From assembly GCF_012516435.1 (NCBI RefSeq), contig NZ_CP051216.1, forward strand, positions 2,126,001-2,190,000: a DNA stretch of 64,000 bases, given 5' to 3'. Below, one piece after another: positions 1 through 64,000 of this stretch (the first letter of the stretch is position 1; every line of letters begins with the position of its first letter). The translations under genes were made by a program, and so were the position numbers. Under the pieces are notes generated by a model that saw nothing but the letters and a program-made list of their open reading frames with translations, had not been told where the DNA came from and ran no database searches. The DNA comes from Pseudodesulfovibrio sp. zrk46. Lineage in GTDB: Bacteria; Desulfobacterota; Desulfovibrionia; Desulfovibrionales; Desulfovibrionaceae.

Positions 1-47
1 GATGAGCATTGAATTGGAAAAAAAGTATGATTCTTTTGAAAATTGAA

Positions 48-76
48 TTGACAACCCGCTCGACTCCTATTAAACA
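48..76 (+). promoter_or_regulatory. Putative sigma-70 promoter of the tRNA pair
   Basis: A perfect -35 box TTGACA lies at 48-53. With a 16-17 base spacer the -10 region reads TTAAACA (70-76), which is a weak match. It ends 12 bases before the first tRNA, a sensible distance for a stable-RNA promoter. The boxes are seen; use as a promoter is inferred. Confidence 0.5.
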
Positions 77-88
77 GACTCCTCCTAC

Positions 89-164
89 GGGCGCTTAGCT
101 CAGCTGGGAGAGCATCGGCCTTACAAGCCGAGGGTCACAGGTTCGAGCCCTGTAGCGCCCACCA
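89..164 (+). tRNA. tRNA-Val (anticodon UAC)
   Basis: A full cloverleaf can be read. The acceptor stem is GGGCGCT (89-95) paired with AGCGCCC (154-160), then discriminator A and an encoded CCA at 162-164. The anticodon arm is TCGGC-CTTACAA-GCCGA with anticodon TAC, and the T loop is GGTTCGAGCC. It is followed 45 bases later by tRNA-Asp and probably shares its transcript. Confidence 0.97.
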
Positions 165-209
165 TCTTTGAAATATTGGGGATCGCTTAACACCCCATTA
201 TTATAGTGC

Positions 210-286
<77 letters not shown>

Positions 287-298
287 CTAGAAAGATCA

Positions 299-333
299 AG
301 CCCTTACACAATTGTGTAAGGGCTTTTTCTTTT
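299..333 (+). terminator. Rho-independent terminator of the tRNA pair
   Basis: The sequence AGCCCTTACACA / TGTGTAAGGGCT (299-324) is a perfect palindrome followed by TTTTCTTTT. It ends the tRNA-Val/tRNA-Asp transcript 13 bases after the CCA. Confidence 0.9.
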
Positions 334-382
334 GATTGCGTTGTCAGCGAGTAAGTCCAGATTTGTTGTCATGGCAGATAAT

Positions 383-418
383 AACAAAGCCCACCTAAAT
401 ATTTAGGTGGGCTTTGTT
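383..418. terminator. Bidirectional terminator between tRNAs and the PEP-CTERM gene
   Basis: A perfect 18-base inverted repeat begins AACAAAGCCCACC and has AAT/ATT at its centre. It has T-rich flanks on both strands and lies between the plus-strand tRNAs and the 3' end of the minus-strand gene at 439. Confidence 0.8.
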
Positions 419-438
419 GCGTGAGTAAGAAGACTCTC

Positions 439-1251
439 TTATGCGTCGCTGTACTTTCTGCGTAAGCCAACGAGTCCGATTAAACCGGAACCGAGGAGCC
501 ATACTGCACCCGGTATGGGAGTGGCTGATGGGAGGGATGCATCAAACTCCAGTTTCGCGGAGGAGAGGAGGAAATCGCCTTCCAGTCCCATGACAGAGAA
601 GAAGAATATGGAGTTCGTTTCCATGAATGCAAGGGCGAACGAATCGAGGGAAAACACTGCGGAGAATTCGCCGGTATTGTCGTTTGTTACCTCGGAGACC
701 GTCGTAAAGGTTGTGTCGTGAGTGTAGTACTCGACAGTCGTGAATGGGGAGGGGGTTTCTGTCTTGTCGAGACTGGTCAAGCCCATAGATCTCTCAATAC
801 GGGGGGTAGTCGAAGTTTGCGTGGTTGAACTTGCCTGTTTTGTGCCTGCAAGACTGGTGACTTGAGCGGTTTCCCCGGCAAATGTCGTTGTATCTGTACG
901 CTCATACATATTCATCCGAAATCTTTCGTATTTGATGGTGGTATAGGGTGCATCATTATAGATTCCAGTTTGGTGATACAATTGGGTCGAACTTCCTTTA
1001 TAAGCAGGGGTCCCAGTGTTGAACGTAAATTCATCACCTTCCATGTCATCCTCAAAAGTGGCTGTGAAACTGCCGCTGCTGATATTGTATCCAGCATACT
1101 CGGAAAGGTCGAAAAGATAGGACGATGGTCCGATGCCTGCCGAGTAACGGTCATAGTAGGACTGCTGCATCGTAATGAGTTCTGCTCGAGCAGTAGAAGC
1201 GGTGAAAATGAGAAGGCCTACGAGAGTGATGGTTTTTAGTAGCTTATGCAT
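439..1251 (-). CDS. Secreted protein with PEP-CTERM/VPLPA-type sorting signal
   Basis: Start is set at 1251 because AGGAGG precedes that ATG by 7 bases and gives a clean signal peptide (MHKLLKTITLVGLLIFTASTARA); an upstream in-frame start at 1275 would add eight residues and displace the Shine-Dalgarno. The mature part (~245 residues) is Thr/Ser-rich, with no Cys and no fold I recognise. The last 25 residues hold PIPGAVWLLGSGLIGLVG followed by LRRK: Pro motif, hydrophobic helix, basic end, as in PEP-CTERM/VPLPA-CTERM substrates of exosortases. The protein is probably processed at the outer surface. No exosortase or glycan-export gene is in the window, so it is an orphan target. Confidence 0.8.
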   Translation of the reverse strand: MHKLLKTITLVGLLIFTASTARAELITMQQSYYDRYSAGIGPSSYLFDLSEYAGYNISSGSFTATFEDDMEGDEFTFNTGTPAYKGSSTQLYHQTGIYNDAPYTTIKYERFRMNMYERTDTTTFAGETAQVTSLAGTKQASSTTQTSTTPRIERSMGLTSLDKTETPSPFTTVEYYTHDTTFTTVSEVTNDNTGEFSAVFSLDSFALAFMETNSIFFFSVMGLEGDFLLSSAKLEFDASLPSATPIPGAVWLLGSGLIGLVGLRRKYSDA

Positions 1252-1493
1252 GATGGATCCTCCTGGCGGGAGCAAAGCAGCATGTATGCCAGTTGTAGTA
1301 TATCAATCAGTTATGAAATCCTCTCTGAAAAGTCTGGAAAATGAAGACAGTTGAGTGGGGTTGGTTCAGAAGCTTGCTCATTGGCAATCTGGGTAGGGCA
1401 TCAAATAGCGGGATTGCAGAGTCTCCCAAACGTGCTACATGTGGTTTGCGTAACGAAACAACGTGCATGAGACACTTTCGGAGATGAGACACC

Positions 1494-2783
1494 ATGCAGA
1501 TTATCACTACACATACCGGGACTGATTTTGATGCCCTGGCATCTGTTGTTGCCGGTACTTTTCTTTATCCAGGGTCTGTTGGGGTGCTCCCCGGCATGGT
1601 CAATCCCGAGGTGAAACAGTTTTTGGCAATACATGCCAACATCTTGCGAATTACGCCCAGGAAGGATTTTGATATCGATGCCGTGACCTCCATCGTCGTG
1701 GTTGATGCCAACAACTGGAAGCGTCTGGACAAGATGGACTCCCTTGCAGAAAAAGAGGGGCTTGAAGTGATCTGCTGGGATCATCATATGGAGGGCGTGA
1801 CTATTGACAGTTGCGAAACCCATCGTGAAGAAGTCGGCGCGGCCGTGACCCTGCTTCTGGAAGAGATGCAAAGGCGGGACACTCCGCTCTCCCCCATGCA
1901 TGCAACGCTGTTTCTTCTCGGTATCTATTCGGATACAGGGTGTCTTCGATATCCTTCTGTAACGAGCAGGGATGCTGCCATGGTGAGTTTTCTCATCGAA
2001 AACGGTGCTGATTTGAATGTTGTTTCAGCATATCTCGATGACTCCATGGACGATGCCCACACCGAGCTTTTCGGGAAGATTCTTGAAGAGGCAGAGATCG
2101 TCAATGTCGGCTCCATCAACGTTGGTATATGTGCTCTGCAAATAAACAGCGGCTTGACCTCCTTGTCCACTCTTGTGGAGAAGTTTCGAGAGTTCAGGGG
2201 AGTGGATGCCGCGTTTGGAATATTTCAGGCAGACTCCCGGAAGTGCATGGTCATTGGACGGGGCAAGCCCCAGTTTATCGACATCGGACAATTGATGCGG
2301 GCACTTGGAGGGGGCGGGCACCCTGGAGCAGGCTCCGCTATTATCAAAAATACAAGTCTGGAAGAGGCAGCAGATCAGGTCCGTTCTCTCACGGCCAGTG
2401 GCTGCAACAACAAAACCGAGGTCGGGGCGGTTATGTCCGACCCGGGCCGATTTATCGTAGCGCCAGACGTGACAATGGCCCAGGCTGCACAAAAAATGTC
2501 AGCCAATAATATCTCCGGGCTCATTATCTGCAATGAGGCAACCCCGCTTGGCGGATTGTCAGAATTGGATTGCACAAAGGCGGTCAAAAGCGGCCGGGCT
2601 GATGTTCCGGTCAAAGGATACGCCAGACGCAATATCCCTATCGCCGCCCCAAGCACGTGTTGCCGTGAAGCGACCATGCTCATGGCCAACGCACGCGAGG
2701 GCGTTCTCGCTGTGGTTGACAACAACGAGCTGGTTGGCGTGGTGACGCAAACCGATCTTCTCTTACAGGTGTACGACTTCTGA
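1494..2783 (+). CDS. DHH/DHHA1 phosphoesterase with two CBS domains
   Basis: This 429-residue protein has an N-terminal DHH domain: motif I is HTGTDFDALAS (residues 7-17), a second Asp is in VVVDANN (68-74), WDHH is at 95-98, and IYSDTG is at 144-149. The DHHA1 part carries GGGGHPGAGSA (272-282). Residues ~313-429 form a CBS pair, which usually binds adenylate nucleotides. The same DHH-DHHA1-CBS order occurs at the N terminus of long A-adding tRNA nucleotidyltransferases, but here the polymerase head is absent and the protein ends right after the second CBS. Catalytic residues look intact, so nanoRNase, oligonucleotide or small-molecule phosphoesterase activity is likely; the substrate is unknown. 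It is a single gene, transcribed away from the PEP-CTERM gene. Confidence 0.85.
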   Translation: MQIITTHTGTDFDALASVVAGTFLYPGSVGVLPGMVNPEVKQFLAIHANILRITPRKDFDIDAVTSIVVVDANNWKRLDKMDSLAEKEGLEVICWDHHMEGVTIDSCETHREEVGAAVTLLLEEMQRRDTPLSPMHATLFLLGIYSDTGCLRYPSVTSRDAAMVSFLIENGADLNVVSAYLDDSMDDAHTELFGKILEEAEIVNVGSINVGICALQINSGLTSLSTLVEKFREFRGVDAAFGIFQADSRKCMVIGRGKPQFIDIGQLMRALGGGGHPGAGSAIIKNTSLEEAADQVRSLTASGCNNKTEVGAVMSDPGRFIVAPDVTMAQAAQKMSANNISGLIICNEATPLGGLSELDCTKAVKSGRADVPVKGYARRNIPIAAPSTCCREATMLMANAREGVLAVVDNNELVGVVTQTDLLLQVYDF

Positions 2784-2848
2784 TCTACTGCCCTGGAAAG
2801 TGTAAGGGGCTCTCTTCTTGGAGCTTTATTTTTTCTTCTGGCGGGATA

Positions 2849-3433
2849 CTATGCCCGTTTGAAGGCAAGGGCCAGAATGTCCATGAGGGGCGGGGGCTGA
2901 TTTGTGGAGCGGACATCCTCAAATCCCGCTGCCGCGAGCATCTGCGTGAGTGATGTCGTGGTAAATCCGGTCTTGTGGGCCATGAAATGATTTCCGTTGG
3001 CGAGGCTGGAGCGATAGCCGTAAAGCATATCGATGGGAGCAATCGGCCCGGAGCTTGGCGTGGCAACCGGCTTCATCAGCTTGTCCTCAAGGATGAGCTT
3101 CGCCACCTGCTGCAAGTCGGGACATGCGATCAGCACTTCTCCACCAATCTTGAGCACGCGGTGAAATTCCCGCAGGGCCGTCTCTACTTCATGGAAATAG
3201 AGGTGCTCCAGATTGTGGGATGAAAAGACAGCGTCAAAGCTGCAGTCCTCGATCATGTGCATGTCGCGGATGTCGCCGACGATGTCGGGGGTCACCTCCG
3301 GGTCAATATCCAGGCGAACTTCCTGCCACGGTGAAACCATATAGGCCTGAGGCAGCTTGTCGTCTTTCTTTATCCCGCATCCGACATGGAGTACTGTACG
3401 TGGTGGGAGAAGGGTGGTGGTATGGGTTTCCAT
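2849..3433 (-). CDS. Class I SAM-dependent methyltransferase
   Basis: Motif I is VLHVGCGIKK near residue 15. An acidic strand-2 end (VRLDIDPEV) and a Methyltransf_11-like segment (FDAVFSSHNLEHLYFHEV) follow, then VLKIGGEVLIACPD as motif III. This is the Rossmann methyltransferase layout, about 194 residues. Start is put at the ATG at 3433; a TTG at 3469 is in frame but adds residues with no role. The Shine-Dalgarno is weak at both. No neighbour tells the substrate: the flanking genes are a DHH-CBS protein (convergent) and a c-di-GMP riboswitch (divergent). Confidence 0.8.
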   Translation of the reverse strand: METHTTTLLPPRTVLHVGCGIKKDDKLPQAYMVSPWQEVRLDIDPEVTPDIVGDIRDMHMIEDCSFDAVFSSHNLEHLYFHEVETALREFHRVLKIGGEVLIACPDLQQVAKLILEDKLMKPVATPSSGPIAPIDMLYGYRSSLANGNHFMAHKTGFTTTSLTQMLAAAGFEDVRSTNQPPPLMDILALAFKRA

Positions 3434-3567
3434 GCTGTCGATTAATACGTAAGCAGCGGTACAAGTCAAGTTCGTCCCAGCTGCGCCTGAGGTCTACGCA
3501 ATGGCCTCATCGGTTCCGCTATTAGCAAGAAAACTCATTTAACATAGGGTACCCCGGTAGGGTATTT

Positions 3568-3652
3568 GTTGGTCAAGCCAAACCCGTCGTGAGACGGAGA
3601 CGGAAAGCCACGGGTCTCTTTATGGAGATAGCCGGGTTGCACTCCCTCCCTT
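3568..3652 (+). promoter_or_regulatory. Cyclic-di-GMP-I (GEMM) riboswitch aptamer
   Basis: The core matches the GEMM-I consensus in order: CAAACC (3579-3584), a CGTC-GTGA-GACG stem with GNRA tetraloop, GACGGAAAGCC, then ACGGGTCTC, a short loop and GAGATAGCCGGGTTGC. The GTCTC/GAGAT helix and the GCCGGGTT receptor side are as in the family. The base just before CAAACC is C, where Vc2 has the ligand-contacting G, and GACGGAAAGCC replaces the usual GACGCAAAGCC; ligand choice may therefore differ. Downstream, GGTTTGG (3733-3739) can pair with CCAAACC (3770-3776) just ahead of the Shine-Dalgarno at 3788, a possible expression platform (inference). It precedes the 79-residue membrane protein at 3798. 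Confidence 0.87.
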
Positions 3653-3797
3653 TGCTTCTGTTTCTCCATGTTTACTCATGGCCGGGGTAGGCCGATTGAA
3701 TTGGGCACGGTCGTCCCGATGTCCTTGATAATGGTTTGGTTGGGAAAAACGTTTGTTTTTTCACAACTGCCAAACCTCAGATAGTTTAGGAGTGAAC

Positions 3798-4037
3798 ATG
3801 AGTCGTAACGGCACCCCTTCTGGCGTTCTTGTTGGTAGTGTGTTGTGTGCTGCAATGATGGGAGTCATGGTTGGTCTGATGCCTTGCCTGATTCTTTATA
3901 TCGGGCTTAACTTTTTTGGCAGTCCTCCATTTAATGCAATCACCATTGGTGCCTATTTTGCCATGATCGCAGCAGGTGTTGGTGTCTCCATGGGGGCCGG
4001 GATAATCGAGTCCCCGTTCTCAAGGCGGATTGGCTGA
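3798..4037 (+). CDS. Small two-helix membrane protein under a GEMM riboswitch
   Basis: It has 79 residues. Start ATG 3798 is preceded by TAGGAG at 6 bases; an in-frame start at 3753 lies inside the leader and is rejected. Two strongly hydrophobic segments (about 9-40 and 46-68) are rich in Gly, Met and Ala, with a short positively charged tail (SPFSRRIG). I recognise no family. Because the c-di-GMP-I aptamer is the only regulatory element before it and a terminator follows at once, it is the sole gene of this riboswitch unit. A role in surface attachment, secretion or envelope change is a guess from the ligand, not from the protein. Confidence 0.8.
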   Translation: MSRNGTPSGVLVGSVLCAAMMGVMVGLMPCLILYIGLNFFGSPPFNAITIGAYFAMIAAGVGVSMGAGIIESPFSRRIG

Positions 4038-4061
4038 TAGCGTTCTTAAGAAAGAAATGGG

Positions 4062-4100
4062 AAAGGGCATCAACGGTGTTGATGCCCTTTTCTTGTTTTT
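4062..4100 (+). terminator. Terminator after the riboswitch gene
   Basis: AAAGGGCATCAAC (4062-4074) pairs with GTTGATGCCCTTT (4078-4090), followed by TCTTGTTTTT. It ends the riboswitch-controlled unit and separates it from the convergent chemoreceptor gene. Confidence 0.9.
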
Positions 4101-4136
4101 AGAGAGGGAACGGCCTCTTTATCCTTCGTTGTTTTA

Positions 4137-6194
4137 CTAGAAGCGCTCGAAGGAATCATCCATGTTATCGTCCATCATGAGGTCGACCCCGCCGTTACTC
4201 GGCGCTTCTGGATTCTGCTTGGTTGGGGGCGGGCCGCTGGGAAGCGCTGACGCTGGCTTGGAGATTGCCTTGATTTGTCTTGAGGCGAGCTTGCGTCCCT
4301 TACCATTGCCGTTTCCATTGATGTTGAAGAACTCCATGGAAATCTGGAGTTGCTGGCCTTGGGCCGAGAGCTCCTGACTGGTGGACGCCATTTCCTCGGA
4401 AGCGGAAGCGTTTTGTTGGATAACGGAGTCCAACTGGCTGATGGCCTGATTGATCTGCGTTGCCCCTGCATTCTGCTCGTTGCTGGCAGAGGATATTTCC
4501 TGAATCAGGGCTGCGGTCTTTTCGATGTCAGGTACAAGCGCCTGCAGCATGCTGCCGGCCTTTTCCGCAACTTCCACACTGCTGGACGAGAGTTCACTGA
4601 TCTCTGCTGCAGCGGTGCCGGAGCGCTCGGCGAGCTTGCGGACCTCTGCTGCCACAACTGCGAAGCCCTTGCCGTGTTCGCCTGCACGGGCGGCCTCAAT
4701 AGCTGCGTTCAGTGCTAGCAGGTTGGTCTGACGGGCGATCTCTTCGATGATGGAGATCTTTTCCGCGATGCTCTTCATGGCGTCCACTGTCTGGGTGACA
4801 GCCTTGCCACTCTCCTGAGCATCTTCAGACGCCTTGTTGGCGAGCAGGTCGGTTTCCTTGGCGTTTTCGGCATTCTGGCTGATGTTGGAGGCCATCTGCT
4901 CCATGGAAGAAGAGACCTCTTCAATGGACGCGGCCTGCTGTGTGGCTCCCTGAGACAGGGATTCGGAAGAGGCGGATAGTTCTTCGCTGCCTGCTGCGAC
5001 GTTTTCTGTGGCGGATTGTACGTCCGAGACGATCTGGGTCAACTGCGTCTGCATGTTCTTGAGGGCCTTGGCCAGCATGCCGATTTCGTCTTCCTGATCC
5101 ACGTTCAACTGCCCCGTGAGGTCGCCGTTGCCGATGATCTGGGCAAAGTCGACACCCTGCAGGATGGGATTGATGATGCCCTTGGCGATGATCCAGGCTG
5201 CAAGAATACCCAAGACTACGGCGATGAATCCGACGAGCGTGACCATTGTCTGGGTGCTTCTGGCTTCATGCACCATGACTTCGTCCGTCATGATATTCTG
5301 GGCAATAGTGGTCTTGGCCTCGTTGAGCGCACCCTGTACCGCCTCAAGAGCGGGCATGGTCTGGGTGGCGTAGATGGCTTTTGCTTCATCAAGATTGGCC
5401 AGTTTGGAGTTGTGCCAGTCAATGACGCCGTCGATGGCCTTCAGTGTCTTCTTGGCGTTCTCTTCGACTACTTCATTGAAGTATCTTTGCGCTCCCTGTC
5501 TATCATTGTTGCGCAAAAGTTCATTGATTTTGACGACCGATGAATGGAGTTGTTCGTGGGGTTCGAATATGGGTTTCAAGACATTGCCGAATTCTGGGTT
5601 GTCTTTGGCCATTTGGGCTACTTCATTGGAGTAGAGCCACTTGCCGAAACCGCATTTGTGGGCATCTGCCTGCACCACCGTTTCATCCATCATGGGGTTG
5701 GTGATGTCCCCGACCAGTGCGACCATCCAATTCAGGTGGTCGACTTTTTTCTCTCTCAGGAAGGAGCCCATATCGGGGTCAACGTCAGAGTATGCCTTGC
5801 TAATGGAAATTGCGGAGTTGTGGAGGAGACTGTGCGGTTTTTCGATCTTATCCAGGATGGGTTTGAGAGCCGGGACCAACTGCTCGGCGCGGGCCCTGCC
5901 TTCACCATAATACCATTTGCCAAAGCCGCATTTGTGCGGATCGGTCTGAACGTCCAGCGTGTGAACATTCTTGTCGTTCAGAAGTTTGTTCACCTGGCCC
6001 GCCCAATTGAGGTGGTCGACGATCTTCTGGACGAAATCACCTCTGAGTTTGTTGCCGGAGATAACCTCTTCCGCGTTACCTACAATGGATCCGATCCCGA
6101 GAAATGCCCAGGCGACGAGCATCACAAGCAGGGTGATGACCACACCAAAACCAATAGAGAATTTCCCGGACAGTTTGATGTTCTTCCACTTCAT
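4137..6194 (-). CDS. Methyl-accepting chemotaxis protein with tandem CZB domains
   Basis: This 685-residue receptor has TM1 at ~13-35, a periplasmic part to ~315, TM2 at ~317-338, HAMP, and a cytoplasmic signalling hairpin with the canonical tip [20 protein letters not shown]. The periplasmic region holds two copies of the zinc-binding CZB pattern. Copy one has DHLNW with H61, then [10 protein letters not shown] (87-96), H121 and H125. Copy two has DHLNW with H153, then [10 protein letters not shown] (179-188), H213 and H217. CZB domains coordinate zinc with His/Cys and in studied cases respond to zinc or oxidants; a tandem periplasmic pair is less usual. The C terminus DDSFERF resembles an aromatic CheR/CheB tether (inference). 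AAGGAG lies 8 bases before the start. No che genes are nearby. Confidence 0.93.
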
Positions 6195-6540
6195 AAGCTA
6201 CTCCTTCCATAAAGACGCTTAGAAAATTGACTATATGTTCATATGTTTGGCCGCGCTCGGTCGCAACAGTATGGCTTTCGCGGGATGCGCGAAAAGAAGA
6301 GGAGGGGGCCAAACCTTATTTTCTCCAAGCAATACGCACTCTACTGCAATAAAGTCGAAAGTAAAGACTTTGCTATAATATTATAATCTCCTTTAAGTGA
6401 TAATCATATCTAGCTGGCTGTGAGGATGGTTTGAGAGGAGGTAAGGTTGTCGTCTGTCACGCTAGGTGCTATCCGTGGTGCGCTTTTGTCTTCTTCATTC
6501 GCAAGGGCACGAGCTGCATAATTCAACCATTCGGATATTC
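6195..6540. other. 346-base intergenic region between divergent genes
   Basis: It has no long ORF. An AT-rich core at ~6371-6390 (CTATAATATTATAATC) offers -10-like boxes on both strands and probably holds divergent promoters. On the plus strand, GAGAGGAGGTAAGG (6434-6447) is a strong Shine-Dalgarno-like run facing a TTG-started 24-codon reading frame that ends at 6521, 20 bases before malY. I cannot say whether that leader frame is real. Confidence 0.4.
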
Positions 6541-7719
6541 ATGATGAGCCACGCTGAACAATACGATTTCGATACCCTTGTCTCCAGAGAGAACACTCAC
6601 TCCGTCAAATGGGATTTCATCCCCGCAGATAAAGATGATTTGCTGCCGCTTTGGATTGCAGACATGGACTTTGTTTGCGCCCAACCCATTATCGATGCCA
6701 TGCGAGCGCGAGTTGACCGCAGAATCTTCGGATACAGCATGCCTTTCACTGATGAATATCTGGAGGCGGTCACTGGTTGGTTTCGCCGCCGGGCCAACTG
6801 GAATATTGAGCGTGAGTCCATTGTTGTCGCTCCCGGCATTGTTCCGGCTCTCGGGGTGCTCATTCGCGCTCTGACCAGCGAAGGGGATGGCATCATCATT
6901 CAGAATCCGGTCTACTATCCCTTCTCCAAGATGATCGCCAACAACGGCCGTCGGTTGGTCAACAATCCGTTGATCAACAATGAGGGTGTCTACACCATGG
7001 ATTTTGAGGACCTCGAAGCAAAGGCGCGTGATCCCAAAGTTACCATGATGCTGCTGTGCAATCCGCACAATCCCGTGGGGCGCGTCTGGACGCCCGAAGA
7101 ACTTTCCACGGTGGCCGACATTTGTCTGCGAAATAATGTTCTGCTTATTTCCGATGACATCCATTGCGATCTCATCCGTGAGGATGCCGTTTACACCCCA
7201 GTCTCTTCTCTGAATCCCTCCGAGCGGATCATCACATGTACCTCTGCCAGCAAGACCTTCAACCTTGCAGGATTGCATCTTTCCAACATAGTCATCCCGG
7301 ACGAGGGAATGCGCAAGCTATGGGAAGCTGAGGCCCTTGGCCGTTGCGGTCTTTTCGGTGGGAATGCCTTTGGCATTGTTGCCACGCAGGCCGCTTATAC
7401 CCATGGCGAAGTGTGGCTTGAACAGGTCAATCGGTACATTGCCGATAACCTTCGTTACATCGGAGAGTTTGTGGCCGATCGGCTCCCCAAGGCGCGTTAC
7501 TGGTATCCCGAAGGAACCTATTTCGCCTGGATTGATTTCCGTGAATACGGATATTCTTCGGAGCAGCTTGAGGATTTGATGCTCAATCGTGCGCGTGTAG
7601 CCCTTGATGAGGGGTATATTTTCGGCGAGGAAGGCTGCGGATTCGAGCGGATCAACGTGGCCTGTCCGCGGTCCATACTGGAAGACTGCATGGAGCGTAT
7701 GGCCGAGGCTTTGGGCTAA
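6541..7719 (+). CDS. MalY/PatB-type PLP-dependent C-S beta-lyase (aminotransferase fold)
   Basis: This 392-residue fold-type I PLP enzyme begins YDFDTLVSRENTHSVKWD, typical of MalY/PatB. The PLP lysine is in TSASKTFNLAGLH, the Asp that holds the pyridine nitrogen is in ISDDIHCDLI, and LLCNPHNPVGRVW is the NPHNP motif. Family members cleave cystathionine or cysteine (releasing thiol, pyruvate and ammonia), and some act as regulators. An ATGATG pair at 6541/6544 gives two possible starts, neither with a clear Shine-Dalgarno; a GTG at 6466 is in frame but adds a non-family N terminus. The gene stands alone and is followed 2 bases after its stop by repeat A. Confidence 0.9.
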   Translation: MMSHAEQYDFDTLVSRENTHSVKWDFIPADKDDLLPLWIADMDFVCAQPIIDAMRARVDRRIFGYSMPFTDEYLEAVTGWFRRRANWNIERESIVVAPGIVPALGVLIRALTSEGDGIIIQNPVYYPFSKMIANNGRRLVNNPLINNEGVYTMDFEDLEAKARDPKVTMMLLCNPHNPVGRVWTPEELSTVADICLRNNVLLISDDIHCDLIREDAVYTPVSSLNPSERIITCTSASKTFNLAGLHLSNIVIPDEGMRKLWEAEALGRCGLFGGNAFGIVATQAAYTHGEVWLEQVNRYIADNLRYIGEFVADRLPKARYWYPEGTYFAWIDFREYGYSSEQLEDLMLNRARVALDEGYIFGEEGCGFERINVACPRSILEDCMERMAEALG

Positions 7720-7721
7720 GA

Positions 7722-7830
7722 ATGCCTCCGGCGGCCCCTCGCCGGGGCGGCGTCTCCGACGGCTCAAGAACCCTTTGGGAAAAGGGTTCTTGAGAATCTC
7801 CTAAACCTTTTATAGCTCGCTTCGCTCGAG
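7722..7830 (+). repeat. Intergenic repeat A, copy 1 (behind malY stop)
   Basis: The copy begins ATGCCTCCGGCGG two bases after the malY stop. It contains CTCAAGAACCCTTT (7763-7776) paired with AAAGGGTTCTTGAG (7781-7794), and then AGCTCGCTTCGCTCGA. The reverse complement of 36650-36752 matches this order: ATGCCTCCGACGG, GTCTCCGACGG, AACCCTTTGCAAAGGGTT, TCGCTCGCTGACGCTCGA. That copy also starts directly after a stop codon (rnr). Confidence 0.75.
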
Positions 7831-7876
7831 GTCGAATGAGCTCGGATGAGTCGGTTTATGGCACAAGAGTACCCTT

Positions 7877-7973
7877 GCGCCCTCAGGCGCAGAGAGGGAT
7901 TCCAAAGGGTATAGCCCTTTGGCTGTCAGAGGCGAAATCACCCGATAAAAGGAGGCCGAAGGTCGACCTCCTC
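7877..7973 (-). repeat. Intergenic repeat B, copy 1
   Basis: Read on the minus strand it runs GGTGATTTCGCC, then CCAAAGGGCTATACCCTTTGG (hairpin 7902-7922), AATCCC, and GCGCC-n-GGCGC (7877-7890). The same modules in the same order occur at 57515-57588 on the plus strand. The copy lies just behind the stop of the minus-strand gene at 7989, so gene-relative orientation is kept. Confidence 0.75.
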
Positions 7974-7988
7974 ATCTGATTTTCTCTA

Positions 7989-8411
7989 CTATTCGTTGGA
8001 AGCCGAGGTGCAGGCTGCACTCAGGCGTGCCTTGACGTACTCAACGACGGTGTCGTCGGCTTCGTCGACATCGAAGCAGCGGGCGTCTTCGCCAAGCAGA
8101 CCGCCGGGAACCTCGTCGGCCAACTCATCCGGGTCATCCACCAATTCTTTGTAGAAACAGACGGACAGCCAGCGATCGGCGGGATCGTCGTCAATGACAT
8201 CGACCATGGCGAACAGGCTGCGCTTGGTCTGGTTCTCGTGGGCGGCGCGCAGGGAGTAAGTGATGCCGGGACGCGCTACGAAGTCCAGTTTGACGCCATC
8301 GAGGTTTTCGAGGTGCTCCTTGAGAGCGAGGAAGCAGGATTTGGTCTGATTGGAATCTTCGGTCCAGTTTTCGATAAAAGACACCAGTTCTTCGGTGAAA
8401 TCAGCTTTCAT
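7989..8411 (-). CDS. Conserved-looking acidic protein of unknown function
   Basis: It has 140 residues and is strongly acidic, with no signal peptide or membrane segment, so it is probably cytosolic. The central part reads GITYSLRAAHENQTKRSLF and then MVDVIDDDPADRWLSVCF, and the C-terminal third is Asp/Glu-rich (DDPDELADEVPGG). I recognise no catalytic motif. AAGGAG sits about 10 bases before the ATG at 8411. It is monocistronic, divergent from the histidine kinase at 8602, and repeat B follows its stop. Codon use is like the neighbours, so the gene looks native. Confidence 0.7.
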   Translation of the reverse strand: MKADFTEELVSFIENWTEDSNQTKSCFLALKEHLENLDGVKLDFVARPGITYSLRAAHENQTKRSLFAMVDVIDDDPADRWLSVCFYKELVDDPDELADEVPGGLLGEDARCFDVDEADDTVVEYVKARLSAACTSASNE

Positions 8412-8601
8412 ATGAGTAGGCTCCTTGGGCGTGATATTTGCGTGTTGGGCAATCTCCTATCAGGGTCGGTCGATCTTCGCCACGACTTCTTTGCTGTTCC
8501 CTTGAGGCACCGTAAGTTGGTGCGCCAGAATTATAACCTGCTTGTCAGTTATCTGGGGTATGATATTGTGACGGCAAAATGTTTAATTCAAGAAGTGGGC
8601 A

Positions 8602-11340
8602 ATGAAAAAGAAGAGGGAAGTGAATGGTCACCGTTGGCAGCGTAACCACGGGAAATCGCGTGTAGTGCGTTGGGTGCAACATATCGTGTTGTCGGCCCTG
8701 TTGCTGTGTGTGATGCTTGCGTCCCATGCCAGTGCCGTCGAGACCCGGCATGTCCTTGTCCTGCACTCCTATCACTCCGGCATGTCATGGGTGAACAACA
8801 TCGAGAATGCTGTTCGTGAGACATTGCTCGTTCCTCCGCTTGATGATCTCATTCTGCATTACGAATACATGGACACCAAGCGGTATCATAGTGATGCGTA
8901 TTATGAGAAATTGCGAAAAATATTTAAGGAAAAGTATGGAGAGTTGCACTTTGCCGCTGTCCTTTCTTCAGACAACAACGCCTTTGATTTTCTCCGTAAA
9001 TATCGAGATGAGATTTTCCATGATGCTCCGGTCATCTTTTGCGGCGTAAACAATTTTACAGATGAGTGGCTGGACGGATTATCCAATTTCACGGGTGTGG
9101 CCGAGATCATGTCGTCGCGGGATACAGTTGAGGCCATTCTGCATCAGTTGCCAGATACCAAAGAAATCTACGTCATCAATGACTACCTCAAAACCGGTCG
9201 GGCGTGGCAGGCAACCATTGCGCGAAATCTCAAGGCCTTCGAAGACAAGGTTCGCATCGAATACAACGAGAATCTTTCCATCGCCGAACTGCGCGAGAAA
9301 ATCCAATCCATGAAGCCCGGCACCGTGGTGTTGCTCGGGGTGTACTATTCTGATCGGAATGGCCGCTACCTGACCTATGAAAAGCTCGGAACAATGCTGA
9401 CAGTGGACAGTCCGGTTCCAGTGTATTGTCTGTTGCGATTCAATCTTCGTGACGGCGTGATTGGTGGTAAGGTTATCAGCGGCTATCACCAGGGTGCCAT
9501 GATGAGCGAAGTGGCCCGTCGCGTGCTGATGGGCGAAAAGGCAGATGATATCCCGGTTGTTCAGATTGGAGCCAATGCATTCATATTCGATTGGCAGGGT
9601 ATGGCAAAACACGGGATTACCGTTGAAATGCTCCCCAAGGAAAGCGTGGTGCTCAATGAGCCGTTTTCCTTTTATGATGAATACTATCATCTGGTTTGGG
9701 CAACTGTCGCAGTGTTTGCCACTATGGTGGCACTCGTCGTTTTTCTCTCTCGAAATATCGCAGCTCTCCGTGTCGTTCGTAAGGAACTCAGTTATTCGGA
9801 GCGAAAATTCCGCTCCATCTTTAACAATGCGCATGAAGGCGTCTTCCAGACATCGTTTGATGGTCGGACGCTCTCTGCCAACCAGGCACACGCGGCTATA
9901 TTCGGATATGACTCACCTGAGGAGATGATTGATAAGGTTAACGATGTCCGGGAGAATCTGTATGTTAATTCAGAAGATCGGGACAAGGTCCTCAAAGCGG
10001 TTCGCGAAAAGGGCAAGATCTCAGGCCTTGAACTGTGGATGAAACGAAAAGATGGCAGCAAGCTTCTGATTAATCTGAATATAAGGATAACGGAAACTCC
10101 TGACGGAGAGCCTATCCTTGAAGGCTCGCTGGTCAATATTACCGAGCGAAAGCGTGTGGCGGATGAACTCGCCAAGTTGCGCAACTATCTATTCAACATC
10201 ATCGATTCCATGCCTTCCATTCTGGTGGGCATCGACAAGGAATGTCGGGTCACGCTCTGGAATAGAACCGCCGAGGAAACCACGGGGATTCCGGTGAGCG
10301 AAGCTGACGGCCGAACTTTGACCGAAGTGCTGCCGCGCATGAAATCCGTTATGAATGAAGTGGAAGAAAGTATTCGCCTTCGCAAGTTCAAGCACATTCA
10401 AAAGCTATCTCATCAAGGGCAAACAGGAATGCACTATGAAGACGTCACCGTCTATCCGCTTGTGACAGGTGCGTCGGAGGGAGCGGTTGTTCGGTTGGAT
10501 GACGTGACCGATCGCATCAATCTTGAGCGGATGATGATTCAGTCCGAGAAGATGATGTCGCTGGGCGGCCTGGCAGCAGGTATGGCGCATGAAATCAATA
10601 ATCCGTTGGCGGCTGTTATCGGTTACGCGCATAACATCCGTAAGCGGGTGTTCGGTGATCTCAAAAAGAACTTCCGTGTGGCCGAGGAGTGCGACGTTCC
10701 CCTCGAAAGAGTTCGTGAATACCTTACTCGCCGTGAAGTGATATCCATGTTGGATGGCATTGACGATTCCGGTGCGCGGGCTGCAAAGATTGTCAGCAAT
10801 ATGCTCAACTTCAGCCGTAAGAGCGAGTTGGATACCGGAGGATGTAATCTCACTGAGATTTTGGACAAGGCTGTTGAGCTTGCCGCCAATGTTTATGACA
10901 TGAAGAAGCAGTATGATTTCAATCGCATTGAGATTGTACGTGAATACGAGGACAACCTGCCTGGGGTGCGTTGTGACGGTAATGAAATACAGCAGGTGTT
11001 CCTCAATTTGCTCAAAAATGGTTCCGAAGCCATGGCCGAAAAAAAATATGAGGATGAATCTCCTCGTATCATCCTTCGTGCATACAAGTCCGGTGACAAT
11101 GTCGCGGTTGAGGTGGAAGACAACGGTCCCGGCATGGATGAGTCTGTCCGTCGCCGTATTCTGGAACCATTCTTCACGACCAAACCCGTTGGCAGCGGTA
11201 CTGGACTGGGGCTTTCCGTGTCGTATTTCATTGTAGCCGATTTGCATGACGGCTCCATGGAAGTGTTTTCAGAGCCAGGAGAATGGACTCGATTCCGGGT
11301 GAGCCTGCCTCTTTATGAATGTGAAAAGGATGCGGAATAG
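8602..11340 (+). CDS. Hybrid-sensor histidine kinase with ABC-binding-protein-like sensor and two PAS domains
   Basis: It has 912 residues. An N-terminal hydrophobic signal/TM segment (~25-45) leads to a periplasmic domain that starts RHVLVLHSYHSGMSW, the pattern of ABC substrate-binding-like sensor domains, up to ~360. One TM (~367-388) follows. PAS 1 begins ERKFRSIFNNAHEGVF and PAS 2 LFNIIDSMPSILVGID. HisKA has GLAAGMAHEINNPLAA with the phospho-His near residue 663, and HATPase_c has N-box FLNLLKNGSEAM, VEDNGPGMD and GTGLGLSVS. All kinase motifs look intact. No receiver domain or response-regulator gene is adjacent, so it is an orphan kinase. The ligand is unknown; the sensor type suggests a small organic molecule. 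The Shine-Dalgarno is weak. Confidence 0.9.
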   Translation: MKKKREVNGHRWQRNHGKSRVVRWVQHIVLSALLLCVMLASHASAVETRHVLVLHSYHSGMSWVNNIENAVRETLLVPPLDDLILHYEYMDTKRYHSDAYYEKLRKIFKEKYGELHFAAVLSSDNNAFDFLRKYRDEIFHDAPVIFCGVNNFTDEWLDGLSNFTGVAEIMSSRDTVEAILHQLPDTKEIYVINDYLKTGRAWQATIARNLKAFEDKVRIEYNENLSIAELREKIQSMKPGTVVLLGVYYSDRNGRYLTYEKLGTMLTVDSPVPVYCLLRFNLRDGVIGGKVISGYHQGAMMSEVARRVLMGEKADDIPVVQIGANAFIFDWQGMAKHGITVEMLPKESVVLNEPFSFYDEYYHLVWATVAVFATMVALVVFLSRNIAALRVVRKELSYSERKFRSIFNNAHEGVFQTSFDGRTLSANQAHAAIFGYDSPEEMIDKVNDVRENLYVNSEDRDKVLKAVREKGKISGLELWMKRKDGSKLLINLNIRITETPDGEPILEGSLVNITERKRVADELAKLRNYLFNIIDSMPSILVGIDKECRVTLWNRTAEETTGIPVSEADGRTLTEVLPRMKSVMNEVEESIRLRKFKHIQKLSHQGQTGMHYEDVTVYPLVTGASEGAVVRLDDVTDRINLERMMIQSEKMMSLGGLAAGMAHEINNPLAAVIGYAHNIRKRVFGDLKKNFRVAEECDVPLERVREYLTRREVISMLDGIDDSGARAAKIVSNMLNFSRKSELDTGGCNLTEILDKAVELAANVYDMKKQYDFNRIEIVREYEDNLPGVRCDGNEIQQVFLNLLKNGSEAMAEKKYEDESPRIILRAYKSGDNVAVEVEDNGPGMDESVRRRILEPFFTTKPVGSGTGLGLSVSYFIVADLHDGSMEVFSEPGEWTRFRVSLPLYECEKDAE

Positions 11341-11368
11341 ATGGTTTGTTTTACAAAAAAAGAAACAA

Positions 11369-11408
11369 AAAAGGCCCGGAATGTGTTCCGGGCCTTTTCA
11401 TTTTTTGG
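11369..11408. terminator. Bidirectional terminator between kinase and amino-acid ABC operon
   Basis: AAGGCCCGGAA (11371-11381) pairs with TTCCGGGCCTT, with A-rich 5' and T-rich 3' flanks. It serves the plus-strand kinase and the convergent minus-strand operon. Confidence 0.9.
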
Positions 11409-11420
11409 AGTTTTTCGTCC

Positions 11421-12152
11421 TTAAATATGCGAGACAACCTTCCCGAGGAAGTCTTTAAGACGAGGATTCTCCGGATTGGAGAAGAAGGTTTCCGGGTCAG
11501 CGTCCACCTGAACTTTGCCTTCGTCGATGAAGATGACACGGTCGGCCACTTCCTTGGCAAAGCCCATTTCGTGAGTGACCACGATCATGGTCATACCTTC
11601 CTTGGCCAGTTGCTTCATGACTTCCAGCACCTCGCCGACCAGCTCTGGGTCGAGGGCCGAGGTGGGTTCGTCGAAGAGGATCGCCTTGGGCTTGAGCGCC
11701 AAAGAGCGGGCAATGGCCACACGCTGCTTCTGGCCGCCGGAGAGCTGCTCCGGGAAGTTGCCGGCCTTGTCTTTCAGTCCCACCTTCTTGAGTAGGTCCA
11801 TGCCCAGCGCATTGGCCTCGGAGCGTGCCATGCCGCGGACCTTGATGGGGCCGAGCGTGACGTTGTCGAGGACCGACATGTGCGGGAACAGGTTGAACTG
11901 CTGGAAGACCATGGTGGCCTCGGTGCGGACCATGTTGATGTCCGTTTCCGGGTTCATGATGTCGTAGCCGTCCACGATGATGGTGCCGGAGGTGGGAGTC
12001 TCAAGACGGTTGATACAGCGCAGCACAGTGGATTTACCGGAGCCTGAGGGGCCGATGATGACGACCACCTGACCCTGTTTGACGTCCAGATCCACGCCCT
12101 TGATGACCTTGAGGTCGCCGAAACTTTTGTGAAGATTTTTGATTTGAATCAT
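11421..12152 (-). CDS. Polar amino-acid ABC transporter ATPase (GlnQ/HisP type)
   Basis: It has 243 residues. Walker A is GPSGSGKST, the Q-loop is in [14 protein letters not shown], the signature is [16 protein letters not shown], Walker B is [12 protein letters not shown], and the H-loop is in [10 protein letters not shown]. The FPHMS(V)LDN stretch is typical of glutamine, arginine and histidine importers. It is the last gene of a minus-strand operon: binding protein (13063), permease (12162), ATPase, with 9 bases between permease and ATPase. It energises uptake of an amino acid at the inner membrane; the exact substrate cannot be read. Confidence 0.95.
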
Positions 12153-12161
12153 GCGGCCTCC

Positions 12162-12830
12162 TTACTTGCCCTGGATGTGCATGCGTTTTTCCAGCGTCCG
12201 AAGAGCCTTGGCGATGGTCATGGTCATGGCGAGGTAGACCAGGCCGCAGGTCAGGTAGACCTCGAAGGAGCGGAAGTTGACGGCAACGATCTCGTCACCG
12301 GTACGGAGCAGCTCGCCCACACCGATGATCATGAGCAGGGAGGTGTCCTTGAGACTGATAATGAACTGGTTGCCAAGGGGCGGAATCATGCGGCGGAAAG
12401 CCTGAGGCCAGACGACGTAGCGCATGGTCTGGAAGCGGGTGAGACCGATGGAGCGGCCTGCTTCGCCCTGACCGACGTTGATGGACTGGACCGCGCCGCG
12501 CACGATCTCGGCGATGTATGCGCCGGAGTTGACCGCGATGATGATAATACCTGCGACCATGGCGGGGATGCGTATACCCATGGCCATGGGCAGACCGAAA
12601 TAGAGGAACATCGCCTGAACAAGCATGGGGGTGCCGCGGATGGATTCAACGTAGATTCCGGCGATTTTGCGCACGAAAATATTGCGGGAGAGTTTCATCA
12701 TGCCTGCAACGGCACCGAGGATGAAACCGAAAAAGAGGCCGCCCACGGTCAGGATGATCGTCATTTTGGCGCCACCCATGAGCAGGGGGAGCGATTCGAT
12801 CATCACGGAAGGTTCAAATTCAAAAGCCAT
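12162..12830 (-). CDS. Amino-acid ABC transporter permease (HisMQ family)
   Basis: This 222-residue inner-membrane protein has about five helices. The EAA loop contains GQGEAGRSIGLTRFQTMRYV with VWPQAFRRMIPPLGNQ after it, which is diagnostic of polar amino-acid permeases. Start ATG 12830 has AGGA at 8 bases; a GTG at 12836 is in frame but sits on top of the Shine-Dalgarno. It lies between the binding protein and the ATPase, with a 232-base gap and hairpin upstream. Confidence 0.93.
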   Translation of the reverse strand: MAFEFEPSVMIESLPLLMGGAKMTIILTVGGLFFGFILGAVAGMMKLSRNIFVRKIAGIYVESIRGTPMLVQAMFLYFGLPMAMGIRIPAMVAGIIIIAVNSGAYIAEIVRGAVQSINVGQGEAGRSIGLTRFQTMRYVVWPQAFRRMIPPLGNQFIISLKDTSLLMIIGVGELLRTGDEIVAVNFRSFEVYLTCGLVYLAMTMTIAKALRTLEKRMHIQGK

Positions 12831-13010
12831 ATGCACTTCCTAAATATATAGAATAGAGGGGATTCCCTGCCGACTGACGACCTGCGCCCAAATGTAGACG
12901 CCGCCTTGGGCGCGGATGTTAGTCGATTTTGCTGTCAGCGGGCAAGAGAAGAGTCTTTTGCGTCCCCTTTTTACACTCGGATTACGGGGATGTATGTCCC
13001 TAAACAAACG

Positions 13011-13039
13011 CCGAAGGGGCGGCAAAAGCCGCCCCTCGG
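13011..13039 (-). terminator. Intercistronic hairpin after the binding-protein gene
   Basis: On the minus strand, CCGAGGGGCGGC pairs with GCCGCCCCTTCGG about 23 bases after the binding-protein stop. The following U-tract is poor (CGTTTGTTTA). It is probably a partial terminator or 3'-end protector, letting the binding protein be made in excess over permease and ATPase (inference). Confidence 0.6.
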
Positions 13040-13062
13040 GAATACGTTTCTAACTGTCGGAA

Positions 13063-13809
13063 TTAACGGGGCTCGACGCCGAACCACTTCTTGTAGAGCT
13101 CAGCGTAGGTGCCGTTTTCCTTGAGGGTCTTCAGCGCAGCGTTGACCTTGGCGACCAGTGCGGAACCCTTGGGGAAACCGATGCCGTAAGGCTGACCTGC
13201 GTACAGGGGACCAACAACCTTGACCTTGCCCTTGCCGCGCTTGGATACGAAGGACTCGACAACAGGCTTGTCGAACATGACTGCATCAACACCACCGGTC
13301 AGCAGTTCCATGAACATGGCGTTGTCATTGGGGAAGAGCTTGGTCTCGGCGGGAGTAGCGTTCTTCTTGAGAAATTCAACGGAGGTGGTGCCCTGCTTGG
13401 TGGCGATGATCTTGCCGTCGAGGGTCTTTACGTCCTTGATGTCGTTCTCATCAGCGCGGACGAGGAGGAGCAGGCCGGAATCGTAGTAACCGTCGGCGAA
13501 ATCGATAACTTCACGACGCTTCTCGGTGATGGACATACCGGCGATACCGGCATCCAGCTGACCAGACTGCAGGCCGGGGACGATACCTTTGAAAGCCATG
13601 GGCTGGAGGTCGTATTCCACGCCGATTTGCTTGGCGATGGCATCCCAGAGTTCCACGTCGAAGCCAGTGTGTTCGCCGGTCTTGGGATCTTTAAATTCGA
13701 ACGGGGGGAAGTTGGTGTCGGTGGCAACGGTGAGCTTGCCTGCGAAGGCGGTGCCGACCATGGAAAGAGCGATCGCCAGAGCGATACAGAGAGTCATGAT
13801 GCGTTTCAT
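13063..13809 (-). CDS. Periplasmic amino-acid-binding protein (SBP family 3)
   Basis: It has 248 residues with signal peptide MKRIMTLCIALAIALSMVGTAFA. The mature protein begins LTVATDTNFPPFEFKD, and GFDVELWDAIAKQIG and AGMSITEKRREVIDFADGYYDSG are the ligand-binding signatures of family 3 proteins. A consensus AGGAGG lies 6 bases before ATG 13809. It captures a polar amino acid for the permease/ATPase pair downstream. The 292 bases upstream hold no gene; a TTGACA occurs there on the minus strand but I see no convincing -10 at proper spacing. Confidence 0.94.
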   Translation of the reverse strand: MKRIMTLCIALAIALSMVGTAFAGKLTVATDTNFPPFEFKDPKTGEHTGFDVELWDAIAKQIGVEYDLQPMAFKGIVPGLQSGQLDAGIAGMSITEKRREVIDFADGYYDSGLLLLVRADENDIKDVKTLDGKIIATKQGTTSVEFLKKNATPAETKLFPNDNAMFMELLTGGVDAVMFDKPVVESFVSKRGKGKVKVVGPLYAGQPYGIGFPKGSALVAKVNAALKTLKENGTYAELYKKWFGVEPR

Positions 13810-14047
13810 AATATCCTCCTGGTTAGGTGAATCGTCCGCGACGAGGCACGGTCGATAATGTGCGAATATTCGTGGAGACCACGTGTCGAAATAACCGAAT
13901 GCTTATGTCATAATTGTCAAAGAATGGCAAGTTAATGTCCGGTTATTTGTGCTATGCAGCGAGTAAACAGAATGAAAATTCGGGGTTTACCGAATGAATT
14001 TCGGTGTAAATTGGTTACAGGTTGCGATTAATCAGTTGCGAAAAACA

Positions 14048-14090
14048 AAAAAACGGGCTCCAGATGGAGCCCGTTTTTGGATTTTTTCGT
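14048..14090. terminator. Terminator behind the M20 peptidase gene
   Basis: AAACGGGCTCCA and TGGAGCCCGTTT (14051-14076) form a hairpin with A-rich 5' and T-rich 3' sides, working on either strand. It lies 12 bases from the stop of the minus-strand peptidase gene. Confidence 0.88.
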
Positions 14091-14101
14091 TTCAAAAAAA
14101 G

Positions 14102-15259
14102 TTATTTTTGGTACCTGTCGCAGCCCTTGATGACGCTGATGGCGGTCAGCAGCCCCTGCTTCACCATGCATTCGGACAGCATGTATTCGTCTGGAGTGTG
14201 GAAGAGCTTGCCGGAAGGCCCCATGCCGTCGAGCACCGGAACGCCAGCTTGAGAGACGGTGTTGGCATCAGAGCCGCCACCGCGGAACACGGACTGAACA
14301 TCCATGCCGATCTCTTTGGCTGCCTCTTCGACCACGCCGTACAGTTCCATAATAGTGTCATTTGTCACCATGGGCGGGCGATGGGTACGGATGGAAACCG
14401 AACCGGAAGTGCCTTCCAATGTGCATTCGGTGGCGATCTTTTCGATGGCCGCCCACACCTTGTCGCCGATCTCCTGATTCACGAAACGGGTCTCGCAACG
14501 TGCAGATGCCTTGGCTGCGACAGTGTTCGGTCCCACGCCGCCCTCGATGAGTCCGGCGTTGAACGAGGTCTGCACCTCGGGATCGTTGAGAGCTTCCAGC
14601 GCAACGATCTTGTGGGCGATCTCCACGATGGCGCTCGGTTTGGGGAACTGGCAGTGGCCGGCGTGGTAGGGCTCGCCCTGTACTTCCAGATCAAAGACGA
14701 TGCGTCCCTTGCGGCCGGTGACCACTTCACCACCCATGCCGGAACCTTCCATGACGAAACAGAAGTCGCTCTTCTTGGCCTCGTCCACGATCAGGTTGCG
14801 GGAGTGAGGTGAGCCGATCTCCTCGTCGGCATTGAAGAAGAAGCCGAAGGGCAGGTCGCCCAGTCCGGCTGCCTGCAAAGCCTTGGCGACGAAGATGCCG
14901 ATGACAATGCCGCCCTTCATGTCGGTCACACCCGGGCCGTAGGTCATGTCTCCTTCGCGGCGGAAGGTGTCGAAGCCCATCTCGGGTGGGAATACGGTAT
15001 CCATGTGGCCCACCAGCAGGGGGCCGCCGCCGTTGGCTGCTCGGGCTGCGTTTTCAGCCACCAGATTGTCGCCGGTGACGTCATTGGACAGGCGGCGGGT
15101 GGTGAAGCCCATCTCTTCGACGACTTCCTGAAGCACGTCCACGACGCGGTTCACGCCGTCCACATTCGCGGAATAGCTATTGATGTTGACCAGGCGCTCA
15201 AGCAGGTCGAACATCTCGTTTTCATGTTCAACTAAATAGTCTTTTATGGTATTGATCAT
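14102..15259 (-). CDS. M20-family metallopeptidase (ArgE/DapE/CPG2 type)
   Basis: It has 385 residues. Metal and catalytic motifs are in order: GHMDTVFP (His and Asp), GPGVTDMKGG (bridging Asp), NADEEIGS (general base Glu then metal Glu), an acidic ligand in FVMEGSG, and a late His in GKLFHTPDEY. Start is set at ATG 15259, where GGAGG lies 7 bases upstream; the ATG at 15265 is too close to it. The open frame continues far upstream but only as the antisense of the peptide-binding protein. Family members remove terminal residues from peptides or deacylate amino acids. It is divergent from the peptide ABC operon and is probably used on imported peptides (inference). Confidence 0.92.
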   Translation of the reverse strand: MINTIKDYLVEHENEMFDLLERLVNINSYSANVDGVNRVVDVLQEVVEEMGFTTRRLSNDVTGDNLVAENAARAANGGGPLLVGHMDTVFPPEMGFDTFRREGDMTYGPGVTDMKGGIVIGIFVAKALQAAGLGDLPFGFFFNADEEIGSPHSRNLIVDEAKKSDFCFVMEGSGMGGEVVTGRKGRIVFDLEVQGEPYHAGHCQFPKPSAIVEIAHKIVALEALNDPEVQTSFNAGLIEGGVGPNTVAAKASARCETRFVNQEIGDKVWAAIEKIATECTLEGTSGSVSIRTHRPPMVTNDTIMELYGVVEEAAKEIGMDVQSVFRGGGSDANTVSQAGVPVLDGMGPSGKLFHTPDEYMLSECMVKQGLLTAISVIKGCDRYQK

Positions 15260-15433
15260 TTCCATCCCTCCACTGGGCGGTTTGGGCGTTTGTTGGTCAA
15301 AAAATTGCGTTTTGGCATAATTTTCTTCAGAAAATAAGAAAACCAAGCTTGAAAAATACGTAAAGATTGCCTTTACGACGATTTTGTGACATTTTTGTGC
15401 GCTTTTTTTGGGAAAACAACAAGGAGTTATTTG

Positions 15434-17002
15434 ATGAGAAAGAAACTGCTGCTCAGCTTCGTCATTCTGGCGAGTCTGGTGCTCGGCGCTTCCTTTGCGA
15501 ACGCCAAGGATTTGACCATCGGCCTGAAGGGCGAGCCCACCTCTCTGGACCCGCATTTCCACAACGTCACACAGAACAACCAGATGGCCCTCTACATCTT
15601 TGATAAGCTCATCCTGCAGGATAGCAAGCAGAAGATGTACCCCGGCCTGGCCGAATCCTGGAAACCCATCAACGACACCACCTGGGAATTCAAACTCCGC
15701 AAGGGCGTCAAGTTCCACGATGGTTCCGATTTCACCGCTGAAGATGTGAAGTTCACCATTGAACGCATCCCCAACGTACCGAACTCTCCCTCCTCCATGG
15801 CTGGTGCTGTCGGCGCAGTCAAGGAAGTTGAGATCGTTGATGACTACACCATTCGCATCCACACCGAGAAGCCTGCTCCGCTGACCCCGCGCAACTTCGC
15901 TTCTTTCGTCATCGTCTCCAAGAAGGCTGCCGAAGGCAAGGCCACCGAAGACTTCAACTCCGGTGTTGCTGCCATTGGTACCGGTCCCTACAAGCTGGTT
16001 GAATGGGCCCGTGGCGATAAGATCGTCTACGAGCGCAACGAAGACTACTGGGGTGAAAAGCCCGAGTGGACCAGGATCGTTGTCCGTCCCATCTCCAACG
16101 ACGGTACCCGCGTTGCCGCCCTCAAGTCCGGCGACGTTGACCTGATCAACTTTGTTCCCCCGGCAGACGTCAAGCACATGGGTGAAGACAAGAAGCTCGC
16201 TCTTCACAAGTCTTCCTCCACCCGCCTGATCTACCTGCACATCGATACCGACCGTGAGTTCACTCCCATGGTCACCGGCAACAACGGCGAACAGATCAAG
16301 AACCCTTACCTCGATCTGCGCGTCCGTAAGGCCATCTCCAAGGCCATCAACCGTCCCGCCATCGCTGCCCGTATCATGGAAGGCCTGGCCATCCCCGCAT
16401 CCCAGATGCTACCCGACGGTTACGAAGGTACCTCCAAGAACCTGAAGCCCGAAGCATACGATCCCAAGGGCGCCAAGGCTCTCCTCAAGGAAGCCGGCTA
16501 CCCCGATGGTTTCAAGATCACCATCCACGGTCCCAACGACCGTTACGTCAACGATGCTGACATCGCTCAGGCCATCGCTCAGATGCTGACCAAGGTCGGC
16601 ATCAAGACCGAAGTCAACACCATGCCCAAGGCAGTCTACTTCGGTAAGGCTTCCGCTCTGGAATTCTCCCTGATGCTCGTTGGCTGGGCCACTGACACCG
16701 GTGAGCACTCCAACTGCGTTGGTTCCCTGCTGCACACCTTCGATAAGGAAGGCGGCTTTGGTAAGTCCAACCGTGGTCGTTACTCCAACCCCAAGGTCGA
16801 CAGCCTGCTTGAAGAAGCTCTGGTCACCGTTGATCCTGCCAAGCACAATGAGCTGCTGGTTGAGTCCGTTGAAATCGGCATGAACGATCTGGGTATCATC
16901 CCCATCCACTTCCAGGTCTCCGTTTGGGGTACCAAGAAGGGCCTGACCTACAACGGCCGCACCGACGGTTACACCCTGCCTCACGAAATCAAGTCCAAGT
17001 AG
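15434..17002 (+). CDS. Peptide ABC transporter substrate-binding protein (DppA/OppA, SBP family 5)
   Basis: It has 522 residues. Start ATG 15434 has AAGGAG at 8 bases. The signal peptide is MRKKLLLSFVILASLVLGAS followed by FANA. The SBP family 5 signatures include LKGEPTSLDPHFHNVT, YPGLAESWKPINDTTWEFKL and GVKFHDGSDFTAEDVKFTIE. It binds di/oligopeptides (or a related ligand such as nickel) in the periplasm. Codon use is visibly more biased than in neighbouring genes (GGT, CGT, AAG, ATC, CCC), as expected for an abundant protein. It is the first gene of a five-gene operon, with a hairpin after its stop. Confidence 0.94.
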   Translation: MRKKLLLSFVILASLVLGASFANAKDLTIGLKGEPTSLDPHFHNVTQNNQMALYIFDKLILQDSKQKMYPGLAESWKPINDTTWEFKLRKGVKFHDGSDFTAEDVKFTIERIPNVPNSPSSMAGAVGAVKEVEIVDDYTIRIHTEKPAPLTPRNFASFVIVSKKAAEGKATEDFNSGVAAIGTGPYKLVEWARGDKIVYERNEDYWGEKPEWTRIVVRPISNDGTRVAALKSGDVDLINFVPPADVKHMGEDKKLALHKSSSTRLIYLHIDTDREFTPMVTGNNGEQIKNPYLDLRVRKAISKAINRPAIAARIMEGLAIPASQMLPDGYEGTSKNLKPEAYDPKGAKALLKEAGYPDGFKITIHGPNDRYVNDADIAQAIAQMLTKVGIKTEVNTMPKAVYFGKASALEFSLMLVGWATDTGEHSNCVGSLLHTFDKEGGFGKSNRGRYSNPKVDSLLEEALVTVDPAKHNELLVESVEIGMNDLGIIPIHFQVSVWGTKKGLTYNGRTDGYTLPHEIKSK

Positions 17003-17025
17003 GGTCGTTTCAGTACATGTAACAA

Positions 17026-17054
17026 TGAGGGGCCGCGCACTGCGCGTCCCCTCA
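17026..17054 (+). terminator. Intercistronic hairpin between binding protein and permease
   Basis: TGAGGGG-CC-GCGCA-CT-GCGC-GT-CCCCTCA forms a stem in the 77-base gap, followed by TTTCCACTTT. It probably lets only part of the transcription continue into the transporter genes (inference). Confidence 0.65.
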
Positions 17055-17079
17055 TTTCCACTTTAAAACAGGGATACAA

Positions 17080-18054
17080 ATGCTCGCATTTCTCATCCGC
17101 AGAGTATCACAGAGCGCAGTCGTGCTGCTGGTTATGTCGGTACTGGTGTTCGTCGGTGTGTTCTACATCGGCAACCCCATCGACATCCTCATCGCGCCGG
17201 ATGCCAGCGAGGCGGAATACCTCGCCGCCATCAAAAGGCTCGGTCTGGACAAGCCTCTGTGGGAACAATATTTCATTTTTCTCAAGGGCGCCCTACAGGG
17301 CAACTTCGGCAATTCCTTCGTCTACAACGAGCCCGCTCTCAAAATCATTCTCGACCGCCTCCCCGCCACCCTTGAGCTCGCCTTTACCGCCATGTTCATG
17401 GCCGTGTTCCTCGGCATTCCGCTGGGCATGGTCGCCGGTATCCAGCATGACAACCTGATCGGTCGCAACATCATGCGCTTCTCCATCCTCGGCTTCTCGC
17501 TGCCGACCTTCTGGGTGGGACTCATGCTGATCATCATTTTCTCGGTCTATCTCGACTGGTTGCCATCGGGCGGGCGCGGACCGACCACGGAGTTTCTCGG
17601 CATGCAGGTCAGCTTCCTCTCATGGGAGGGCATATCCTACCTGATTCTGCCTGCCACCAACCTCGCGCTCTTCAAGACCTCGCTGGCCATTCGCCTCAGC
17701 CGTGCGGGCGTGCAGGAAAACCTCCAGATGGACTACGTGAAGTTTGCCCGCGCCAAAGGGTTGTCCAACACCCGCATCATCGGCCTGCATGTCATGAAAA
17801 ATATCATGATCCCGGTCATCACCGTGCTTGGTATGGAACTCGGTAACCTGATCGCGTTTGCGGTTGTCACGGAAACCATCTTTGCATGGCCCGGCATGGG
17901 CAAGCTGGTCATCGACTCCATCGGCGTCCTCGACCGTCCCATCATCGTGGCCTACCTGCTGATCACCGTGACCATGTTCATCTTCATCAACTTGCTCGTG
18001 GACCTCATGTACTCGGTCCTCGATCCCCGGGTTCGCCTGGGCGACGAACGCTAG
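17080..18054 (+). CDS. Peptide ABC transporter permease (DppB/OppB type)
   Basis: It has 324 residues with six membrane helices. The N terminus LIRRVSQSAVVLLVMSVLVF and the EAA loop with YVKFARAKGLSNTRIIG and LHVMKNIMIPVITV are characteristic of DppB-type permeases. Together with the DppC-type partner encoded 8 bases downstream it forms the peptide channel. A GGGATAC run rather than a strong Shine-Dalgarno precedes the start. Confidence 0.94.
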   Translation: MLAFLIRRVSQSAVVLLVMSVLVFVGVFYIGNPIDILIAPDASEAEYLAAIKRLGLDKPLWEQYFIFLKGALQGNFGNSFVYNEPALKIILDRLPATLELAFTAMFMAVFLGIPLGMVAGIQHDNLIGRNIMRFSILGFSLPTFWVGLMLIIIFSVYLDWLPSGGRGPTTEFLGMQVSFLSWEGISYLILPATNLALFKTSLAIRLSRAGVQENLQMDYVKFARAKGLSNTRIIGLHVMKNIMIPVITVLGMELGNLIAFAVVTETIFAWPGMGKLVIDSIGVLDRPIIVAYLLITVTMFIFINLLVDLMYSVLDPRVRLGDER

Positions 18055-18062
18055 GAGGGATT

Positions 18063-18950
18063 ATGGCAGTTCAAAACGAATCCCTGCTCGTGCAGGCGCT
18101 CAAGGAATACTTCGAATCCAAGGTTGCGACCATCGGTCTTATCTCGCTGGCCCTCATCGTCGGTGTCGCCCTGTTGGCACCGGTCATCGCGCCGCAGAAT
18201 CCCTATGACCTGATGAGTATCGACATCATGGACGGCAAGCTGGACCCCGGCGCCAAGTCCTTTGATGAATCCATTACCTATTACCTCGGTACCGACAGTC
18301 AGGGCCGCGACATGCTCAGCTCCATCCTGTATGGTCTGCGCATTTCCCTTGGCGTTGGTGTTGTCTCCACCCTCATCGCACTGGTTATCGGTGCCGTCAT
18401 CGGCCTGTGGGCAGCGTATAAGGGCGGCAAGACAGACGCCTTTATCATGCGAACGGTCGACCTGCAGCTGAGCTTTCCGGCCATTCTGGTGGCGCTCATC
18501 CTGCTGGCGATCCTCGGCAAGGGTATCGACAAGATCATCCTCGCGCTGGTCATTGTCCAGTGGGCCTATTACGCCCGCGCCATTCGCGGCAATGTGCTGG
18601 TGGAACGAAAAAAAGAATATGTGGAAGCGGCCAAATGTCTGGCGCTGCCCCAGCGGCGCGTCATGTTCGGCCATGTTCTGCCCAACTGTACGCCGGAACT
18701 CATCGTTATCTCCACGGTGAAAGTGGCCGGCGCCATCGCTCTGGAAGCGACCCTGTCCTTCCTCGGCCTCGGTATGCCCATTACCAAGCCATCCCTCGGC
18801 CTGCTCATCGCCAACGGCTTCAAGTACCTGCAGTCCGGTTACTACTGGATCAGCGTGTACCCCGGTGTGGCCCTGTTAATCCTGATCGTCTGCATCAACC
18901 TCGTCGGTGACAGGTTGCGCGACGTACTGAATCCGAGGTTGAAGCGATGA
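18063..18950 (+). CDS. Peptide ABC transporter permease (DppC/OppC type)
   Basis: It has 295 residues. Start ATG 18063 directly follows AGGAGGGATT overlapping the upstream stop region; earlier in-frame starts lie inside the DppB-type gene and read out of family. It has the extra N-terminal helix and the PYDLMSIDIMDGKLDPGA-like periplasmic segment, YLGTDSQGRDMLSSILYGLR, and the EAA loop EYVEAAKCLALPQRRVMFGH, all typical of DppC. It overlaps the next gene by ATGA. Confidence 0.94.
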   Translation: MAVQNESLLVQALKEYFESKVATIGLISLALIVGVALLAPVIAPQNPYDLMSIDIMDGKLDPGAKSFDESITYYLGTDSQGRDMLSSILYGLRISLGVGVVSTLIALVIGAVIGLWAAYKGGKTDAFIMRTVDLQLSFPAILVALILLAILGKGIDKIILALVIVQWAYYARAIRGNVLVERKKEYVEAAKCLALPQRRVMFGHVLPNCTPELIVISTVKVAGAIALEATLSFLGLGMPITKPSLGLLIANGFKYLQSGYYWISVYPGVALLILIVCINLVGDRLRDVLNPRLKR

Positions 18951-19918
18951 GTACACCCCTTCTTGAAATCAAAGACCTCCAGACCAACTTTTACACCCGC
19001 GCGGGTGTGGTCAAGGCGGTCAACGGCATATCCCTCACCATCAACAAGGGTGAGGTCATCGGCGTTGTCGGTGAATCCGGCTCCGGTAAATCCGTGACCG
19101 GCTTCTCCATCATGGGGCTGGTGGACCACCCCGGCAAGATCGCAGGCGGCTCCATCAAGTTCAAGGGCCGCGAACTGGTCGGCCAGTCCGAGAAAGAGTG
19201 GCGCGCCTTCCGTGGCAATGAAGTCGCCATGATCTTTCAGGACCCCATGATGACCCTCAACCCGGTCCTGCGCATCGATACCCAGATGATGGAAGCTATC
19301 CGCGCCCATGAAAAGGTCTCCAAGGCCGAAGCGTTGCAGCGCTCCATCGACGCGCTGGCCATGGTCGGTATCCCGTCCCCGGAAGAGCGCATCAAGGCCT
19401 ACCCGCATCAGTTCTCGGGCGGTATGCGTCAGCGCGTGGCCATCGCCACTGGCTTGCTGAACAACCCGGACCTGATCATTGCGGACGAGCCCACCACGGC
19501 GCTCGACGTGACCATTCAGGCTCAGATCCTGTCCGAGATGCAGAAGCTCTCCAAGAAGACGGACATGGCCATGATGTGGATCACCCACGACCTGACCGTC
19601 ATCGCTGGGCTGGCCCAGCGTGTGGCCGTCATGTACGCCGGTACCATCATCGAGGAAGGCCCGGTTCAGCAAGTGCTCGACCGCCCGCTGCATCCGTACA
19701 CCGAAGGCCTGATCGGTTCCGTGCCCAGCCGCAATAAGCGGGGCGAACCGCTGTATCAGATCCCCGGAACCACACCGTCCCTGATCAACCTGCCCGAGGG
19801 CTGTCCCTTCCGCATGCGCTGCCCCCGTTCTTCGGACCAGTGTCTGCAGGAACCGCCCGTGTCCGTGAGTGATGACGGTCGTCAGTACCGTTGTTTCCAC
19901 CCCGGCAAAACCAGCTAA
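18947..19918 (+). CDS. Peptide ABC transporter ATPase (DppD/OppD type)
   Basis: It has 323 residues. Walker A is GESGSGKSV, the Q-loop is MIFQDPMMTLNPV, the signature is FSGGMRQRVAIATGLL, and Walker B is LIIADEPTTALDV. The C-terminal oligopeptide-family extension holds CPFRMRCPRSSDQC, the cysteine cluster that in relatives binds an iron-sulfur cluster. It starts inside the permease stop (ATGA overlap), so translation is coupled. It pairs with the DppF-type ATPase downstream. Confidence 0.95.
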   Translation: MSTPLLEIKDLQTNFYTRAGVVKAVNGISLTINKGEVIGVVGESGSGKSVTGFSIMGLVDHPGKIAGGSIKFKGRELVGQSEKEWRAFRGNEVAMIFQDPMMTLNPVLRIDTQMMEAIRAHEKVSKAEALQRSIDALAMVGIPSPEERIKAYPHQFSGGMRQRVAIATGLLNNPDLIIADEPTTALDVTIQAQILSEMQKLSKKTDMAMMWITHDLTVIAGLAQRVAVMYAGTIIEEGPVQQVLDRPLHPYTEGLIGSVPSRNKRGEPLYQIPGTTPSLINLPEGCPFRMRCPRSSDQCLQEPPVSVSDDGRQYRCFHPGKTS

Positions 19919-19933
19919 CGGACGGATATAAAT

Positions 19934-20935
19934 ATGAGTGATAACAAAACACCGTTCATCCGCTGCGAAAACATCAGCCGGATATTTGAAAAGAAGCTGG
20001 ACTTCGCGTCCAAGGCTGCCCGCGCCCTCGGTGCCAAAATCTCCGAAGAGCGCGTTCAGGCCGTTGACGACGTCAACCTGCACGTCATGCCCGGCGAAGT
20101 TGTCGGTCTGGTCGGCGAGTCCGGTTGTGGCAAGTCCACCCTTGGCCGCATGATTTGCGGCATCCTGCCCCAGTCAGAAGGCAAGGTCTTCTACAAGGGC
20201 AAGGACGTGGCTACCATGACCGACGCCGAGAAGCTCGATTACGCCATCAACGTTCAGATGATCTTCCAGGACCCCTTTGCCTCGCTGAATCCGCGTAAGC
20301 GCGTGAAGCAGATCATTGGCGAAGCGCCGCTCTACCATGGCCTGACCACGAAGGCGGAGTTTGACTCCTACCTCGATGAAGTCATGGAGATGTGTGGTCT
20401 GGATGTGACCTACAAGAACCGTTACCCTCACCAATTTTCCGGTGGTCAGCGCCAGCGCATCGGCATTGCCCGCGCCATGGCTGTGAAGCCGGAATGTCTG
20501 GTCTGTGACGAGTCTGTCGCTGCCCTCGACGTATCCATTCAGGCTCAGATTCTGAACCTGTTCATGGAACTGCGTGAGAAGCACAATCTGACCTGTCTCT
20601 TCATCTCCCATGACCTCGGCGTGGTGGAGCATATCTCCGACCGCATCGCTGTCATGTATCTGGGGCGTATCGTGGAATCCGCGCCTGTCGACGAATTGTT
20701 CGACGCGCCGTTCCATCCTTACACTCAGGCGCTGCTCAACGAGGTGCCGAGGCTCGACAAGCGGGATGTGTCTTTCAATGCATTGAAGGGTGAAATCCCG
20801 TCTCCCCTTGATCCGCCTTCCGGCTGTCATTTCCATCCGCGTTGTCCACACGCCATGGATATCTGTAAGAAGGAAGCACCGGAACGCCGTGAGATAGCAC
20901 CCGGCCGATTCGCCTGCTGTCATCTCGACAAGTAG
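19934..20935 (+). CDS. Peptide ABC transporter ATPase (DppF/OppF type)
   Basis: It has 333 residues. Walker A is [10 protein letters not shown], the Q-loop is [17 protein letters not shown], the signature is [16 protein letters not shown], Walker B is [14 protein letters not shown], and the H-loop is in [12 protein letters not shown]. The C-terminal [19 protein letters not shown] has the family's cysteine pattern. An insertion of ~20 residues ([20 protein letters not shown]) stands before the Walker A domain. It is the last gene of the peptide operon and a terminator follows at 20954. Confidence 0.95.
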
Positions 20936-20953
20936 ACGAGTTCCAAAGGCAAT

Positions 20954-20994
20954 AAAAAAGCCCCCGCACCACATGGTGCGGGGGCTTTCCTTTT
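20954..20994. terminator. Terminator of the peptide ABC operon
   Basis: AAAGCCCCCGCACC and GGTGCGGGGGCTTT enclose ACAT, followed by CCTTTT; the A-rich 5' side lets it also act for the convergent minus-strand operon ending at 21003. Confidence 0.92.
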
Positions 20995-21002
20995 GGCGTT
21001 GT

Positions 21003-21986
21003 TTACAGTCCCTTCTTGGGATCGAAGTCCTGTCCAAGGGCGGCGGGAGCTTCGATGCTCCATGTGCCGGACAGCTTCTTGAGGATGGGGTTGCGGCGGA
21101 CCATGTCCTGCACCCAGCCCACGCGGCCCATGTTCACGGCAAGCAGCGTGAGGATCATCATGGGGAAGGGGGCTACCTGGAAGACAGGCGCGGGAATGGA
21201 GGGGAATACCTCCTGCAGATGAATGCCGGATACCTGAAGGGCGGCAAAGAAGAACGCGCCCAGCGCGGTGCGAACCGGGTGCCAGCCGCCAAAGATGACG
21301 ATGGCCAGTGCGATCCAGCCTGCGCCTTCACAACCCTGCGGGCGGCCCCAGCCGGGCTTTACTGCGAGGGAGTAAGCTGCACCGGCAAGACCGACGAGCG
21401 CGCCGCCTGCGAGGCAGTAGTAGAGGCGCACGAGACGCACGCGGATGCCACGTCCGAATGCGGCGCGCGGAGATTCACCCACAGCACGGAGGCGCATGCC
21501 GCCTTCGGTGCGATACATCCACCACCAGCAGCCGAAGATGGCGGCAATGCCCATGTAGACCACAGGGGATTGGGAAGCGAAGATCGGGCCGACGAGCGGT
21601 ACTTCGCCGATGCCGGGGATCTTCCACAGACCGAGGTCCGGGCCGGGCTGGCGGGAGTAAGAGTGGCCTAGGAAGTATGCGAGATCGCGGGACAGCAGCG
21701 TCAGGATGAAGCCGATGGCGAGCTGCGACTGGCCGAGATAAATTCCGATGAGACCGAGGACACCTGCAATGGATGCGCCCACGGCCATACCGGCCATGAC
21801 GCCAATCCACGGATTGTCGAACATGACGGACACGGCAAAGGCTGCCATGGCAGACAGCAGGATGGAGCCGTCCAGAGACAGGTTGATAATGCCCGCTTTC
21901 TCGGTGAGGGTCTCGCCAAGGGTGGCGAGAACAAGCGGAGCACCGGCCAACAGGATGGCGGCTATGGTGAGACCAAAGGTTTCCAT
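21003..21986 (-). CDS. BMP-type ABC transporter permease 2 (nucleoside/simple-sugar class)
   Basis: It has 327 residues, about eight or nine helices, BPD_transp_2 family. Start ATG 21986 shares its A with the upstream stop (TAATG), so the long open frame beyond it is a shadow inside the partner permease. LGETLTEKAGIINLSLDGSI is the hallmark of the second permease of nucleoside-type BMP systems, and MRLRAVGESPRAAFGRGI is the cytoplasmic coupling stretch. It is the fourth and last gene of the minus-strand operon. Confidence 0.92.
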   Translation of the reverse strand: METFGLTIAAILLAGAPLVLATLGETLTEKAGIINLSLDGSILLSAMAAFAVSVMFDNPWIGVMAGMAVGASIAGVLGLIGIYLGQSQLAIGFILTLLSRDLAYFLGHSYSRQPGPDLGLWKIPGIGEVPLVGPIFASQSPVVYMGIAAIFGCWWWMYRTEGGMRLRAVGESPRAAFGRGIRVRLVRLYYCLAGGALVGLAGAAYSLAVKPGWGRPQGCEGAGWIALAIVIFGGWHPVRTALGAFFFAALQVSGIHLQEVFPSIPAPVFQVAPFPMMILTLLAVNMGRVGWVQDMVRRNPILKKLSGTWSIEAPAALGQDFDPKKGL

Positions 21987-23029
21987 TAGTCTGCCTCCTT
22001 CCGCTGCTTGAGCCACAGGCGCAGGCCTGAGACGATGAAGACGGAAAGTACCATCACGCCCTGAATGACGCCGGACAGCGACGAGTCCAGACCGAGCTGC
22101 AGGGGCAGCTGGATGGAGCCGACATTGAGAATGGCGAAGAAGAGGCAGATGAACGGTACTAGCGGAAGCCGGAAGGACGCCATCATGCCCACGAGCAGGG
22201 CGGTGTAACCGTAGTTGGATGAAATGGCCGGGAGCAGGCGATGATAGACGCCCAGCACCTGAATGGCACCAGCCAGACCGGCCAGCGCGCCGCAGATCAT
22301 GAATGCCTGCAGCAGACGGCGGCGGGGGCCGAGGGAGAACAGTGTTGCAGCCTTGGAATTCTCGCCGACAGCGCGGAGTTTGAGACCCCATTCCGTGCGG
22401 TACATCAGGATGTAGATGACCAGCAGGGCGACAACGGTCAGGGCAAGCGACACCCAACTGACGGACATCTTGCCGAGACGAGGCAGCCACAGGGAAATGT
22501 CGATGGGTTCGGTGCCGGACATGGAAGCCACACCGGGACGTTTCCATGGCCCGAAGATGAGCCAGAGGGTCACGCCGAGGGCGACGAAGTTCAGGCCGAG
22601 ACCGGAGAAGATTTCATGAACGCGACCAAAGACTCGCAGCATACCTGCCAGCAGCGCCCAGAGTGCACCGCCAACCATGGCGGCTCCCAAAGCGAGGGCG
22701 ATCTCGAATGCACCGCCGCCATCACCAAATGGACGCAGAGCTGCGGTGGCAAAGATGGCACCCATGATGACCTGTCCCTCGACACCGATATTCCACAGAC
22801 GGGCGGTGAAGGGAATGAGCAGGCCAACAGCGCACAGGGTCAGGGGCACCCAGCCGGCCAGTACGCGGCCGATCTTGGACACGGAGCCAAGACCGCCCTT
22901 GAACAGCACGAAGATGGTCTCAAAGGGAGACGCACCCGTGGGCAGGGTGACGATGACCGTCAGCAGCAGCGCGAGCAGGATTGCCGCGCCGAGCCACATG
23001 AGTTGTTCTAGAAAGGAATCGCGCTTCAT
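21986..23029 (-). CDS. BMP-type ABC transporter permease 1
   Basis: It has 347 residues, BPD_transp_2 family. Signatures include LLIPFTARLWNIGVEGQVIMG and the coupling segment GLKLRAVGENSKAATLFSLG, which mirrors that of the partner permease. It starts on TAATG from the ATPase stop and ends on TAATG into the second permease, so three genes are translationally chained. It forms the heterodimeric channel with the gene at 21003. Confidence 0.92.
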   Translation of the reverse strand: MKRDSFLEQLMWLGAAILLALLLTVIVTLPTGASPFETIFVLFKGGLGSVSKIGRVLAGWVPLTLCAVGLLIPFTARLWNIGVEGQVIMGAIFATAALRPFGDGGGAFEIALALGAAMVGGALWALLAGMLRVFGRVHEIFSGLGLNFVALGVTLWLIFGPWKRPGVASMSGTEPIDISLWLPRLGKMSVSWVSLALTVVALLVIYILMYRTEWGLKLRAVGENSKAATLFSLGPRRRLLQAFMICGALAGLAGAIQVLGVYHRLLPAISSNYGYTALLVGMMASFRLPLVPFICLFFAILNVGSIQLPLQLGLDSSLSGVIQGVMVLSVFIVSGLRLWLKQRKEAD

Positions 23030-24516
23030 TATGCGCCTTCCTTGTTGAATTTTTCCATGACTTCATCGTAGGGCTTGCCCGCCATGAGCGCGCCCACCAC
23101 TTCCATGGTGGCATGCTCGCGGTCCACGATACCGGCGATGGCCCGGTCGTAGAAGACGATGACGCGGTGGGAGTGCTCCAGCACCTCGTCCAGGTCCGGG
23201 GAAAAGAAGATCAGGGATGCATCGTTGGCGCAACGTCCCTTGAGATGGTTCCATACCTGGCGGGCAGAACCTGCATCCAGACCGCGCGTGGGGTGCTCCA
23301 TGAGGAGCAGCTTGGCGTCGTCCGGGATCAGGGAGAGCAGCAGGCGCTGCTGGTTGCCGCCGGACAGTTCCCGAGCGTTGGTGTCGGGATGGGCGCGCAG
23401 GTTGAAGCAGTCCACACACTGGGATTCGTAAAATTCCAGTCGGTCGTGCTTGCGTTCCGGAAAGGCCAGCGTGATGTGTTCCATCAGGTTGAGTTCCGGA
23501 AAGAGCGCCATCTCCAGACGGTCCGCAGGCACGAACTGAACGCCCGCCTTGCGCAGGGTGTCGAAGTCGTTGTTGCGGTACTCGGTTCCATCGAGGCTGA
23601 TTGCGCCGCCGGGCATGCGGTCAAGACCGCACAGACCACGCAGGAACAGCTCCTGTCCCGATCCGTCAAGACCGGCCAGACCGATGCACTCACCGGGCTG
23701 TGCCGTGAAATTCATGGGCCCCATGGAGTACTTGGGACCAGCGAACTGGATATCATTCATGGTCAGGCGGGGAGCAACCTGCGCCTTGATTTCCGGCAGG
23801 TCATCCTCCACACCTTCCGCCGCTTCGCCGAACATCAGGGAGACCAGCTCCTTCTCGTTGTACGGCGGCTCCAGCGTGGACACGAGCTTGCCCTGACGCA
23901 TGATGAAGATGGAGTCTGCCATCTCAAATGCCTCGGACAGCTTGTGCGTGACCAGAATGATGGTGTGGTTATCCTCGCGGGCGAGCTTCATGAGCAGGTC
24001 AAAGAGGTCCTGCTTCTGCTCCGGCGTGATACCGGTGGTGGGCTCGTCGAGGATCAGGGTGGTGGCCCCCAGGTCCAGCAGGCGCAGCAGCTCGAGAAGC
24101 TGGCGTTCGCCAACGGTCAGGGAGGACACGGGCTCATCCGGCAGGAAACAGGCGTCGAGGCGGTAGGAAAGCTCGCCGATGACGTCGATGACCTCCTGCT
24201 TGGTACGCTTGGGCGCGCCGAGCTGGAAGTTTTCCCACACGGGCATGGCCGGAAAATCCAGGGGGTCCTGGTACAACATGCCCACCCCATACTCGCGAGC
24301 AAGGGTGGGCGTGAGGTATGAAATGGTCTGGCCGCTCATGTCGAGCGTTCCGGAGGTCGGACGGGTGTGTCCGGCCAGGATGCGCATGAGCGTGCTCTTG
24401 CCCGCGCCGTTTTCACCGACGAGGGCATAGATGCGGCCGGGTTCGAGGGTCAGGCTGATGCCGTCGTTGGCCCGAACCCGGCCGTAATGTTTATGTATGT
24501 CTTTTAAGACGATCAT
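23029..24516 (-). CDS. BMP-type ABC transporter ATPase with two nucleotide-binding halves
   Basis: It has 495 residues, a tandem ATPase as in sugar/nucleoside importers. The first half is canonical (GENGAGKSTLMRILAG; LTVGERQLLELLRLL; ATTLILDEPTTGITPEQ). The second half has a degenerate Walker A (GLAGLDGSGQELFLRG, no GKS/T) but a good signature (LSGGNQQRLLLSLI), and its Walker B reads LLLMEHPTRGLD with H in place of the usual catalytic-site residue neighbour. One catalytic and one weak site is usual for this class. It is separated from the binding protein gene by 3 bases. Confidence 0.93.
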   Translation of the reverse strand: MIVLKDIHKHYGRVRANDGISLTLEPGRIYALVGENGAGKSTLMRILAGHTRPTSGTLDMSGQTISYLTPTLAREYGVGMLYQDPLDFPAMPVWENFQLGAPKRTKQEVIDVIGELSYRLDACFLPDEPVSSLTVGERQLLELLRLLDLGATTLILDEPTTGITPEQKQDLFDLLMKLAREDNHTIILVTHKLSEAFEMADSIFIMRQGKLVSTLEPPYNEKELVSLMFGEAAEGVEDDLPEIKAQVAPRLTMNDIQFAGPKYSMGPMNFTAQPGECIGLAGLDGSGQELFLRGLCGLDRMPGGAISLDGTEYRNNDFDTLRKAGVQFVPADRLEMALFPELNLMEHITLAFPERKHDRLEFYESQCVDCFNLRAHPDTNARELSGGNQQRLLLSLIPDDAKLLLMEHPTRGLDAGSARQVWNHLKGRCANDASLIFFSPDLDEVLEHSHRVIVFYDRAIAGIVDREHATMEVVGALMAGKPYDEVMEKFNKEGA

Positions 24517-24519
24517 TGC

Positions 24520-25695
24520 TTATTGGGGGCTGGAGAGTCCTTCCATGCCTTCCAGCAGCTGGTGCATGTACCAGATCTGCTTGTCGGTAGCCTTTTCGCC
24601 AGCTTTCAGGAAGACGGTGCCGTCCTGGTAGTTCAGGGGGCCGGTGAAGAGTTCCAGCTCGCCGGAACCGATCTTGGCGACGAACTTGTCGAGCTCGGCC
24701 TTGACCTCGGGGGTCATGCCTTCGCCCGGCATGAAGCCGACGGGGGACTTGTCGTGGTTGTTGATGTCGGCCCAGTAGGGAGCCTTCCAGTCAAAGCGGG
24801 ACTTGTAGGTGCCAGCCTGAACTTCCTTGGCCAGATCCAGCATGGTCGGACCCCAGTTAAAGTAGGGGACGCCGAGGCAGATGTTGCCCTGGCCTTCGCA
24901 GCCCTTTTCGTAGTCGTAGGGGAGTGCCCAGACGTTCTTGCCAGCTTCTTTGCGCTGCTTGGCAACGGTGACAACCTCAGGGGTGTCGATGCCGGAGATC
25001 AGAACGTCGTAACCGGAATCGTAGAGGGAGCCGGCAACCTGAGTCGGATCAGCGGTAACACCGGGGATGTTGAACCAGAAACCGATCCACTTCACGTTGA
25101 AGGAGAGGTCCTTGGCGTCCTTGCCGCGAACCTGGGTCCAAGCGTACTTGGCGCCGAGGTATGCGGAAGCCATCAGGCGGCGGGTCTCTTCGTTGATGAG
25201 GGGGCCAACCACACCGATCTTGCCGGTCTGGGAGGTCATGGCAGCGGTGAAACCGGCCATCATCTTGGAGTATTCCATACGGCTGAAGGTGTTACCGAGG
25301 TTCTCGGGAGCCTTGCCGGACCAGGCTGCATCGCCGGAAATATGGATGAAGGTGGTGTCGGGATGCATCATGGCAGCTTCGAGGATGCCGTCCTTCATGT
25401 CGTCGGAACCAGCAATGATCATGTCAGCACCTTTTTCCACCAGATCGTCAACAACCTGCGGAATGGTCAGGCCGGGACGGTCGGCGGGATTGACCTTGTC
25501 GAGGTAGATCATCTTTGCGCCGGGCATCATCTTCTCGACGTACTTGCCGCCTTCGTACTGAGCCTGGGAGTAACCCTTGTCATTGTAGGGGCCGACCAGA
25601 ATCAGACCGATGGTGAGGTCTTTGGCCATGGCAAGGCCGGGGATCAGCAGCAGAGCCATGATCGCCGAAGCGATCAGCATACGAAATTTCAACAT
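24520..25695 (-). CDS. BMP/PnrA-family periplasmic binding protein
   Basis: It has 391 residues. GGAGGAGAGG abuts the ATG at 25695. A signal peptide ends at LLLIPGLAMA. The mature part begins KDLTIGLILVGPYNDKGYSQ, and GAKMIYLDKVNP, DMIIAGSDDMKDGILEAA and MAGFTAAMTSQTGKIGVVG follow the Bmp (Med/PnrA) layout. Lipoproteins of this family bind purine nucleosides; here there is no lipobox Cys, so it is soluble periplasmic. It is the first gene of the operon; the substrate (nucleoside or other) is inferred from family only. Confidence 0.92.
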   Translation of the reverse strand: MLKFRMLIASAIMALLLIPGLAMAKDLTIGLILVGPYNDKGYSQAQYEGGKYVEKMMPGAKMIYLDKVNPADRPGLTIPQVVDDLVEKGADMIIAGSDDMKDGILEAAMMHPDTTFIHISGDAAWSGKAPENLGNTFSRMEYSKMMAGFTAAMTSQTGKIGVVGPLINEETRRLMASAYLGAKYAWTQVRGKDAKDLSFNVKWIGFWFNIPGVTADPTQVAGSLYDSGYDVLISGIDTPEVVTVAKQRKEAGKNVWALPYDYEKGCEGQGNICLGVPYFNWGPTMLDLAKEVQAGTYKSRFDWKAPYWADINNHDKSPVGFMPGEGMTPEVKAELDKFVAKIGSGELELFTGPLNYQDGTVFLKAGEKATDKQIWYMHQLLEGMEGLSSPQ

Positions 25696-25781
25696 CCTCT
25701 CCTCCGTAGTGGTGCCGGACAGTAATACAGCACAAATTGTCGTCCGGTGGTTGTATTCTTACGAGCCCTTTTCTAGGCCGC

Positions 25782-25820
25782 AAAAAAAATGGCGGGCCAC
25801 GCACAAGGCGTGGTTCCCGT
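25782..25820 (-). terminator. Terminator between the radical SAM gene and the BMP operon
   Basis: On the minus strand CCACGCC-TTGTG-CGTGG lies in a longer GGGAA/CCC stem followed by eight T. It ends transcription from the gene at 25918 before the BMP operon. Confidence 0.78.
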
Positions 25821-25857
25821 TAAAAAGATATATTTGGATGATGGAGGAGGTTGTGTC

Positions 25858-25913
25858 AACTGTCGGAGCGGTGTTTTAGGACCAAAAAGCCTTATAAAAA
25901 CCGCTTCGACAGT
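25858..25913. repeat. 14-base inverted repeat downstream of the radical SAM gene
   Basis: ACTGTCGGAGCGGT (25860-25873) and ACCGCTTCGACAGT (25899-25912) match as an inverted repeat with one mismatch and a 25-base AT-rich spacer. It starts right behind the stop at 25918. It could be an extra terminator or a protein site; there is no decisive U-tract. Confidence 0.5.
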
Positions 25914-25917
25914 GATT

Positions 25918-27180
25918 TTACCCGATGAACGGGTTGAAGTACCCGTAATCAATCCAGGGCAGCGCTTTTTTGAGCCGTTTCTTGAAGTTCATGAAGCCCA
26001 TACACGGCTGATGACCGAAGGGTTTCATGAGCTTCATGTAAAGCTCGGGGTCAAGGTTGAGGTTGCGCAGCTGGATGAAGTCGAACTTGCATTCCTCGCC
26101 CATCTTGATCAGTGCTTCAAGCTCCTCCTCGGTGTCGGTGATGCCCGGGAAGTAGAGCAGGTTCAGCGAGATGAAGAGGCCTACCTCGTGCGCCTTGCCG
26201 ATGGCCTCGTACACGTCTTCAAAAGAATATCCCTTGGGGCGGTAGTATGCTTCGTAGGGGCCCTTGCGTGCCGAGTTCAGGCTGACACGGATGGAGTTGA
26301 CCCCCGCGACCTTGAGGGCAGGCATGGTCAAGGGCAGGGACCCATTGGTGTTCACATTCACCGTGCCGGTGCCGCCATCTGCGCGATATTCCTTTACGGC
26401 GTCGCAGATCAGCTCAGCTTCTGTCAGCGGCTCGCCTTCGCAGCCCTGACCAAAGGAGAAGATGGGACGGCGTTCACGAGATTCATGGCGGCGCATGATC
26501 TGTACGATCTCTTCCACGGTAGGTGTGAAGGAAATGCGGCACTGCGGCGAGGGGAACCCGGAGTCGTCAGGCTGCTCGGAGATGCAACCCACGCAGCGAG
26601 CGTTGCAGGTGCGCGCCGTGGGTAGTGGGCACTCAAAGCGCCCGAGGGAAAGATTCTTGGCAGCAGGGCAGCCATGTGTCAGGGCACATCCGGCCAGATG
26701 GTTCACCAGTCTGTTGTCGGACATCTCCTTTATCAACTGGTGTGCACCTGCTTCAATGCGATCCGGCGGAATCTTGGTGAAGACCTGACGTTTGTCCTCG
26801 TCGACCTTCTTGGCGCAGACCCAGAACTTCCCGTTGGCGTAGCCGATGGCTCCGTACGAGAGCAGGGGCAGGATCGGAGCGTTGTCGTCCGACTCATAGG
26901 CAGAGATACCCGTGAGGGTGTGTCCCGGGCTGGCGAATGCTGCCACGGCCAGTTCTTCCATGACCTCAGCCTGTCCCGTTTCAGCATTGTAGCCCATGGC
27001 GTGACGCCCGGGCAGCATGAAAAATTCAGAGTCCGGCGGTAGCGGCGTGATCTCATCCGGTCGTGGCAGACCGAATTCATCGCCACGACGGCACATGAGC
27101 AGGAGGTCGGGATGATCAAAAATCTCGCCATCAGGGGTGGCGAACAACATACGCGGCTGGGGCTTCTTCTTGGACGGCAT
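25918..27180 (-). CDS. Radical SAM protein
   Basis: It has 420 residues. The cluster motif is TCNARCVGC (Cx3Cx2C) near residue 190, late in the chain, after a ~185-residue N-terminal region with an extra cysteine patch GCALTHGCPAAKNL. The barrel continues with FSFGQGCEGEPLTEAELICD (the GGEP-like SAM-binding stretch) and VNVNTNGSLPLTM, SIRVSLNSA. The C-terminal end FGHQPCMGFMNFKKRL has no SPASM-type cysteine cluster. It probably makes a 5'-deoxyadenosyl radical; the substrate is unknown. It is a single gene between rpsI and the BMP operon, with terminators on both sides. The MPSKKK start at 27180 has only a poor Shine-Dalgarno. Confidence 0.88.
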   Translation of the reverse strand: MPSKKKPQPRMLFATPDGEIFDHPDLLLMCRRGDEFGLPRPDEITPLPPDSEFFMLPGRHAMGYNAETGQAEVMEELAVAAFASPGHTLTGISAYESDDNAPILPLLSYGAIGYANGKFWVCAKKVDEDKRQVFTKIPPDRIEAGAHQLIKEMSDNRLVNHLAGCALTHGCPAAKNLSLGRFECPLPTARTCNARCVGCISEQPDDSGFPSPQCRISFTPTVEEIVQIMRRHESRERRPIFSFGQGCEGEPLTEAELICDAVKEYRADGGTGTVNVNTNGSLPLTMPALKVAGVNSIRVSLNSARKGPYEAYYRPKGYSFEDVYEAIGKAHEVGLFISLNLLYFPGITDTEEELEALIKMGEECKFDFIQLRNLNLDPELYMKLMKPFGHQPCMGFMNFKKRLKKALPWIDYGYFNPFIG

Positions 27181-27334
27181 AGCGAGGATATAAGGGAAAA
27201 TGCATCAATTGAGCAAGAATTGATTCCTCATTATAACCAAAAGTGCCTGATTTTGGCTTTACGTGGGAACGTTTCCTGTCTGAAAGGACCAAAACAGGTT
27301 GCTTTAGTAGAAGTGTGCGAGACAGGGGGAAACG

Positions 27335-27367
27335 AAAAGGTCGGTACCAGATGGTACCGACCTTTGA
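27335..27367 (-). terminator. Terminator of rplM-rpsI
   Basis: AAAGGTCGGTACCA and TGGTACCGACCTTT form a near-perfect stem, with TTTTCGTTT behind it on the minus strand. It lies 25 bases after the rpsI stop. Confidence 0.88.
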
Positions 27368-27391
27368 ATGTCTCTTGTTCCGATTCTCGGC

Positions 27392-27781
27392 TTAACGCTT
27401 GGAGAACTGGAAGGAGGCGCGGGCGCCGCGGAGACCGTACTTCTTACGCTCTTTCTTACGAGCATCGCGGGTCAGGAGACCTGCGGGCTTCAGAACGGAG
27501 CGGAGTTCGGGATCGATCTCGCACAGTGCGCGGGAGATGCCGTGGCGCAGAGCTTCTGCCTGGCCGGACACGCCGCCGCCGGAGCAGTTGGCCTTGATGT
27601 CGTACTTGTCGAGCATCTTGACCAGCTTCAGGGGCTGCTGGACGATCATCTGCAGAGTCTTGCGGGGGAAGTAATCCTCGAAAGGACGACCATTAACGGT
27701 GATCTGGCCGGTACCGGCGTAGAGGCGGGTACGGGAGATCGCATTTTTACGTTTGCCAGTGGCGTAAGTGAAATCGCTCAT
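27392..27781 (-). CDS. rpsI: Small ribosomal subunit protein uS9
   Basis: It has 129 residues, normal for S9. The start [21 protein letters not shown], the RPFEDYFP segment, [19 protein letters not shown], and the C-terminal [17 protein letters not shown] (whose last Lys-Arg reaches the P-site tRNA) are diagnostic. It is co-transcribed with rplM, 12 bases upstream, the standard L13-S9 pair. Confidence 0.99.
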
Positions 27782-27793
27782 GATAATCCCCGA

Positions 27794-28222
27794 TTAAAAT
27801 TCCAGAGTTTTGGGAGCCTGGGCTGCGTGCGGGTGTTCGGAACCAGCGTAGACCTTCAGCTTCTTGAGCTGAACGGCTGCGAGCTTGTTCTTGGGCAGCA
27901 TACCTTTGACAGCGGCCTTGATGACGTTCTCAGGCTTCTTGTCCAGCATCTCGCGGAGGGTCTTTTCTTTCAGACCACCGGGATGGTTGGAGTGTTTGTA
28001 GTACATCTTTTTGTCAAGCTTCTGGCCGGTGACCTTGATCTTGTCAGCATTGATGACCACGATGAAGTCGCCCATGTCCATGTGGGGGGCGAATTCAGGC
28101 TTGTGCTTGCCACGCAGGCGATTGGTGATCTCGGTGGCGAGACGGCCCAGAATCTTGTCCGTTGCGTCGACGATGAACCACTCGTGGTTCGCGTCTTCCG
28201 GCTTCGGGCTATATGTATTCAT
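27794..28222 (-). CDS. rplM: Large ribosomal subunit protein uL13
   Basis: It has 142 residues, the usual L13 length. Start ATG 28222 ([15 protein letters not shown]) has AAGGAG at 8 bases, while the open frame upstream adds 19 residues foreign to the family. [33 protein letters not shown] and [12 protein letters not shown] are L13 signatures. It is the first gene of the L13-S9 operon. I did not recognise an L13 autoregulatory leader in the upstream region. Confidence 0.99.
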
Positions 28223-28896
28223 AAGAGTGCTCCTTAAAAAAGCAAAAATAATCTGTGGCAATGTGTGGCTTTCGCTCACATGCCAGCCTCTTGTACAATA
28301 ATCTCTAACCTGCCGAATTCCATCAACAAACGCTCACGAGCTATAATGTAACGGGGTAAGCCCGCGATACGCCGGTGGTCACGACTGGGAGTGGTTACTT
28401 ACATAATATGGGGTGGGTGTACAAGCTTTTTTTTGTGATTTTTGGCGGCTGGGGTGGGTTTGCGGGGAGGGGATTCTATTTTGGGGGAAGAAGAAGCAGG
28501 AAATGTTGCGGCTTATCAGCCGCGATTATTTGGGGGAATCGCCTTTGGCGATTGAAAGGCAATAAGAGGAAAGGAGGTCGCCTTCGGCTCCTATTTATTG
28601 AAATGATCCCTGCCGGGGGCGTCCTGCGCGGACGGCGGTTCTTTCTTGGCTGAGCCGCCCCAAGAAAGAACCAAAGAAACGCGGCTTTTCTAGCTTGGCC
28701 GCCTCGTGATCCCTCGCGAAGAATCTGATCCAAATAGAATGCCTTGAATTGTGGGGCGCGACGTTCGTCGCTGCCGAATGCCGTGCGTTATGGGCGGCAT
28801 TCGATTTGGTCAGCTTCTAGGGCTTAGGCTCAAGGGCTGGAGTAGGCTTTGTTCGGGAAGAGTGAGGCGCAGAGTTTTGATAGGCAGTTGACCATG
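28223..28896. other. Gene-free stretch upstream of rplM, hairpin-rich
   Basis: This holds the rplM leader and promoter region (minus strand, candidate -10 TACATTATAG near 28345), then a G-rich segment 28430-28500 and two perfect small hairpins: GCGGCT-TATC-AGCCGC (~28509) and ATCGCC-TTT-GGCGAT (~28538). The rest is repeat C copy 1. I see no credible coding frame among the short ones on either strand. Confidence 0.6.
28576..28840 (+). repeat. Structured intergenic repeat C, copy 1
   Basis: It is homologous over its length to 36327-36585 in direct orientation. Shared blocks include GGTCGCCTTCGGCTCC, GCGGACGGCGGTTC, TTCTAGCTTGGCCGCCTCGT, AATCTGATCCAAATAGAATG and GGCTTAGGCTCAAGGGCTGG. Three foldings are visible. 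Stem 1 is GGTTCTTTCTTGG (28637-28649) with CCAAGAAAGAACC (28660-28672). The long stem is 28720-28743 with 28796-28818. An apical hairpin GCGACG-TT-CGTCGC (28758-28771) lies inside it. It may be a structured RNA or a palindromic mobile element; no ORF fills it. Confidence 0.85.
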
Positions 28897-29013
28897 TCAT
28901 TTGTGCCGGAACCAATACTCAATTTTGCTCTCCAGATGGAGAGCCAGAAGCACCCAAGTGTCGGGTTCGATGTCTTTGATGAAATCCAGGATGGCCGAAA
29001 TAAAATTATCCAC
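28897..29013 (-). CDS. Possible 38-residue small protein
   Basis: A GTG at 29013 is preceded by AAAGGAG with 8 bases spacing and opens a 38-codon frame ending in TGA at 28897. The peptide begins MDNFISAILDFIKDIEP, continues TWVLLALHLESKIEY and ends WFRHK: an amphipathic N part, a short hydrophobic centre, a charged aromatic tail. I recognise no family; the shape is vaguely that of short membrane-active peptides. A hairpin GTGGAG-GA-CTCCAC (29053-29066) lies upstream. The strong Shine-Dalgarno is the main evidence that it is translated. Confidence 0.4.
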   Translation of the reverse strand: MDNFISAILDFIKDIEPDTWVLLALHLESKIEYWFRHK

Positions 29014-29124
29014 GATAGCAACTCCTTTGGCTTGTGCCGTTAAAAGGAACATCGTGGAGGACTCCACCCTACTGGACTTATTTATCGGGGACTAGCCACC
29101 ATCATGAATTTCAAAATTAGGCGA

Positions 29125-29478
29125 TTAGTTTCTCTTTTTAAATAATGGAGCAACCATTTTGAAGTACTCGAATCCATACTTGATAGCGTTGAGTCCCATC
29201 CCGACAAACAGGCTTATGTTGAATTGATAAAGAGTTCCGCCAGAAAGGTGAAACAGGAACAAAACAACTGTTGTTAAAAGAACTGCAAAGACGAGTCTTT
29301 TATATGATGGGGGGAGGATGTAATCGACCATGTTATCATATATTGCGAACAAGAAGACCCCAAGAGCAATGGTCAAAGCCTCCTGTGTAAGAATATTTAT
29401 GTGTTGAAATGCAAACCAACACAACATCGCTGAACAGGTAAATTTACACCCGGTGAAAGACAACTTTGAAAGTTTCAT
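29125..29478 (-). CDS. Small multi-pass membrane protein of unknown function
   Basis: It has 117 residues with three or four hydrophobic segments (about 10-28, 33-48, 62-79, 87-100) and a basic tail APLFKKRN. Length and topology are holin-like, but no lysis gene is near and I cannot place the family. Base composition is clearly more AT-rich than the neighbours and codon use differs (TTT, ATA, AAA frequent), which hints at acquisition. The only Shine-Dalgarno is a weak GAAGA adjoining the ATG. Together with the 38-residue frame it sits in a low-density stretch between rplM and alaS. Confidence 0.55.
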   Translation of the reverse strand: MKLSKLSFTGCKFTCSAMLCWFAFQHINILTQEALTIALGVFLFAIYDNMVDYILPPSYKRLVFAVLLTTVVLFLFHLSGGTLYQFNISLFVGMGLNAIKYGFEYFKMVAPLFKKRN

Positions 29479-29559
29479 TCTTCAGATATAAGCCCTTTAA
29501 TAAATCAAAGCAAACTGATCTGGCAGTAACATGTTTGCAGATCTCAAATTGATTATTAA

Positions 29560-29590
29560 AGCCGCCCCATGCTCAAAGCATGGGGCGGCT
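29560..29590 (-). terminator. Terminator-like hairpin downstream of alaS
   Basis: AGCCGCCCCATGC and GCATGGGGCGGCT form a perfect 13-base stem. On the minus strand it is followed by TTTAATAATC. It probably ends alaS transcription after repeat B copy 3. Confidence 0.75.
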
Positions 29591-29605
29591 TCATTCTACT
29601 AAACC

Positions 29606-29655
29606 GCGCCGTAAGGCGCATATGGGATTCCAAAGGCCCTCGGCCTTTGGTCGGG
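29606..29655 (-). repeat. Intergenic repeat B, copy 3 (shorter)
   Basis: On the minus strand: CGACCAAAGGCCGAGGGCCTTTGGAATCCC in modules (hairpin 29630-29650), then GCGCC-TTAC-GGCGC (29606-29619). It has the same module order as copies 1 and 2, with the hairpin loop sequence changed. Like them it lies behind a stop codon (alaS, minus strand). Confidence 0.65.
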
Positions 29656-29726
29656 TGCAGGGCAGGCAGCCCTGCTTGTTTAATCTTAATCCCGCCGAAG
29701 GCGGTTCGATCTGTCTTTCTCTTCCC

Positions 29727-32366
29727 TTAGCCAGCGACCAGTTCCTTGATTTTGGCGATGGCGTTGGGGATGCCGGAGGCATCGGAACCGCCTGCGCGGG
29801 CGAGGTCGGGACGACCGCCGCCTCCGCCGCCTACTTCACCGGCTACGGGCTTGATGAGATCGCCGGCCTTGAAACGGTCGTGCAGATCTTTGGTGACGGC
29901 GAGGGCAACGGAAACCTTGCCGTCGTCGTGACCGGCCACGAGGCAGATGATGCCGGAATCAACCTTGGAGCGGAGGGCGTCCATCTGCTTGAGCATCACA
30001 CCCATGTTGGGGGCTTCGAGCTCGGCGGCGAGGACTTTCACGCCGTTGATCTCTTCCATCTCGGACATCATGTCGCGACCTGCGCCGGAGGCGAGCTTCT
30101 CCTGAAGACCCTGCATCTGCTTGGCCATGTCCTTGACCTGCTGCTGGAGGTCCTTGACCTTCTTGGAAAGCTCTTCGGGACGGGCCTTGAGCATGGCTCC
30201 GGCCTCGGCAACGGCTTCGCGGCGCTCGTTGTAGTAAGCGATGGCGTTGCCACCGGTGGCGGCTTCGATGCGGCGGATACCTGCGGCAACACCAGCTTCA
30301 CTGGTGATGATGAAGGAACCGGCAACACCGGTGTTATCGAGGTGGGTGCCGCCACAGAATTCCATGGACACGCCGGGCACTTCGATGACGGAGACAGTGT
30401 CGCCGTACTTTTCGCCGAAGAGGGCGGTTGCACCCTTGGCCTGGGCGGCCTCGATGGTCATGACTTCGCGCTCTACCGGGAGAGCGTCGAGAATATTCTG
30501 GTTTACGATGGCCTCGACTTCAGCAAGCTCCTCGGGGGAGAGACCCTTGATGTGGGTAAAGTCAAAACGGAGACGATCCGGGCCAACGAGGGAGCCGGCC
30601 TGCTTTGCGTGGTCGCCGAGTACCTTCTGGAGGGCGGCGTGCAGCAGGTGGGTCACGGTGTGGTTACGCATGGTGGCGAGGCGCTGGCCGCGATCCACAT
30701 TCAGGAATGCGGGTTCGCCGGTCTTCATGGTGCCTTCTGCCACAGTGATCTTGTGGGCGGTCAGCTCCTTGGAGGGCTTGACCGTGTCGATGACAGTGGC
30801 GCGGCCGCCGGAAGCAGCGATCTCGCCGGTGTCACCCATCTGACCGCCGGACTCGCCGTAGAACGGAGTCACTTCGGACACGAGCCAGCCAGTCACGCCT
30901 TCCTCAAGGGTGGGCACGACGTTGCCGTCGATATCCATGAGGTGGGTGATAGGGGCCTGCTCGATCATGTTGTCGTAACCGGTAAAAGTGGAGGTGACGC
31001 CGTCTTCCAGCAGAGTCTGGAAGGTGGAAGCAACGTCTTTTTCGCCGGAGCCTTTCCAGGCTGCCTTGGAGCGGTCTTTCTGCTCCTGCATCAGCGCTTC
31101 GAAGGCGGGCTCATCAACGTCGATGCCGTCCTTTTCTGCGATGTCGCGGACGATGTCGATGGGGAAACCGTAAGTGTCGTAGAGACGGAAAGTGGTTTCG
31201 CCCGGTACGACCTTGGCACCCTGCTTCTTGAGTTCGGCCAGTTCGGCCTCAAGCATCTCAAGACCCTTGTCGAGAGTCTTGGCAAAGCCTTCTTCCTCGC
31301 CGCGAACAACCTCGACCATGAAGTCCTTGGTCTCTTTCAGTTCGGTGTAGTGATCGCCCATGTCTTCGACAACCTTGGAAGCGGTCTTCCAGAGGAAGGA
31401 GCCTTCGAGACCCATGAGCTTGCCGAAGCGGTAGGCGCGACGGATCAGGCGGCGCAGGATGTAGCCGCGACCTTCATTGGAAGGCAGGACCTGATCTGGG
31501 ATCAGGAAGGCGATGGCGCGGGAATGGTCAGCGATGACCTGCAGCGCAGTGTCGATCTCTTCGTTCTCGCGGTATTTCACGCCAGCCATGTCTGCGGTGT
31601 ACTGGATGATGGACTGGAACAGGTCGGTCTCGTAGTTGGAGGCCACGCCCTGACAGACGGCGGCGATGCGCTCGAGGCCCATGCCGGTATCGATGGAGGG
31701 GCGGGGCAGATCTGTGCGGGTGCCGTCCTCGGCCTGGTCGTACTGCATGAACACGAGGTTCCAGATTTCCAGGTAACGGTCACAGTCGCACTTGCCGATG
31801 CCGCAATCCGGGCCGCAGCCAACGTGCTCGCCCTGGTCGAAGTGGACTTCGGAGCAGGGGCCGCAGGGGCCGGTGTCACCCATGGACCAGAAGTTGTCCT
31901 TCTCGCCCAGCTTGTAGATGCGGTCCTCAGGAATGTTGCAGAGCTTCTTCCAGAGTTCGCCAGCTTCATCGTCATCTTTATAAATAGTAATGTAGAGACG
32001 CTCCTTGTCGAGCTTCAGCTCTTCGGTCAGGAACTCCCAGCAGAACTTGATGGCGTCTTCCTTGAAGTAGTCACCAAAGGAGAAGTTGCCGAGCATCTCG
32101 AAAAAGGTGTGGTGACGCGCGGTGCGGCCCACGTTCTCCAGATCGTTGTGCTTGCCGCCAACGCGGAGGCACTTCTGGGAAGTGGTGGCGCGGTTGTAGT
32201 CGCGCTTTTCCTGGCCGAGGAACAGCTTCTTGAACTGAACCATACCGGCGTTGGTGAACATCAGGGTCGGGTCATCCTTGGGAATCAGCGGAGCGGACTC
32301 CTCGATGTAGTGACCGTTGCGTTCAAAGTACTTAAGGAACCTTTCACGGATTTCAGCAGCATTCAT
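29727..32366 (-). CDS. alaS: Alanyl-tRNA synthetase
   Basis: It has 879 residues, standard length. The class II catalytic core carries [17 protein letters not shown] and [18 protein letters not shown]; the tRNA-recognition middle part is intact. The editing domain has [12 protein letters not shown] (HxxxH) and [11 protein letters not shown] (Cys and His zinc ligands), and the C-Ala/DHHA1 domain ends [15 protein letters not shown]. It charges tRNA-Ala and removes mischarged Ser/Gly. An insertion with [15 protein letters not shown] in the core is a cysteine cluster seen in many AlaRS. GGAGAG precedes ATG 32366 by 9 bases. It lies downstream of recA, with a terminator between them. Confidence 0.99.
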
Positions 32367-32404
32367 GGTTTAAATCTCTCCAAATAAAAAAATCTCCAGA
32401 CAAA

Positions 32405-32432
32405 AGCGCCTCGGGACAGGACCCGAGGCGCT
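32405..32432 (-). terminator. Terminator of recA
   Basis: AGCGCCTCGGG and CCCGAGGCGCT form a perfect stem; on the minus strand TTTTGTCTGGAGATTTTTTT follows. It stands between recA and alaS, whose Shine-Dalgarno region begins shortly after. Confidence 0.88.
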
Positions 32433-32454
32433 ATATCCGGGCTGTAAACAATAT

Positions 32455-33504
32455 CTATTCGCCAGCGTCACCGGCTTCAGCATCCGGGTCTTCGCGGAAG
32501 CCCAGGTGCATCATTAGTTTTTCTTCGACGGCGTTGGCGATGTCCGGGTTTTCCTGCAGCAGGGCGCGGACGTTCTCCTTACCCTGGCCGAGCTTCTCGG
32601 AGCCAAAGGAGAACCAGGAGCCGGACTTGTCGATGATGCCGTGCTCAACGCCCATGTCGATGAGCTCGCCCATGCGGGATATGCCCTGTCCGTAGAGAAC
32701 GTCGACAATGGCCTCGCGGAAAGGCGGAGCGACCTTGTTCTTGACGATCTTGACGCGGGCGCGGATACCGAAGGATTCATCCTTGTCCTTGAGGGTCTGG
32801 ATGCGGCGGATGTCCAGTCGGCAGGAGGCGTAGAACTTGAGCGCGTTACCACCGGAAGTGGTCTCGGGGTTGCCGTAGCCGGTCATGCCGATCTTCATGC
32901 GGATCTGGTTGATGAAGATAACAACACAGTTGGACTTGTGGATGGTACCAGTCAGCTTGCGCAGGGCGTGCGACATGAGGCGCGCCTGTCCACCCACCTG
33001 GGTCTCACCCATCTGGCCTTCGAGCTCGGCCTGCGGGATGAGCGCGGCAACGGAGTCGATGACCACAACGTCCATGGCACCGGAGCGGACCAGCAGGTCG
33101 GCGATTTCCAGTGCCTGCTCGCCGTAGTCGGGCTGGGAGATGAGCAGTTCGTCGGTTTTGACGCCAAGACGTTTGGCGTAGCCGGGATCAAGGGCGTGCT
33201 CGGCATCCACGAAGGCCGCGTTGCCGCCAGCTTTCTGCGCCTCTGCCACGATGTGCAGGGCCAGAGTGGTTTTACCCGAGGATTCCGGGCCGTAAATTTC
33301 TATGACACGTCCACGCGGCACACCGCCGATGCCAAGAGCCATATCAAGGCCGATGGAACCAGTGGGGATGAACGGGATGGAATGGGACGCTTCGTCGTCG
33401 AGACGCATGATGGACCCTTTACCGAACTTGCGTTCGATAGTGGTCAGAGCGGTTCCGAGAGCTTCCTTACGCAGAACTTCGGGGTCGACGGCCTTTCGTG
33501 CCAT
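32455..33504 (-). CDS. recA: Recombinase RecA
   Basis: It has 349 residues. Walker A is [16 protein letters not shown]-like [18 protein letters not shown] follows, Walker B is [15 protein letters not shown], loop L1 is [20 protein letters not shown], and loop L2 contains [21 protein letters not shown]. It catalyses strand exchange and LexA-class self-cleavage. AAGGAG lies 7 bases before ATG 33504. No recX follows. A perfect TCTATCT/AGATAGA palindrome stands ~50 bases upstream of the start (33551-33567). Confidence 0.99.
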
Positions 33505-33550
33505 GGGATTCTCCTTACAGGATTACAGACGCAACAATTAAAGCAACACG

Positions 33551-33567
33551 TCTATCTAACAGATAGA
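33551..33567. promoter_or_regulatory. Perfect 7-base inverted repeat upstream of recA
   Basis: TCTATCT-AAC-AGATAGA is an exact palindrome with a 3-base centre, 47 bases before the recA start. Placement suits an operator (SOS or other) or a 5'-UTR hairpin. It does not match the SOS boxes I know well, so the regulator is open. Confidence 0.4.
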
Positions 33568-33622
33568 GGCACGGCGGGCAACAGGCATCTAAGCGGGTGG
33601 AATGGGCTAAAACGAGGGAGTG

Positions 33623-34072
33623 CTAGTCGGCTGGTTTACCAATGGATACAGTCGTTTCAGGCATCTCAAGGGCCTTTTGGTCATTGATGAATTGAGCTAA
33701 CTTGCGATCAAAGGTGAGGATATGATTAAGAAGCCATGAACGGAGGAAAGCGAGGACGACTGCAGGCTCTGGAATTTGCTGTTCATACATGTCCCGTTGG
33801 AACTGCTTGACGTCGTTCTTGAGCTTGCGATGCTGCGCATGATGCTCTCCTCGTTCGGGATAGCGGACCTCAGTCATCAGAGCTTCTTCTGAATTGAAGT
33901 GGAAAACCGTATACTCTCTGAGTTGCTTGATAGCGCTATCCACCATATTTCTGTCAGGCGGGCCTTCTACGGTCTCAAGTAGAAGGTTGGCTATTTTGAT
34001 GAGTTCCTTGTGCTGATCGTCAATTTCGTTGACGCCGACACTGAGTTCTTTGTTCCACTGAATCTTGGGCAT
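33623..34072 (-). CDS. Bacteriohemerythrin
   Basis: It has 149 residues. The di-iron ligands are in order: DDQHKELI (His), HFNSEEALM (His, Glu), HHAQHRKL (two His), and LLNHILTFDRKL (His, Asp). It binds O2 reversibly at a diiron centre, useful for an anaerobe meeting oxygen. It is a single-domain cytosolic form with a ~15-residue C-terminal extension. AGGAGG is 3-4 bases from ATG 34072. It is divergent from the PP-loop gene at 34211. Confidence 0.95.
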   Translation of the reverse strand: MPKIQWNKELSVGVNEIDDQHKELIKIANLLLETVEGPPDRNMVDSAIKQLREYTVFHFNSEEALMTEVRYPERGEHHAQHRKLKNDVKQFQRDMYEQQIPEPAVVLAFLRSWLLNHILTFDRKLAQFINDQKALEMPETTVSIGKPAD

Positions 34073-34210
34073 GGCTCCTCCTATTACTGGAAAAGTAGCA
34101 TATATAACTCGTACGGTTCAAGCAGGATCGACTTGACGAATGTCAAAGCCATTTGTGCTGGAATCCGGTATTACTTGCCCTTCACGCCAAACTCCAATAA
34201 GGGACGCCTC

Positions 34211-35284
34211 ATGACCAACACGGCTAATAATCAATACGACGCACTCGCGCTTTTGTCCGGCGGCCTGGATTCCATCCTCGCCATGCGGACCATAATGGAT
34301 CAGGGGCTGAAGGTTCTCGGCCTGCACTTTGTCACACCTTTTTTCGGCAACCCGGAAAAGATTCCTTTCTGGAAAAAGCACTACGGCATCGATGTGATCG
34401 AGGTGGATATTCGCCAGAAGTACATCGACATGATGCTCGACGGCCCTTCTCAGGGTTACGGCAAGTGGCTTAACCCTTGTATCGACTGTAAAATCACCAT
34501 GCTTAGCCACGCTGTGGATATGCTGCCCGAATACGGCGCCAAGTTCCTCATCTCTGGTGAAGTGGTGGGCCAGCGCCCCATGAGCCAGCGTGAAGACGCA
34601 CTGAATCTCATCACCAAGCGGGCTGATGTTCGCAAGGTGTTGCTGCGCCCCCTGTGTGCCAAGAAGCAGCCCATCACCCCTATGGAAGAGTCCGGACTGG
34701 TGGACCGCGAACAGCTTCATGATTGGTACGGTCGAGGCCGCAAAGAGCAGATGAAGAAGGCCAAGGAGTATGGCTTCACCGAGATTCCCACCCCGGCAGG
34801 CGGTTGCTGTCTGACCGAGGCCAACGGTGCTGCCCGTTTCGTCAAGATGCTCAATCATATCGAGCGTCCGTCCGTCAGCGATTTCACCCTTGCCCGTTTC
34901 GGTCGCCAGTACTGGGCCGGAACCCACTGGCTGACTTTTGGTCGCAAGGCAGACGACAACGAACGCATCGCAGCCTGCATAGAGCCGACCGATTACGTGC
35001 TCAAGACGCAGGGCTTTCCCGGACCGCTCGGCGTTTGCCGCCCGGTGGACGGAGATTGGGATTCCGAAGCCGTTGCCGATGCCGCTGCGCTGGTGGCTTC
35101 CTATTCCACCAAGGCTCGCAAGCATTCCGAGGAGACCGGCGAACCGGTCAAGATTCGCGTGCAGCGCGGCAAAACCACCGAGGAGATCGAGGTGATCCCC
35201 ACCCGTGACAACAAACTGCCTTGGGCCGAGCCCAAGCCGGACATTGTCAAGGCGTGGAAAAAAGACCGTCTCGACAACCAGTAA
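34211..35284 (+). CDS. PP-loop ATPase, tRNA thiolation-like (MnmA/ThiI-related)
   Basis: It has 357 residues. The PP-loop is LALLSGGLDSILAM near residue 13, the signature of N-type ATP pyrophosphatases that adenylate and thiolate. NPCIDCKITM (Cys-x2-Cys) and PAGGCCLTEANG supply cysteines for sulfur transfer or a cluster. Residues beyond ~250 form a second domain rich in basic residues that may bind RNA. MnmA-like catalytic Cys spacing is not obvious, so I give no gene name. Start ATG 34211 has AAGGGA at 7 bases; the frame upstream overlaps the divergent hemerythrin gene and is discarded. The antiporter gene follows 39 bases downstream. Confidence 0.8.
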   Translation: MTNTANNQYDALALLSGGLDSILAMRTIMDQGLKVLGLHFVTPFFGNPEKIPFWKKHYGIDVIEVDIRQKYIDMMLDGPSQGYGKWLNPCIDCKITMLSHAVDMLPEYGAKFLISGEVVGQRPMSQREDALNLITKRADVRKVLLRPLCAKKQPITPMEESGLVDREQLHDWYGRGRKEQMKKAKEYGFTEIPTPAGGCCLTEANGAARFVKMLNHIERPSVSDFTLARFGRQYWAGTHWLTFGRKADDNERIAACIEPTDYVLKTQGFPGPLGVCRPVDGDWDSEAVADAAALVASYSTKARKHSEETGEPVKIRVQRGKTTEEIEVIPTRDNKLPWAEPKPDIVKAWKKDRLDNQ

Positions 35285-35323
35285 TCATTGCCGGGACAAT
35301 GTTCCTGACATACAAGGTTTTAC

Positions 35324-36253
35324 ATGACCGTTGATATCATCACTTTTCTCGCTGCTGCGCTGCTCCTTTGGTTCGGCGCCAATTGGATTGTCGCCTCTGC
35401 TGCGCTCATCGCCCGCAAGTTCAATGTTTCCGAACTTGTCATCGGCTTGACTATCGTGGCTTTGGGGACATCTGCACCTGAATTCCTCGTCACCATCAAT
35501 GCAGCCATGCGCGGCCACAACGACATCTCTTTGTCCAATGTGGTCGGTTCCAATATCTTCAATCTTGGCTTTATCCTTGGGCTCATGGCCATGATCAAGC
35601 CGCTGGTTTCCAATAAGACCATCGTGTACCGCGACGGTCTGCTGCTGTTCCTGACCACCGCAGGTATCCTGCTGGTGTCCATGACCGGCGAGTTGGGTCA
35701 CGTCTTCGGTGGCGTGCTCATGCTGATGCTCATTTCCTATCTCGTCTATCTCGGCATGAAGCGCGAGAACGTGGGCGATGAAGAGCTGGAAGAGTTGGAA
35801 GGTCAGGAGGCCAACTGGAAGCATGGATTTGTTTTGGTGGCGGGCTTTGCCGCCATCTCCGCTGGTGGGCATCTGATGGTTTCCGCTGCGACGTCTATCG
35901 CAACCGCTCTCGGCGTGTCTTCGTGGGTCATCGGTGTGACCATTGTTGCCGCGGGTACCAGCCTGCCCGAGCTCGTCACTTGTCTGGCCGCGTCAATCAA
36001 AGGCAAAAACGAGATGCTGCTTGGTAACCTGATCGGGTCCGACTTCTTCAACTTTGCCGGGGTGCTGGGGCTGACTTGTTTGCTCAAGCCGTTGCCGGTT
36101 TCCGACGAGGCCTCCTCTGGTCTCTACGTGCTTGTCGGCATGGTCGGGTTGGTGTTGATTTTGTTGCGTACGGGCTGGCGTGTTTCCCGTTGGGAAGGCG
36201 CGTTGCTCGTTGGCATCAACCTTATTCGATGGGTTCGAGATTTCTCCGCCTAG
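35324..36253 (+). CDS. CaCA-family sodium/calcium exchanger (YrbG type)
   Basis: It has 309 residues and about ten helices. The two inverted alpha repeats are visible: GTSAPEFLVTINAAMRGHND with SNVVGSNIFNLGFILG, and AAGTSLPELVTCLAASIKGK with GNLIGSDFFNFAGVLG; the Glu in PE and the Asn/Asp in GSN/GSD are the ion ligands. An acidic cytoplasmic loop (DEELEELEGQEAN) lies between the halves. It exports Ca2+ (or another cation) in exchange for Na+ or H+. It is probably co-transcribed with the PP-loop gene; a strong terminator follows. Confidence 0.93.
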   Translation: MTVDIITFLAAALLLWFGANWIVASAALIARKFNVSELVIGLTIVALGTSAPEFLVTINAAMRGHNDISLSNVVGSNIFNLGFILGLMAMIKPLVSNKTIVYRDGLLLFLTTAGILLVSMTGELGHVFGGVLMLMLISYLVYLGMKRENVGDEELEELEGQEANWKHGFVLVAGFAAISAGGHLMVSAATSIATALGVSSWVIGVTIVAAGTSLPELVTCLAASIKGKNEMLLGNLIGSDFFNFAGVLGLTCLLKPLPVSDEASSGLYVLVGMVGLVLILLRTGWRVSRWEGALLVGINLIRWVRDFSA

Positions 36254-36276
36254 AACGAGATGATGTAATGAATATT

Positions 36277-36311
36277 AAAAGGGCCGTTCCTGAGGGAACG
36301 GCCCTTTTTTT
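36277..36311 (+). terminator. Terminator after the antiporter gene
   Basis: AAAAGGGCCGTTCC-TGAG-GGAACGGCCCTTTTTTT is a perfect stem with U-tract, 24 bases after the stop. Confidence 0.93.
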
Positions 36312-36326
36312 GAAGAAGTTTAAGGT

Positions 36327-36585
36327 GGTCGCCTTCGGCTCCGATTTCTTGGAGCATTGCTGCCGGGTGGCGTCCTTCGCGGACGGCGGTTCGTTTTTGG
36401 CTAGGCCCCAAAAAGGAACCAAAAAGCTCCTTTTCTAGCTTGGCCGCCTCGTGAGCTGTCGCTAAGAATCTGATCCAAATAGAATGCCTTGATGAGCGCT
36501 TAGCGAACTAGTTCGCTGTGGAAAGGCTGTTGTATTCGGCGGCATTCGATTTGGTCAGCTTCTAAGGCTTAGGCTCAAGGGCTGG
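36327..36585 (+). repeat. Structured intergenic repeat C, copy 2
   Basis: This is the direct-orientation homologue of 28576-28840. Stem 1 is GGTTCGTTTTTGG (36388-36400) with CCAAAAAGGAACC (36408-36420); relative to copy 1 one C-G pair has become T-A on both sides. The long stem (36465-36488 with 36541-36563) is unchanged. The apical hairpin is AGCGAAC-TA-GTTCGCT (36502-36517), unrelated in sequence to that of copy 1 but again perfectly paired. It starts 16 bases after a terminator and is not obviously part of any transcript of the antiporter. Confidence 0.85.
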
Positions 36586-36649
36586 TGAAGGTCTTCGTTT
36601 GTTGGAATAATATGAAGCCCATATAGCCTGAGGCTGTCGTACACCATCG

Positions 36650-36752
36650 AGCGTCAGCGAGCGACAAAGAGTTTGGGAGGGTGTCGGGAACCCTTTGCAA
36701 AGGGTTCCTGACCCGTCGGAGACGCACGCCCGGCGAGGGCCCGTCGGAGGCA
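36650..36752 (-). repeat. Intergenic repeat A, copy 2 (behind rnr stop)
   Basis: Read on the minus strand it starts GATGCCTCCGACGG directly after the rnr stop (36755), then GTCTCCGACGG, GGAACCCTTTGCAAAGGGTTCC (36687-36708, perfect hairpin) and a TCGCTCGCTGACGCTCGA tail. This is the same layout and gene-relative position as copy 1 behind malY. Confidence 0.75.
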
Positions 36753-36754
36753 TC

Positions 36755-38953
36755 TTAAATCAAGTCTTTGTAATCCATTGCTGCGGTGGTGACGGACTTG
36801 AGCGAGAAGTTCAGCTCCAGTCGGTCCAGATTCACCTCGTCCAGAACGACTTCCACGGCCTGACCGAGCATGAAGGACTTGCCGGTGCGCTCGCCCACGA
36901 GCATCTCTCGGTGCTTCCAGTAGGTGTAGTAATCGTCGTCGAGGGTGGAGAGCCGCACCATGCCTTCGGCCATGAGCTCGCGAAGTTCCACGTAGAAACC
37001 GTAGTCCGTGATGTGCGAAATGACACCGCCGAAGGTGCCGCCCACCTTATCCTTCATGAACATGGCCATGACGCGCTTGAATATCTCGCGCTCGGCATCC
37101 ATGGCTGCGCGTTCGCGGCTGCAAAGCTGACCTGCGATGTTGTTCAGCTTCTTCATGCCGGGAATGTGCGGGACCGGGCCGTCCTTGTCCTCCATGGCGA
37201 GGGCCGTCTTGACGAGGCGGTGCACCACGAGGTCGGCGTAGCGACGGATGGGCGAGGTGAAGTGACAATACTCAATGGATGCGAGGCCGAAGTGGCCCTC
37301 GTTTTCCGGTGAGTATTTGGCCTGCTTCATGGAGCGGAGCAGCATCCGGTTGACGATGTATTCCTTGTCCGTACCCTTTTGCGAGGCGATGAGCCGCTGG
37401 ATTGCGAGGGGCGTCATCTCCTTGGGCATGAGGATGTCCTTGTCGGTCTGGGCAAGGAGCCGGAACAGACTCTTGAGTTTTTCCTCGTCTGCCGGGGGGT
37501 GGATGCGGAACATGCAGGGCAGGTCCTTCTCGATGAGGAAGTGCGCCACGGCCTCGTTGGCCGCGATCATGAATTCCTCGATGAGCTGATGCCCGAAATG
37601 GCGCTCCTTGGGCCGGATGTCCGTGGTCTCACCCTGAACATCGAAGAGGATTTCGGGTTCCGGCAGATCAAAGTCGAGCGAGCCGCGTTCCTTACGCAGC
37701 TTGTTGATCTTGCGGGCCAGTTCTTCAGAGAGTTCCAGCATGGGCAGAACGTGGGAAATCTTGGCGCGAGCCTCCTCGTCCTTGTCGAGGACCGCCTTCT
37801 TTACCTGTCCGTATGTCAGACGGGCGTGGCTCTCGATGACGGCTGGGAACATCTTGGCAGCTCGGGTGATGCCCTGGTTGTCCATGTCCATGCGGGCCAC
37901 CATGACGAGGCGCTTTACATGCGGGTTCAGGGAGCAAAGGCCGTTGGACAACCGCTCCGGGAACATGGGCTCGACAGACTGTGGGAAGTAGTAGGAGTTG
38001 CCGCGCTCCAAGGCTTCGCGATCGAGGGGGGACCCCTCAGGTACGTAGTGGGAAACGTCGGCAATGGCCACCCAGAGGCGGTACCCCTTGGGCATGCGCT
38101 CCACGAGGATGGCGTCATCAAAGTCCTTGGCCGTAGCCCCGTCGATGGTGACGAAGGGCATCTTGGTCAGGTCCTTGCGGTTCTTGAGATCCTTGGCCGC
38201 AGGCTCGGTGGGCAGGGCTTCTGCCTGATTCATGGAGCCGGACGGGAAGCGGAGGCGGATGTTGTGGTTGGATTTGACCAGTGCTTCCTGCACGGAAATA
38301 TCGGCTTCGGGCCCGAGGTAGGCCGTGATCTCGCCTTCCCACATGGTGGGATCGATCTTGTCGCCGGGGACGCACAGGGCAATGTCACCACGCTTGAGCT
38401 CAATTGACTCATCTTTCAGTTCGCAGATGATGCCAAAGGCGAGGCGCGGGTCAGTGGGACGGCAGAGCCAGTCGCCGCCGCGCATCTGCTTGTAGACCTT
38501 GACGGGCAGCGTCTTGCGGCCTCGTTCAAGGATGCGGACGATTCGGCCTTCGTTGTTGCGCTGGCCTTTGTTCTCGCTGATGACCGCGGCTATGACCTTG
38601 TCGCCATGCCACGCTTCACCGATATCTCGCTGGTTGATGAAAATGTCTTTGCGTCGGCTGTCCTCGGGGATCACGAAGCCAAAGCCGCCGCGCTGGATTT
38701 CCAGACGGCCGGTGACGCAGTGCATGGCGTCGGCTAGCCCGTAGCCGCGGCGAATGCGAATAAGCTTACCCTGCTCAACCAAGTCGGCGAGCAGGTCCTT
38801 GACCATACGCTTGTCCTTCTTCTTGAGCTTGAGCTGTCGGATGACTTCGGCCCGGGAGAGTGGGCGCTTGACCTGCTTGAAGAGTTTGAGCAGGCCTGAT
38901 GTGGACAGGGGGGGAGTGGACGGACGCGGTTGTTTACGTGTCTTCTTTACCAT
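36755..38953 (-). CDS. rnr: Ribonuclease R
   Basis: It has 732 residues from ATG 38953 (MVKKTRKQPRPSTPP), where GAGG lies 6 bases upstream; a start at 38998 would extend deep into lpxK. It has an N-terminal winged-helix/RNase B OB region, two cold-shock-like OB folds, the RNB core with FVTIDGATAKDFDDAILVER (the catalytic Asp cluster), and a C-terminal S1 domain (GTFGGVISHITDYGFYVEL). It is a 3'-to-5' exoribonuclease that degrades structured RNA. It overlaps the 3' end of lpxK by 20 bases, so it is translated from the same mRNA. Repeat A follows the stop. Confidence 0.96.
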   Translation of the reverse strand: MVKKTRKQPRPSTPPLSTSGLLKLFKQVKRPLSRAEVIRQLKLKKKDKRMVKDLLADLVEQGKLIRIRRGYGLADAMHCVTGRLEIQRGGFGFVIPEDSRRKDIFINQRDIGEAWHGDKVIAAVISENKGQRNNEGRIVRILERGRKTLPVKVYKQMRGGDWLCRPTDPRLAFGIICELKDESIELKRGDIALCVPGDKIDPTMWEGEITAYLGPEADISVQEALVKSNHNIRLRFPSGSMNQAEALPTEPAAKDLKNRKDLTKMPFVTIDGATAKDFDDAILVERMPKGYRLWVAIADVSHYVPEGSPLDREALERGNSYYFPQSVEPMFPERLSNGLCSLNPHVKRLVMVARMDMDNQGITRAAKMFPAVIESHARLTYGQVKKAVLDKDEEARAKISHVLPMLELSEELARKINKLRKERGSLDFDLPEPEILFDVQGETTDIRPKERHFGHQLIEEFMIAANEAVAHFLIEKDLPCMFRIHPPADEEKLKSLFRLLAQTDKDILMPKEMTPLAIQRLIASQKGTDKEYIVNRMLLRSMKQAKYSPENEGHFGLASIEYCHFTSPIRRYADLVVHRLVKTALAMEDKDGPVPHIPGMKKLNNIAGQLCSRERAAMDAEREIFKRVMAMFMKDKVGGTFGGVISHITDYGFYVELRELMAEGMVRLSTLDDDYYTYWKHREMLVGERTGKSFMLGQAVEVVLDEVNLDRLELNFSLKSVTTAAMDYKDLI

Positions 38954-40064
38954 CGGTATCCTCGGCCAGGGCGTAATGTGGATCATAGCCCGGCACATGT
39001 TTGTCTATAATGTCGAATTGTCTGGTCCACCACGTATTGAATCGGGAATTCCGGCCGATTGATGACGGCCCGAATTCCACGCGCAGGTCGAATTCCCAGA
39101 ACTGGTCGGTGCACATGGGGCCGAGCTTAACGGCATCCTTGGGTGTGCACAGGATCGCTTTGCAGCCGAGCTTTGCAGCCGTGGCGTGCATATCCATGAC
39201 GTCGTTCTTGGAATAGGCGTGGTGGTCGCGGAAAATCATGTGGTGTTGCGGCTTGTAGCCGATAAAATGGGTGGCGGTGCGCTCCACGAGTTTGGGGTCG
39301 CCAACGCCGGTGACCAGAAGGTATCGCTCCTGATCAAAGTCCACTGCCGGTTCGCCGGAGAGGACATTGCGTACGCCTGTGGGCAGCACCTGGAAGCTGA
39401 ATAGCGGCTTGTGCAGGTGGCCGAGCAGTTCACGATAGAACGGCAGTACGCGTTGGAAATTTTTGGGGCCGACCTTCATCATGAAGGCATCGGCTCGTTT
39501 CAAGGCGGAAACGGGTTCGCGCCATGAGCCGGCGGGAATCACGTTCTTCCACTGAGAGGAAAGATCTTCGGGCCTGAGCAGTACCAGGTTGAGGTGCCGC
39601 TTCACGGCCATGTGTTGGAAGCCGTCGTCCAGCACCACCAGCTCGGGGTTGAACTGCTTCATGCCCATGCGACCGCCGCGTGTGCGGACCGGGTCTACGA
39701 TGACATGCGCCTTGGGGTGCTGGGTGGCCAGCATCAGGGGCTCGTCGCCCGCTTCTTCAGCAAGCGCCCCGGGCTGCACATAGTAGGGGTAGGAGACGGG
39801 CTTGGCCTTGTAGCCGCGTGTCAGAAGCATGGCTTCCATGTTGCGGTTGGCGGCCCAGTCCAGCAGCCAGCCTGCTATAGGGGTTTTGCCGGAACCGCCC
39901 CAGCCTATATTGCCCACGGAAACAGTCACCGCTTCCGGTTCCCAGGAGGGAAGGAAGCCGCGCTTGTAGAATTGTTCGCGAACGCGCATGGCGCCGGCAT
40001 AGACCCATGAAGCGGGTTTGAGAATGGGGGCGAGAACTTTTTGTAGGGCGGTAACGTCTGCCAT
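38934..40064 (-). CDS. lpxK: Tetraacyldisaccharide 4'-kinase
   Basis: It has 376 residues. The P-loop is GNIGWGGSGKTPIAGWLL near residue 50, followed by AMLLTRGYKAKP; DPVRTRGGRMG and LVVLDDGFQHMAVKRHLNLV (DDGFQH motif) are LpxK signatures. It phosphorylates the lipid A precursor at the 4' position on the inner-membrane cytosolic face, so the host makes lipid A. There is no usable Shine-Dalgarno; the start comes 8 bases after a terminator hairpin of the gene at 40110. It overlaps rnr. Confidence 0.95.
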   Translation of the reverse strand: MADVTALQKVLAPILKPASWVYAGAMRVREQFYKRGFLPSWEPEAVTVSVGNIGWGGSGKTPIAGWLLDWAANRNMEAMLLTRGYKAKPVSYPYYVQPGALAEEAGDEPLMLATQHPKAHVIVDPVRTRGGRMGMKQFNPELVVLDDGFQHMAVKRHLNLVLLRPEDLSSQWKNVIPAGSWREPVSALKRADAFMMKVGPKNFQRVLPFYRELLGHLHKPLFSFQVLPTGVRNVLSGEPAVDFDQERYLLVTGVGDPKLVERTATHFIGYKPQHHMIFRDHHAYSKNDVMDMHATAAKLGCKAILCTPKDAVKLGPMCTDQFWEFDLRVEFGPSSIGRNSRFNTWWTRQFDIIDKHVPGYDPHYALAEDTDGKEDT

Positions 40065-40071
40065 AGAGGGT

Positions 40072-40098
40072 AAAAAGGGAGGCCTTGCGGCCTCCCCG
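40072..40098 (-). terminator. Hairpin between the BAX-inhibitor-like gene and lpxK
   Basis: GGGAGGCC-GCAA-GGCCTCCC followed by TTTTTA on the minus strand is a compact terminator 11 bases after the stop of the gene at 40110 and only 8 bases before lpxK, which it may attenuate. Confidence 0.75.
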
Positions 40099-40109
40099 TG
40101 TGTTTTGAG

Positions 40110-40841
40110 TTAGTCGCGGCTGCCCATAAGCCTGAGCAGCATGATGAACAGGTTGATGAAGTCGAGGTACAGCGTCAGCGCGCCCATGATGGTGCCGCGT
40201 CGAATCGCTGCTGCGTCGCCTTCGGGAACCATCTCGCCCATGGTCTTCAGCTTCTGGGTGTCGTAAGCAGTCAGGCCCAGGAAGATGATGACGCCGATGA
40301 CGGAGATGGCGAAGGACATGGCAGAGCTGGCCATGAAGATGTTCACCACGGAAGCGAGGACCAGCCCGATGAGGCCCATGAAGAGCAGGCTGCCCCAGCT
40401 GGTGAGATCCTTTTTGGTCACCATGCCGTAGATGGACATGGCGCCGAACATGCCTGCGGTGATCACAAACGTGGAAGCGATGGATTCCGCGGTGTAGAAG
40501 GCAAGGATCGGGGCCAGTGTCAGGCCGTTCATGGCGCTGTAGAGCATGAACAGTCCGGTTGCCGTGCTGGCGTTCATGGTGCTGATGCGTGCGCCGAGGT
40601 AGAATACGATGCCGATTTCAGCGAACATCAGAATCCAGACGACACTGGAAATACCAGCAATCATGTTAGTAGCCGGATCAATGGCAAACACCAGCTGCTG
40701 AAGAGCAGGCGTGGTGAGGGTCAGGTAGGCCAGAACAGCGGTCAGGGCAAGGCCTGCGCTCATCCAGCCGTACACGCCGCGCATGAACGCGTTGACCAGT
40801 TCCGCTTTGGCCGTACGCTGCATGGTGGGGTATTGATTCAT
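40110..40841 (-). CDS. BAX inhibitor-1 / YccA family membrane protein
   Basis: It has 243 residues and seven predicted helices. Start ATG 40841 (MNQYPTMQ) has GGAGG/AAAGGAA upstream; the frame to 40877 is excluded. FMRGVYGWMSAGLALTA at the N terminus, FYTAESIASTFVITAGMFG and TAYDTQKLKTMG are the Bax1-I signatures; the C-terminal helix contains the conserved Asp (YLDFINLFIMLLRLMG). Relatives form pH-sensitive calcium leaks or bind FtsH; function here is unproven. It lies upstream of lpxK and separated from it by a terminator. Confidence 0.93.
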   Translation of the reverse strand: MNQYPTMQRTAKAELVNAFMRGVYGWMSAGLALTAVLAYLTLTTPALQQLVFAIDPATNMIAGISSVVWILMFAEIGIVFYLGARISTMNASTATGLFMLYSAMNGLTLAPILAFYTAESIASTFVITAGMFGAMSIYGMVTKKDLTSWGSLLFMGLIGLVLASVVNIFMASSAMSFAISVIGVIIFLGLTAYDTQKLKTMGEMVPEGDAAAIRRGTIMGALTLYLDFINLFIMLLRLMGSRD

Positions 40842-40978
40842 TTCCTTTATCCTCCAAAAGGGGTTGTTTACTTGCAAATGGGCGTAAAAGCCCGTCGTTC
40901 AATTAGTTAAGCAGCTTTTTGGTATGTGGCAAGAGAAACCGGAATTTGCACAAGCAAAAGTGCAAAAACGGGGTGAAA

Positions 40979-41407
40979 CTACCCGCGATTGGTCAATTTT
41001 TCAGCCTGTTCGATGGGCACAACTGCCATTCCGATGGGGGCAAGCGTAATTGCTGCGATCTTCAGATGCTGCCAGCCCCAGGGAATACCGATGATGGTCA
41101 CCATGCAGGCAAAGGCCGAAACGATATGACCGATGGCCAGCCAGAATCCGGCGAATACGAACCATATTACATTACCTAAGAATCCAAAGCCCGAGGTGCC
41201 AATGTCCTTTTGGCCCGTGAGCACGTCGCGCCTGATCAGCGTGTTGCCGAAGGGCAGGAAGGTGAATTTGGCAATGACAAAGGCAGATCGCGCCCACGGC
41301 AGGCCGATGATGGAGATTGCCATGAGGCAGCCAGCCAGGAACCAGCCGAGGGCCATGAATACGCCTCCGAAGAGGAACCAGATTATATTGCCGAGTACAG
41401 ACAGCAT
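40979..41407 (-). CDS. yccF: YccF-family inner-membrane protein
   Basis: It has 142 residues with two copies of the DUF307 repeat: GNIIWFLFGGVFMALGW with SIIGLPWARSAFVIAKF, and GNVIWFVFAGFWLAIGH with TIIGIPWGWQHLKIAA. Four or more hydrophobic segments are present. The role of YccF is not known. AGGAG sits 6 bases before ATG 41407. It is a single gene. Confidence 0.93.
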   Translation of the reverse strand: MLSVLGNIIWFLFGGVFMALGWFLAGCLMAISIIGLPWARSAFVIAKFTFLPFGNTLIRRDVLTGQKDIGTSGFGFLGNVIWFVFAGFWLAIGHIVSAFACMVTIIGIPWGWQHLKIAAITLAPIGMAVVPIEQAEKLTNRG

Positions 41408-41507
41408 AAATACTCCTGAGTATGAGATTTTTCTTTTCTAAGTCCGTGTTTCGCTTATTGAAGGACGAACGTCAACAGTGTGCAATAAGTGAAATCAGAT
41501 TGGAAAG

Positions 41508-41550
41508 CCGCCTGCGGCGAAATCTCCTGACAGTCGGAGGCCGCAGGCCG
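41508..41550. repeat. Possible partial repeat B fragment
   Basis: GGCGAAATC-n-GGAGGCCGCAGGCCGA resembles the edge of repeat B copy 1 (GGCGAAATC-n-GGAGGCCGAAGGTCGA at 7931-7965). The hairpin core CCAAAGG/CCTTTGG is missing. Here it lies between divergent genes, not behind a stop. Confidence 0.35.
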
Positions 41551-41587
41551 ACATCTCTGCCTCTTCCCTAAAAAAGGGGATTATCAA

Positions 41588-41620
41588 TTGACGAATGAGT
41601 ATATCAATAGTAAACACTAT
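41588..41620 (+). promoter_or_regulatory. Promoter and palindromic operator candidate of the S24 repressor
   Basis: TTGACG (41588-41593) is spaced 17 bases from TAAACA (41611-41616). A perfect inverted repeat ATAGT-AAAC-ACTAT (41607-41620) covers the -10, as expected for autorepression. Boxes are seen; binding is inferred. Confidence 0.45.
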
Positions 41621-41657
41621 CTTCATAAAGCAACAATTCATTAACTAAGGCGCAACA

Positions 41658-42314
41658 ATGAGCAACGGATTTGAAGCATTCTTCAAGAGGCTTTGTTCGG
41701 AAACGGAAATAAAGAACCAATCGCAACTCGCCCGCATTCTGGATTTGGGACGGGCTGCCGTGTCGCTGGCAAAACGCAAGGACTCGGTCCCGGCCCGGTG
41801 GATACTCGATCTGTCCGCACAATATGGGCTGAATCCGCTGTGGCTTGAAAAAGGCAAGGGGCTCCCGCGCCCCGAGGCTGTGGCCACTGCCGGTGATGAA
41901 GATGATTATATGGAAGTGCCCAAGGTGCGCGCCCGACTCTGTGCGGGTGGTGGCTCCTTTGAGACAGAAGGGCAGGTGGAAGGCTACTATTCCTTCCGTT
42001 CCGACTGGCTGCAGATGCGTGGCAACCCGGTGAACATGGTGCTGATGGAAGTTATCGGTAACTCCATGGAGCCGGAGATCAAGGAAGGGGACATGGTCCT
42101 CATTGACGAGTCCCGTACCGATGTCCTGTCCGGCGGTATCTATGCCGTGGGTGTTGAAGACACGGTCATGGTCAAGCGGGTGGAACGGCTGCCAGGTACA
42201 TTGGTGCTGCGCAGTGATAACGTGGACTATTCGCCCATCCATCTTTCTGGCGACGAACTCAACAATGTTCGTGTCATCGGCAAGGTGCTCTGGGCTTCCC
42301 GAGAATATCGTTAA
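41658..42314 (+). CDS. CI/LexA-like repressor with S24 self-cleavage domain
   Basis: It has 218 residues. The N-terminal helix-turn-helix covers ~1-65 (QSQLARILDLGRAAVSLAKR). The peptidase S24 domain covers ~85-215: VRARLCAGGGSFE is the probable cleavage loop, the nucleophile is Ser136 in GNSMEPEIKEGD, and the general base is Lys173 in DTVMVKRVERLPG. Such proteins repress phage or stress genes until RecA triggers cleavage. There are no phage structural or integrase genes around, so this may be a domesticated or host regulator. AAGGCG precedes ATG 41658; a palindrome overlaps the promoter and a terminator follows. Confidence 0.9.
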   Translation: MSNGFEAFFKRLCSETEIKNQSQLARILDLGRAAVSLAKRKDSVPARWILDLSAQYGLNPLWLEKGKGLPRPEAVATAGDEDDYMEVPKVRARLCAGGGSFETEGQVEGYYSFRSDWLQMRGNPVNMVLMEVIGNSMEPEIKEGDMVLIDESRTDVLSGGIYAVGVEDTVMVKRVERLPGTLVLRSDNVDYSPIHLSGDELNNVRVIGKVLWASREYR

Positions 42315-42336
42315 ATCAGACTTAAACGCTTTTCGT

Positions 42337-42375
42337 GCGCCGTAATCCTCTGGGATTGCGGCGCTTTTTTTATTT
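42337..42375 (+). terminator. Terminator of the S24 repressor gene
   Basis: GCGCCGTAATCC-TCT-GGGATTGCGGCGC followed by TTTTTTTATTT is a strong hairpin 23 bases after the stop. Confidence 0.93.
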
Positions 42376-42453
42376 GGTTCGTCTTGTAGGTGGGTGTTTT
42401 GTGATGTTGAACACATCTTGTGTGCTAAAGTGATACTTTTTGTAAATTTATGG

Positions 42454-42483
42454 TTGACAAAATTAAACAAGGTTGTTTATTAA
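42454..42483 (+). promoter_or_regulatory. Promoter with a palindrome in the spacer, upstream of the zinc-ribbon gene
   Basis: A perfect TTGACA (42454-42459) is 18 bases from TATTAA (42478-42483). The spacer contains TAAACAA-GG-TTGTTTA (42464-42479), a perfect inverted repeat, where a bound repressor would block RNA polymerase. Just upstream, ACACA-TCT-TGTGT (~42409-42421) is another small inverted repeat. Confidence 0.55.
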
Positions 42484-42547
42484 AGACTCACGTTGGGTGC
42501 AATGAAATGAAAACGCGCCGAAAGCGCGATGAACAAGGAGACGAGTT

Positions 42548-42712
42548 ATGCAGGAACGTTTTTGCAAGTGCGGTCACAGGCTGAAGGTTCAGTACACTCT
42601 CGACGGTTTCATTCCCTGGGAAGCAGTCATCATGCAAGAAGACGGCATTGCCTCCCCGGTCAAGGTCTGCCCCTGTTGCGGTACTTACTTGAGCATCCAT
42701 TTCCTGCGCTAG
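42548..42712 (+). CDS. 54-residue zinc-ribbon protein
   Basis: AAGGAG lies 7 bases before ATG 42548; the frame ends in TAG at 42712. The peptide begins MQERFCKCGHRLKVQYTLDG and ends VCPCCGTYLSIHFLR. The two knuckles, Cys-x-Cys-Gly at residues 6-9 and Cys-Pro-Cys-Cys-Gly at 41-45, make a four-cysteine zinc ribbon. The size and pattern recall small nucleic-acid-binding zinc-finger regulators such as Com-like proteins, without clear homology. It has its own promoter (42454) and terminator (42789), so it is an independent unit next to the S24 repressor, which may control it. Confidence 0.75.
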   Translation: MQERFCKCGHRLKVQYTLDGFIPWEAVIMQEDGIASPVKVCPCCGTYLSIHFLR

Positions 42713-42788
42713 CCGCAGTCTCAAATTTCCTGGACGGGGAGTCCGGCCCCCACCGGAACCTCTATTCCCGTCCAACCCATCCCTGTTG

Positions 42789-42831
42789 AATGAGTCAGGC
42801 TGTCCCCCAACAGCCTGACTCATTTGTTTTT
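42789..42831 (+). terminator. Terminator of the zinc-ribbon gene
   Basis: AATGAGTCAGGCTGT and ACAGCCTGACTCATT enclose CCCCCA, followed by TGTTTTT. It is a 15-base perfect stem 76 bases after the stop. Confidence 0.92.
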
Positions 42832-42933
42832 CTCGCCTGAGAGCACCATCTGCTGCGTTGCTGCTGGCATCGCTGTGGGCGGGCCACAGCTTCGCCTTTG
42901 CGCCTTGCAGCTGGCGCTCTCAGGCGAGAAAAA
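42827..42933. repeat. 18-base perfect inverted repeat with a structured 71-base loop
   Basis: TTTTTCTCGCCTGAGAGC (42827-42844) is matched exactly by GCTCTCAGGCGAGAAAAA (42916-42933). The 71-base interior folds further, with GCTGTGG-n-CCACAGC (~42872-42890). It lies between two terminators in a convergent region, and its ends, TTTTT and AAAAA, would serve as U-tracts in either direction. It could be a third terminator, a small palindromic insertion or a structured RNA. Confidence 0.65.
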
Positions 42934-42935
42934 CA

Positions 42936-42971
42936 GAAAAAGGGCGTTCCCTTATGGAAACGCCCTTTTTC
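42936..42971. terminator. Terminator behind the diguanylate cyclase gene
   Basis: AAAAAGGGCGTTCC and GGAAACGCCCTTTTT form a symmetric hairpin 20 bases from the minus-strand stop at 42991; A and T runs flank both sides. Confidence 0.88.
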
Positions 42972-42990
42972 AATGGAGGGAAAATTGTGA

Positions 42991-43971
42991 TTAGTGTCTG
43001 ATCTCGTCGGGGCCGGGGAGGTTGACGGATTCGGTGCGGTTTCGTCCGGCTTGTTTGGCGCTGTAGAGGGCTCTGTCGGCGGCGTGGAGCAGGTGTTCCG
43101 GGGTGGTGCCGCATGTGGGGATTCCGGAGGCGACGCCGATGGAGACAGTGACATGGCAGTGGACCGAAGAGTTGGGGTGGGAGATGCAGATTTTAGCTAG
43201 GTTATCGTGAATGGTGGCGGCCACGGACTGGGCACCCTCGTAGTCAGTGTTGGGGAGTATTACCGCAAATTCCTCGCCGCCGTATCGGGCCACCATATCA
43301 CCGGGGCGGTGGACCGAGGCGCTGATGGCGTCGGCGACTGAGCAGAGGCAGACGTCGCCGTCAACGTGACCGAGGGAATCGTTGTACGATTTGAAGTGGT
43401 CGATATCGATCATGATCAGGCCGAGGGGGTGGTCGTTTCGGCCGTTGCGGACCCATTCCTTGACCAGCGTGTCGTCAAAACAGCGTCGGTTGGCGAGGCC
43501 GGTGAGACCGTCCATGTTCGACATGCGCTCCAGTTTGCGGGCCAGCTTTTCCAACTGCCGTTCACGCTTCTGGCGTTTGACCATTTCTTTGCGCAGTTGC
43601 AGTGCCGAGCGGATTCGGGCGCGCAGTTCGATTTTGCCCACGGGTTTGACGATGAAGTCCGAGGCCCCGGCAGCAAAGGAACGATCCAATGTGGCTTCCT
43701 CGTTGTGCGCGGTGATCATGATGACGGGGATGTCTTCAAATTCATAGCGGGACTTGATGGTCAGGGTGGCTGCGATGCCGTCCGTACCGGGCATACCCAC
43801 ATCCATGAGGATCAGATCAATGGGAAAGCCGGACGCAGCAGATGACTCCAGTTCCACCACAGCTTCTTCAAAACTGTGCGCGATCACTAGTGCCGTATAG
43901 CCAATTTGCGCAAGCAATCCGGCAATATGCTTCGATGTCGTCAGACAATCGTCCACTATGAGAATCTTCAT
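42991..43971 (-). CDS. Response regulator with GGDEF diguanylate cyclase domain (PleD-like)
   Basis: It has 326 residues. The receiver domain (1-120) has D7/D8, phospho-acceptor D57 in LILMDVGMPG, and K109 in FIVKPVG. A coiled linker (~122-150) leads to a GGDEF domain with DGLTGLANRRCF, IMIDIDHFKSYND and the catalytic GGEEF at 231-235. RPGD at 222-225, five residues before, is an intact inhibitory I-site. It should make c-di-GMP when phosphorylated and be feedback-inhibited. No kinase is adjacent. The product could act on the c-di-GMP riboswitch at 3568 in this same window. It starts at ATG 43971 with no strong Shine-Dalgarno seen. Confidence 0.96.
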   Translation of the reverse strand: MKILIVDDCLTTSKHIAGLLAQIGYTALVIAHSFEEAVVELESSAASGFPIDLILMDVGMPGTDGIAATLTIKSRYEFEDIPVIMITAHNEEATLDRSFAAGASDFIVKPVGKIELRARIRSALQLRKEMVKRQKRERQLEKLARKLERMSNMDGLTGLANRRCFDDTLVKEWVRNGRNDHPLGLIMIDIDHFKSYNDSLGHVDGDVCLCSVADAISASVHRPGDMVARYGGEEFAVILPNTDYEGAQSVAATIHDNLAKICISHPNSSVHCHVTVSIGVASGIPTCGTTPEHLLHAADRALYSAKQAGRNRTESVNLPGPDEIRH

Positions 43972-44229
43972 AATTTGAATGTTTCTAACAAAAATCTAGA
44001 CTCTTGACGAGAGTAGAAATGAGGCATGCGAGTGTGCATTTTGTTGCCTAATCGACAAGCTGCTAGGGCAAGCGACTGGAGTTGTTGAAAAAGAGAACTG
44101 AATATTTGTCACTGAGGGAGTGATAAATTTTGTTAATCTTTTGCAAAAACAGGCAGGGCATTGTAACGTTACGGGTAGTTATTTTGCTATTGTTACAACC
44201 TGAACCTTAATCTGTCTCTCGGAGGCTCG

Positions 44230-45642
44230 ATGAATCGCCTGCAATCTCATATTGTTATCTCTCTGCTCGCCCTCACTCTGCTGCTGTGCGTCCCATACTC
44301 CCACGCCGCTACGGTTAAAGGAGCTTCGGTAACTGTCTATAATTCCGGCCGTGCTCTCGTAAAAGAATCGCGGTCCGTGACGCTGCCGCAAGGTATGGCC
44401 AGCGTGATATTCAAAGACGTTCCACAGAGTATGGACCCAACCTCTGTCCATGCCTCTGCCAAGGATATGAAGGTGCTGGGCTTGCAATACAGTTACAGCC
44501 CCATCACCATCAAAAATCTTCTCGATCGATATATCGGCAAGGAGCTGACCGTTATCCTGCCTGATCCTTCCAATACCGAGGGCCGCATTCTCAAAAAGGC
44601 GATCCTTGTCTCCAACGAAGGAAGGCCGATCTTCACTGTGGGTAACGAGGTCTATGTCGGTAACTACGACGCTTTACTCCTGCCCGAAATGCCGGGAGAT
44701 CTTCAGACTGAACCAACGCTGACCCTGACCACCGACAACGCTCATGCCGGAAAACGCAATGTTGAATTGCGATACCTCATGAGCGGATTGCAGTGGCGCG
44801 CTGATTACACCCTCTCTCTCGATAAAACAGGTGAGACGGGCGCCATGGATGTGTGGGCAACTATCAACAACTCCTCAGGTCGTGCTTTCTCCGGCAGCAG
44901 TGTGAAGCTGGTGGCGGGCGATGTGAAACAGGAGATGGGCGGGCGCCGGATGTACAAGGCCAACGCCATGGTCATGGAAGCGGCAGCTGCCCCCATGATG
45001 GACGCCGCTCCTCCGCAGGAAGAGGAGTTTGCTCAGTTCCATGTCTACTCTGTTCCGCGAAGCGTGAGCCTGCCAGCTTCTGGCACCAGGCAGGTCAGCC
45101 TGTTCTCCTCATCCAAAGTGATGCTGGAGCAGGAACTCGTCAGCACATTTCAGGGATACGGCGGTCAGCACAGCGGAAAGATGGCTCAGGATGTGGCCCT
45201 GTCCCTCAAGCTGAACAACACCAAGAAGAACGGTCTTGGCCGTCCGCTTCCCGGCGGGCTGGTTCGCGTCTTCATGCCTACTTCGGATAACAGCCTCCTT
45301 CTGGCAGGCGAGTCCCGTATCGGTCACGTGGGTGAGGGCGGTGAAGCCCGACTGCCGCTGGGTAATTCTTTTGACGTGACCGTGGAGCGCACCCAGACCG
45401 CGTATGCCAAGCTGGGCAAGACCTCCTATGAAGCCTCGTGGCGTATTGAAGTGAAAAACGGCAAGGATAAGCCGCAAATTCTCAAGCTCAAAGAAAGATA
45501 CTCCGGCCAGTGGAAAGTGGTGAAGGCCGACGCAAAGTACGTTCGCACCGATGCGGGCGGGCTGGAATTCACCCTGACCGTACCGCCGTCCAAGGATGGC
45601 AGCCCCACGGTAGTGAACTACACCATTCAAGTTACCCGTTAG
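44230..45642 (+). CDS. DUF4139 domain-containing secreted protein
   Basis: It has 470 residues. A signal peptide ends near VPYSHA. The DUF4140/4139-type layout is visible: an N-terminal beta domain (VTVYNSGRALVKESRSVTLP; IFKDVPQSMDPTSVHA) and later VELRYLMSGLQWRADYTLSL and NNSSGRAFSGSSVKLVAGDV, the DUF4139 hallmark. The C-terminal half is beta-rich with WKVVKADAKYVRTDAGG and LEFTLTVPP. Function of the family is unknown. A GGAGG lies 6 bases before ATG 44230. The trehalose-type genes follow after 10 bases, so it may be in their operon. The palindrome GTAACGTTAC at 44163-44172 lies in the leader. Confidence 0.85.
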   Translation: MNRLQSHIVISLLALTLLLCVPYSHAATVKGASVTVYNSGRALVKESRSVTLPQGMASVIFKDVPQSMDPTSVHASAKDMKVLGLQYSYSPITIKNLLDRYIGKELTVILPDPSNTEGRILKKAILVSNEGRPIFTVGNEVYVGNYDALLLPEMPGDLQTEPTLTLTTDNAHAGKRNVELRYLMSGLQWRADYTLSLDKTGETGAMDVWATINNSSGRAFSGSSVKLVAGDVKQEMGGRRMYKANAMVMEAAAAPMMDAAPPQEEEFAQFHVYSVPRSVSLPASGTRQVSLFSSSKVMLEQELVSTFQGYGGQHSGKMAQDVALSLKLNNTKKNGLGRPLPGGLVRVFMPTSDNSLLLAGESRIGHVGEGGEARLPLGNSFDVTVERTQTAYAKLGKTSYEASWRIEVKNGKDKPQILKLKERYSGQWKVVKADAKYVRTDAGGLEFTLTVPPSKDGSPTVVNYTIQVTR

Positions 45643-45652
45643 GAAAGGAACC

Positions 45653-46849
45653 ATGCCAGCGATCAAGCACACCGAACTCAAGACGTTGAAGGATTTCTAT
45701 GCCCTCATGGCCGCCACCCGCCAGGTTCGTTACCAGGCTGTAGGCTCGCTGCTTGCGGGCGAGACGGTTCCAGCGGGAACCATAGAGTCATTGGCCAACG
45801 CGCTGTCCGCTCTTGAGAATATCCCGGAAGTGGCCGGAAAACGTGTGCTGTCGCTGGATGGCGATCGCACCATCGATCTGGATATGGATTACGAGATCAA
45901 CGAGGCTCGCAAGGATATCTTCTATCTGGAAGAAGGCGAGGAAACCTTCCTTGATTTCCTCGACGACCTGCATCCCGGCTTTGATGATCATGTTGCTGCC
46001 GGCCGCGAGCTTTTGAACGGCCTGGACCTCAACTGCATGATCACTGACCGTGACGGCACCATCAACAATTATTGTGCCCGGTACCTTACTTCCATCCAGT
46101 CCATTTACAATTCGGTTTTCCTTTCCCGGTTCGCGATGGAGAAAGTACAGAAACCTGTCATCCTGACGTCTGCACCCCTCGGTGGGCTTATCGAAATATC
46201 TGTCAATCCAGAGGGGGAGATCTACTACGCCGCGTCCAAGGGACGTGAATGTCTCGATCTGGAAGGGCGTACACGAAGGTTGCCTATCTCTCCGGAGAAA
46301 CAGGTCGCCATCGACACCCTCAACGCCCGGCTGTCCGAAATGCTGGCCTCGCCCGAGTATGAGAAGTTTTCTCTCATCGGCTCCGGCCTCCAGTTCAAGT
46401 TCGGCCAGTCTACGGTAGCTCGTCAGGATATCGGCAAATCCATTGCCGAGGATGAATCCAAAGCGTTCCTCGAAACCCTGAGCAGCCTTGTGACTGAGCT
46501 TGATCCGGATGAACAGAATTTCCGCATCGAAGACACCGGGTTGGACGTGGAGATCATCCTGACCATCGAAACCTCGGGCGACGGGCTCAAGGATTTCGAC
46601 AAGGGGGATGGTGTCAAATACCTAAACAGTGAATTGGGACTCGACATGTTCCATGGACCGCATCTCATTTGCGGTGACACGGGAAGCGACGTGCCCATGC
46701 TTGAAGCCGCATTGGAAATCATGCCCGAAACGCGGGCAATATACGTGACTGAAAACGAGGATCTGGCCAAACGGGTCATGGGACTGACGCCCAATGCCCT
46801 CATCGTGCCGGAACCGGACATGCTGGTGACCATCATGGGTACGCTGTAA
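45653..46849 (+). CDS. HAD-superfamily phosphatase, trehalose-6-phosphatase-like
   Basis: It has 398 residues. HAD motif I is MITDRDGTINNY (nucleophile and general-acid Asp), motif II the Thr/Ser in VILTSAPLGG, and motif IV GDTGSDVPMLEAALE. There is a long cap insert between II and IV. The arrangement and the GH65 gene directly downstream point to a trehalose-phosphatase (OtsB-like) role. An N-terminal ~125-residue extension is not part of the HAD fold and is unassigned. A GGAA run precedes ATG 45653. There is no OtsA-type synthase in the window. Confidence 0.75.
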   Translation: MPAIKHTELKTLKDFYALMAATRQVRYQAVGSLLAGETVPAGTIESLANALSALENIPEVAGKRVLSLDGDRTIDLDMDYEINEARKDIFYLEEGEETFLDFLDDLHPGFDDHVAAGRELLNGLDLNCMITDRDGTINNYCARYLTSIQSIYNSVFLSRFAMEKVQKPVILTSAPLGGLIEISVNPEGEIYYAASKGRECLDLEGRTRRLPISPEKQVAIDTLNARLSEMLASPEYEKFSLIGSGLQFKFGQSTVARQDIGKSIAEDESKAFLETLSSLVTELDPDEQNFRIEDTGLDVEIILTIETSGDGLKDFDKGDGVKYLNSELGLDMFHGPHLICGDTGSDVPMLEAALEIMPETRAIYVTENEDLAKRVMGLTPNALIVPEPDMLVTIMGTL

Positions 46850-46889
46850 CCCTGATTCGATACGTCAATTTCAACGTCAAGGAGCGATC

Positions 46890-49800
46890 GTGCCTGCAAT
46901 TACCCTCAAAGGCGTCATTTTCGATCTAGACGGTGTCATCACCCGTACCGCCAGTGTGCACGCACAGGCGTGGGAAACTGCGTTCAATGAATTCCTCAAG
47001 CTTCGCGCCGAGGAGAAGAACGTCCCCTTCGAGCCTTTTGACAGAACCAACGACTACCACAATTACGTGGACGGCAAGCCTCGCTTCGAAGGTGTGCTCA
47101 GCTTTTTGAAATCACGTAATGTCCGTCTTCCTCCTGGAACGCCGGACGATCCGCCGAGTCTGGATTCTGTCTGCGGTATTGGTAACCGCAAGAATGAGCT
47201 CTATCAGGATATCCTGCGCACCGAAGGGCCGGAGGTCTTCAAGACTTCCGTAAAGCTCATCGAAGAGCTCAAGCGACAGGGCTTCCGCGTTGGCGTGGCC
47301 ACATCCAGCCGAAACTGTCAGCTCGTTTTGCAACTGGCCGGTCTGGAGAACGTCTTTGAGACGCAGGTGGACGGTGTCTACTCTGCTGAACATGATTTGA
47401 AAGGCAAGCCAGAGCCGGATATCTTCGTCACCGCAGCGAAGAACCTCGGCCTCAATCCCGGTGAGTGCATTGTGGTTGAGGACGCCATCTCAGGAGTGCA
47501 GGCCGGTCATGCAGGAAACTTCGGAATGACACTCGGCATTGCCCGCAATGTTCAAGGTGAGATGTTGCTGCGCTTTGGCGCGGACATGGTCGTGTCCGAT
47601 CTGGGAGAATTGACCGTAGAGGACCTTCTGGACTGGTTCGATCTGGGTATGGCCACCGACGAGTGGTACCTGACCTACTCCGGCTTCGATCCTGGTGATG
47701 AGAAGCTGCGTGAAACCCTGACCACCGTGGGTAACGGTTATCTCGGTACTCGTGGCGCCTCCGAATGCGAACGCGCCGGATTCAATTTCTACCCCGGTAC
47801 CTACATCTCAGGTATCTTCAACAAGACGCCGAGCAAGGTGCATGGGCAGGACATCTGGAACAACGATTTCGTCAACTGCCCCAACTGGCTGCCCATTGAG
47901 TTCAAGATCGGTAACGGCGACTATGTCAGCCCGTTTGCCATGGAACTCCTCAGCTATAGCCACCGCCTGAACATGCGCGAAGGCGTCATGGAACGTGACA
48001 TGGTGGTCAAGGATCAGGTGGGACGCATCTCCCGCATCTCATCCCGTCGTATCGCTTCCATGGCCGATCCGCATCTGTGCGCCATCAAGTTTGATCTGAC
48101 GCCGCTCAACTACTCGGCCAAGATTACGTTCCGCTCTTCGCTGGACGGTAATGTGGAGAATGGCGGCGTTGCCCGTTATTCCGCCCTGAATACGCATCAC
48201 CTGTGTCGCGTCTCCGGCGGCAAGGCCAATGGTGGCATCTACCTCCACACTGAGACCACCCACTCTCGCTACCAGATTGTCATGGCTGCCAAGAACGTGG
48301 TCCTTGAGGACGGGAAGCAGCTGACTCCGGTACGCGAGGTGTATCAGGACAAGGCGTGCGTGGCTGAGGAATTGCAAATCTCGGCACAGGAAAACAACCA
48401 CTACTCCCTTGAGAAGTTCGTGTATATCCGCACCTCTCTGGACAGCACTCCGGGCGATCTCAAGGAGATGTGTCTGGACAGTCTGGAGAAGGTTCGCACT
48501 TTCCAGGGCGTGCACGGTCCCAGCGCCAAGAGCTGGAAGGCCATGTGGCAGAAGGCGGACATCCGCGTCACGGGCGACCGTTTCGTCCAGCGCGTGCTTC
48601 GCCTGCACATCTACCACCTGCTGGTCACGGCCAGTCAGCACAACGTCAACCGTGACGCAGGCATGCCTGCCCGCGGCCTGAGCGGCGAGGCGTATCGTGG
48701 TCATATCTTCTGGGATGAGCTCTACATCCTGCCGTTCTTTGACGCCGCATTTCCTGAGACTTCCAAGGCGTTGCTCATGTATCGCTACAACCGTCTGGAT
48801 GCGGCGCGTGAATACGCCAAGCAGAATGGCTACATCGGTGCCATGTATCCGTGGCAGACGGCGGACGATGGCACAGAAGAGACCCAGGAAGTCCACTACA
48901 ACCCGGAATCCAAGAAGTGGGACCCGGACCTGTCGCGCAACCAGCGCCACGTGTCCATCGCAGTCTTCGTCAATACATGGCGCTACGTCTCATGGACAGG
49001 TGACAAGACCTTCCTCAACGACTACGGCGCCGAGATGATGCTCGATGTGGCCCGCTTCTGGGGTGGCATTGCCAACCTTGATGAAGGCACTGGCAAGTAT
49101 CACATCGCCGGGGTCATGGGGCCGGATGAATTCCACGAAGCCCTGCCCGATAGCGACGAACACGGTGTCCGCGACAATGCCTACACCAACATCATGGTGG
49201 TCTGGCTCCTCGAGCGCGCCCTTGAAGTGCTCAATGAACTGCCAGAGGCTGCTCGCGCGGCCGTGGTCGAAAAGATCGGCCTGACTGATGCAGAAGTGGA
49301 AAAGTGGCAGGACATGACCACCAAGATGAACGTCGTTTTCACTGAAGAAGGCATCATCAGTCAGTTTGATGGATATATGGGATTGGATGAACTGGACTGG
49401 GAAGGCTACCGCAAGCGGTTCTACTCCATCCATCGCATGGACCGTATCCTCAAGGCCGAAGGCGATTCCCCGGATCACTACAAGGTCGCCAAGCAGGCGG
49501 ATACGCTCATGACATGGTATGTACTTGAGCCCGAAGAAGTGGCTCGCATACTGAATCAGCTCGGATACTCGGTGGATGATCCCATGAAGTTGCTCAAGGA
49601 TAATTATGACTTCTATGAGCAGCGTACCAGCCATGGTTCGACTCTTTCAAAGGTCGTTCACGCGGTCATCTCCAAGTACATCTATTCCAGTGAAGTCTCA
49701 TGGGACTGGTTCCTTGAGGCCATGCGTTCAGACATCTATGACACGCAGGGCGGCACGACTATCGAGGGTATCCATACAGGTGTCATGGCCGGTACCCTTG

Positions 49801-50051
49801 AAGTGGTCAAGCAGGACTTCGCAGGGTTGAACCTGTCCTCAACGCCCATGAGCGTGGCTCCGGATCTGCCTCTCCACTGGGGCGAGATGAAGTTCAGCTT
49901 TACGTGGCAGAAGATCTGGTTCGATCTGCATCTCGATCACGACTTTGTGAAGATGACCGCCTATCACAAGGGCGACCGGTCAGTTCCGGTGCGCATCTTC
50001 GACAAGGTGTACGAGCTGCAGCCAGGCAAGACGATTCATGTAGATCGCTAG
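46890..50051 (+). CDS. Beta-phosphoglucomutase-like HAD fused to GH65 disaccharide phosphorylase
   Basis: It has 1053 residues, starting at GTG 46890 with AAGGAG at 6 bases. Residues ~1-245 are a HAD beta-PGM domain: FDLDGVITRTASVHAQAWE (nucleophile plus general acid), RVGVATSSRNC (motif II) and CIVVEDAISGVQAGHAG (motif IV). From ~260 it is GH65: YSGFDPGDEKLRETLTTVGN, FWDELYILPFFDAA, and MGPDEFHEALPDSDEHGVRD with the catalytic Glu. GH65 enzymes phosphorolyse trehalose, maltose or kojibiose to glucose-1-phosphate (beta form) and glucose; the fused PGM would turn it into glucose-6-phosphate. The order OtsB-like, then PGM-GH65, mirrors mycobacterial OtsB1, where these parts are one chain. Confidence 0.92.
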   Translation: MPAITLKGVIFDLDGVITRTASVHAQAWETAFNEFLKLRAEEKNVPFEPFDRTNDYHNYVDGKPRFEGVLSFLKSRNVRLPPGTPDDPPSLDSVCGIGNRKNELYQDILRTEGPEVFKTSVKLIEELKRQGFRVGVATSSRNCQLVLQLAGLENVFETQVDGVYSAEHDLKGKPEPDIFVTAAKNLGLNPGECIVVEDAISGVQAGHAGNFGMTLGIARNVQGEMLLRFGADMVVSDLGELTVEDLLDWFDLGMATDEWYLTYSGFDPGDEKLRETLTTVGNGYLGTRGASECERAGFNFYPGTYISGIFNKTPSKVHGQDIWNNDFVNCPNWLPIEFKIGNGDYVSPFAMELLSYSHRLNMREGVMERDMVVKDQVGRISRISSRRIASMADPHLCAIKFDLTPLNYSAKITFRSSLDGNVENGGVARYSALNTHHLCRVSGGKANGGIYLHTETTHSRYQIVMAAKNVVLEDGKQLTPVREVYQDKACVAEELQISAQENNHYSLEKFVYIRTSLDSTPGDLKEMCLDSLEKVRTFQGVHGPSAKSWKAMWQKADIRVTGDRFVQRVLRLHIYHLLVTASQHNVNRDAGMPARGLSGEAYRGHIFWDELYILPFFDAAFPETSKALLMYRYNRLDAAREYAKQNGYIGAMYPWQTADDGTEETQEVHYNPESKKWDPDLSRNQRHVSIAVFVNTWRYVSWTGDKTFLNDYGAEMMLDVARFWGGIANLDEGTGKYHIAGVMGPDEFHEALPDSDEHGVRDNAYTNIMVVWLLERALEVLNELPEAARAAVVEKIGLTDAEVEKWQDMTTKMNVVFTEEGIISQFDGYMGLDELDWEGYRKRFYSIHRMDRILKAEGDSPDHYKVAKQADTLMTWYVLEPEEVARILNQLGYSVDDPMKLLKDNYDFYEQRTSHGSTLSKVVHAVISKYIYSSEVSWDWFLEAMRSDIYDTQGGTTIEGIHTGVMAGTLEVVKQDFAGLNLSSTPMSVAPDLPLHWGEMKFSFTWQKIWFDLHLDHDFVKMTAYHKGDRSVPVRIFDKVYELQPGKTIHVDR

Positions 50052-50066
50052 AAACACAACCATTCT

Positions 50067-50098
50067 GAGAGGAGCACGCAAGTGCTCCTCTTTTTTTT
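50067..50098 (+). terminator. Terminator of the DUF4139/phosphatase/GH65 operon
   Basis: AGAGGAGCAC-GCAA-GTGCTCCTCTTTTTTTT is a textbook hairpin with eight T, 16 bases after the stop. Confidence 0.95.
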
Positions 50099-50161
50099 GA
50101 TCTAAGCGGGTAGACGAGCGCGCCAGTGCTTCTTACAGTGTATGCACTGGGGGAGTGTTTC

Positions 50162-50962
50162 ATGAGTATTCGTAAGTTATTTCATATTCTCTTGCTGGCC
50201 ATTGCCGTGTGTTACCCGGGCGGACCAATCATTGCCCATGCCGATGAGGTTTTGACCATTGGTGTGGAAGACAAGGATTGGGCGGGGCACTATCAGTGGC
50301 AGGACCGTGAACTGAAAGGTCTCGACGCTGACATCATGCGGGCTGTAGCCAAGAATCTTGGGGTGCGCGTCGTTTTCGAACCGTATCCGTGGAAGCGGGT
50401 GCTTGAGATGGCCGAGCGGCGGCTGGTTGATGCGGTGTTTGACCTGGCTCCAACAGAACGGCGCAAAGCGTACCTCTATTATCCAGATACGCCCATATCT
50501 CTCGAGTCCACCGTGTTCTGGGTGCGCCGTGACAGTCAGTTCTCCTTCTCGGGCAAGCTCGATAAGAGCCTCCGTCTCGGTTTGATGGCGGGAGCAGACT
50601 GGTCGGACCGCTTTGCTCATCACGGCAAGCCTGATGTGGTTCGATTCCATAGCTACGACGCTGCGTTTCGAAATCTCGAAGCAGGGCGTATCGACGCCTT
50701 TGGCGCGCACCTGGCTCCCACCCGTGAGCAGGCTATCCGTCTTGGCTTTCTGCATAAGATCAAGCCGTCCAAGCCCATGTTGGAGAATTTGACATATTAC
50801 GTGGCCTTTACGCACCGGGCCGGGAACAAGGATTTGACTCGACGCTTCTCGGAAGAGTTGCAGAAGTTCTTTCGCAGTCCGGAATATGACGCCCTGCTGA
50901 GCAAGTACGGCGCATGCGATATGGAGAATCCGCTCGATTATGTTCAGAACGGTTCTCAATAG
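50162..50962 (+). CDS. Periplasmic solute-binding protein, family 3
   Basis: It has 266 residues. ATG 50162 has GGGGAG at 7 bases; an in-frame start at 50126 is discarded. The signal peptide runs MSIRKLFHILLLAIAVCYPG to HADEV. The mature part has VLTIGVEDKDWAGHYQWQ, LKGLDADIMRAVAKNLG, FEPYPWKRVLEMAERRLVDA and FDLAPTERRKAYLYYPD, the family 3 pattern with the polar amino-acid pocket region. No transporter genes are adjacent, so it may serve a distant permease or a sensor. It stands alone between the GH65 operon terminator and ychF. Confidence 0.88.
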   Translation: MSIRKLFHILLLAIAVCYPGGPIIAHADEVLTIGVEDKDWAGHYQWQDRELKGLDADIMRAVAKNLGVRVVFEPYPWKRVLEMAERRLVDAVFDLAPTERRKAYLYYPDTPISLESTVFWVRRDSQFSFSGKLDKSLRLGLMAGADWSDRFAHHGKPDVVRFHSYDAAFRNLEAGRIDAFGAHLAPTREQAIRLGFLHKIKPSKPMLENLTYYVAFTHRAGNKDLTRRFSEELQKFFRSPEYDALLSKYGACDMENPLDYVQNGSQ

Positions 50963-51072
50963 GTAGTTATAGCGCTGTCGCCATTTTTCCCTTGCCAGTC
51001 CTTGACAAGCCGGGTAGTGAGTGACCGCGCGTGCGCGTCTGCGCGCGTATTTCATTTTCAGGAGAAAATAGC

Positions 51073-52170
51073 ATGTCACTGTCCATCGGCATCGTCGGCT
51101 TGCCTAACGTCGGCAAGTCTACACTGTTCAACGCCCTGACCAAGGCCCAGAATGCAGAGTCGGCCAACTACGCCTTCTGCACCATCGAACCCAACAAGGC
51201 CGTGGTGCCCGTGCCCGACCCGCGTATCGACGTCCTGGCCGATCTGGTCAAGCCGCAGCGCGTTCAGCAGTCCACCGTGGATTTCGTTGATATTGCCGGC
51301 CTCGTAGCTGGTGCCAGCAAAGGTGAAGGTCTTGGCAACAAGTTCCTCGCCAACATCCGCGAGACCCAGGCCATCCTGCACGTTGTCCGCTGCTTTGATA
51401 ACGACGATGTCATTCACGTGGCCAACTCCGTTGACCCCATGCGCGACATCGATGTCATCGAAACCGAGCTGATTCTGGCCGACGTACAGGTGCTGGAGAA
51501 TCGTCTTGAGCGTATGAAAAAGATGCTCAAGGGCGACAAGACCCTGGCTCCCAAGATCGACGCTACTGAGAAGCTCCTGAACCACATGAACGAAGGGCAG
51601 CCCGCTTCCTCCTTCACCGAAGAGCTCAAGGGCCTCAATGAAGTGCTGAACGAACTTCGCCTCATCACTGCCAAGAACGTCATCTACTGCGCCAACGTCG
51701 ATGAAGAGGGCGTGGCCGAGGACAACGACTACGTCAAGTCTGTCCGCGCACTGGCAGAAGCACGCGGCGCTGAGTTCGTCAAAATTTCTGCTCAGATGGA
51801 AGAAGAGCTCATCGGGCTGGAACCGGAAGAGCAGCAGGAATTCCTCGATTCCTACGGCATCGAAGAGTCCGGTCTGCATCAGATCATTCGTACCGGCTTC
51901 AAGTCCCTCGGCCTCATCAGCTACTTCACCGCTGGTGTGAAGGAAGTCCGCGCATGGACCATCCATGACGGCGACAAGGCCCCCCAGGCTGCCGGTGTCA
52001 TTCACACCGATTTCGAGCGTGGCTTCATTCGCGCCGAGATTGTGTCCTACGACGACTACGTCAAGTTTGGCTCCGAATCCAAGTGCCGCTCCGAAGGCGT
52101 TCTGCGCGTGGAAGGCAAGGACTATGTCATGAAAGATGGCGACGTGACGCACTTTTTGTTCAACGTCTAG
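51073..52170 (+). CDS. ychF: Redox-regulated ATPase YchF (OLA1 family)
   Basis: It has 365 residues. The G1 P-loop is [21 protein letters not shown]3 [17 protein letters not shown], and the G4 region is non-canonical (YCANVDEE), typical of the ATP-preferring OLA1 branch. The C-terminal TGS-like domain reads [19 protein letters not shown] and [14 protein letters not shown]. Start ATG 51073 has AGGAG at 9 bases; the frame upstream begins in a CG-rich leader (GTGCGCGTCTGCGCGC). The role is ribosome-associated ATPase in stress. Confidence 0.97.
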
Positions 52171-52189
52171 TTGGACTCGATATATATAC

Positions 52190-52230
52190 GAGAAAAGGCG
52201 CACCGAGATTACTCGGTGCGCCTTTTCTCT
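52190..52230. terminator. Bidirectional terminator between ychF and the amidohydrolase
   Basis: AAAAGGCGCACCGAG and CTCGGTGCGCCTTTT enclose ATTA, with CTCTTTT behind. Perfect stem between convergent genes. Confidence 0.93.
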
Positions 52231-52247
52231 TTTGGAAGAATCGATTC

Positions 52248-53777
52248 TTACAGAATACGTGCTTCGCCTTCGACGTACACGGCCTCAATGGTGAGATCCG
52301 CGATCTCGTTCGGCGCAATTTCGGTGGGATTCTTGGGCAGGACTACCATATCGGCCACTTTGCCGGGTTCAATGGAGCCGCGCATATCTTCCTCGAAGCC
52401 GCTGTAAGCCGCATCAATGGTGAACAGACGGATTGCCTCAGTAACGCTCAGTCGTTGCTTCGCGTTGGGATGGAGTACGGCGGACTGAATGCCCACAAGC
52501 GGGGAGTAGGGGGTGATGGGACCGTCAGAACCACCACACATCTTAACGCCGCAGTTGAGCATGGTCCGGTAGGGATGGAGCATGCTCATGCGCTCCTTGC
52601 CAAACCATGATTCATAGTCATCCCAGTTCATGAGGTGCGGGAAAAATGCCGGCTGCATGGAGGCAATGATACCGGCGCTTCCCATGCGTTTGACTTGATC
52701 CTGATTGGGCATTTCGCAGTGCTCGATGCGGTGGCGATGGTCGTCACGCGGGTGGGCGGCGATGGCCTTCTCCATGGCGGAGAGCACCTGCTCGATGGCG
52801 CCGTCGGTCTCGCAATGGATGGCGACCTGAAGGCCTGACTTGTGGGACTCCATGATGAAATCGTCCATGGTCTGCTGGGAGAAATTCAAGGTGCCGCAAT
52901 TGTCGGGCTGGTCTGTGTATGGCTCCAGAAGAGCCGCGGTGTGAGCACTCATGGCGCCGTCCGCGCAGATACAGCCACCGATGCGCGGCAGGCCGAGGCT
53001 GATGGTCTCATTGATGTCCATCACCTGATTCCAGATCAAGGTATGGATGGGCAACTCGTGCTGATGCTCCACGGCAATGCGGGTGTCGCCGGGACCGAAC
53101 TCGCCGCCTTCGAGGCAGTGCAGGCTGGTGATCCCTTGGCGGAGCGCCGCTTCGCAGGCCGCTTTGAAGCTGGCGATTTTTACGTCCACCGGGGTCAGCG
53201 CGCTGACCGCAGGAAAGACATGGGAAAGTGCGCCGGGATCACGGACGACTCCCGTGGGTTCACCATTCTCAATATCCATTCCCGGCAGATCGCTGGGCAA
53301 GTTCATCAATTCCAGTGCGCGGGAGTTCAGCGCACAGAGATGCCATGACGCGTGTACCAGCATGGCCGGGTGGTCGGGACACACTTCATCCAAATCCGTT
53401 TTCAGCGGCAACCGTCCTTCGGCGAGGTGCAGTTCATTCATGGAGTAGCCGAGTACCCACGCGCCTTCGGGAGTGGTGGGGGCGGCTCGCTTGACCATGG
53501 TGAGGATGTCTTGAATCGAAGTCGTATTGCGGAGGTCCAGCCCGTTCAGAACCTGCCCGGTCAGCCCGAGGTGCTGATGGGTGTCGATGAACCCGGGCAG
53601 CACGGTCTTGCCAACCATATCGTGGACATTCCAGCCGTCTTCAATGAGTGGGGCCACGTCGTCGTATGTTCCCACCGTGGTGATGCGGCCGTTTTCTACG
53701 GCCAGAGCCTCAAACCGTGTATCGTTTGCGTCCATTGTCATGCCGTTGGCATTGATCAGGACAAATCTCTCATGCAT
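52248..53777 (-). CDS. Amidohydrolase, YtcJ/Amidohydro_3 type
   Basis: It has 509 residues. The metal-binding motif is GFIDTHQHLG (HxH) near residue 62. A carboxylate and His series follow: SMNELHLAEG, LVHASWHLCALNS, QVAIHCETDG, HRIEHCEMP, and CGGSDGPITPYSPLVGIQSA (late Asp). The composite beta domain GRITTVGTYDDV is at the N terminus and GSIEPGKVADMVVLPKNP at the C terminus. Substrates of this branch are exoenzymic amides or N-acyl compounds; the real one is unknown. There is only a GAGAG before ATG 53777. It is divergent from the metal ABC operon at 54003. Confidence 0.9.
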   Translation of the reverse strand: MHERFVLINANGMTMDANDTRFEALAVENGRITTVGTYDDVAPLIEDGWNVHDMVGKTVLPGFIDTHQHLGLTGQVLNGLDLRNTTSIQDILTMVKRAAPTTPEGAWVLGYSMNELHLAEGRLPLKTDLDEVCPDHPAMLVHASWHLCALNSRALELMNLPSDLPGMDIENGEPTGVVRDPGALSHVFPAVSALTPVDVKIASFKAACEAALRQGITSLHCLEGGEFGPGDTRIAVEHQHELPIHTLIWNQVMDINETISLGLPRIGGCICADGAMSAHTAALLEPYTDQPDNCGTLNFSQQTMDDFIMESHKSGLQVAIHCETDGAIEQVLSAMEKAIAAHPRDDHRHRIEHCEMPNQDQVKRMGSAGIIASMQPAFFPHLMNWDDYESWFGKERMSMLHPYRTMLNCGVKMCGGSDGPITPYSPLVGIQSAVLHPNAKQRLSVTEAIRLFTIDAAYSGFEEDMRGSIEPGKVADMVVLPKNPTEIAPNEIADLTIEAVYVEGEARIL

Positions 53778-53900
53778 GTAACAACTCTCTCTCTAGAAAA
53801 ATATCCGGCAGTTTGTCCCTAAACCCGCTGATTGTCCATAGTTCTCATGTTTCGTTGGAAATCCGATAGCATTAGTCTGAAATTAGAGTGTCTATTGACG

Positions 53901-53955
53901 CGACTATTTCTTTGGTTTAGTCGTCCAAGGTGTTACTCAATTGTGATTCGTAACA
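53901..53955. promoter_or_regulatory. Two inverted repeats in the divergent region before the FecCD-type ABC operon
   Basis: CGACTA-n11-TAGTCG (53901-53923) and TGTTAC-n13-GTAACA (53931-53955), the latter with an inner TCA/TGA pairing. A TTGACG (53895-53900) adjoins the first repeat. Both are placed as operators would be for a metal- or cofactor-responsive repressor. I see no match to a Fur box. Confidence 0.45.
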
Positions 53956-54002
53956 AAATATAGTGACGAAGTTTGAAGTCGTATTTAGACGCGGGAGTTG
54001 AA

Positions 54003-55106
54003 ATGGGTTTGGGTGCAAGGCTTGGTGTATTGGTTTTGGCATGTCTTTTAGCGGTGCCGGCGGCTGCTCGAACAATATCAGACGCACAGGGCCGGGATGT
54101 TGATATCCCTGATAGCGTTGAGCGGGTCATTTGTTCTGGGTCCGGGTGCCTGAGGTTGCTGACCTATCTGCAGGCGCAAGAGAATGTGGTGGCCGTGGAT
54201 GACATCGAGTCCCGCAGACGCAAATTTGATGCGCGCCCCTATGCCATTGCCAATCCCGAGTATGCCGAGCGTCCCATCTTCGGTCAGTTTCGTGGGCATG
54301 ATAACCCTGAGCTGATCATGACGCTGGAGCCGCAGCCGCAGGTCATCGTCAAAACCTATGCCTCCAGCATGGGATATGATCCAGTGGAGTTGCAGCAGAA
54401 GACCGGTATCCCCGTGGTGGTGTGCAACTACGGAGATTTTGGCAAACTACGTCCGGCACTGTATCAGACGTTGCGCACCATGGGTGAATTGCTGGGCAAA
54501 CAGACTCGTGCCGAAGAGGTGATCGCCTTCATGGAAGCGCAGATCAACGACCTGCGTCAGCGCACGGCTGACATTCCTGAAAAGGATCGCCGTTCCGCCT
54601 TTGTGGGCGGCGTAGCGTTCAAGGGACCGCACGGCTATCAGTCCACCGAGCCTGCCTATCCTCCTTTCTCCTTCGTGAATGTCGAGAATCCGGCCTACGA
54701 CACCGGCCTTTCGGGCAAGGAACTGCGCCATTCGGATGTTTCCAAGGAAAAGATCATGGAGTGGGATCCCGATTACCTGTTCCTCGATTTGTCGACCTTG
54801 CAGATGGGAGACAAGGCTGGCGGCCTCTATGAGCTGCGCAATGATCCTGCCTATCGTACGTTGACCGCCGTCACAGAAGGCCGCGTCTACGGTCTGCTGC
54901 CGTACAACTGGTACACCAAGAACTACGGCTCCATCCTCGCCAACGCCTATTTCGTGGGCAAGGTGCTGTACCCCGAGCGGTTCAATGATGTGGACCCCGC
55001 GGCCAAGGCGGATGAGATCTACACTTTTCTCGTGGGCAAGCCTGTCTTCAGCGATATGCAAAAGATGTTTCTCGGACACGCTTTCCAGCCGGTTCAGGTG
55101 AACTGA
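54003..55106 (+). CDS. Periplasmic metal/cofactor-binding protein (FecB/BtuF-like, SBP family 8)
   Basis: It has 367 residues. ATG 54003 has GGGAG at 6 bases; an in-frame TTG at 53973 is rejected. The signal peptide ends near AVPAAA. RTISDAQGRDVDIPDSVER is the typical start of TonB-dependent-substrate periplasmic proteins, and LLTYLQAQENVVAVDDIES, IMTLEPQPQVIVKTYAS and EKIMEWDPDYLFLDL follow the family. No lipobox. It is the first of four tightly linked genes; the stop overlaps the permease start (TGATG). Confidence 0.9.
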   Translation: MGLGARLGVLVLACLLAVPAAARTISDAQGRDVDIPDSVERVICSGSGCLRLLTYLQAQENVVAVDDIESRRRKFDARPYAIANPEYAERPIFGQFRGHDNPELIMTLEPQPQVIVKTYASSMGYDPVELQQKTGIPVVVCNYGDFGKLRPALYQTLRTMGELLGKQTRAEEVIAFMEAQINDLRQRTADIPEKDRRSAFVGGVAFKGPHGYQSTEPAYPPFSFVNVENPAYDTGLSGKELRHSDVSKEKIMEWDPDYLFLDLSTLQMGDKAGGLYELRNDPAYRTLTAVTEGRVYGLLPYNWYTKNYGSILANAYFVGKVLYPERFNDVDPAAKADEIYTFLVGKPVFSDMQKMFLGHAFQPVQVN

Positions 55107-56176
55107 TGCATTTCTCCGATGGACAGGTACCGCTGGAATATCGGCGGTACATCGGCCTCAAGACCATGCTGGTCAGTCTGGCGGCGGTCGGGTTGGTGTT
55201 GGCGCTCATGTTTGCCGTTTCCATGGGCGCGTCGAATATCCCCCTTTCGGACGTTGCCCGTAGCCTGATGGGTTGGGTGGTGGAGCGGCGGTATGACGTC
55301 ATCATCTGGAATATCCGATTGCCCCAGGCGCTGACCGCCATTGTGGCCGGAGCCGGGCTAGCCGTGGCCGGAACCACCATGCAATCAATTCTGCGCAACC
55401 CGCTCGGTTCGCCGTTCACATTGGGTATCTCCCATGCGGCGGCATTCGGGGCGGCCTTTTCCGTCATGGTACTGGACGGCGGCATCATGTCCTCCTCTAA
55501 GGCCGATGCCGTGAACGTGACCAGCCCTTACGTCACTACGGGCATCGCGTTCCTCTTCAGTCTTGTGGCTGCAACCGTCATTGTGGGCGTGTCCCGTTTG
55601 CGCGGCAGTACGCCCGAGATCATGGTCCTGACAGGCGTTGCCTTGGGCGCGCTTTTTACCGCAGGCACCATGTTCCTCCAGTTCTTTGCCGATGACGTGC
55701 AGTTGGCTGCCATGGTCTTCTGGACCTTTGGTGATACGGCCCGCGCCACGTGGACAGAGCTGGGTGTCATGACGGTCATCACCGTGGGCGCGTCCATCTA
55801 CTTCATCGCCAATGGCTGGAACTACAACGCCATCGACGCAGGTGACGAGACCGCCAAGGGACTGGGCGTGCGTGTGGACCGCGTGCGCATGATCGGCATG
55901 TTGGTAGCGTCGCTGTTGACGGCCGTGCTCATCGCCTTTCTCGGTATCATTGGGTTTGTCGGACTGGTGGTGCCGCATATGGTACGCCGCGTCATTGGTT
56001 CGGATCACCGCTTTCTGTTGCCTGCGTCCTTCCTGTGCGGCGGGCTTCTTCTGTTGTTGTCAGATACGGCGGCCCGACTCATTCTGGCGCCGCACGTCCT
56101 TCCGGTTTCGGTCCTGACGGCGTTTATGGGCGCACCAGTATTTATCTACCTCATTATCAGGGGGCAGCGGCGATGA
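55106..56176 (+). CDS. FecCD-family ABC transporter permease
   Basis: It has 356 residues and about ten helices. IIWNIRLPQALTAIVAGAGLAVAG, TTMQSILRNPLGSPFTLGIS and LVASLLTAVLIAFLGIIGF with VGLVVPHMVRR are canonical for BtuC/FecCD. It starts on the stop of the binding-protein gene (TGATG) and ends with ATGA over the ATPase start. The substrate class is iron chelate, cobalamin or heme; the FmdE neighbour suggests another metal or cofactor (inference). Confidence 0.94.
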   Translation: MHFSDGQVPLEYRRYIGLKTMLVSLAAVGLVLALMFAVSMGASNIPLSDVARSLMGWVVERRYDVIIWNIRLPQALTAIVAGAGLAVAGTTMQSILRNPLGSPFTLGISHAAAFGAAFSVMVLDGGIMSSSKADAVNVTSPYVTTGIAFLFSLVAATVIVGVSRLRGSTPEIMVLTGVALGALFTAGTMFLQFFADDVQLAAMVFWTFGDTARATWTELGVMTVITVGASIYFIANGWNYNAIDAGDETAKGLGVRVDRVRMIGMLVASLLTAVLIAFLGIIGFVGLVVPHMVRRVIGSDHRFLLPASFLCGGLLLLLSDTAARLILAPHVLPVSVLTAFMGAPVFIYLIIRGQRR

Positions 56177-56928
56177 TTCTTTCCGTTTCCGATCTCGATT
56201 TTGAATACAGCGGTCGAACCGTGCTCAAGGATGTGGAGTTCGGCGTAGATGGTGGTGAACTGCTTGCGATTCTCGGTCCCAATGGCGTGGGCAAGACCAC
56301 GCTACTCAAGTGTATCAACGCCATTCACTCGCCGTGCTCCGGCAAGGTGATGGTGGAGGATCGTGACGTACTTTCCATGACGCCGGACGAGATCGCCCTT
56401 GGCATTGGTTATGTGGCCCAGCAGAGTGAGGGCTCACGGCTTTCCGTGTTCGACGCCGTACTCATGGGGCGAAAACCCCACATTGTCTGGCGGGTGAGTG
56501 AAAAGGATTTGCGCATGGTGGAGTCGGCGTTGCGCCGCTTGCATCTCAACCACTTGTCGCTTCGTTATATCGACGAACTGAGTGGCGGGGAGTTGCAGAA
56601 AGTAGCCATTGCCCGTGCCTTGGTGCAGGAGCCGCGGCTGATGTTGCTGGACGAACCCACCAGTTCTCTTGATCTCAAGAGTCAGGTGGATATCCTGACC
56701 ATGTTGCGCAGGGTCGTGGATGAGCATCGCATCGGCGCGGTAATGACCATGCATGACCTGAATACGGCGTTGCGATATGCCGACAAGGTGCTATTTCTCA
56801 AGAACGGACGTATCCATTCCACTGGGCCGACCTGTGCCGTGACATCTGCGGTGGTCGAAGAGGTCTACGGTTTGCCCGTCCATATCCATACCGTTCAGGG
56901 GCACCCCATGGTGGTCCCGGCGGCCTAA
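56173..56928 (+). CDS. FecE/BtuD-like ABC transporter ATPase
   Basis: It has 251 residues. Walker A is [16 protein letters not shown], the Q-loop is in [14 protein letters not shown], the signature is [16 protein letters not shown], Walker B is [14 protein letters not shown], and the H-loop is in [13 protein letters not shown]. The start ATG 56173 overlaps the permease stop as ATGA; the longer open frame upstream is inside the permease. It completes the importer. Confidence 0.94.
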
Positions 56929-56941
56929 TCAGGAGATAACA

Positions 56942-57484
56942 ATGAAGTGTAATATTTCCCCGGAACGCATCGATCAGACAATTGCCTTTCACGGTCACTC
57001 CTGTCCCGGACTTGCCATCGGTATCCGTGCCGCCGAGCTTGCATATCACCTGCTTGGCGACCCTGCCGATGGCGAGTTCGTGGCAGTCTCCGAGACTGAC
57101 ATGTGTGGTGTGGACGCCATTCAATTTCTGACAGGTTGTACCTACGGCAAAGGCAACTTCATCCATCGCGATTATGGCAAGAAGGCCTTCTCCTTCTTTG
57201 ATCGCAAAGCCGGAAAAGGGTTCCGTGCCGTGCTTACGGATAACGCCAAGCCTGTCCCGGATCAGGACAAGCGCGCCGCCATGCTCGAATATTTCATGAC
57301 GGCTGATCTCGACGAGTTGTTCAGCATCTCATGGTTGGATTGCCCACCGCCCCGTCCCGCCCAGATTCTCGAAAGTCTTGTCTGTGATCATTGCGGCGAG
57401 ACAACCATGGAGTCCCGGACCAGGCGCTATGCGGGCAAGACCTGCTGCATCCCGTGTTTCGATAAGGTGGAGCAGAAGATTTAG
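56942..57484 (+). CDS. FmdE-family protein with C-terminal zinc ribbon
   Basis: It has 180 residues. AFHGHSCPGLAIGIRAAELA at the N terminus is the FmdE signature (HGHxCPG), followed by SETDMCGVDAIQFLTGCTYGKGN, the second Cys cluster. Residues ~149-175 hold CDHCGE and, ~14 residues later, TCCIPCFD: a treble-clef/zinc-ribbon. FmdE was named from formylmethanofuran dehydrogenase operons; bacterial members are suspected metal- or cofactor-binding chaperones. It is 13 bases after the ATPase, AGGAG upstream, so it belongs to the ABC operon and may handle the imported metal. Confidence 0.9.
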   Translation: MKCNISPERIDQTIAFHGHSCPGLAIGIRAAELAYHLLGDPADGEFVAVSETDMCGVDAIQFLTGCTYGKGNFIHRDYGKKAFSFFDRKAGKGFRAVLTDNAKPVPDQDKRAAMLEYFMTADLDELFSISWLDCPPPRPAQILESLVCDHCGETTMESRTRRYAGKTCCIPCFDKVEQKI

Positions 57485-57514
57485 AAAGAAATATAGGATG
57501 CCGCTGCGCGGCAA

Positions 57515-57588
57515 TTGTCGGGTGATTTCGCCTCCGGCGGCCAAAGGGCTATACCCTTTGGAATCCCATTGTGCGCCTATCGGCGCGA
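57515..57588 (+). repeat. Intergenic repeat B, copy 2
   Basis: GGTGATTTCGCCTCCGGCGG, then CCAAAGGGCTATACCCTTTGG (57541-57561), AATCCCATTGTGCGCC and GGCGCG. It matches the minus strand of 7877-7973 in module order and lies behind the stop of the FmdE gene, in the gene's sense. Confidence 0.75.
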
Positions 57589-57608
57589 GAACAGTTTGTG
57601 TAAAAAAG

Positions 57609-57641
57609 AAAGCTGCCTGCTTCAACAGAAGCAGGCAGCTT
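57609..57641 (+). terminator. Terminator of the FecCD/FmdE operon
   Basis: AAGCTGCCTGCTTC and GAAGCAGGCAGCTT enclose AACA, followed by GATTTCTC. It is a 14-base perfect stem, with a modest T-tract. Confidence 0.8.
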
Positions 57642-57661
57642 GATTTCTCATAGAGCCGTAA

Positions 57662-57781
57662 GGCTTGTGAGAGTGGTGTAGCCGCTAGGCGACGAGTGCA
57701 ATTGAAGCGGAGGCGTAGCAACGCTACGGTGAGCATTCAATTGTGCTCGGCAACGACGCGGATGCGCCGCTATCACAAGCC
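57662..57781. repeat. 120-base giant palindrome abutting the aldolase stop codon
   Basis: The left arm (57662-57719) and right arm (57723-57781) are imperfect reverse complements around the centre AAC. Matching blocks, outside to inside, include GGCTTGTGA/TCACAAGCC, GTGCAATTGAA/TTCAATTGTGC and CGTAGC/GCTACG. The palindrome ends 2 bases before the TAG of the aldolase gene on the minus strand. It contains no ORF. It may be a palindromic mobile element (MITE-like), a structured RNA or an oversized transcription stop. Confidence 0.8.
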
Positions 57782-57782
57782 G

Positions 57783-59051
57783 CTAGTCGTCAAAGTCACC
57801 CTCAGGGCCCTTATCGGTGTCAATGGCGGCAGCCTTGGCCTTGATCTTTTCCTCGGTCCACTCAGCGGCGTCTTCAAACTTCTCAACCTTGGGGCCGAGG
57901 TCATAGGAGTTGGCCTTGAGGATGAGGTCCATGGCGATGTCAGCAGTGCCATCCGCATTGAAGACGTCAACCAGCAGGTGGTGAACGAAATCTTCAACCG
58001 CAGCGGACATGCGTTCGCGGGTGGCGGCGTCCTGACCCTGCCAGCGGCGCTCGAAGGGCAGGTTGAGCTTCTTGTAGTTGCCACCGGTGATGCCGTTGGC
58101 GTCGGCGTACTCGACCATCTCGTTCCAGAGAGCGTCGGACAGACCTTCGCCGGCAACCTTATCGAAGCGACCGTCTTCGGTCATGATGGCGTTGCCGAAG
58201 TCGTTGACGCGTACGCCCCAAGCGATCATCTGCAAAGCAGTGGCAACGTTGGCCTTGGTAGTGCTGGTCTTGGCAGCGATCTGACGCAGGCGTTCGGAGT
58301 CGTTACCGGAGGTGCCGTGCTGAGCGCCGGAGGTTCCGTAAGGAGCCAGAGCGGCGTGGATGTCAGCGGTCAGGTCAACCTGGATGCCTTCACCGGAAGC
58401 CTCGATGCCGTGAGTGGTGCCGTTGTTCAGGGCGATCCAGTCAGGGCAGATGCCGTGGGCGTTCAGACCTTGGCAGAGGAATTTGGCTTCCACCGGGGTG
58501 GACAGGCCGAACTCACCCTTGATCTCACCGATCTCAGTCTCGTAACCGGCCCAGGTGGGGATCACGGAAGCGACTTCGATGTTGGCGAGCATGTTCAGGT
58601 CGTCGGTCATGTGGGAGGCATCAATGGCAATGGAAGTGATGCCGGTGTCGAAAAGGGACGGGATTTCGGCCTTGGCCTCGGGAACGTCTTCCCACTTCTT
58701 CATGAAGTAATGGTCTGCATGCACGGCAACCGGAATGGTGATGTTGTGCTTGTTGCAGATGTAATCCACGCGGCGGGCGATGTTCCACAGGGTTGTGGGG
58801 CAGTAAGTTGCCTCGCTGCGTGCGATTTCAATGATGATGGCGGCATTGGCGCGCTGGGCAGCCTTGAGAGCGCCCTCGATGATGAAAAGGTTACGGCCGT
58901 TGGCTGCAATGGTCATTGCCTGGCCTTTTTCGATCATGGCACGGTCGATGACCTTACCGCTGACGATCAGCGCCTGGGAGCCGGGGAAGTTCTGGACAAC
59001 GTTCGGCGGGCGGCCGACAGCAAGTGCTTTACGAAATGTATCTTGGGACAT
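57783..59051 (-). CDS. Class II fructose-bisphosphate aldolase family protein
   Basis: It has 422 residues, longer than the classic ~345. The zinc-aldolase core is visible: PVAVHADHYFM (first zinc His and catalytic Asp), TSIAIDASHMTDD (phosphate/zinc loop), GEFGLSTPVEA, NGTTHGIE and GTSGAQHGTSGND. An N-terminal extension (GRPPNVVQNFPGSQALIVSG) and a C-terminal helical tail are additional. It probably cleaves or forms fructose-1,6-bisphosphate or a related ketose phosphate. AAGGAGG is 7 bases before ATG 59051. The open C-terminal acidic tail ends GPEGDFDD; the giant palindrome starts 2 bases after the stop codon. Confidence 0.85.
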   Translation of the reverse strand: MSQDTFRKALAVGRPPNVVQNFPGSQALIVSGKVIDRAMIEKGQAMTIAANGRNLFIIEGALKAAQRANAAIIIEIARSEATYCPTTLWNIARRVDYICNKHNITIPVAVHADHYFMKKWEDVPEAKAEIPSLFDTGITSIAIDASHMTDDLNMLANIEVASVIPTWAGYETEIGEIKGEFGLSTPVEAKFLCQGLNAHGICPDWIALNNGTTHGIEASGEGIQVDLTADIHAALAPYGTSGAQHGTSGNDSERLRQIAAKTSTTKANVATALQMIAWGVRVNDFGNAIMTEDGRFDKVAGEGLSDALWNEMVEYADANGITGGNYKKLNLPFERRWQGQDAATRERMSAAVEDFVHHLLVDVFNADGTADIAMDLILKANSYDLGPKVEKFEDAAEWTEEKIKAKAAAIDTDKGPEGDFDD

Positions 59052-59177
59052 AGCCCTTCCTCCTTAACGGAAATTGATGTGCGATGGTGTCGAATCACTA
59101 ATTAAAACCAATTGTACTGAAAAGTCAAAATGGAACGAGGGGTTTTGCGAGATTATAACGCACTCTCCGAGAGCCAC

Positions 59178-59212
59178 GGGCACGGCTGACTCATAATGAG
59201 TCTGCCGTGCCC
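59178..59212 (-). terminator. Hairpin between the CII-like regulator and the aldolase gene
   Basis: GGGCACGGC-n-GCCGTGCCC with an inner GACTC-ATAAT-GAGTC forms a stacked stem, 36 bases behind the CII-like stop. There is no U-tract, so it may be an attenuator or mRNA protector rather than a full terminator. Confidence 0.55.
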
Positions 59213-59247
59213 GAGTCCCGAGAGGAGTTAGGATGGGATGTGTTCGA

Positions 59248-59568
59248 CTACATGGTCGCAGCTTGGCGGCGCACGCGTTCGGAAGTGCCGGACGCACGCT
59301 TCGGCTTGCTGGAGGACTCCACTCCATCCAGCGGCATCAGCGTATAGCCGAGTTCGCGGGCCATGAATTCGAGAATGGAGACGTTGTGCGTCGCCTTCAC
59401 GATGTCGAACATGGTCTCCGCACCAAGCTTGGCGTGGTTGTCGAACGGGTTGAGTTCACGAAGCAGTGTGGAATACGGCTTCTTGATAACACGGCAAACG
59501 TCTTTTGCCGGCACTCTGCCTTCCAAAACGATGTCCTGCATCTTTTTGGTCAGATCCTTTTCAAACAT
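59248..59568 (-). CDS. Phage CII (CP76)-like regulatory protein
   Basis: It has 106 residues. KKPYSTLLRELNPFDNHAKL followed by GAETMFDIVKATHNVSILEF and MARELGYTLMPL is the pattern of the Phage_CII/CP76 family (helix-turn-helix activators of P2/186-like phages). A positively charged tail ERVRRQAATM ends the protein. GGGGGG lies about 9 bases before ATG 59568. There is no other phage gene nearby, so it looks like a free-standing host regulator. It lies upstream of the aldolase gene on the same strand. Confidence 0.8.
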   Translation of the reverse strand: MFEKDLTKKMQDIVLEGRVPAKDVCRVIKKPYSTLLRELNPFDNHAKLGAETMFDIVKATHNVSILEFMARELGYTLMPLDGVESSSKPKRASGTSERVRRQAATM

Positions 59569-59689
59569 GCTTTACCCCCCACATGTTGGAATTTCTGCCT
59601 TATATGAGAAGTTAGCTTATTTTTTTCTTTTGCGTCAACGAAAAATGAATAAACGAGCGTTTGTTTTCAATCTTGTTTCAGATGACACC

Positions 59690-59732
59690 TGAAAAAATAT
59701 AATAACGGCGGCCCATTGTGGTGCCGCCGTTA
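59690..59732 (-). terminator. Terminator of the partner-switch operon
   Basis: AACGGCGGC and GCCGCCGTT (59704-59731) form a stem followed on the minus strand by ATTATATTTTTTC. It is 35 bases behind the stop of the RsbW-like gene. Confidence 0.88.
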
Positions 59733-59766
59733 CGATAAAAAGACAAAAGTTTTTCGGGGGAGGATG

Positions 59767-60168
59767 CTACAGTGCGAAGCAGAAGGTCAGCTCGTTGGTG
59801 TCGTCGACGCGTTCGTAGGAGCATCTGTCGGCCATGTGGGTGACAAGCAGGATGCCTACGCCGCCGATGCGGCGTTCGTCCACATCGGTGGAGAACTCAG
59901 GCGTGTCTCCTTCGAGCGGGTTGAATGGTACGCCGCGATCACGAACAGTGACGCAAAATGTGTTGTCCGTGACGGCACAGTCCACGTCCACGTTCCCGGA
60001 GTCGCCATTGTAGGCGTACTTGGCAACGTTGACGAGGATCTCCTCCAGCACGAGGTCGAGGCGAGGCTCCATGGGCGTCGTCAGTCCGGCCTCGCGAGCG
60101 TGGGCGAGAACGTAGTCTCGAATTCCTGGCAGCATGGCCAGGTCTGCCGTGGTGGTATAGACCGGCAT
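59767..60168 (-). CDS. RsbW-like anti-sigma regulatory kinase (HATPase_c)
   Basis: It has 133 residues. The ATPase N-box is VLEEILVNVAKYAYNG, the G1 box is VRDRGVPFNP, and the G2 region is RIGGVGILLVTHMADRCSYE. This GHKL kinase type phosphorylates an STAS antagonist and, in known cases, holds a sigma factor or other effector. No sigma factor is encoded in the window. It is the last gene of the operon, 3 bases after the STAS gene. Confidence 0.93.
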   Translation of the reverse strand: MPVYTTTADLAMLPGIRDYVLAHAREAGLTTPMEPRLDLVLEEILVNVAKYAYNGDSGNVDVDCAVTDNTFCVTVRDRGVPFNPLEGDTPEFSTDVDERRIGGVGILLVTHMADRCSYERVDDTNELTFCFAL

Positions 60169-60171
60169 GCG

Positions 60172-60501
60172 TTAGCCTGCCACGGCTTCGTCGACGGTCT
60201 TGAAGACGGGAAACATGGCGGTGAATCCGGACATGACAAAGACTTCTTCGACAATGCCGTTGAGTCTGCAAAGGGCGATATTTCGCTGATTGCCCTTGAG
60301 CTTCTTGGCAAGGGTCAAAATGGAGCGGAGTCCTGCGGAGCTGATATACTCAAGGCCCTCAAAGTCGAGGACCACGTCGCCGCCTTCGGTGGAAGCCCAC
60401 TCGTCACTTTGTTTTTCGAAGTCGCTCGAGGTGACGGCATCGAGGCGGCCTGTGACATTGGCGACGATCTTGCCGCCCTGTTCCGATTGCGTGATATTCA
60501 T
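60172..60501 (-). CDS. RsbV-like STAS-domain anti-sigma-factor antagonist
   Basis: It has 109 residues. The phospho-Ser loop is YISSAGLRSILTLAKKL with DVVLDFEGLE as the preceding strand. It should be phosphorylated by the RsbW-like kinase (59767) and dephosphorylated by the SpoIIE-type phosphatase (60511). AGGAG precedes ATG 60501. It sits between these two genes, spaced 3 and 9 bases. Confidence 0.95.
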   Translation of the reverse strand: MNITQSEQGGKIVANVTGRLDAVTSSDFEKQSDEWASTEGGDVVLDFEGLEYISSAGLRSILTLAKKLKGNQRNIALCRLNGIVEEVFVMSGFTAMFPVFKTVDEAVAG

Positions 60502-60510
60502 TTGGTCTCC

Positions 60511-62445
60511 TTACTTGTCTGCTTCGCCCATGAACTGCATGGCCAGCATGGTTATGTCGTCTGATTGTTCCGCGCCTTGGGCAAAGACCTTGATGGATTC
60601 GTCAATGGTCTTGATAAGGGCGGGCGCCTGATGATTCTCCTGATTGTTCAGCAGTGACATGAGGCGGTCTTCTGAGAAGAGGTTTTGGTCCGGGTCCATG
60701 GCCTCGGTGACGCCATCCGTATAGATGAAGATGATGTCGCCGGGATTCATGGTCATGGTAGCGGTGGAGTACTCCATGGTATCCATGATGCCAGCCACGG
60801 GCTCGCCAAGGGGCGGAATCCACTCTGGGCTGCCGCCGCTGGGAATGTATACGGGCGGGTTGTGACCTGCGTTGGCGTAGCGGGTCTCGCCTGACTCGAT
60901 GTTGGTGATGGCCAGGAAAAGGGTCACGAACATGCATGATTCGTTTTCCTCTGCCAGGTCCGCGTTGACCTTGGTCAGCACCTCGCCGGGATCAAGGCCG
61001 CGCTCGGACACGACCTTGAGCAAGGTTTTGGTCACGGCCATGAAGAAGGCCGCAGGTACGCCCTTGCCGGATACGTCACCCACGAGGAAGCAGAAGTGCT
61101 TGTCGTCCACAAAGAAGAAGTCGTAGAGATCGCCGCCCACTTCCTTGGCCGGCTCGATGGAGGCGTACACCTCGAACTCCTCGCGTTCCGGGAAGGCCGG
61201 GAAGAGCTTGGGCAGGATGCCCATCTGGATCTCACGGGCAATGCGAAGCTCCGACTCAATACGCTCCTTGGCCGCCGTGGTGGTGGTCAGGTTGGAGATG
61301 TACTCCTTGAGCGAGGTCTTCATGGTGCGGAAGGAATCGGCCAGATCGCCCACTTCATCCTTGGTGGCGATATCCGGGAGCTTGAGATCCAGATTGCCGG
61401 AAGCGATTTCCAGCGCAGAAGCGGATAATTCGGTGATGGGCTGGGTTACGCGCCGGGCAATGATGATGACGATGAAAGCAAGGGCGGCAAATCCTACAAA
61501 TCCGATAAGTGCCATGGTTTTGGACAGGTTGTGGACGTCCGCCAGCATTTCGCTTTTGGGGAAGACGAGTCCCAGTGACCAGCCGCCGTTTTCCAGGCCT
61601 GTGTAGTAAAGATATCGTTCCTGTTGATTGTAGGAGGTGTCCAGAAGCACGAAGTCCTGTTTGCCCTCCACCATGTCGCGACCGATCTTCCTGAGCTGGC
61701 TGCTTCCTGCCTCCTCGGCAAGAGAGAAGATCGTCTGGTTCATGATCAGGTCGGACTCTGGGTGCGTGACGATGGTCCCGTACCGGGAAAGGAGAAATGC
61801 GTATCCGGTGTCGAACAGCTTGATGGACGCGATTTTCTTCTGGAGCCATTCAAGGGAGATGTCAGCGGTGACAACACCTGCGAAGACTTTCTCGCCGTTT
61901 ATGGTGCGGTAGAAGGGCACGGAATAGGTGGCCATGAGCACGTTGCCGCCACCTTCGTCGTTGTAGGGCTCTGTCCAGATGGCCCGCTCCAGCTCCTTGG
62001 GCAGTTGATACCAGTCCATGTAGAAATAGCGATACTGGGGGCTGCCCAACATGTTGAAACCAATGCGGCCGCCGGAGCGATAGTGATACGGGGCGAAATA
62101 GAGCTTGGTCTTATCGAGGAAATACGGCTCAAAGGCGATGGCCATGGCGTAGATTTCCGGGTTGTTGGCCAGCACTCGACGGTTGAGGTCGAGGATCTCT
62201 TCTTGGGTGAGGGTTGCGTCCTCAAGCGAGAAGGCGATGTTCTTGGCGATCTTTTGTACACCGGAAAGAACTGCGTCGATCTGGCTGGTGGTCTCGTGGG
62301 CGACGCTTTGTGAGTGTGCCTGAGCCTGTCGCAGGATGATGCCGCGAGAGTACCAGTAGTTGTATGCCAGGATGGCGCACAGAATGACGAGGGCGCAACC
62401 GAGGATTGCGAGGATAAGTTTAACTGCGAGACCGTGGCGTTTCAT
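60511..62445 (-). CDS. Membrane PP2C (SpoIIE/RsbU-type) phosphatase with Cache sensor
   Basis: It has 644 residues. TM1 is ~9-30. A periplasmic dCache-like domain (~40-300) has YAMAIAFEPYFLDKTKLYFA, FYRTINGEKVFAGVVTADIS and LFDTGYAFLLSRYGTIVTHP. TM2 is ~315-338, then HAMP (TQPITELSASALEIASGNLD), a coiled-coil, and SpoIIE/PP2C with VGGDLYDFFFVDDKHFCFLV, VGDVSGKGVPAAFFMAVTKT, YANAGHNPPV and IIFIYTDGVTEAMDP, which carry the metal-binding Asp residues. It reports a periplasmic ligand by dephosphorylating the STAS antagonist. It overlaps the binding-protein gene by ATGA, so their levels are coupled. Confidence 0.95.
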   Translation of the reverse strand: MKRHGLAVKLILAILGCALVILCAILAYNYWYSRGIILRQAQAHSQSVAHETTSQIDAVLSGVQKIAKNIAFSLEDATLTQEEILDLNRRVLANNPEIYAMAIAFEPYFLDKTKLYFAPYHYRSGGRIGFNMLGSPQYRYFYMDWYQLPKELERAIWTEPYNDEGGGNVLMATYSVPFYRTINGEKVFAGVVTADISLEWLQKKIASIKLFDTGYAFLLSRYGTIVTHPESDLIMNQTIFSLAEEAGSSQLRKIGRDMVEGKQDFVLLDTSYNQQERYLYYTGLENGGWSLGLVFPKSEMLADVHNLSKTMALIGFVGFAALAFIVIIIARRVTQPITELSASALEIASGNLDLKLPDIATKDEVGDLADSFRTMKTSLKEYISNLTTTTAAKERIESELRIAREIQMGILPKLFPAFPEREEFEVYASIEPAKEVGGDLYDFFFVDDKHFCFLVGDVSGKGVPAAFFMAVTKTLLKVVSERGLDPGEVLTKVNADLAEENESCMFVTLFLAITNIESGETRYANAGHNPPVYIPSGGSPEWIPPLGEPVAGIMDTMEYSTATMTMNPGDIIFIYTDGVTEAMDPDQNLFSEDRLMSLLNNQENHQAPALIKTIDESIKVFAQGAEQSDDITMLAMQFMGEADK

Positions 62446-63407
62446 CGGACCGGCCCCCTGTAGAATTCGGGAAATAGTGGGGCCTTATCTATGAAGTCCA
62501 TCTCGATAAGCGTGTCCTTAACCCGTTCGTATTCAGCCTGCTTCAGGATTCCCATGGACTTGGTGTCGTCGCCGTAGATGATGTTTTCCATGCGGGCCAG
62601 CATCCAACGCTGGTGGGCCCTGTTGGCCGGGACCCGCGCCTCTGTCATGCGGCGCATTACGCTTTCGATGGCTTCATCCGGATGATTGAACGCGTACATC
62701 CAGCCGCGGGCTGTGGCTTCGACCAGAGCCTTGACCACTTCGGGCTTGCTGTCGGCTGTCGATTCCAGGCAGTAGATACCGTCTTCAGGGAAATCGAGAT
62801 CAAAGTCCCGGTAAAAGAATGGGCGCAGTTCATCCTCTTCCAAACCGTAGTTCAGGAGGGTGTGGTATTCATTGTACCACATGGCGGATGCTGCCTGAAC
62901 GCCACCACGCATGAAAAGGTCCAGCGAGTCGGACTGTGGGATGATATTGACGTTGATGCCCTTTCTTTTGAACAGAGCACGTCCCTGCACCTGAAATTCA
63001 TTGGCCCAGAGGCCTATCTTTTTGCCGCCGAGATCGTCGAGAGAGTTGATATTGGAGCTTTTGAGCGTGACGAGCATGAGGGCCGAGTGCTGAACGAACT
63101 GACCGACGTTGACGATGGGCAGGGAGGCACGTTTCATGAGGCCCGTGGAGAGGAACATGGTGGCGAAATCCGCCTTGCCGCTTTCCAGATATTCGCTGGC
63201 AAGGATGTCGGGACCGCCATGGTAGATTTCTACTTCCAGCCCTGCTTCCTTGTAGAGCCCCTTGTCCTCGGCCATGTAGAATCCGGCGAATTGCGCCTGT
63301 GGCAACCACTGCAGGACAATGGAAGTCTGTTCCTGGGCGCGGACATTGGCGGCGACCAGCAGAATGACCAGTATAAGGAGAGGGATGATTCGTTTGCTGT
63401 GTTGCAT
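62442..63407 (-). CDS. NMT1/THI5-like periplasmic binding protein in the partner-switch operon
   Basis: It has 321 residues from ATG 63407 (MQHSKRIIPLLILVILLVA), where GAGGG lies close upstream; the open frame to 63488 lies in the preceding gene. The signal peptide ends near NVRAQ. SIVLQWLPQAQFAGFYMAED, LEVEIYHGGPDILASEYLES and QSDSLDLFMRGGVQAASAMW match the NMT1 family, usually the binding part of pyrimidine/taurine/nitrate-like ABC importers. Here no permease or ATPase is near; its stop overlaps the SpoIIE phosphatase start, suggesting it hands ligand state to the phosphatase's Cache domain (inference). Confidence 0.88.
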   Translation of the reverse strand: MQHSKRIIPLLILVILLVAANVRAQEQTSIVLQWLPQAQFAGFYMAEDKGLYKEAGLEVEIYHGGPDILASEYLESGKADFATMFLSTGLMKRASLPIVNVGQFVQHSALMLVTLKSSNINSLDDLGGKKIGLWANEFQVQGRALFKRKGINVNIIPQSDSLDLFMRGGVQAASAMWYNEYHTLLNYGLEEDELRPFFYRDFDLDFPEDGIYCLESTADSKPEVVKALVEATARGWMYAFNHPDEAIESVMRRMTEARVPANRAHQRWMLARMENIIYGDDTKSMGILKQAEYERVKDTLIEMDFIDKAPLFPEFYRGPVR

Positions 63408-63415
63408 GATGCCCT

Positions 63416-64000
63416 CTATTTCCCGACCGCTTCGCTGAATTCTTTCACGGTATCTTTCCATGCCTTGGTGTTCGTTGTCCCTTTCCATGCCAGTCGGGGG
63501 TCCATCTGAACTATCAGCGTATCCTGTATGACCTGATGCATTGCGTAGCCCAGTTTGGAGAGCTTGCGGATGGAGCCGAGAATCAGCGGCTTGCTGATGC
63601 CTGCCGCATCGATTTTCTTGAGGCTCACCACGATGTAGTTGTTGAACTTGACGTTGGCCAGCAGGAAACTGAGAGCCTTTCGATCGCTGTTGTTCAGTCG
63701 CTCGTCATTGGTGATGGTCAGCAGCATTCCCTGATTGCTGGAGATGGAACGGTTGGTCTCTATGGTGGGTTTGAGCTTGTCTTCCTGATCGGCGATGGAC
63801 AGGATGCCTCCATCCAGAAACGCGTAGTCAAAGTAGCCGTAGCTCTCGAGGAAATATTGGAGCCAGCGAACCTGCTTGCCCACAGCGTCAAAGAACAGCA
63901 GCTTCTTTTCGGTCCAGATGCGGGAAACGACCAGCTCCATCAGGGAATCCAAGGGTATGTTTCGGATATGCGGGAGCTTCGGAACATCCTCGCGCTGGAA
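63416..64000 (-). CDS. Partial gene of unknown function, first visible gene of the operon
   Basis: The frame is open to the window edge (from 64000, FQREDVPKLPHIRNIP...), so only the last 194 residues are seen. It has no signal peptide in the visible part. Features are RIWTEKKLLFFDAVGKQVRW, YGYFDYAFLDGGILSIA, TNRSISSNQGMLLTITNDER, and a Lys-rich helix SIRKLSKLGYAMHQVIQD. I recognise no family. It stops 8 bases before the NMT1-like gene, so it belongs to the same operon. Confidence 0.7.
   Translation of the reverse strand, partial: FQREDVPKLPHIRNIPLDSLMELVVSRIWTEKKLLFFDAVGKQVRWLQYFLESYGYFDYAFLDGGILSIADQEDKLKPTIETNRSISSNQGMLLTITNDERLNNSDRKALSFLLANVKFNNYIVVSLKKIDAAGISKPLILGSIRKLSKLGYAMHQVIQDTLIVQMDPRLAWKGTTNTKAWKDTVKEFSEAVGK

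Follow-up and report, generated by a model that had tools for sequence, protein, structure and literature searches.

GEMM riboswitches normally precede conserved surface, secretion or signalling genes, and when a riboswitch stands before a gene it is usually the amount of the product that follows the ligand, rather than the product that binds it. Riboswitches of the GEMM-Ib type, which respond to 3',3'-cGAMP, carry an A at the position of G20 in the Vc2 aptamer. One published study describes the G20-equivalent as a selectivity factor among cyclic dinucleotides (PMC9262584).

Here we analyzed a stretch of 64,000 nucleotides from Pseudodesulfovibrio sp. zrk46 (the window; NZ_CP051216.1, positions 2,126,001 to 2,190,000), in which a GEMM-I aptamer stands before one short open reading frame (ORF). 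The riboswitch itself is ordinary for the RF01051 class, with which it shares the full-length model match, the conserved ligand contacts, the GNRA tetraloop and the location in the 5' leader of a gene; unlike the class, it heads a single 79-codon ORFan, and it is this target that is unusual. The reading we prefer, with a probability of about one half, is that a functional GEMM-I riboswitch, most likely copied, controls a young, lineage-specific gene for a 79-aa inner-membrane hairpin protein. No published account of this GEMM-I/ORFan unit was found in a limited literature search.

Aptamer and layout of the unit

The Rfam scan matched the full RF01051 model (1–87) at 57.5 bits (E 1.3e-8), compared to a gathering score of 35 bits, which confirmed the c-di-GMP-I aptamer named in a preliminary description of this DNA; the remaining Rfam matches within the window were two tRNAs and nothing else. 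A genome-wide GEMM search recovered the same site and found four GEMMs in the genome. The first hairpin had a GNRA tetraloop (GTGA, 3589–3592) on a predicted closing stem. In the alignment of the 68 genus aptamers, G3577, A3604 and C3640 fell at the positions that we take to be G20, A47 and C92 in Vc2 numbering, and these positions held G in 66, A in 68 and C in 65 of the aptamers, respectively, so that the ligand-contact positions of the window aptamer appear intact. As G3577 occupies the Vc2 G20 position, c-di-GMP is the expected ligand, rather than cGAMP. GEMM-Ib identity was rejected on the same position: the fold and the Rfam family are shared, whereas the window aptamer has G and GEMM-Ib has A. 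There were 33 GGDEF matches in the genome, indicating that the ligand pathway is present. In two of the 68 genus aptamers (L031 and L041), A replaced G at this position, a possible drift towards cGAMP; L041 and L001, the latter one of the other GEMMs of the zrk46 genome, precede secretion genes of one kind, and L001 has G there.

A leader of 153 nt separates the aptamer from the ATG (Table 1). An in-frame TTG further upstream would lengthen the ORF to 94 aa, and the ATG was preferred owing to its better Shine-Dalgarno sequence. No terminator-like site was found between aptamer and ORF in the scan, and the hairpin that follows the ORF sits where the convergent chemoreceptor gene ends. With this terminator, the convergent chemoreceptor gene and the divergent methyltransferase gene on either side, the ORF forms a one-gene unit, and the arrangement of one small ORF, a good Shine-Dalgarno sequence and a terminator had been described correctly. 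No sigma-70-like promoter of the unit was found, which counts against a functional riboswitch. Elsewhere in the window (439–1275, minus strand), a 278-aa protein ended in a PEP-CTERM-like C-terminal tail (PIPGAVWLLGSGLIGLVGLRRK).

Table 1. Positions of the unit, its predicted RNA pairings and the flanking genes in the window
Feature	Start	End	Strand	Basis
Divergent methyltransferase gene, outside the unit	2849	3469	-	Pfam Methyltransf_11
Possible closing helix around the aptamer, TACCCCGG (3550–3557) with CCGGGGTA (3682–3689)	3550	3689	+	Predicted
c-di-GMP-I (GEMM-I) aptamer	3567	3644	+	RF01051; alignment of conserved positions to the 67 remaining genus aptamers
Anti-aptamer pairing of 3598–3605 (ligand-pocket strand) with 3656–3663, 8 pairs	3598	3663	+	Predicted; ligand-free minimum-free-energy folds
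Sequestering helix of 3667–3677 with 3790–3800	3667	3800	+	Predicted; folds
Shine-Dalgarno AGGAG	3788	3792	+	Sequence; 5 nt 5' of ATG 3798
79-aa hydrophobic two-helix ORFan (P0001)	3798	4037	+	Open frame
Terminator-like hairpin, 16 pairs, usable from both strands	4059	4093	+	Consensus scan
Convergent methyl-accepting chemotaxis protein (MCPsignal, two CZB, HAMP), outside the unit	4137	6194	-	Pfam

GEMM-I targets and the origin of the aptamer

GEMM-I was present in all 36 Pseudodesulfovibrio genomes searched; across the order, 103 of 345 genomes carried it. The 68 sites of the genus were sorted by their first same-strand product through pattern matching and reading, and Pfam names were assigned for ten representative targets. 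An HD-domain protein followed the aptamer at 33 sites, a two-partner-secretion transporter at 11, a 138-aa protein of no family at seven, where the aptamers were weak, a sigma-54 response regulator at four, a glycine-zipper lipoprotein at three and a 387–392-aa lipoprotein at two, while a 164-aa secreted protein, a 327-aa lipoprotein, a Sel1-repeat lipoprotein and the 79-aa ORF of the window followed it at one site each. One site (L010) had no gene, and three (L040, L058 and L061) were ended by contig edges. Among the 65 readable units, the window's alone had a product shorter than 100 aa; the others, in contrast, had products of at least 138 aa except for the gene-less one, with one protein of the 138-aa kind read as 115 aa at a contig end. 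In the zrk46 genome itself, the other GEMMs head ordinary c-di-GMP outputs, namely a secretion transporter (L001), an HD-domain protein (L002) and a response regulator (L004). At the gene-less site (G015:C1:51232-51306), a terminator-like hairpin came before any same-strand gene, and this aptamer either stands idle as a copy or belongs to a unit that makes RNA only. The seven weak matches (L066–L072, about 32–36 bits) shared one architecture, in which the 115–138-aa protein without Pfam family followed a leader whose hairpin combines GGCC with arms made of a T-run and an A-run.

Beyond the genus, at least 89 sites of the order (some in one tandem array) and 80 of at least 120 GTDB loci were surveyed. 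The targets were called with a heuristic ORF caller and read by eye, unannotated, so the count is inexact; no convincing second lone two-helix ORF of similar size was seen among the matches listed for the order and GTDB. Two loci contained tandem arrays of four GEMM-I aptamers, L246 (G128:C2:42530-42909) and L247 (G094:C105:30424-30775), the latter before a 165-aa secreted protein. Tandem arrays are reported to be capable of steeper or more complex responses (PMC9481103). Five further loci (L129, L135, L141, L144 and L170), most of them from Sulfurovum or other Epsilonproteobacteria, had paired GEMM-like cores about 140–160 nt apart.

When the region 3480–4130 was compared with the DNA of the genus, the best match was the aptamer of the genome's own secretion gene, with 91% identity over 66 bases (E 2.2e-19), and the next-best genome's match reached E 1.4e-15. 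The similarity was confined to about 3575–3641, plus a few downstream bases in some matches. Further weak matches were those of the terminator to its own reverse strand and one of 39 bases (E 0.007); apart from this 39-base match, the leader DNA outside the aptamer was unconserved in the 36 genus genomes. In a global alignment, the own secretion-gene aptamer again ranked first (0.782 vs 0.769 for the next). This first rank, although the lead is small, suggests that the window aptamer is likely a within-genome copy of the L001 aptamer. The two leaders are alike in the aptamer, whereas the leader sequence and the gene that follow it at L001, the latter encoding a ShlB/FhaC-like transporter, are unrelated to those in the window.

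The neighbours of the unit were also used as a route to diverged homologues, and the DHH-CBS, methyltransferase and chemoreceptor genes gave no counterpart. The upstream DHH-CBS gene occurred in 12 of 36 genus genomes, and in the 11 stretches compared the neighbours differed and a comparable unit was not seen. The divergent methyltransferase occurred in three of 36 genomes, and the closest relative of the chemoreceptor (63%) was in genome G020, whose sole GEMM is located elsewhere.

Leader folding and the 79-residue protein

In the ligand-free minimum-free-energy folds, the ligand-pocket strand of the aptamer was drawn into the anti-aptamer pairing and C3640 paired with G3654, while P3 was retained. 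With the pocket strand and C3640 paired elsewhere, this predicted fold would be unable to bind the ligand. The closing helix was proposed from the sequence and from folds that keep the start region open. The sequestering helix is predicted to mask the start codon and part of the Shine-Dalgarno sequence, and in most folds run the start codon was sequestered with or without the imposed aptamer. Leader-start pairing alone was not significant: its 11-pair run was equalled by 174 of 2000 leader shuffles (about 1 in 11) and its duplex energy by 217 of 5000 shuffles (about 1 in 23). This complementarity was accordingly not accepted as establishing the ORF as the target.

Upon calculating the cost of opening the start in four folding windows, we obtained 5.1, 4.4, 8.0, and 9.2 kcal/mol for the ligand-free state and 7.1, 6.8, 8.1, and 9.5 kcal/mol for the aptamer-bound state, respectively. 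The bound state was thus about 2 kcal/mol more costly in two of the four and nearly equal in the other two. A clean thermodynamic ON or OFF model was not obtained from these costs; the folds lean weakly towards an OFF switch, and a kinetic switch is possible. As the leader holds no terminator, translation is the likely controlled step, and control is probably exerted at the translational level.

The codon score of the ORF was 0.09 bit per codon, compared to 0.36 (sd 0.18) for equal-size pieces of long genes in the window, and 126 spurious ORFs gave −0.35 (sd 0.28). Scores as low were found in 7% of the gene pieces, and scores as high in 9.5% of the spurious ORFs. The remaining five frames of the stretch scored below the ORF, and the third-position GC was 0.49 vs 0.66. 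When the region 3645–4136 was shuffled 3000 times with dinucleotide composition preserved, an ATG ORF of at least 79 codons was present in 371 shuffles, such an ORF with a Shine-Dalgarno-like site in 49, and one with two hydrophobic segments in addition in seven, the terminator not being counted. These counts indicate that the ORF exceeds what chance readily gives and fall short of proof for a gene. The ORF is plausibly coding, below the average for the window; the coding evidence is modest to moderate, and its status as a gene is itself uncertain.

A single-sequence model of the protein gave two helices, 7–40 and 44–77 (mean pLDDT 72, pTM 0.46), which form what looks like a generic hairpin, and the protein has four charged residues in total (R3, E71, R76 and R77). 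Two hydrophobic segments and no recognised domain had been reported for it, and both points held: Pfam, NCBIfam, PHROG and PADLOC returned no family at the cut-off. Membership of DUF4118 (PF13493; 13.4 bits vs a curated cut-off of 28.4) and of Phage_holin_3_6 (PF07332; 11.6 bits vs 28.4, with no PHROG family) was rejected. Sequence searches were equally empty. In 148 related genomes there was one weak match besides the protein itself (E 0.008, within a 573-codon frame), and in 395 genomes of the phylum there were two weak matches besides itself and no true homologue. When 348 genomes of the order were searched with tblastn at E 0.1, 58 had matches, including its own, and all others were at E 2.8e-4 or weaker. 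The weak matches listed were mostly short segments of longer frames or stop-containing frames, and the best of them (E 2.8e-4) were segments of long membrane proteins; lying mainly within long frames, they look like shared hydrophobic composition. GTDB contigs, IMG/VR, PLSDB and INPHARED held no homologue, and matches to PDB sequences were not above noise. The preliminary description had suggested asking whether homologues also follow GEMM aptamers, and no convincing homologue for this was found in the genomes and databases searched. As the ORF was found in one genome and conserved nowhere else, purifying selection cannot be shown, which counts against a lineage-specific gene.

Structural comparison returned generic hairpins only, among them ExbB/TolQ and subunit c as well as soluble coils. 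Several ExbB/TolQ helix-pair rows stood at the top of the Foldseek matches (best E 0.83), and in a second structural look ExbB/TolQ (Z 7.3) was tied with unrelated hairpins. The hhalign score against a MotA-relative profile, built from two sequences because two of eight loci yielded any, was under the block-shuffled mean. On the E value, the tie and this weak negative profile test, a relation to ExbB/TolQ was judged doubtful. The protein resembles holins, type I toxins and ExbB/TolQ helix pairs in its length and modelled helical-hairpin topology, whereas it has no above-threshold family score and its gene context does not match theirs.

Weighing the readings of the unit

The chief rival of a copied cassette is a relic or idle aptamer, copied or left after target loss, followed by a 79-codon ORF that arose by chance or decayed and makes no useful protein. 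We regard this as a real possibility, though not the leading one: the ORF has no homologue and a low codon score, equally long ATG ORFs turn up in 371 of the shuffles once the Shine-Dalgarno condition is dropped, and the gene-less L010 indicates that idle GEMM copies occur. However, the ligand-contact positions of the aptamer are intact, and a well-placed AGGAG and a terminator are joined here by a frame that stays open and encodes two clean hydrophobic helices, a combination that even with the terminator left out arose in seven of 3000 shuffles. It is unlikely that the ORF, under ordinary GEMM control, has instead diverged beyond sequence recognition from a known family of small membrane proteins with two helices (similar to holins or type I toxins, or a truncated piece of a transporter). 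The predicted hairpin, the sub-threshold Phage_holin_3_6 match, the ExbB/TolQ rows of Foldseek and the weak tblastn matches to long membrane proteins would agree with such an origin, but every match is sub-threshold and they are scattered among unrelated helical proteins; the MotA-relative profile, with its two of eight loci, scored under the shuffled mean, and the ORFs read near the locus gave no sign of a phage or toxin context.

It is very unlikely that the leader RNA is the product, as a small RNA responsive to c-di-GMP or as a transcript antisense to the chemoreceptor mRNA at its 3' end, with the ORF incidental. The long leader with its predicted structure and the terminator common to the unit and the convergent chemoreceptor gene fit an RNA product, but a good Shine-Dalgarno sequence and an ORF are carried on the RNA, and the leader beyond the aptamer is unconserved in the genus, bar the weak 39-base match. 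The least probable reading of all is that c-di-GMP acts on the peptide directly, as a bound ligand or by gating it. Its one supporting point is that synthesis is apparently tied to c-di-GMP, against which stand the four charged residues in all, the absence of a recognised c-di-GMP-binding domain in the Pfam and family searches, and the ordinary outputs found as the other products of the 65 readable genus units. Those outputs imply that standing behind a GEMM is not enough to identify a product as an effector. The preliminary description had taken the single-gene unit to mean that the peptide is a c-di-GMP effector; the one-gene GEMM-I unit and its small two-helix candidate product stand, and the effector role found no support.

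For the copied riboswitch that we prefer, the proposed course is as follows. The aptamer would have been copied within the genome from the leader of the two-partner-secretion gene and would now precede a gene that is young and restricted to the lineage, its product being a hairpin protein of 79 residues in the inner membrane. Binding of c-di-GMP would compete with the anti-aptamer pairing inside the 153-nt leader, and this competition would alter access to the Shine-Dalgarno sequence and the start codon, so that c-di-GMP sets translation of the peptide. The peptide may then serve as a c-di-GMP output within the membrane, where it would probably modify a complex concerned with motility, secretion or the surface.

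A GEMM before a lone ORFan would show a riboswitch module copied and re-used to place a young gene under second-messenger control. We tentatively suggest, as a rather doubtful extension, that the duplicated secretion-leader aptamer captured a newborn microprotein gene, so that a gene without relatives joined the c-di-GMP regulon at birth; if this were true, the peptide would be a c-di-GMP output at the membrane that is peculiar to this species. Should the aptamer be no more than a relic, the locus shows how idle riboswitch copies persist.

Follow-up and report, generated by a model that had tools for sequence, protein, structure and literature searches.

It has been stated that class II purine-motif intrastrand triplexes are impossible in RNA and are formed in DNA (Holder et al., 2015; PMC4666352). 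The ITxF definition admits loops of 1–6 bases, while Hoyne et al. permitted loops of up to 10 (PMC4666352). The PIT repeats of the TM_ECO group are reported to occupy, on either replichore of Escherichia coli K-12, the half nearer to the origin, a bias that the authors did not see in other bacteria or in further strains of E. coli (PMC4666352, which builds on Hoyne et al.). When E. coli TM_ECO copies were inspected at their published coordinates, three out of four lay between convergent genes. REP sequences, a second kind of intergenic repeat, are palindromes of 20–40 bases that occur in hundreds of copies, and BIMEs join two REP types.

In this study, we examined a repeat that is present twice in a 64,000-nucleotide stretch of the Pseudodesulfovibrio sp. 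zrk46 chromosome (NZ_CP051216.1, positions 2,126,001 to 2,190,000; referred to as the window, and the genome, G000, as the window genome). Like TM_ECO, it contains a class II pyrimidine–purine–purine block, is intergenic, occurs in a few tens of copies and is found in part as inverted pairs that join two types. Unlike TM_ECO, a G+C-rich sequence of about 36 bases that occupies gaps of roughly 100–235 bases on its own, the Pseudodesulfovibrio block is A-rich and joined to a 100–160 base palindrome with exchangeable arms, and the origin-half location extends over eight species, whereas that of TM_ECO was not seen in other E. coli strains. With REP and BIME sequences the repeat shares a palindrome with a stem defect, the intergenic position behind genes and the arrangement of copies, either alone or paired, two types then converging at a constant spacing; it differs from them in its size (about 340 bases as opposed to 20–40), in its tens rather than hundreds of copies, in the lack of conserved arm sequence and in that several carriers need no RAYT. 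Since the RAYT test fails in these carriers and both size and arm conservation differ, we have not filed the element as a REP. The MITE-like repeats RU-1, RU-2 and RU-3 (PMC2759123) are likewise non-coding, dispersed and strongly folding, measure 100–400 bases and have no internal transposase; in contrast to them, a terminal inverted repeat or target duplication was not identified here, and the unit is a chain of hairpins and not one terminal palindrome. Finally, the attC sites of integrons also combine a constant foot with arms that vary in sequence and length while the structure is conserved, but attC boxes and a cassette array are missing here, and no associated integrase was found. We consider it the best reading, with a probability of roughly 60 %, that we are dealing with a palindromic, non-autonomous DNA repeat of the REP/BIME/PIT kind, which lies between genes and is specific to Pseudodesulfovibrio.

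Results

The two copies, which an earlier note on this DNA had placed at 28576 and 36327, are both larger than given there and extend over approximately 28508–28846 (copy 1) and 36324–36591 (copy 2; these and all following coordinates are those of the window, plus strand). Both are built, from left to right, of a small hairpin H1 (GGAGGTCGCCTTCGGCTCC at 28573–28591 in copy 1 and GGTGGTCGCCTTCGGCTCC at 36324–36342 in copy 2), then the side stem M2 and finally M3, a long interrupted palindrome. In copy 1, H1 is preceded by a further hairpin, H0 (GCGGCTTATCAGCCGC, 28508–28523), which is also found at the left of other copies (L011, L012 and L022) and of the orthologous copy in the sister species G001, whereas copy 2 begins directly behind the intrinsic terminator (36277–36308) of an upstream Na/Ca-exchanger-like gene (35324–36253). 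Module M3 covers 28691–28846 in copy 1 (covariance-model match 81.3 bits, E 1.2e-15) and 36436–36591 in copy 2 (79.9 bits, E 2.7e-15). Its hairpin foot is formed in copy 1 by AGAATCTGATCC (28720–28731), in which the T after CTGA is unpaired, and GGTCAGCTTCTA (28808–28819), and lies in copy 2 at 36465–36476 and 36553–36564.

The long inner stem P3 (CCAAATAGAATGCC / GGCATTCGATTTGG) follows on the foot, its 5' arm at 28730–28743 pairing with the 3' arm at 28796–28809 in copy 1, and 36475–36488 with 36541–36554 in copy 2. As had been claimed, this stem is fixed between the two copies, being identical in sequence and paired at 13 of its 14 positions; in other copies it is exchanged wholesale. The apical hairpins within it, GCGACGTTCGTCGC (GCGACG-TT-CGTCGC, 28758–28771) and AGCGAACTAGTTCGCT (arms AGCGAACT and AGTTCGCT, 36502–36517), are indeed unlike in sequence and nevertheless fully paired, and the other copies keep a paired apical hairpin as well, the loss of which would, according to the earlier note, have spoken against a structured element. 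The side stem (copy 1, GGTTCTTTCTTGG/CCAAGAAAGAACC; copy 2, GGTTCGTTTTTGG/CCAAAAAGGAACC) shows the double change from C-G to T-A that had been noticed before, together with one G.G mismatch. When folded as single-stranded DNA, both copies far exceed shuffled sequence (z −3.9 and −4.9).

Module M2 consists of a pyrimidine block, a purine block and a third purine block that is the mirror image of the second, which is the layout of a class II purine-motif intrastrand triplex. In copy 1 (28637–28679) the side-stem hairpin is followed by the third block AAAGAAA, and in copy 2 (36388–36426) the stem with its G.G mismatch is followed by AAAAAG. The third block covaries with the stem: an internal G is present in both the purine arm and the third block in 13 distinct copies, absent from both in 44 and discordant in two, so that 57 of 59 distinct copies are concordant. 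Copy 2 does not illustrate this rule well, its third block being a poor mirror of the stem. At 10 bases (copy 1) and 7 bases (copy 2), the first loop of M2 exceeds the strict ITxF limit and is within that of Hoyne et al.; M2 thus has the PIT layout of a potential triplex without the short loop. M2 is split between its pyrimidine arm and its loop by some 50 additional bases (ATCTCTGCTGTCCTCATCCGTAAGCCTCGAAGACTCGGCAACGGCTGAAGGC) in five copies (L008, L010, L015, L020 and L024).

The window genome's own chromosome (4.08 Mb) contains 45 DNA matches to the repeat. A covariance model of M3, trained on 31 divergent copies after removal of their variable apical portion, finds 36 full-length matches there, and therefore the repeat in the window is not a chance structure. 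Genome searches of the kind that the earlier note had recommended have thus extended the family well beyond two copies, with members in 22 further species; in all, 23 of 36 Pseudodesulfovibrio species, including the window genome, carry the repeat, and copy numbers among the species range from 0 to 40. In G021, many contigs end in near-identical copies, which suggests that the repeat was recently amplified there. An exact-pattern scan of 84,980 genomes, one per species, revealed real members only in Pseudodesulfovibrio, a group of sulfate reducers. Pattern matches in other taxa were nearly all without a partner arm; three loci that retained a loose partner match (L128, L152 and L217) bore no resemblance to the element and were judged to be due to chance. 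Plasmid and phage collections contained no match to the repeat. Searches of Rfam at gathering and at permissive thresholds returned nothing credible, in keeping with the earlier note, to which no named family with this layout was known.

Across the family, M3 measures about 155 bases and the foot alone is conserved. Over 39 sequence clusters there is hardly any change in the foot, AGAATCTGAT(C) / (G)TCAGCTTCT, which contains the unpaired T and a tolerated mismatch, and the helices on either side of it are variable. The foot can be written AGAATCTGAT..GTCAGCTTCT, with outer and inner arms that are interchangeable, and the inner segment varies in length from 23 to 111 bases. It had been proposed from the two window copies that pairing is kept while sequence is not, and this holds both across 31 divergent copies and against an arm-swap control. 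Watson–Crick pairs account for 315 of 468 inner-stem positions within copies as against a mean of 205 and a maximum of 241 once arms from different copies are combined. On alignment A2, covariation scores 0.268, compared with 0.058–0.126 for six versions with slid partners, and 80 cells are changed on both sides while cells changed on one side are nearly absent, figures that are without a kinship model and in which cells count sequences and not events.

How this covariation may have arisen is suggested by the way in which the parts of the repeat are combined. In the window genome, M2 type, inner-arm type and apical hairpin type assort independently; all six combinations of the two M2 types with the three arm types are present, and the apical hairpin GCGAC-TT-GTCGC is found in two arm types. 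Furthermore, the copy at the rplM locus of G001 resembles window copy 1 in its flanks and in M2, which can be aligned, but its whole inner arm is different, being of a kind that is present in other copies of the window genome. Given this independent assortment and the replaced inner arm at G001 rplM, a large part of the covariation has the appearance of module exchange and not of stepwise compensation, and such exchange would give covariation without G-U intermediates. The simplest inference from these sequences is that palindromic modules are exchanged between copies, possibly by homologous recombination or template switching. The earlier conclusion that structure is under selection therefore stands only in so far as pairing is conserved; selection itself is unproven, since the swapping of whole modules between copies yields covariation without stepwise compensation. 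To the right of the element in L011 and L015 the sequence continues into a further long hairpin (GCGATAAAAGCCGAACGGCGACTCTGA...), which looks like another mosaic module.

By a crude gene call, copies in the window genome are nearly all intergenic, and in most of 29 loci the upstream (left) gene points at the element, most copies following gene terminators. They occur singly, in tandem arrays (G005, with spacings of about 300 and 365 bp) and in convergent pairs, of which there are five in the window genome at 216–218 bp and, in G001, nine at 243–253 bp and one at 647. In the window genome, one partner of every convergent pair has arm type II and the other has arm type III. The orientation relative to the replication fork is weakly biased (68 of 109 single copies, p 0.012), for which gene direction may be the cause. 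At L060 (3402–5026; G000 738901–740525) two genes of low G+C content lie between inverted copies of the element, one encoding a protein of the IrrE/M78-peptidase kind that also matches HTH weakly and the other a 197-aa protein without a Pfam match; this pair is possibly toxin–antitoxin or defence cargo. At L002 (461–1402; G000 1101235–1102176) a Sel1-repeat gene, also of low G+C content, lies between two direct copies.

The copies are unevenly distributed over the chromosome. When 112 loci in eight species were assigned to successive fifths of the distance from origin to terminus, the counts were 37, 46, 22, 7 and 0, and the probability of finding none in the last fifth by chance is about 1e-11 if the loci are independent. 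Taken genome by genome, the bias reaches significance in the three largest sets and is borderline in G006, and each of the remaining genomes gives a weak value by itself. Origins were placed by GC skew of sampled stretches in G000 (about 1.3–1.47 Mb), G001 (about 0.57 Mb) and G050 (about 2.7 Mb), in each case beside the weaker DnaA-like gene, and by that same gene as marker in the other five genomes; the lengths of G002 and G051 were rounded in this count. Two DnaA-like genes are present per genome (in G000 at 1315707 and 3870562, and likewise in eight related genomes), and in the three skew-sampled genomes it is the weaker DnaA-profile match that corresponds to the gene at the skew minimum, the likely origin.

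An unrelated 20-base repeat, CGAGCGAAGCGAGCGACAAA, served as a control. Its 50 matches in the window genome (at most 2 mismatches; reversed control 0) are confined to the same arc, 0.155–2.134 Mb (155318–2133828), and the origin bias is thus not specific to the element. It is probably the chromosome, and not the element itself, that underlies the confinement to the origin half. Terminator supply was considered as a cause of the bias and rejected, as terminators in the terminus half are almost as frequent; the G+C content of the window genome is lower in that half. Since the confinement is common to two unrelated repeats, why the terminus half is without intergenic repeats becomes a testable question. 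The 20-base repeat is itself intergenic and lies several times about 40–95 bases from the right end of M3, with a degenerate copy near 36640–36670 of the window.

Discussion

In our preferred reading, that of a non-autonomous intergenic DNA repeat, the unit would fold when its strand is single, as during replication or repair, and the constant foot could then serve as the recognition point for a hairpin-acting enzyme or for homologous recombination between copies. Exchange between copies, together with template switching within the palindrome, would keep the arms complementary, and the repeat would persist because gene ends tolerate its presence; no cellular function is inferred. Of the two identities that had been offered for the element before, the palindromic mobile element is nearer to the evidence than the structured RNA, but no mobilising enzyme was found and no empty site could be located to the exact base; in the alignment of copies, neither terminal inverted repeats nor a target duplication are evident, and the borders vary, the left one included. 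Some copies are old and not freshly moved, because both window copies share their position with G001.

The alternative that survives best, though we regard it as rather unlikely, is that the repeat is a chromosome-organising site. Either through a protein that binds its constant foot or through its own folded DNA, it would mark the origin-proximal half topologically or as a domain. Sites such as matS and those of Noc and SlmA are chromosome markers by their distribution. The absence of all 112 loci from the outermost fifth, the nearly invariant foot and the position that both window copies share with G001 would be consistent with such a role. However, a function as origin-domain mark is weakened by the control repeat, whose 50 matches occupy the same arc, and the poorer G+C content of the terminus half, the range from 0 to 40 copies among species and the position of copies at rplM and rnr, where among 30 loci fetched for each gene G001 alone besides the window genome has the repeat, all argue against it. 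A more far-reaching proposal, which we put forward as a speculation that is unlikely to be correct, is that a protein which recognises hairpins binds or cleaves at the M3 foot, exchanges palindromic arms among the sites and either serves as a mark of the origin half or is restricted to it; this would amount to a new single-strand DNA recombination or chromosome-domain system.

Mobilisation as a classical REP by a REP-associated tyrosine transposase (RAYT/TnpA-REP) appears quite improbable. It would account for the palindrome with its unpaired T, for the position between genes and behind them and for the convergent pairs with fixed spacing, and one Y1 transposase is encoded in the window genome. 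However, G001, G003, G004 and G006 carry elements and have no Y1_Tnp match, the M3 motif is absent within about 1.5 kb of the Y1_Tnp loci that were fetched, and the short conserved palindrome of 20–40 bases is not found; the Y1 transposase was therefore rejected as a partner. The absence of the motif from these loci also means that, as far as tested, the element is not an IS end; decay from a known IS end would, according to the earlier note, have spoken against a structured element.

We return to the reading as a DNA repeat when the pairing is considered from the side of RNA. That a small RNA, a riboswitch-like RNA or a ribozyme is transcribed from the element would agree with the strong conserved folding and with the covariation, but we consider it very unlikely. 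In an RNA, G-U pairs are expected to outnumber A-C mismatches on the transcribed strand; here there are 29 G-T pairs as against 25 A-C mismatches, and thus no excess of wobble pairs on either strand, and one-sided changes are nearly missing. The folding is found on both strands, the minus strand folding about as well as the plus strand, the arms are swapped as a whole, and Rfam gives no match. Together with the position of most copies behind terminators and the third-strand covariation of M2, which is of the triplex type that is restricted to DNA (PMC4666352), these findings do not support an RNA.

Least probable of all is an attC-like single-strand recombination site with cargo genes inserted between sites, as the fixed foot with arms of variable sequence and length and the copy pairs that flank accessory genes (the HTH/IrrE-type peptidase gene with its neighbour, and the Sel1-repeat gene) are outweighed by a foot that reads AGAATCTGATC / GTCAGCTTCT in nearly all copies and is without RYYYAAC and GTTRRRY boxes, by the absence of an adjoining cassette gene from most copies and by the lack of an associated integrase in a search without profiles.

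As a DNA repeat, the element joins in one unit an intrastrand-triplex motif and a REP-like palindrome, kinds that have otherwise been described apart, and adds to them hairpin arms that can be exchanged. For the discovery of RNAs it calls for caution, as module exchange in DNA can produce strong covariation. Elsewhere in the window, a c-di-GMP-I riboswitch aptamer is present at 3567–3644 (57.5 bits).
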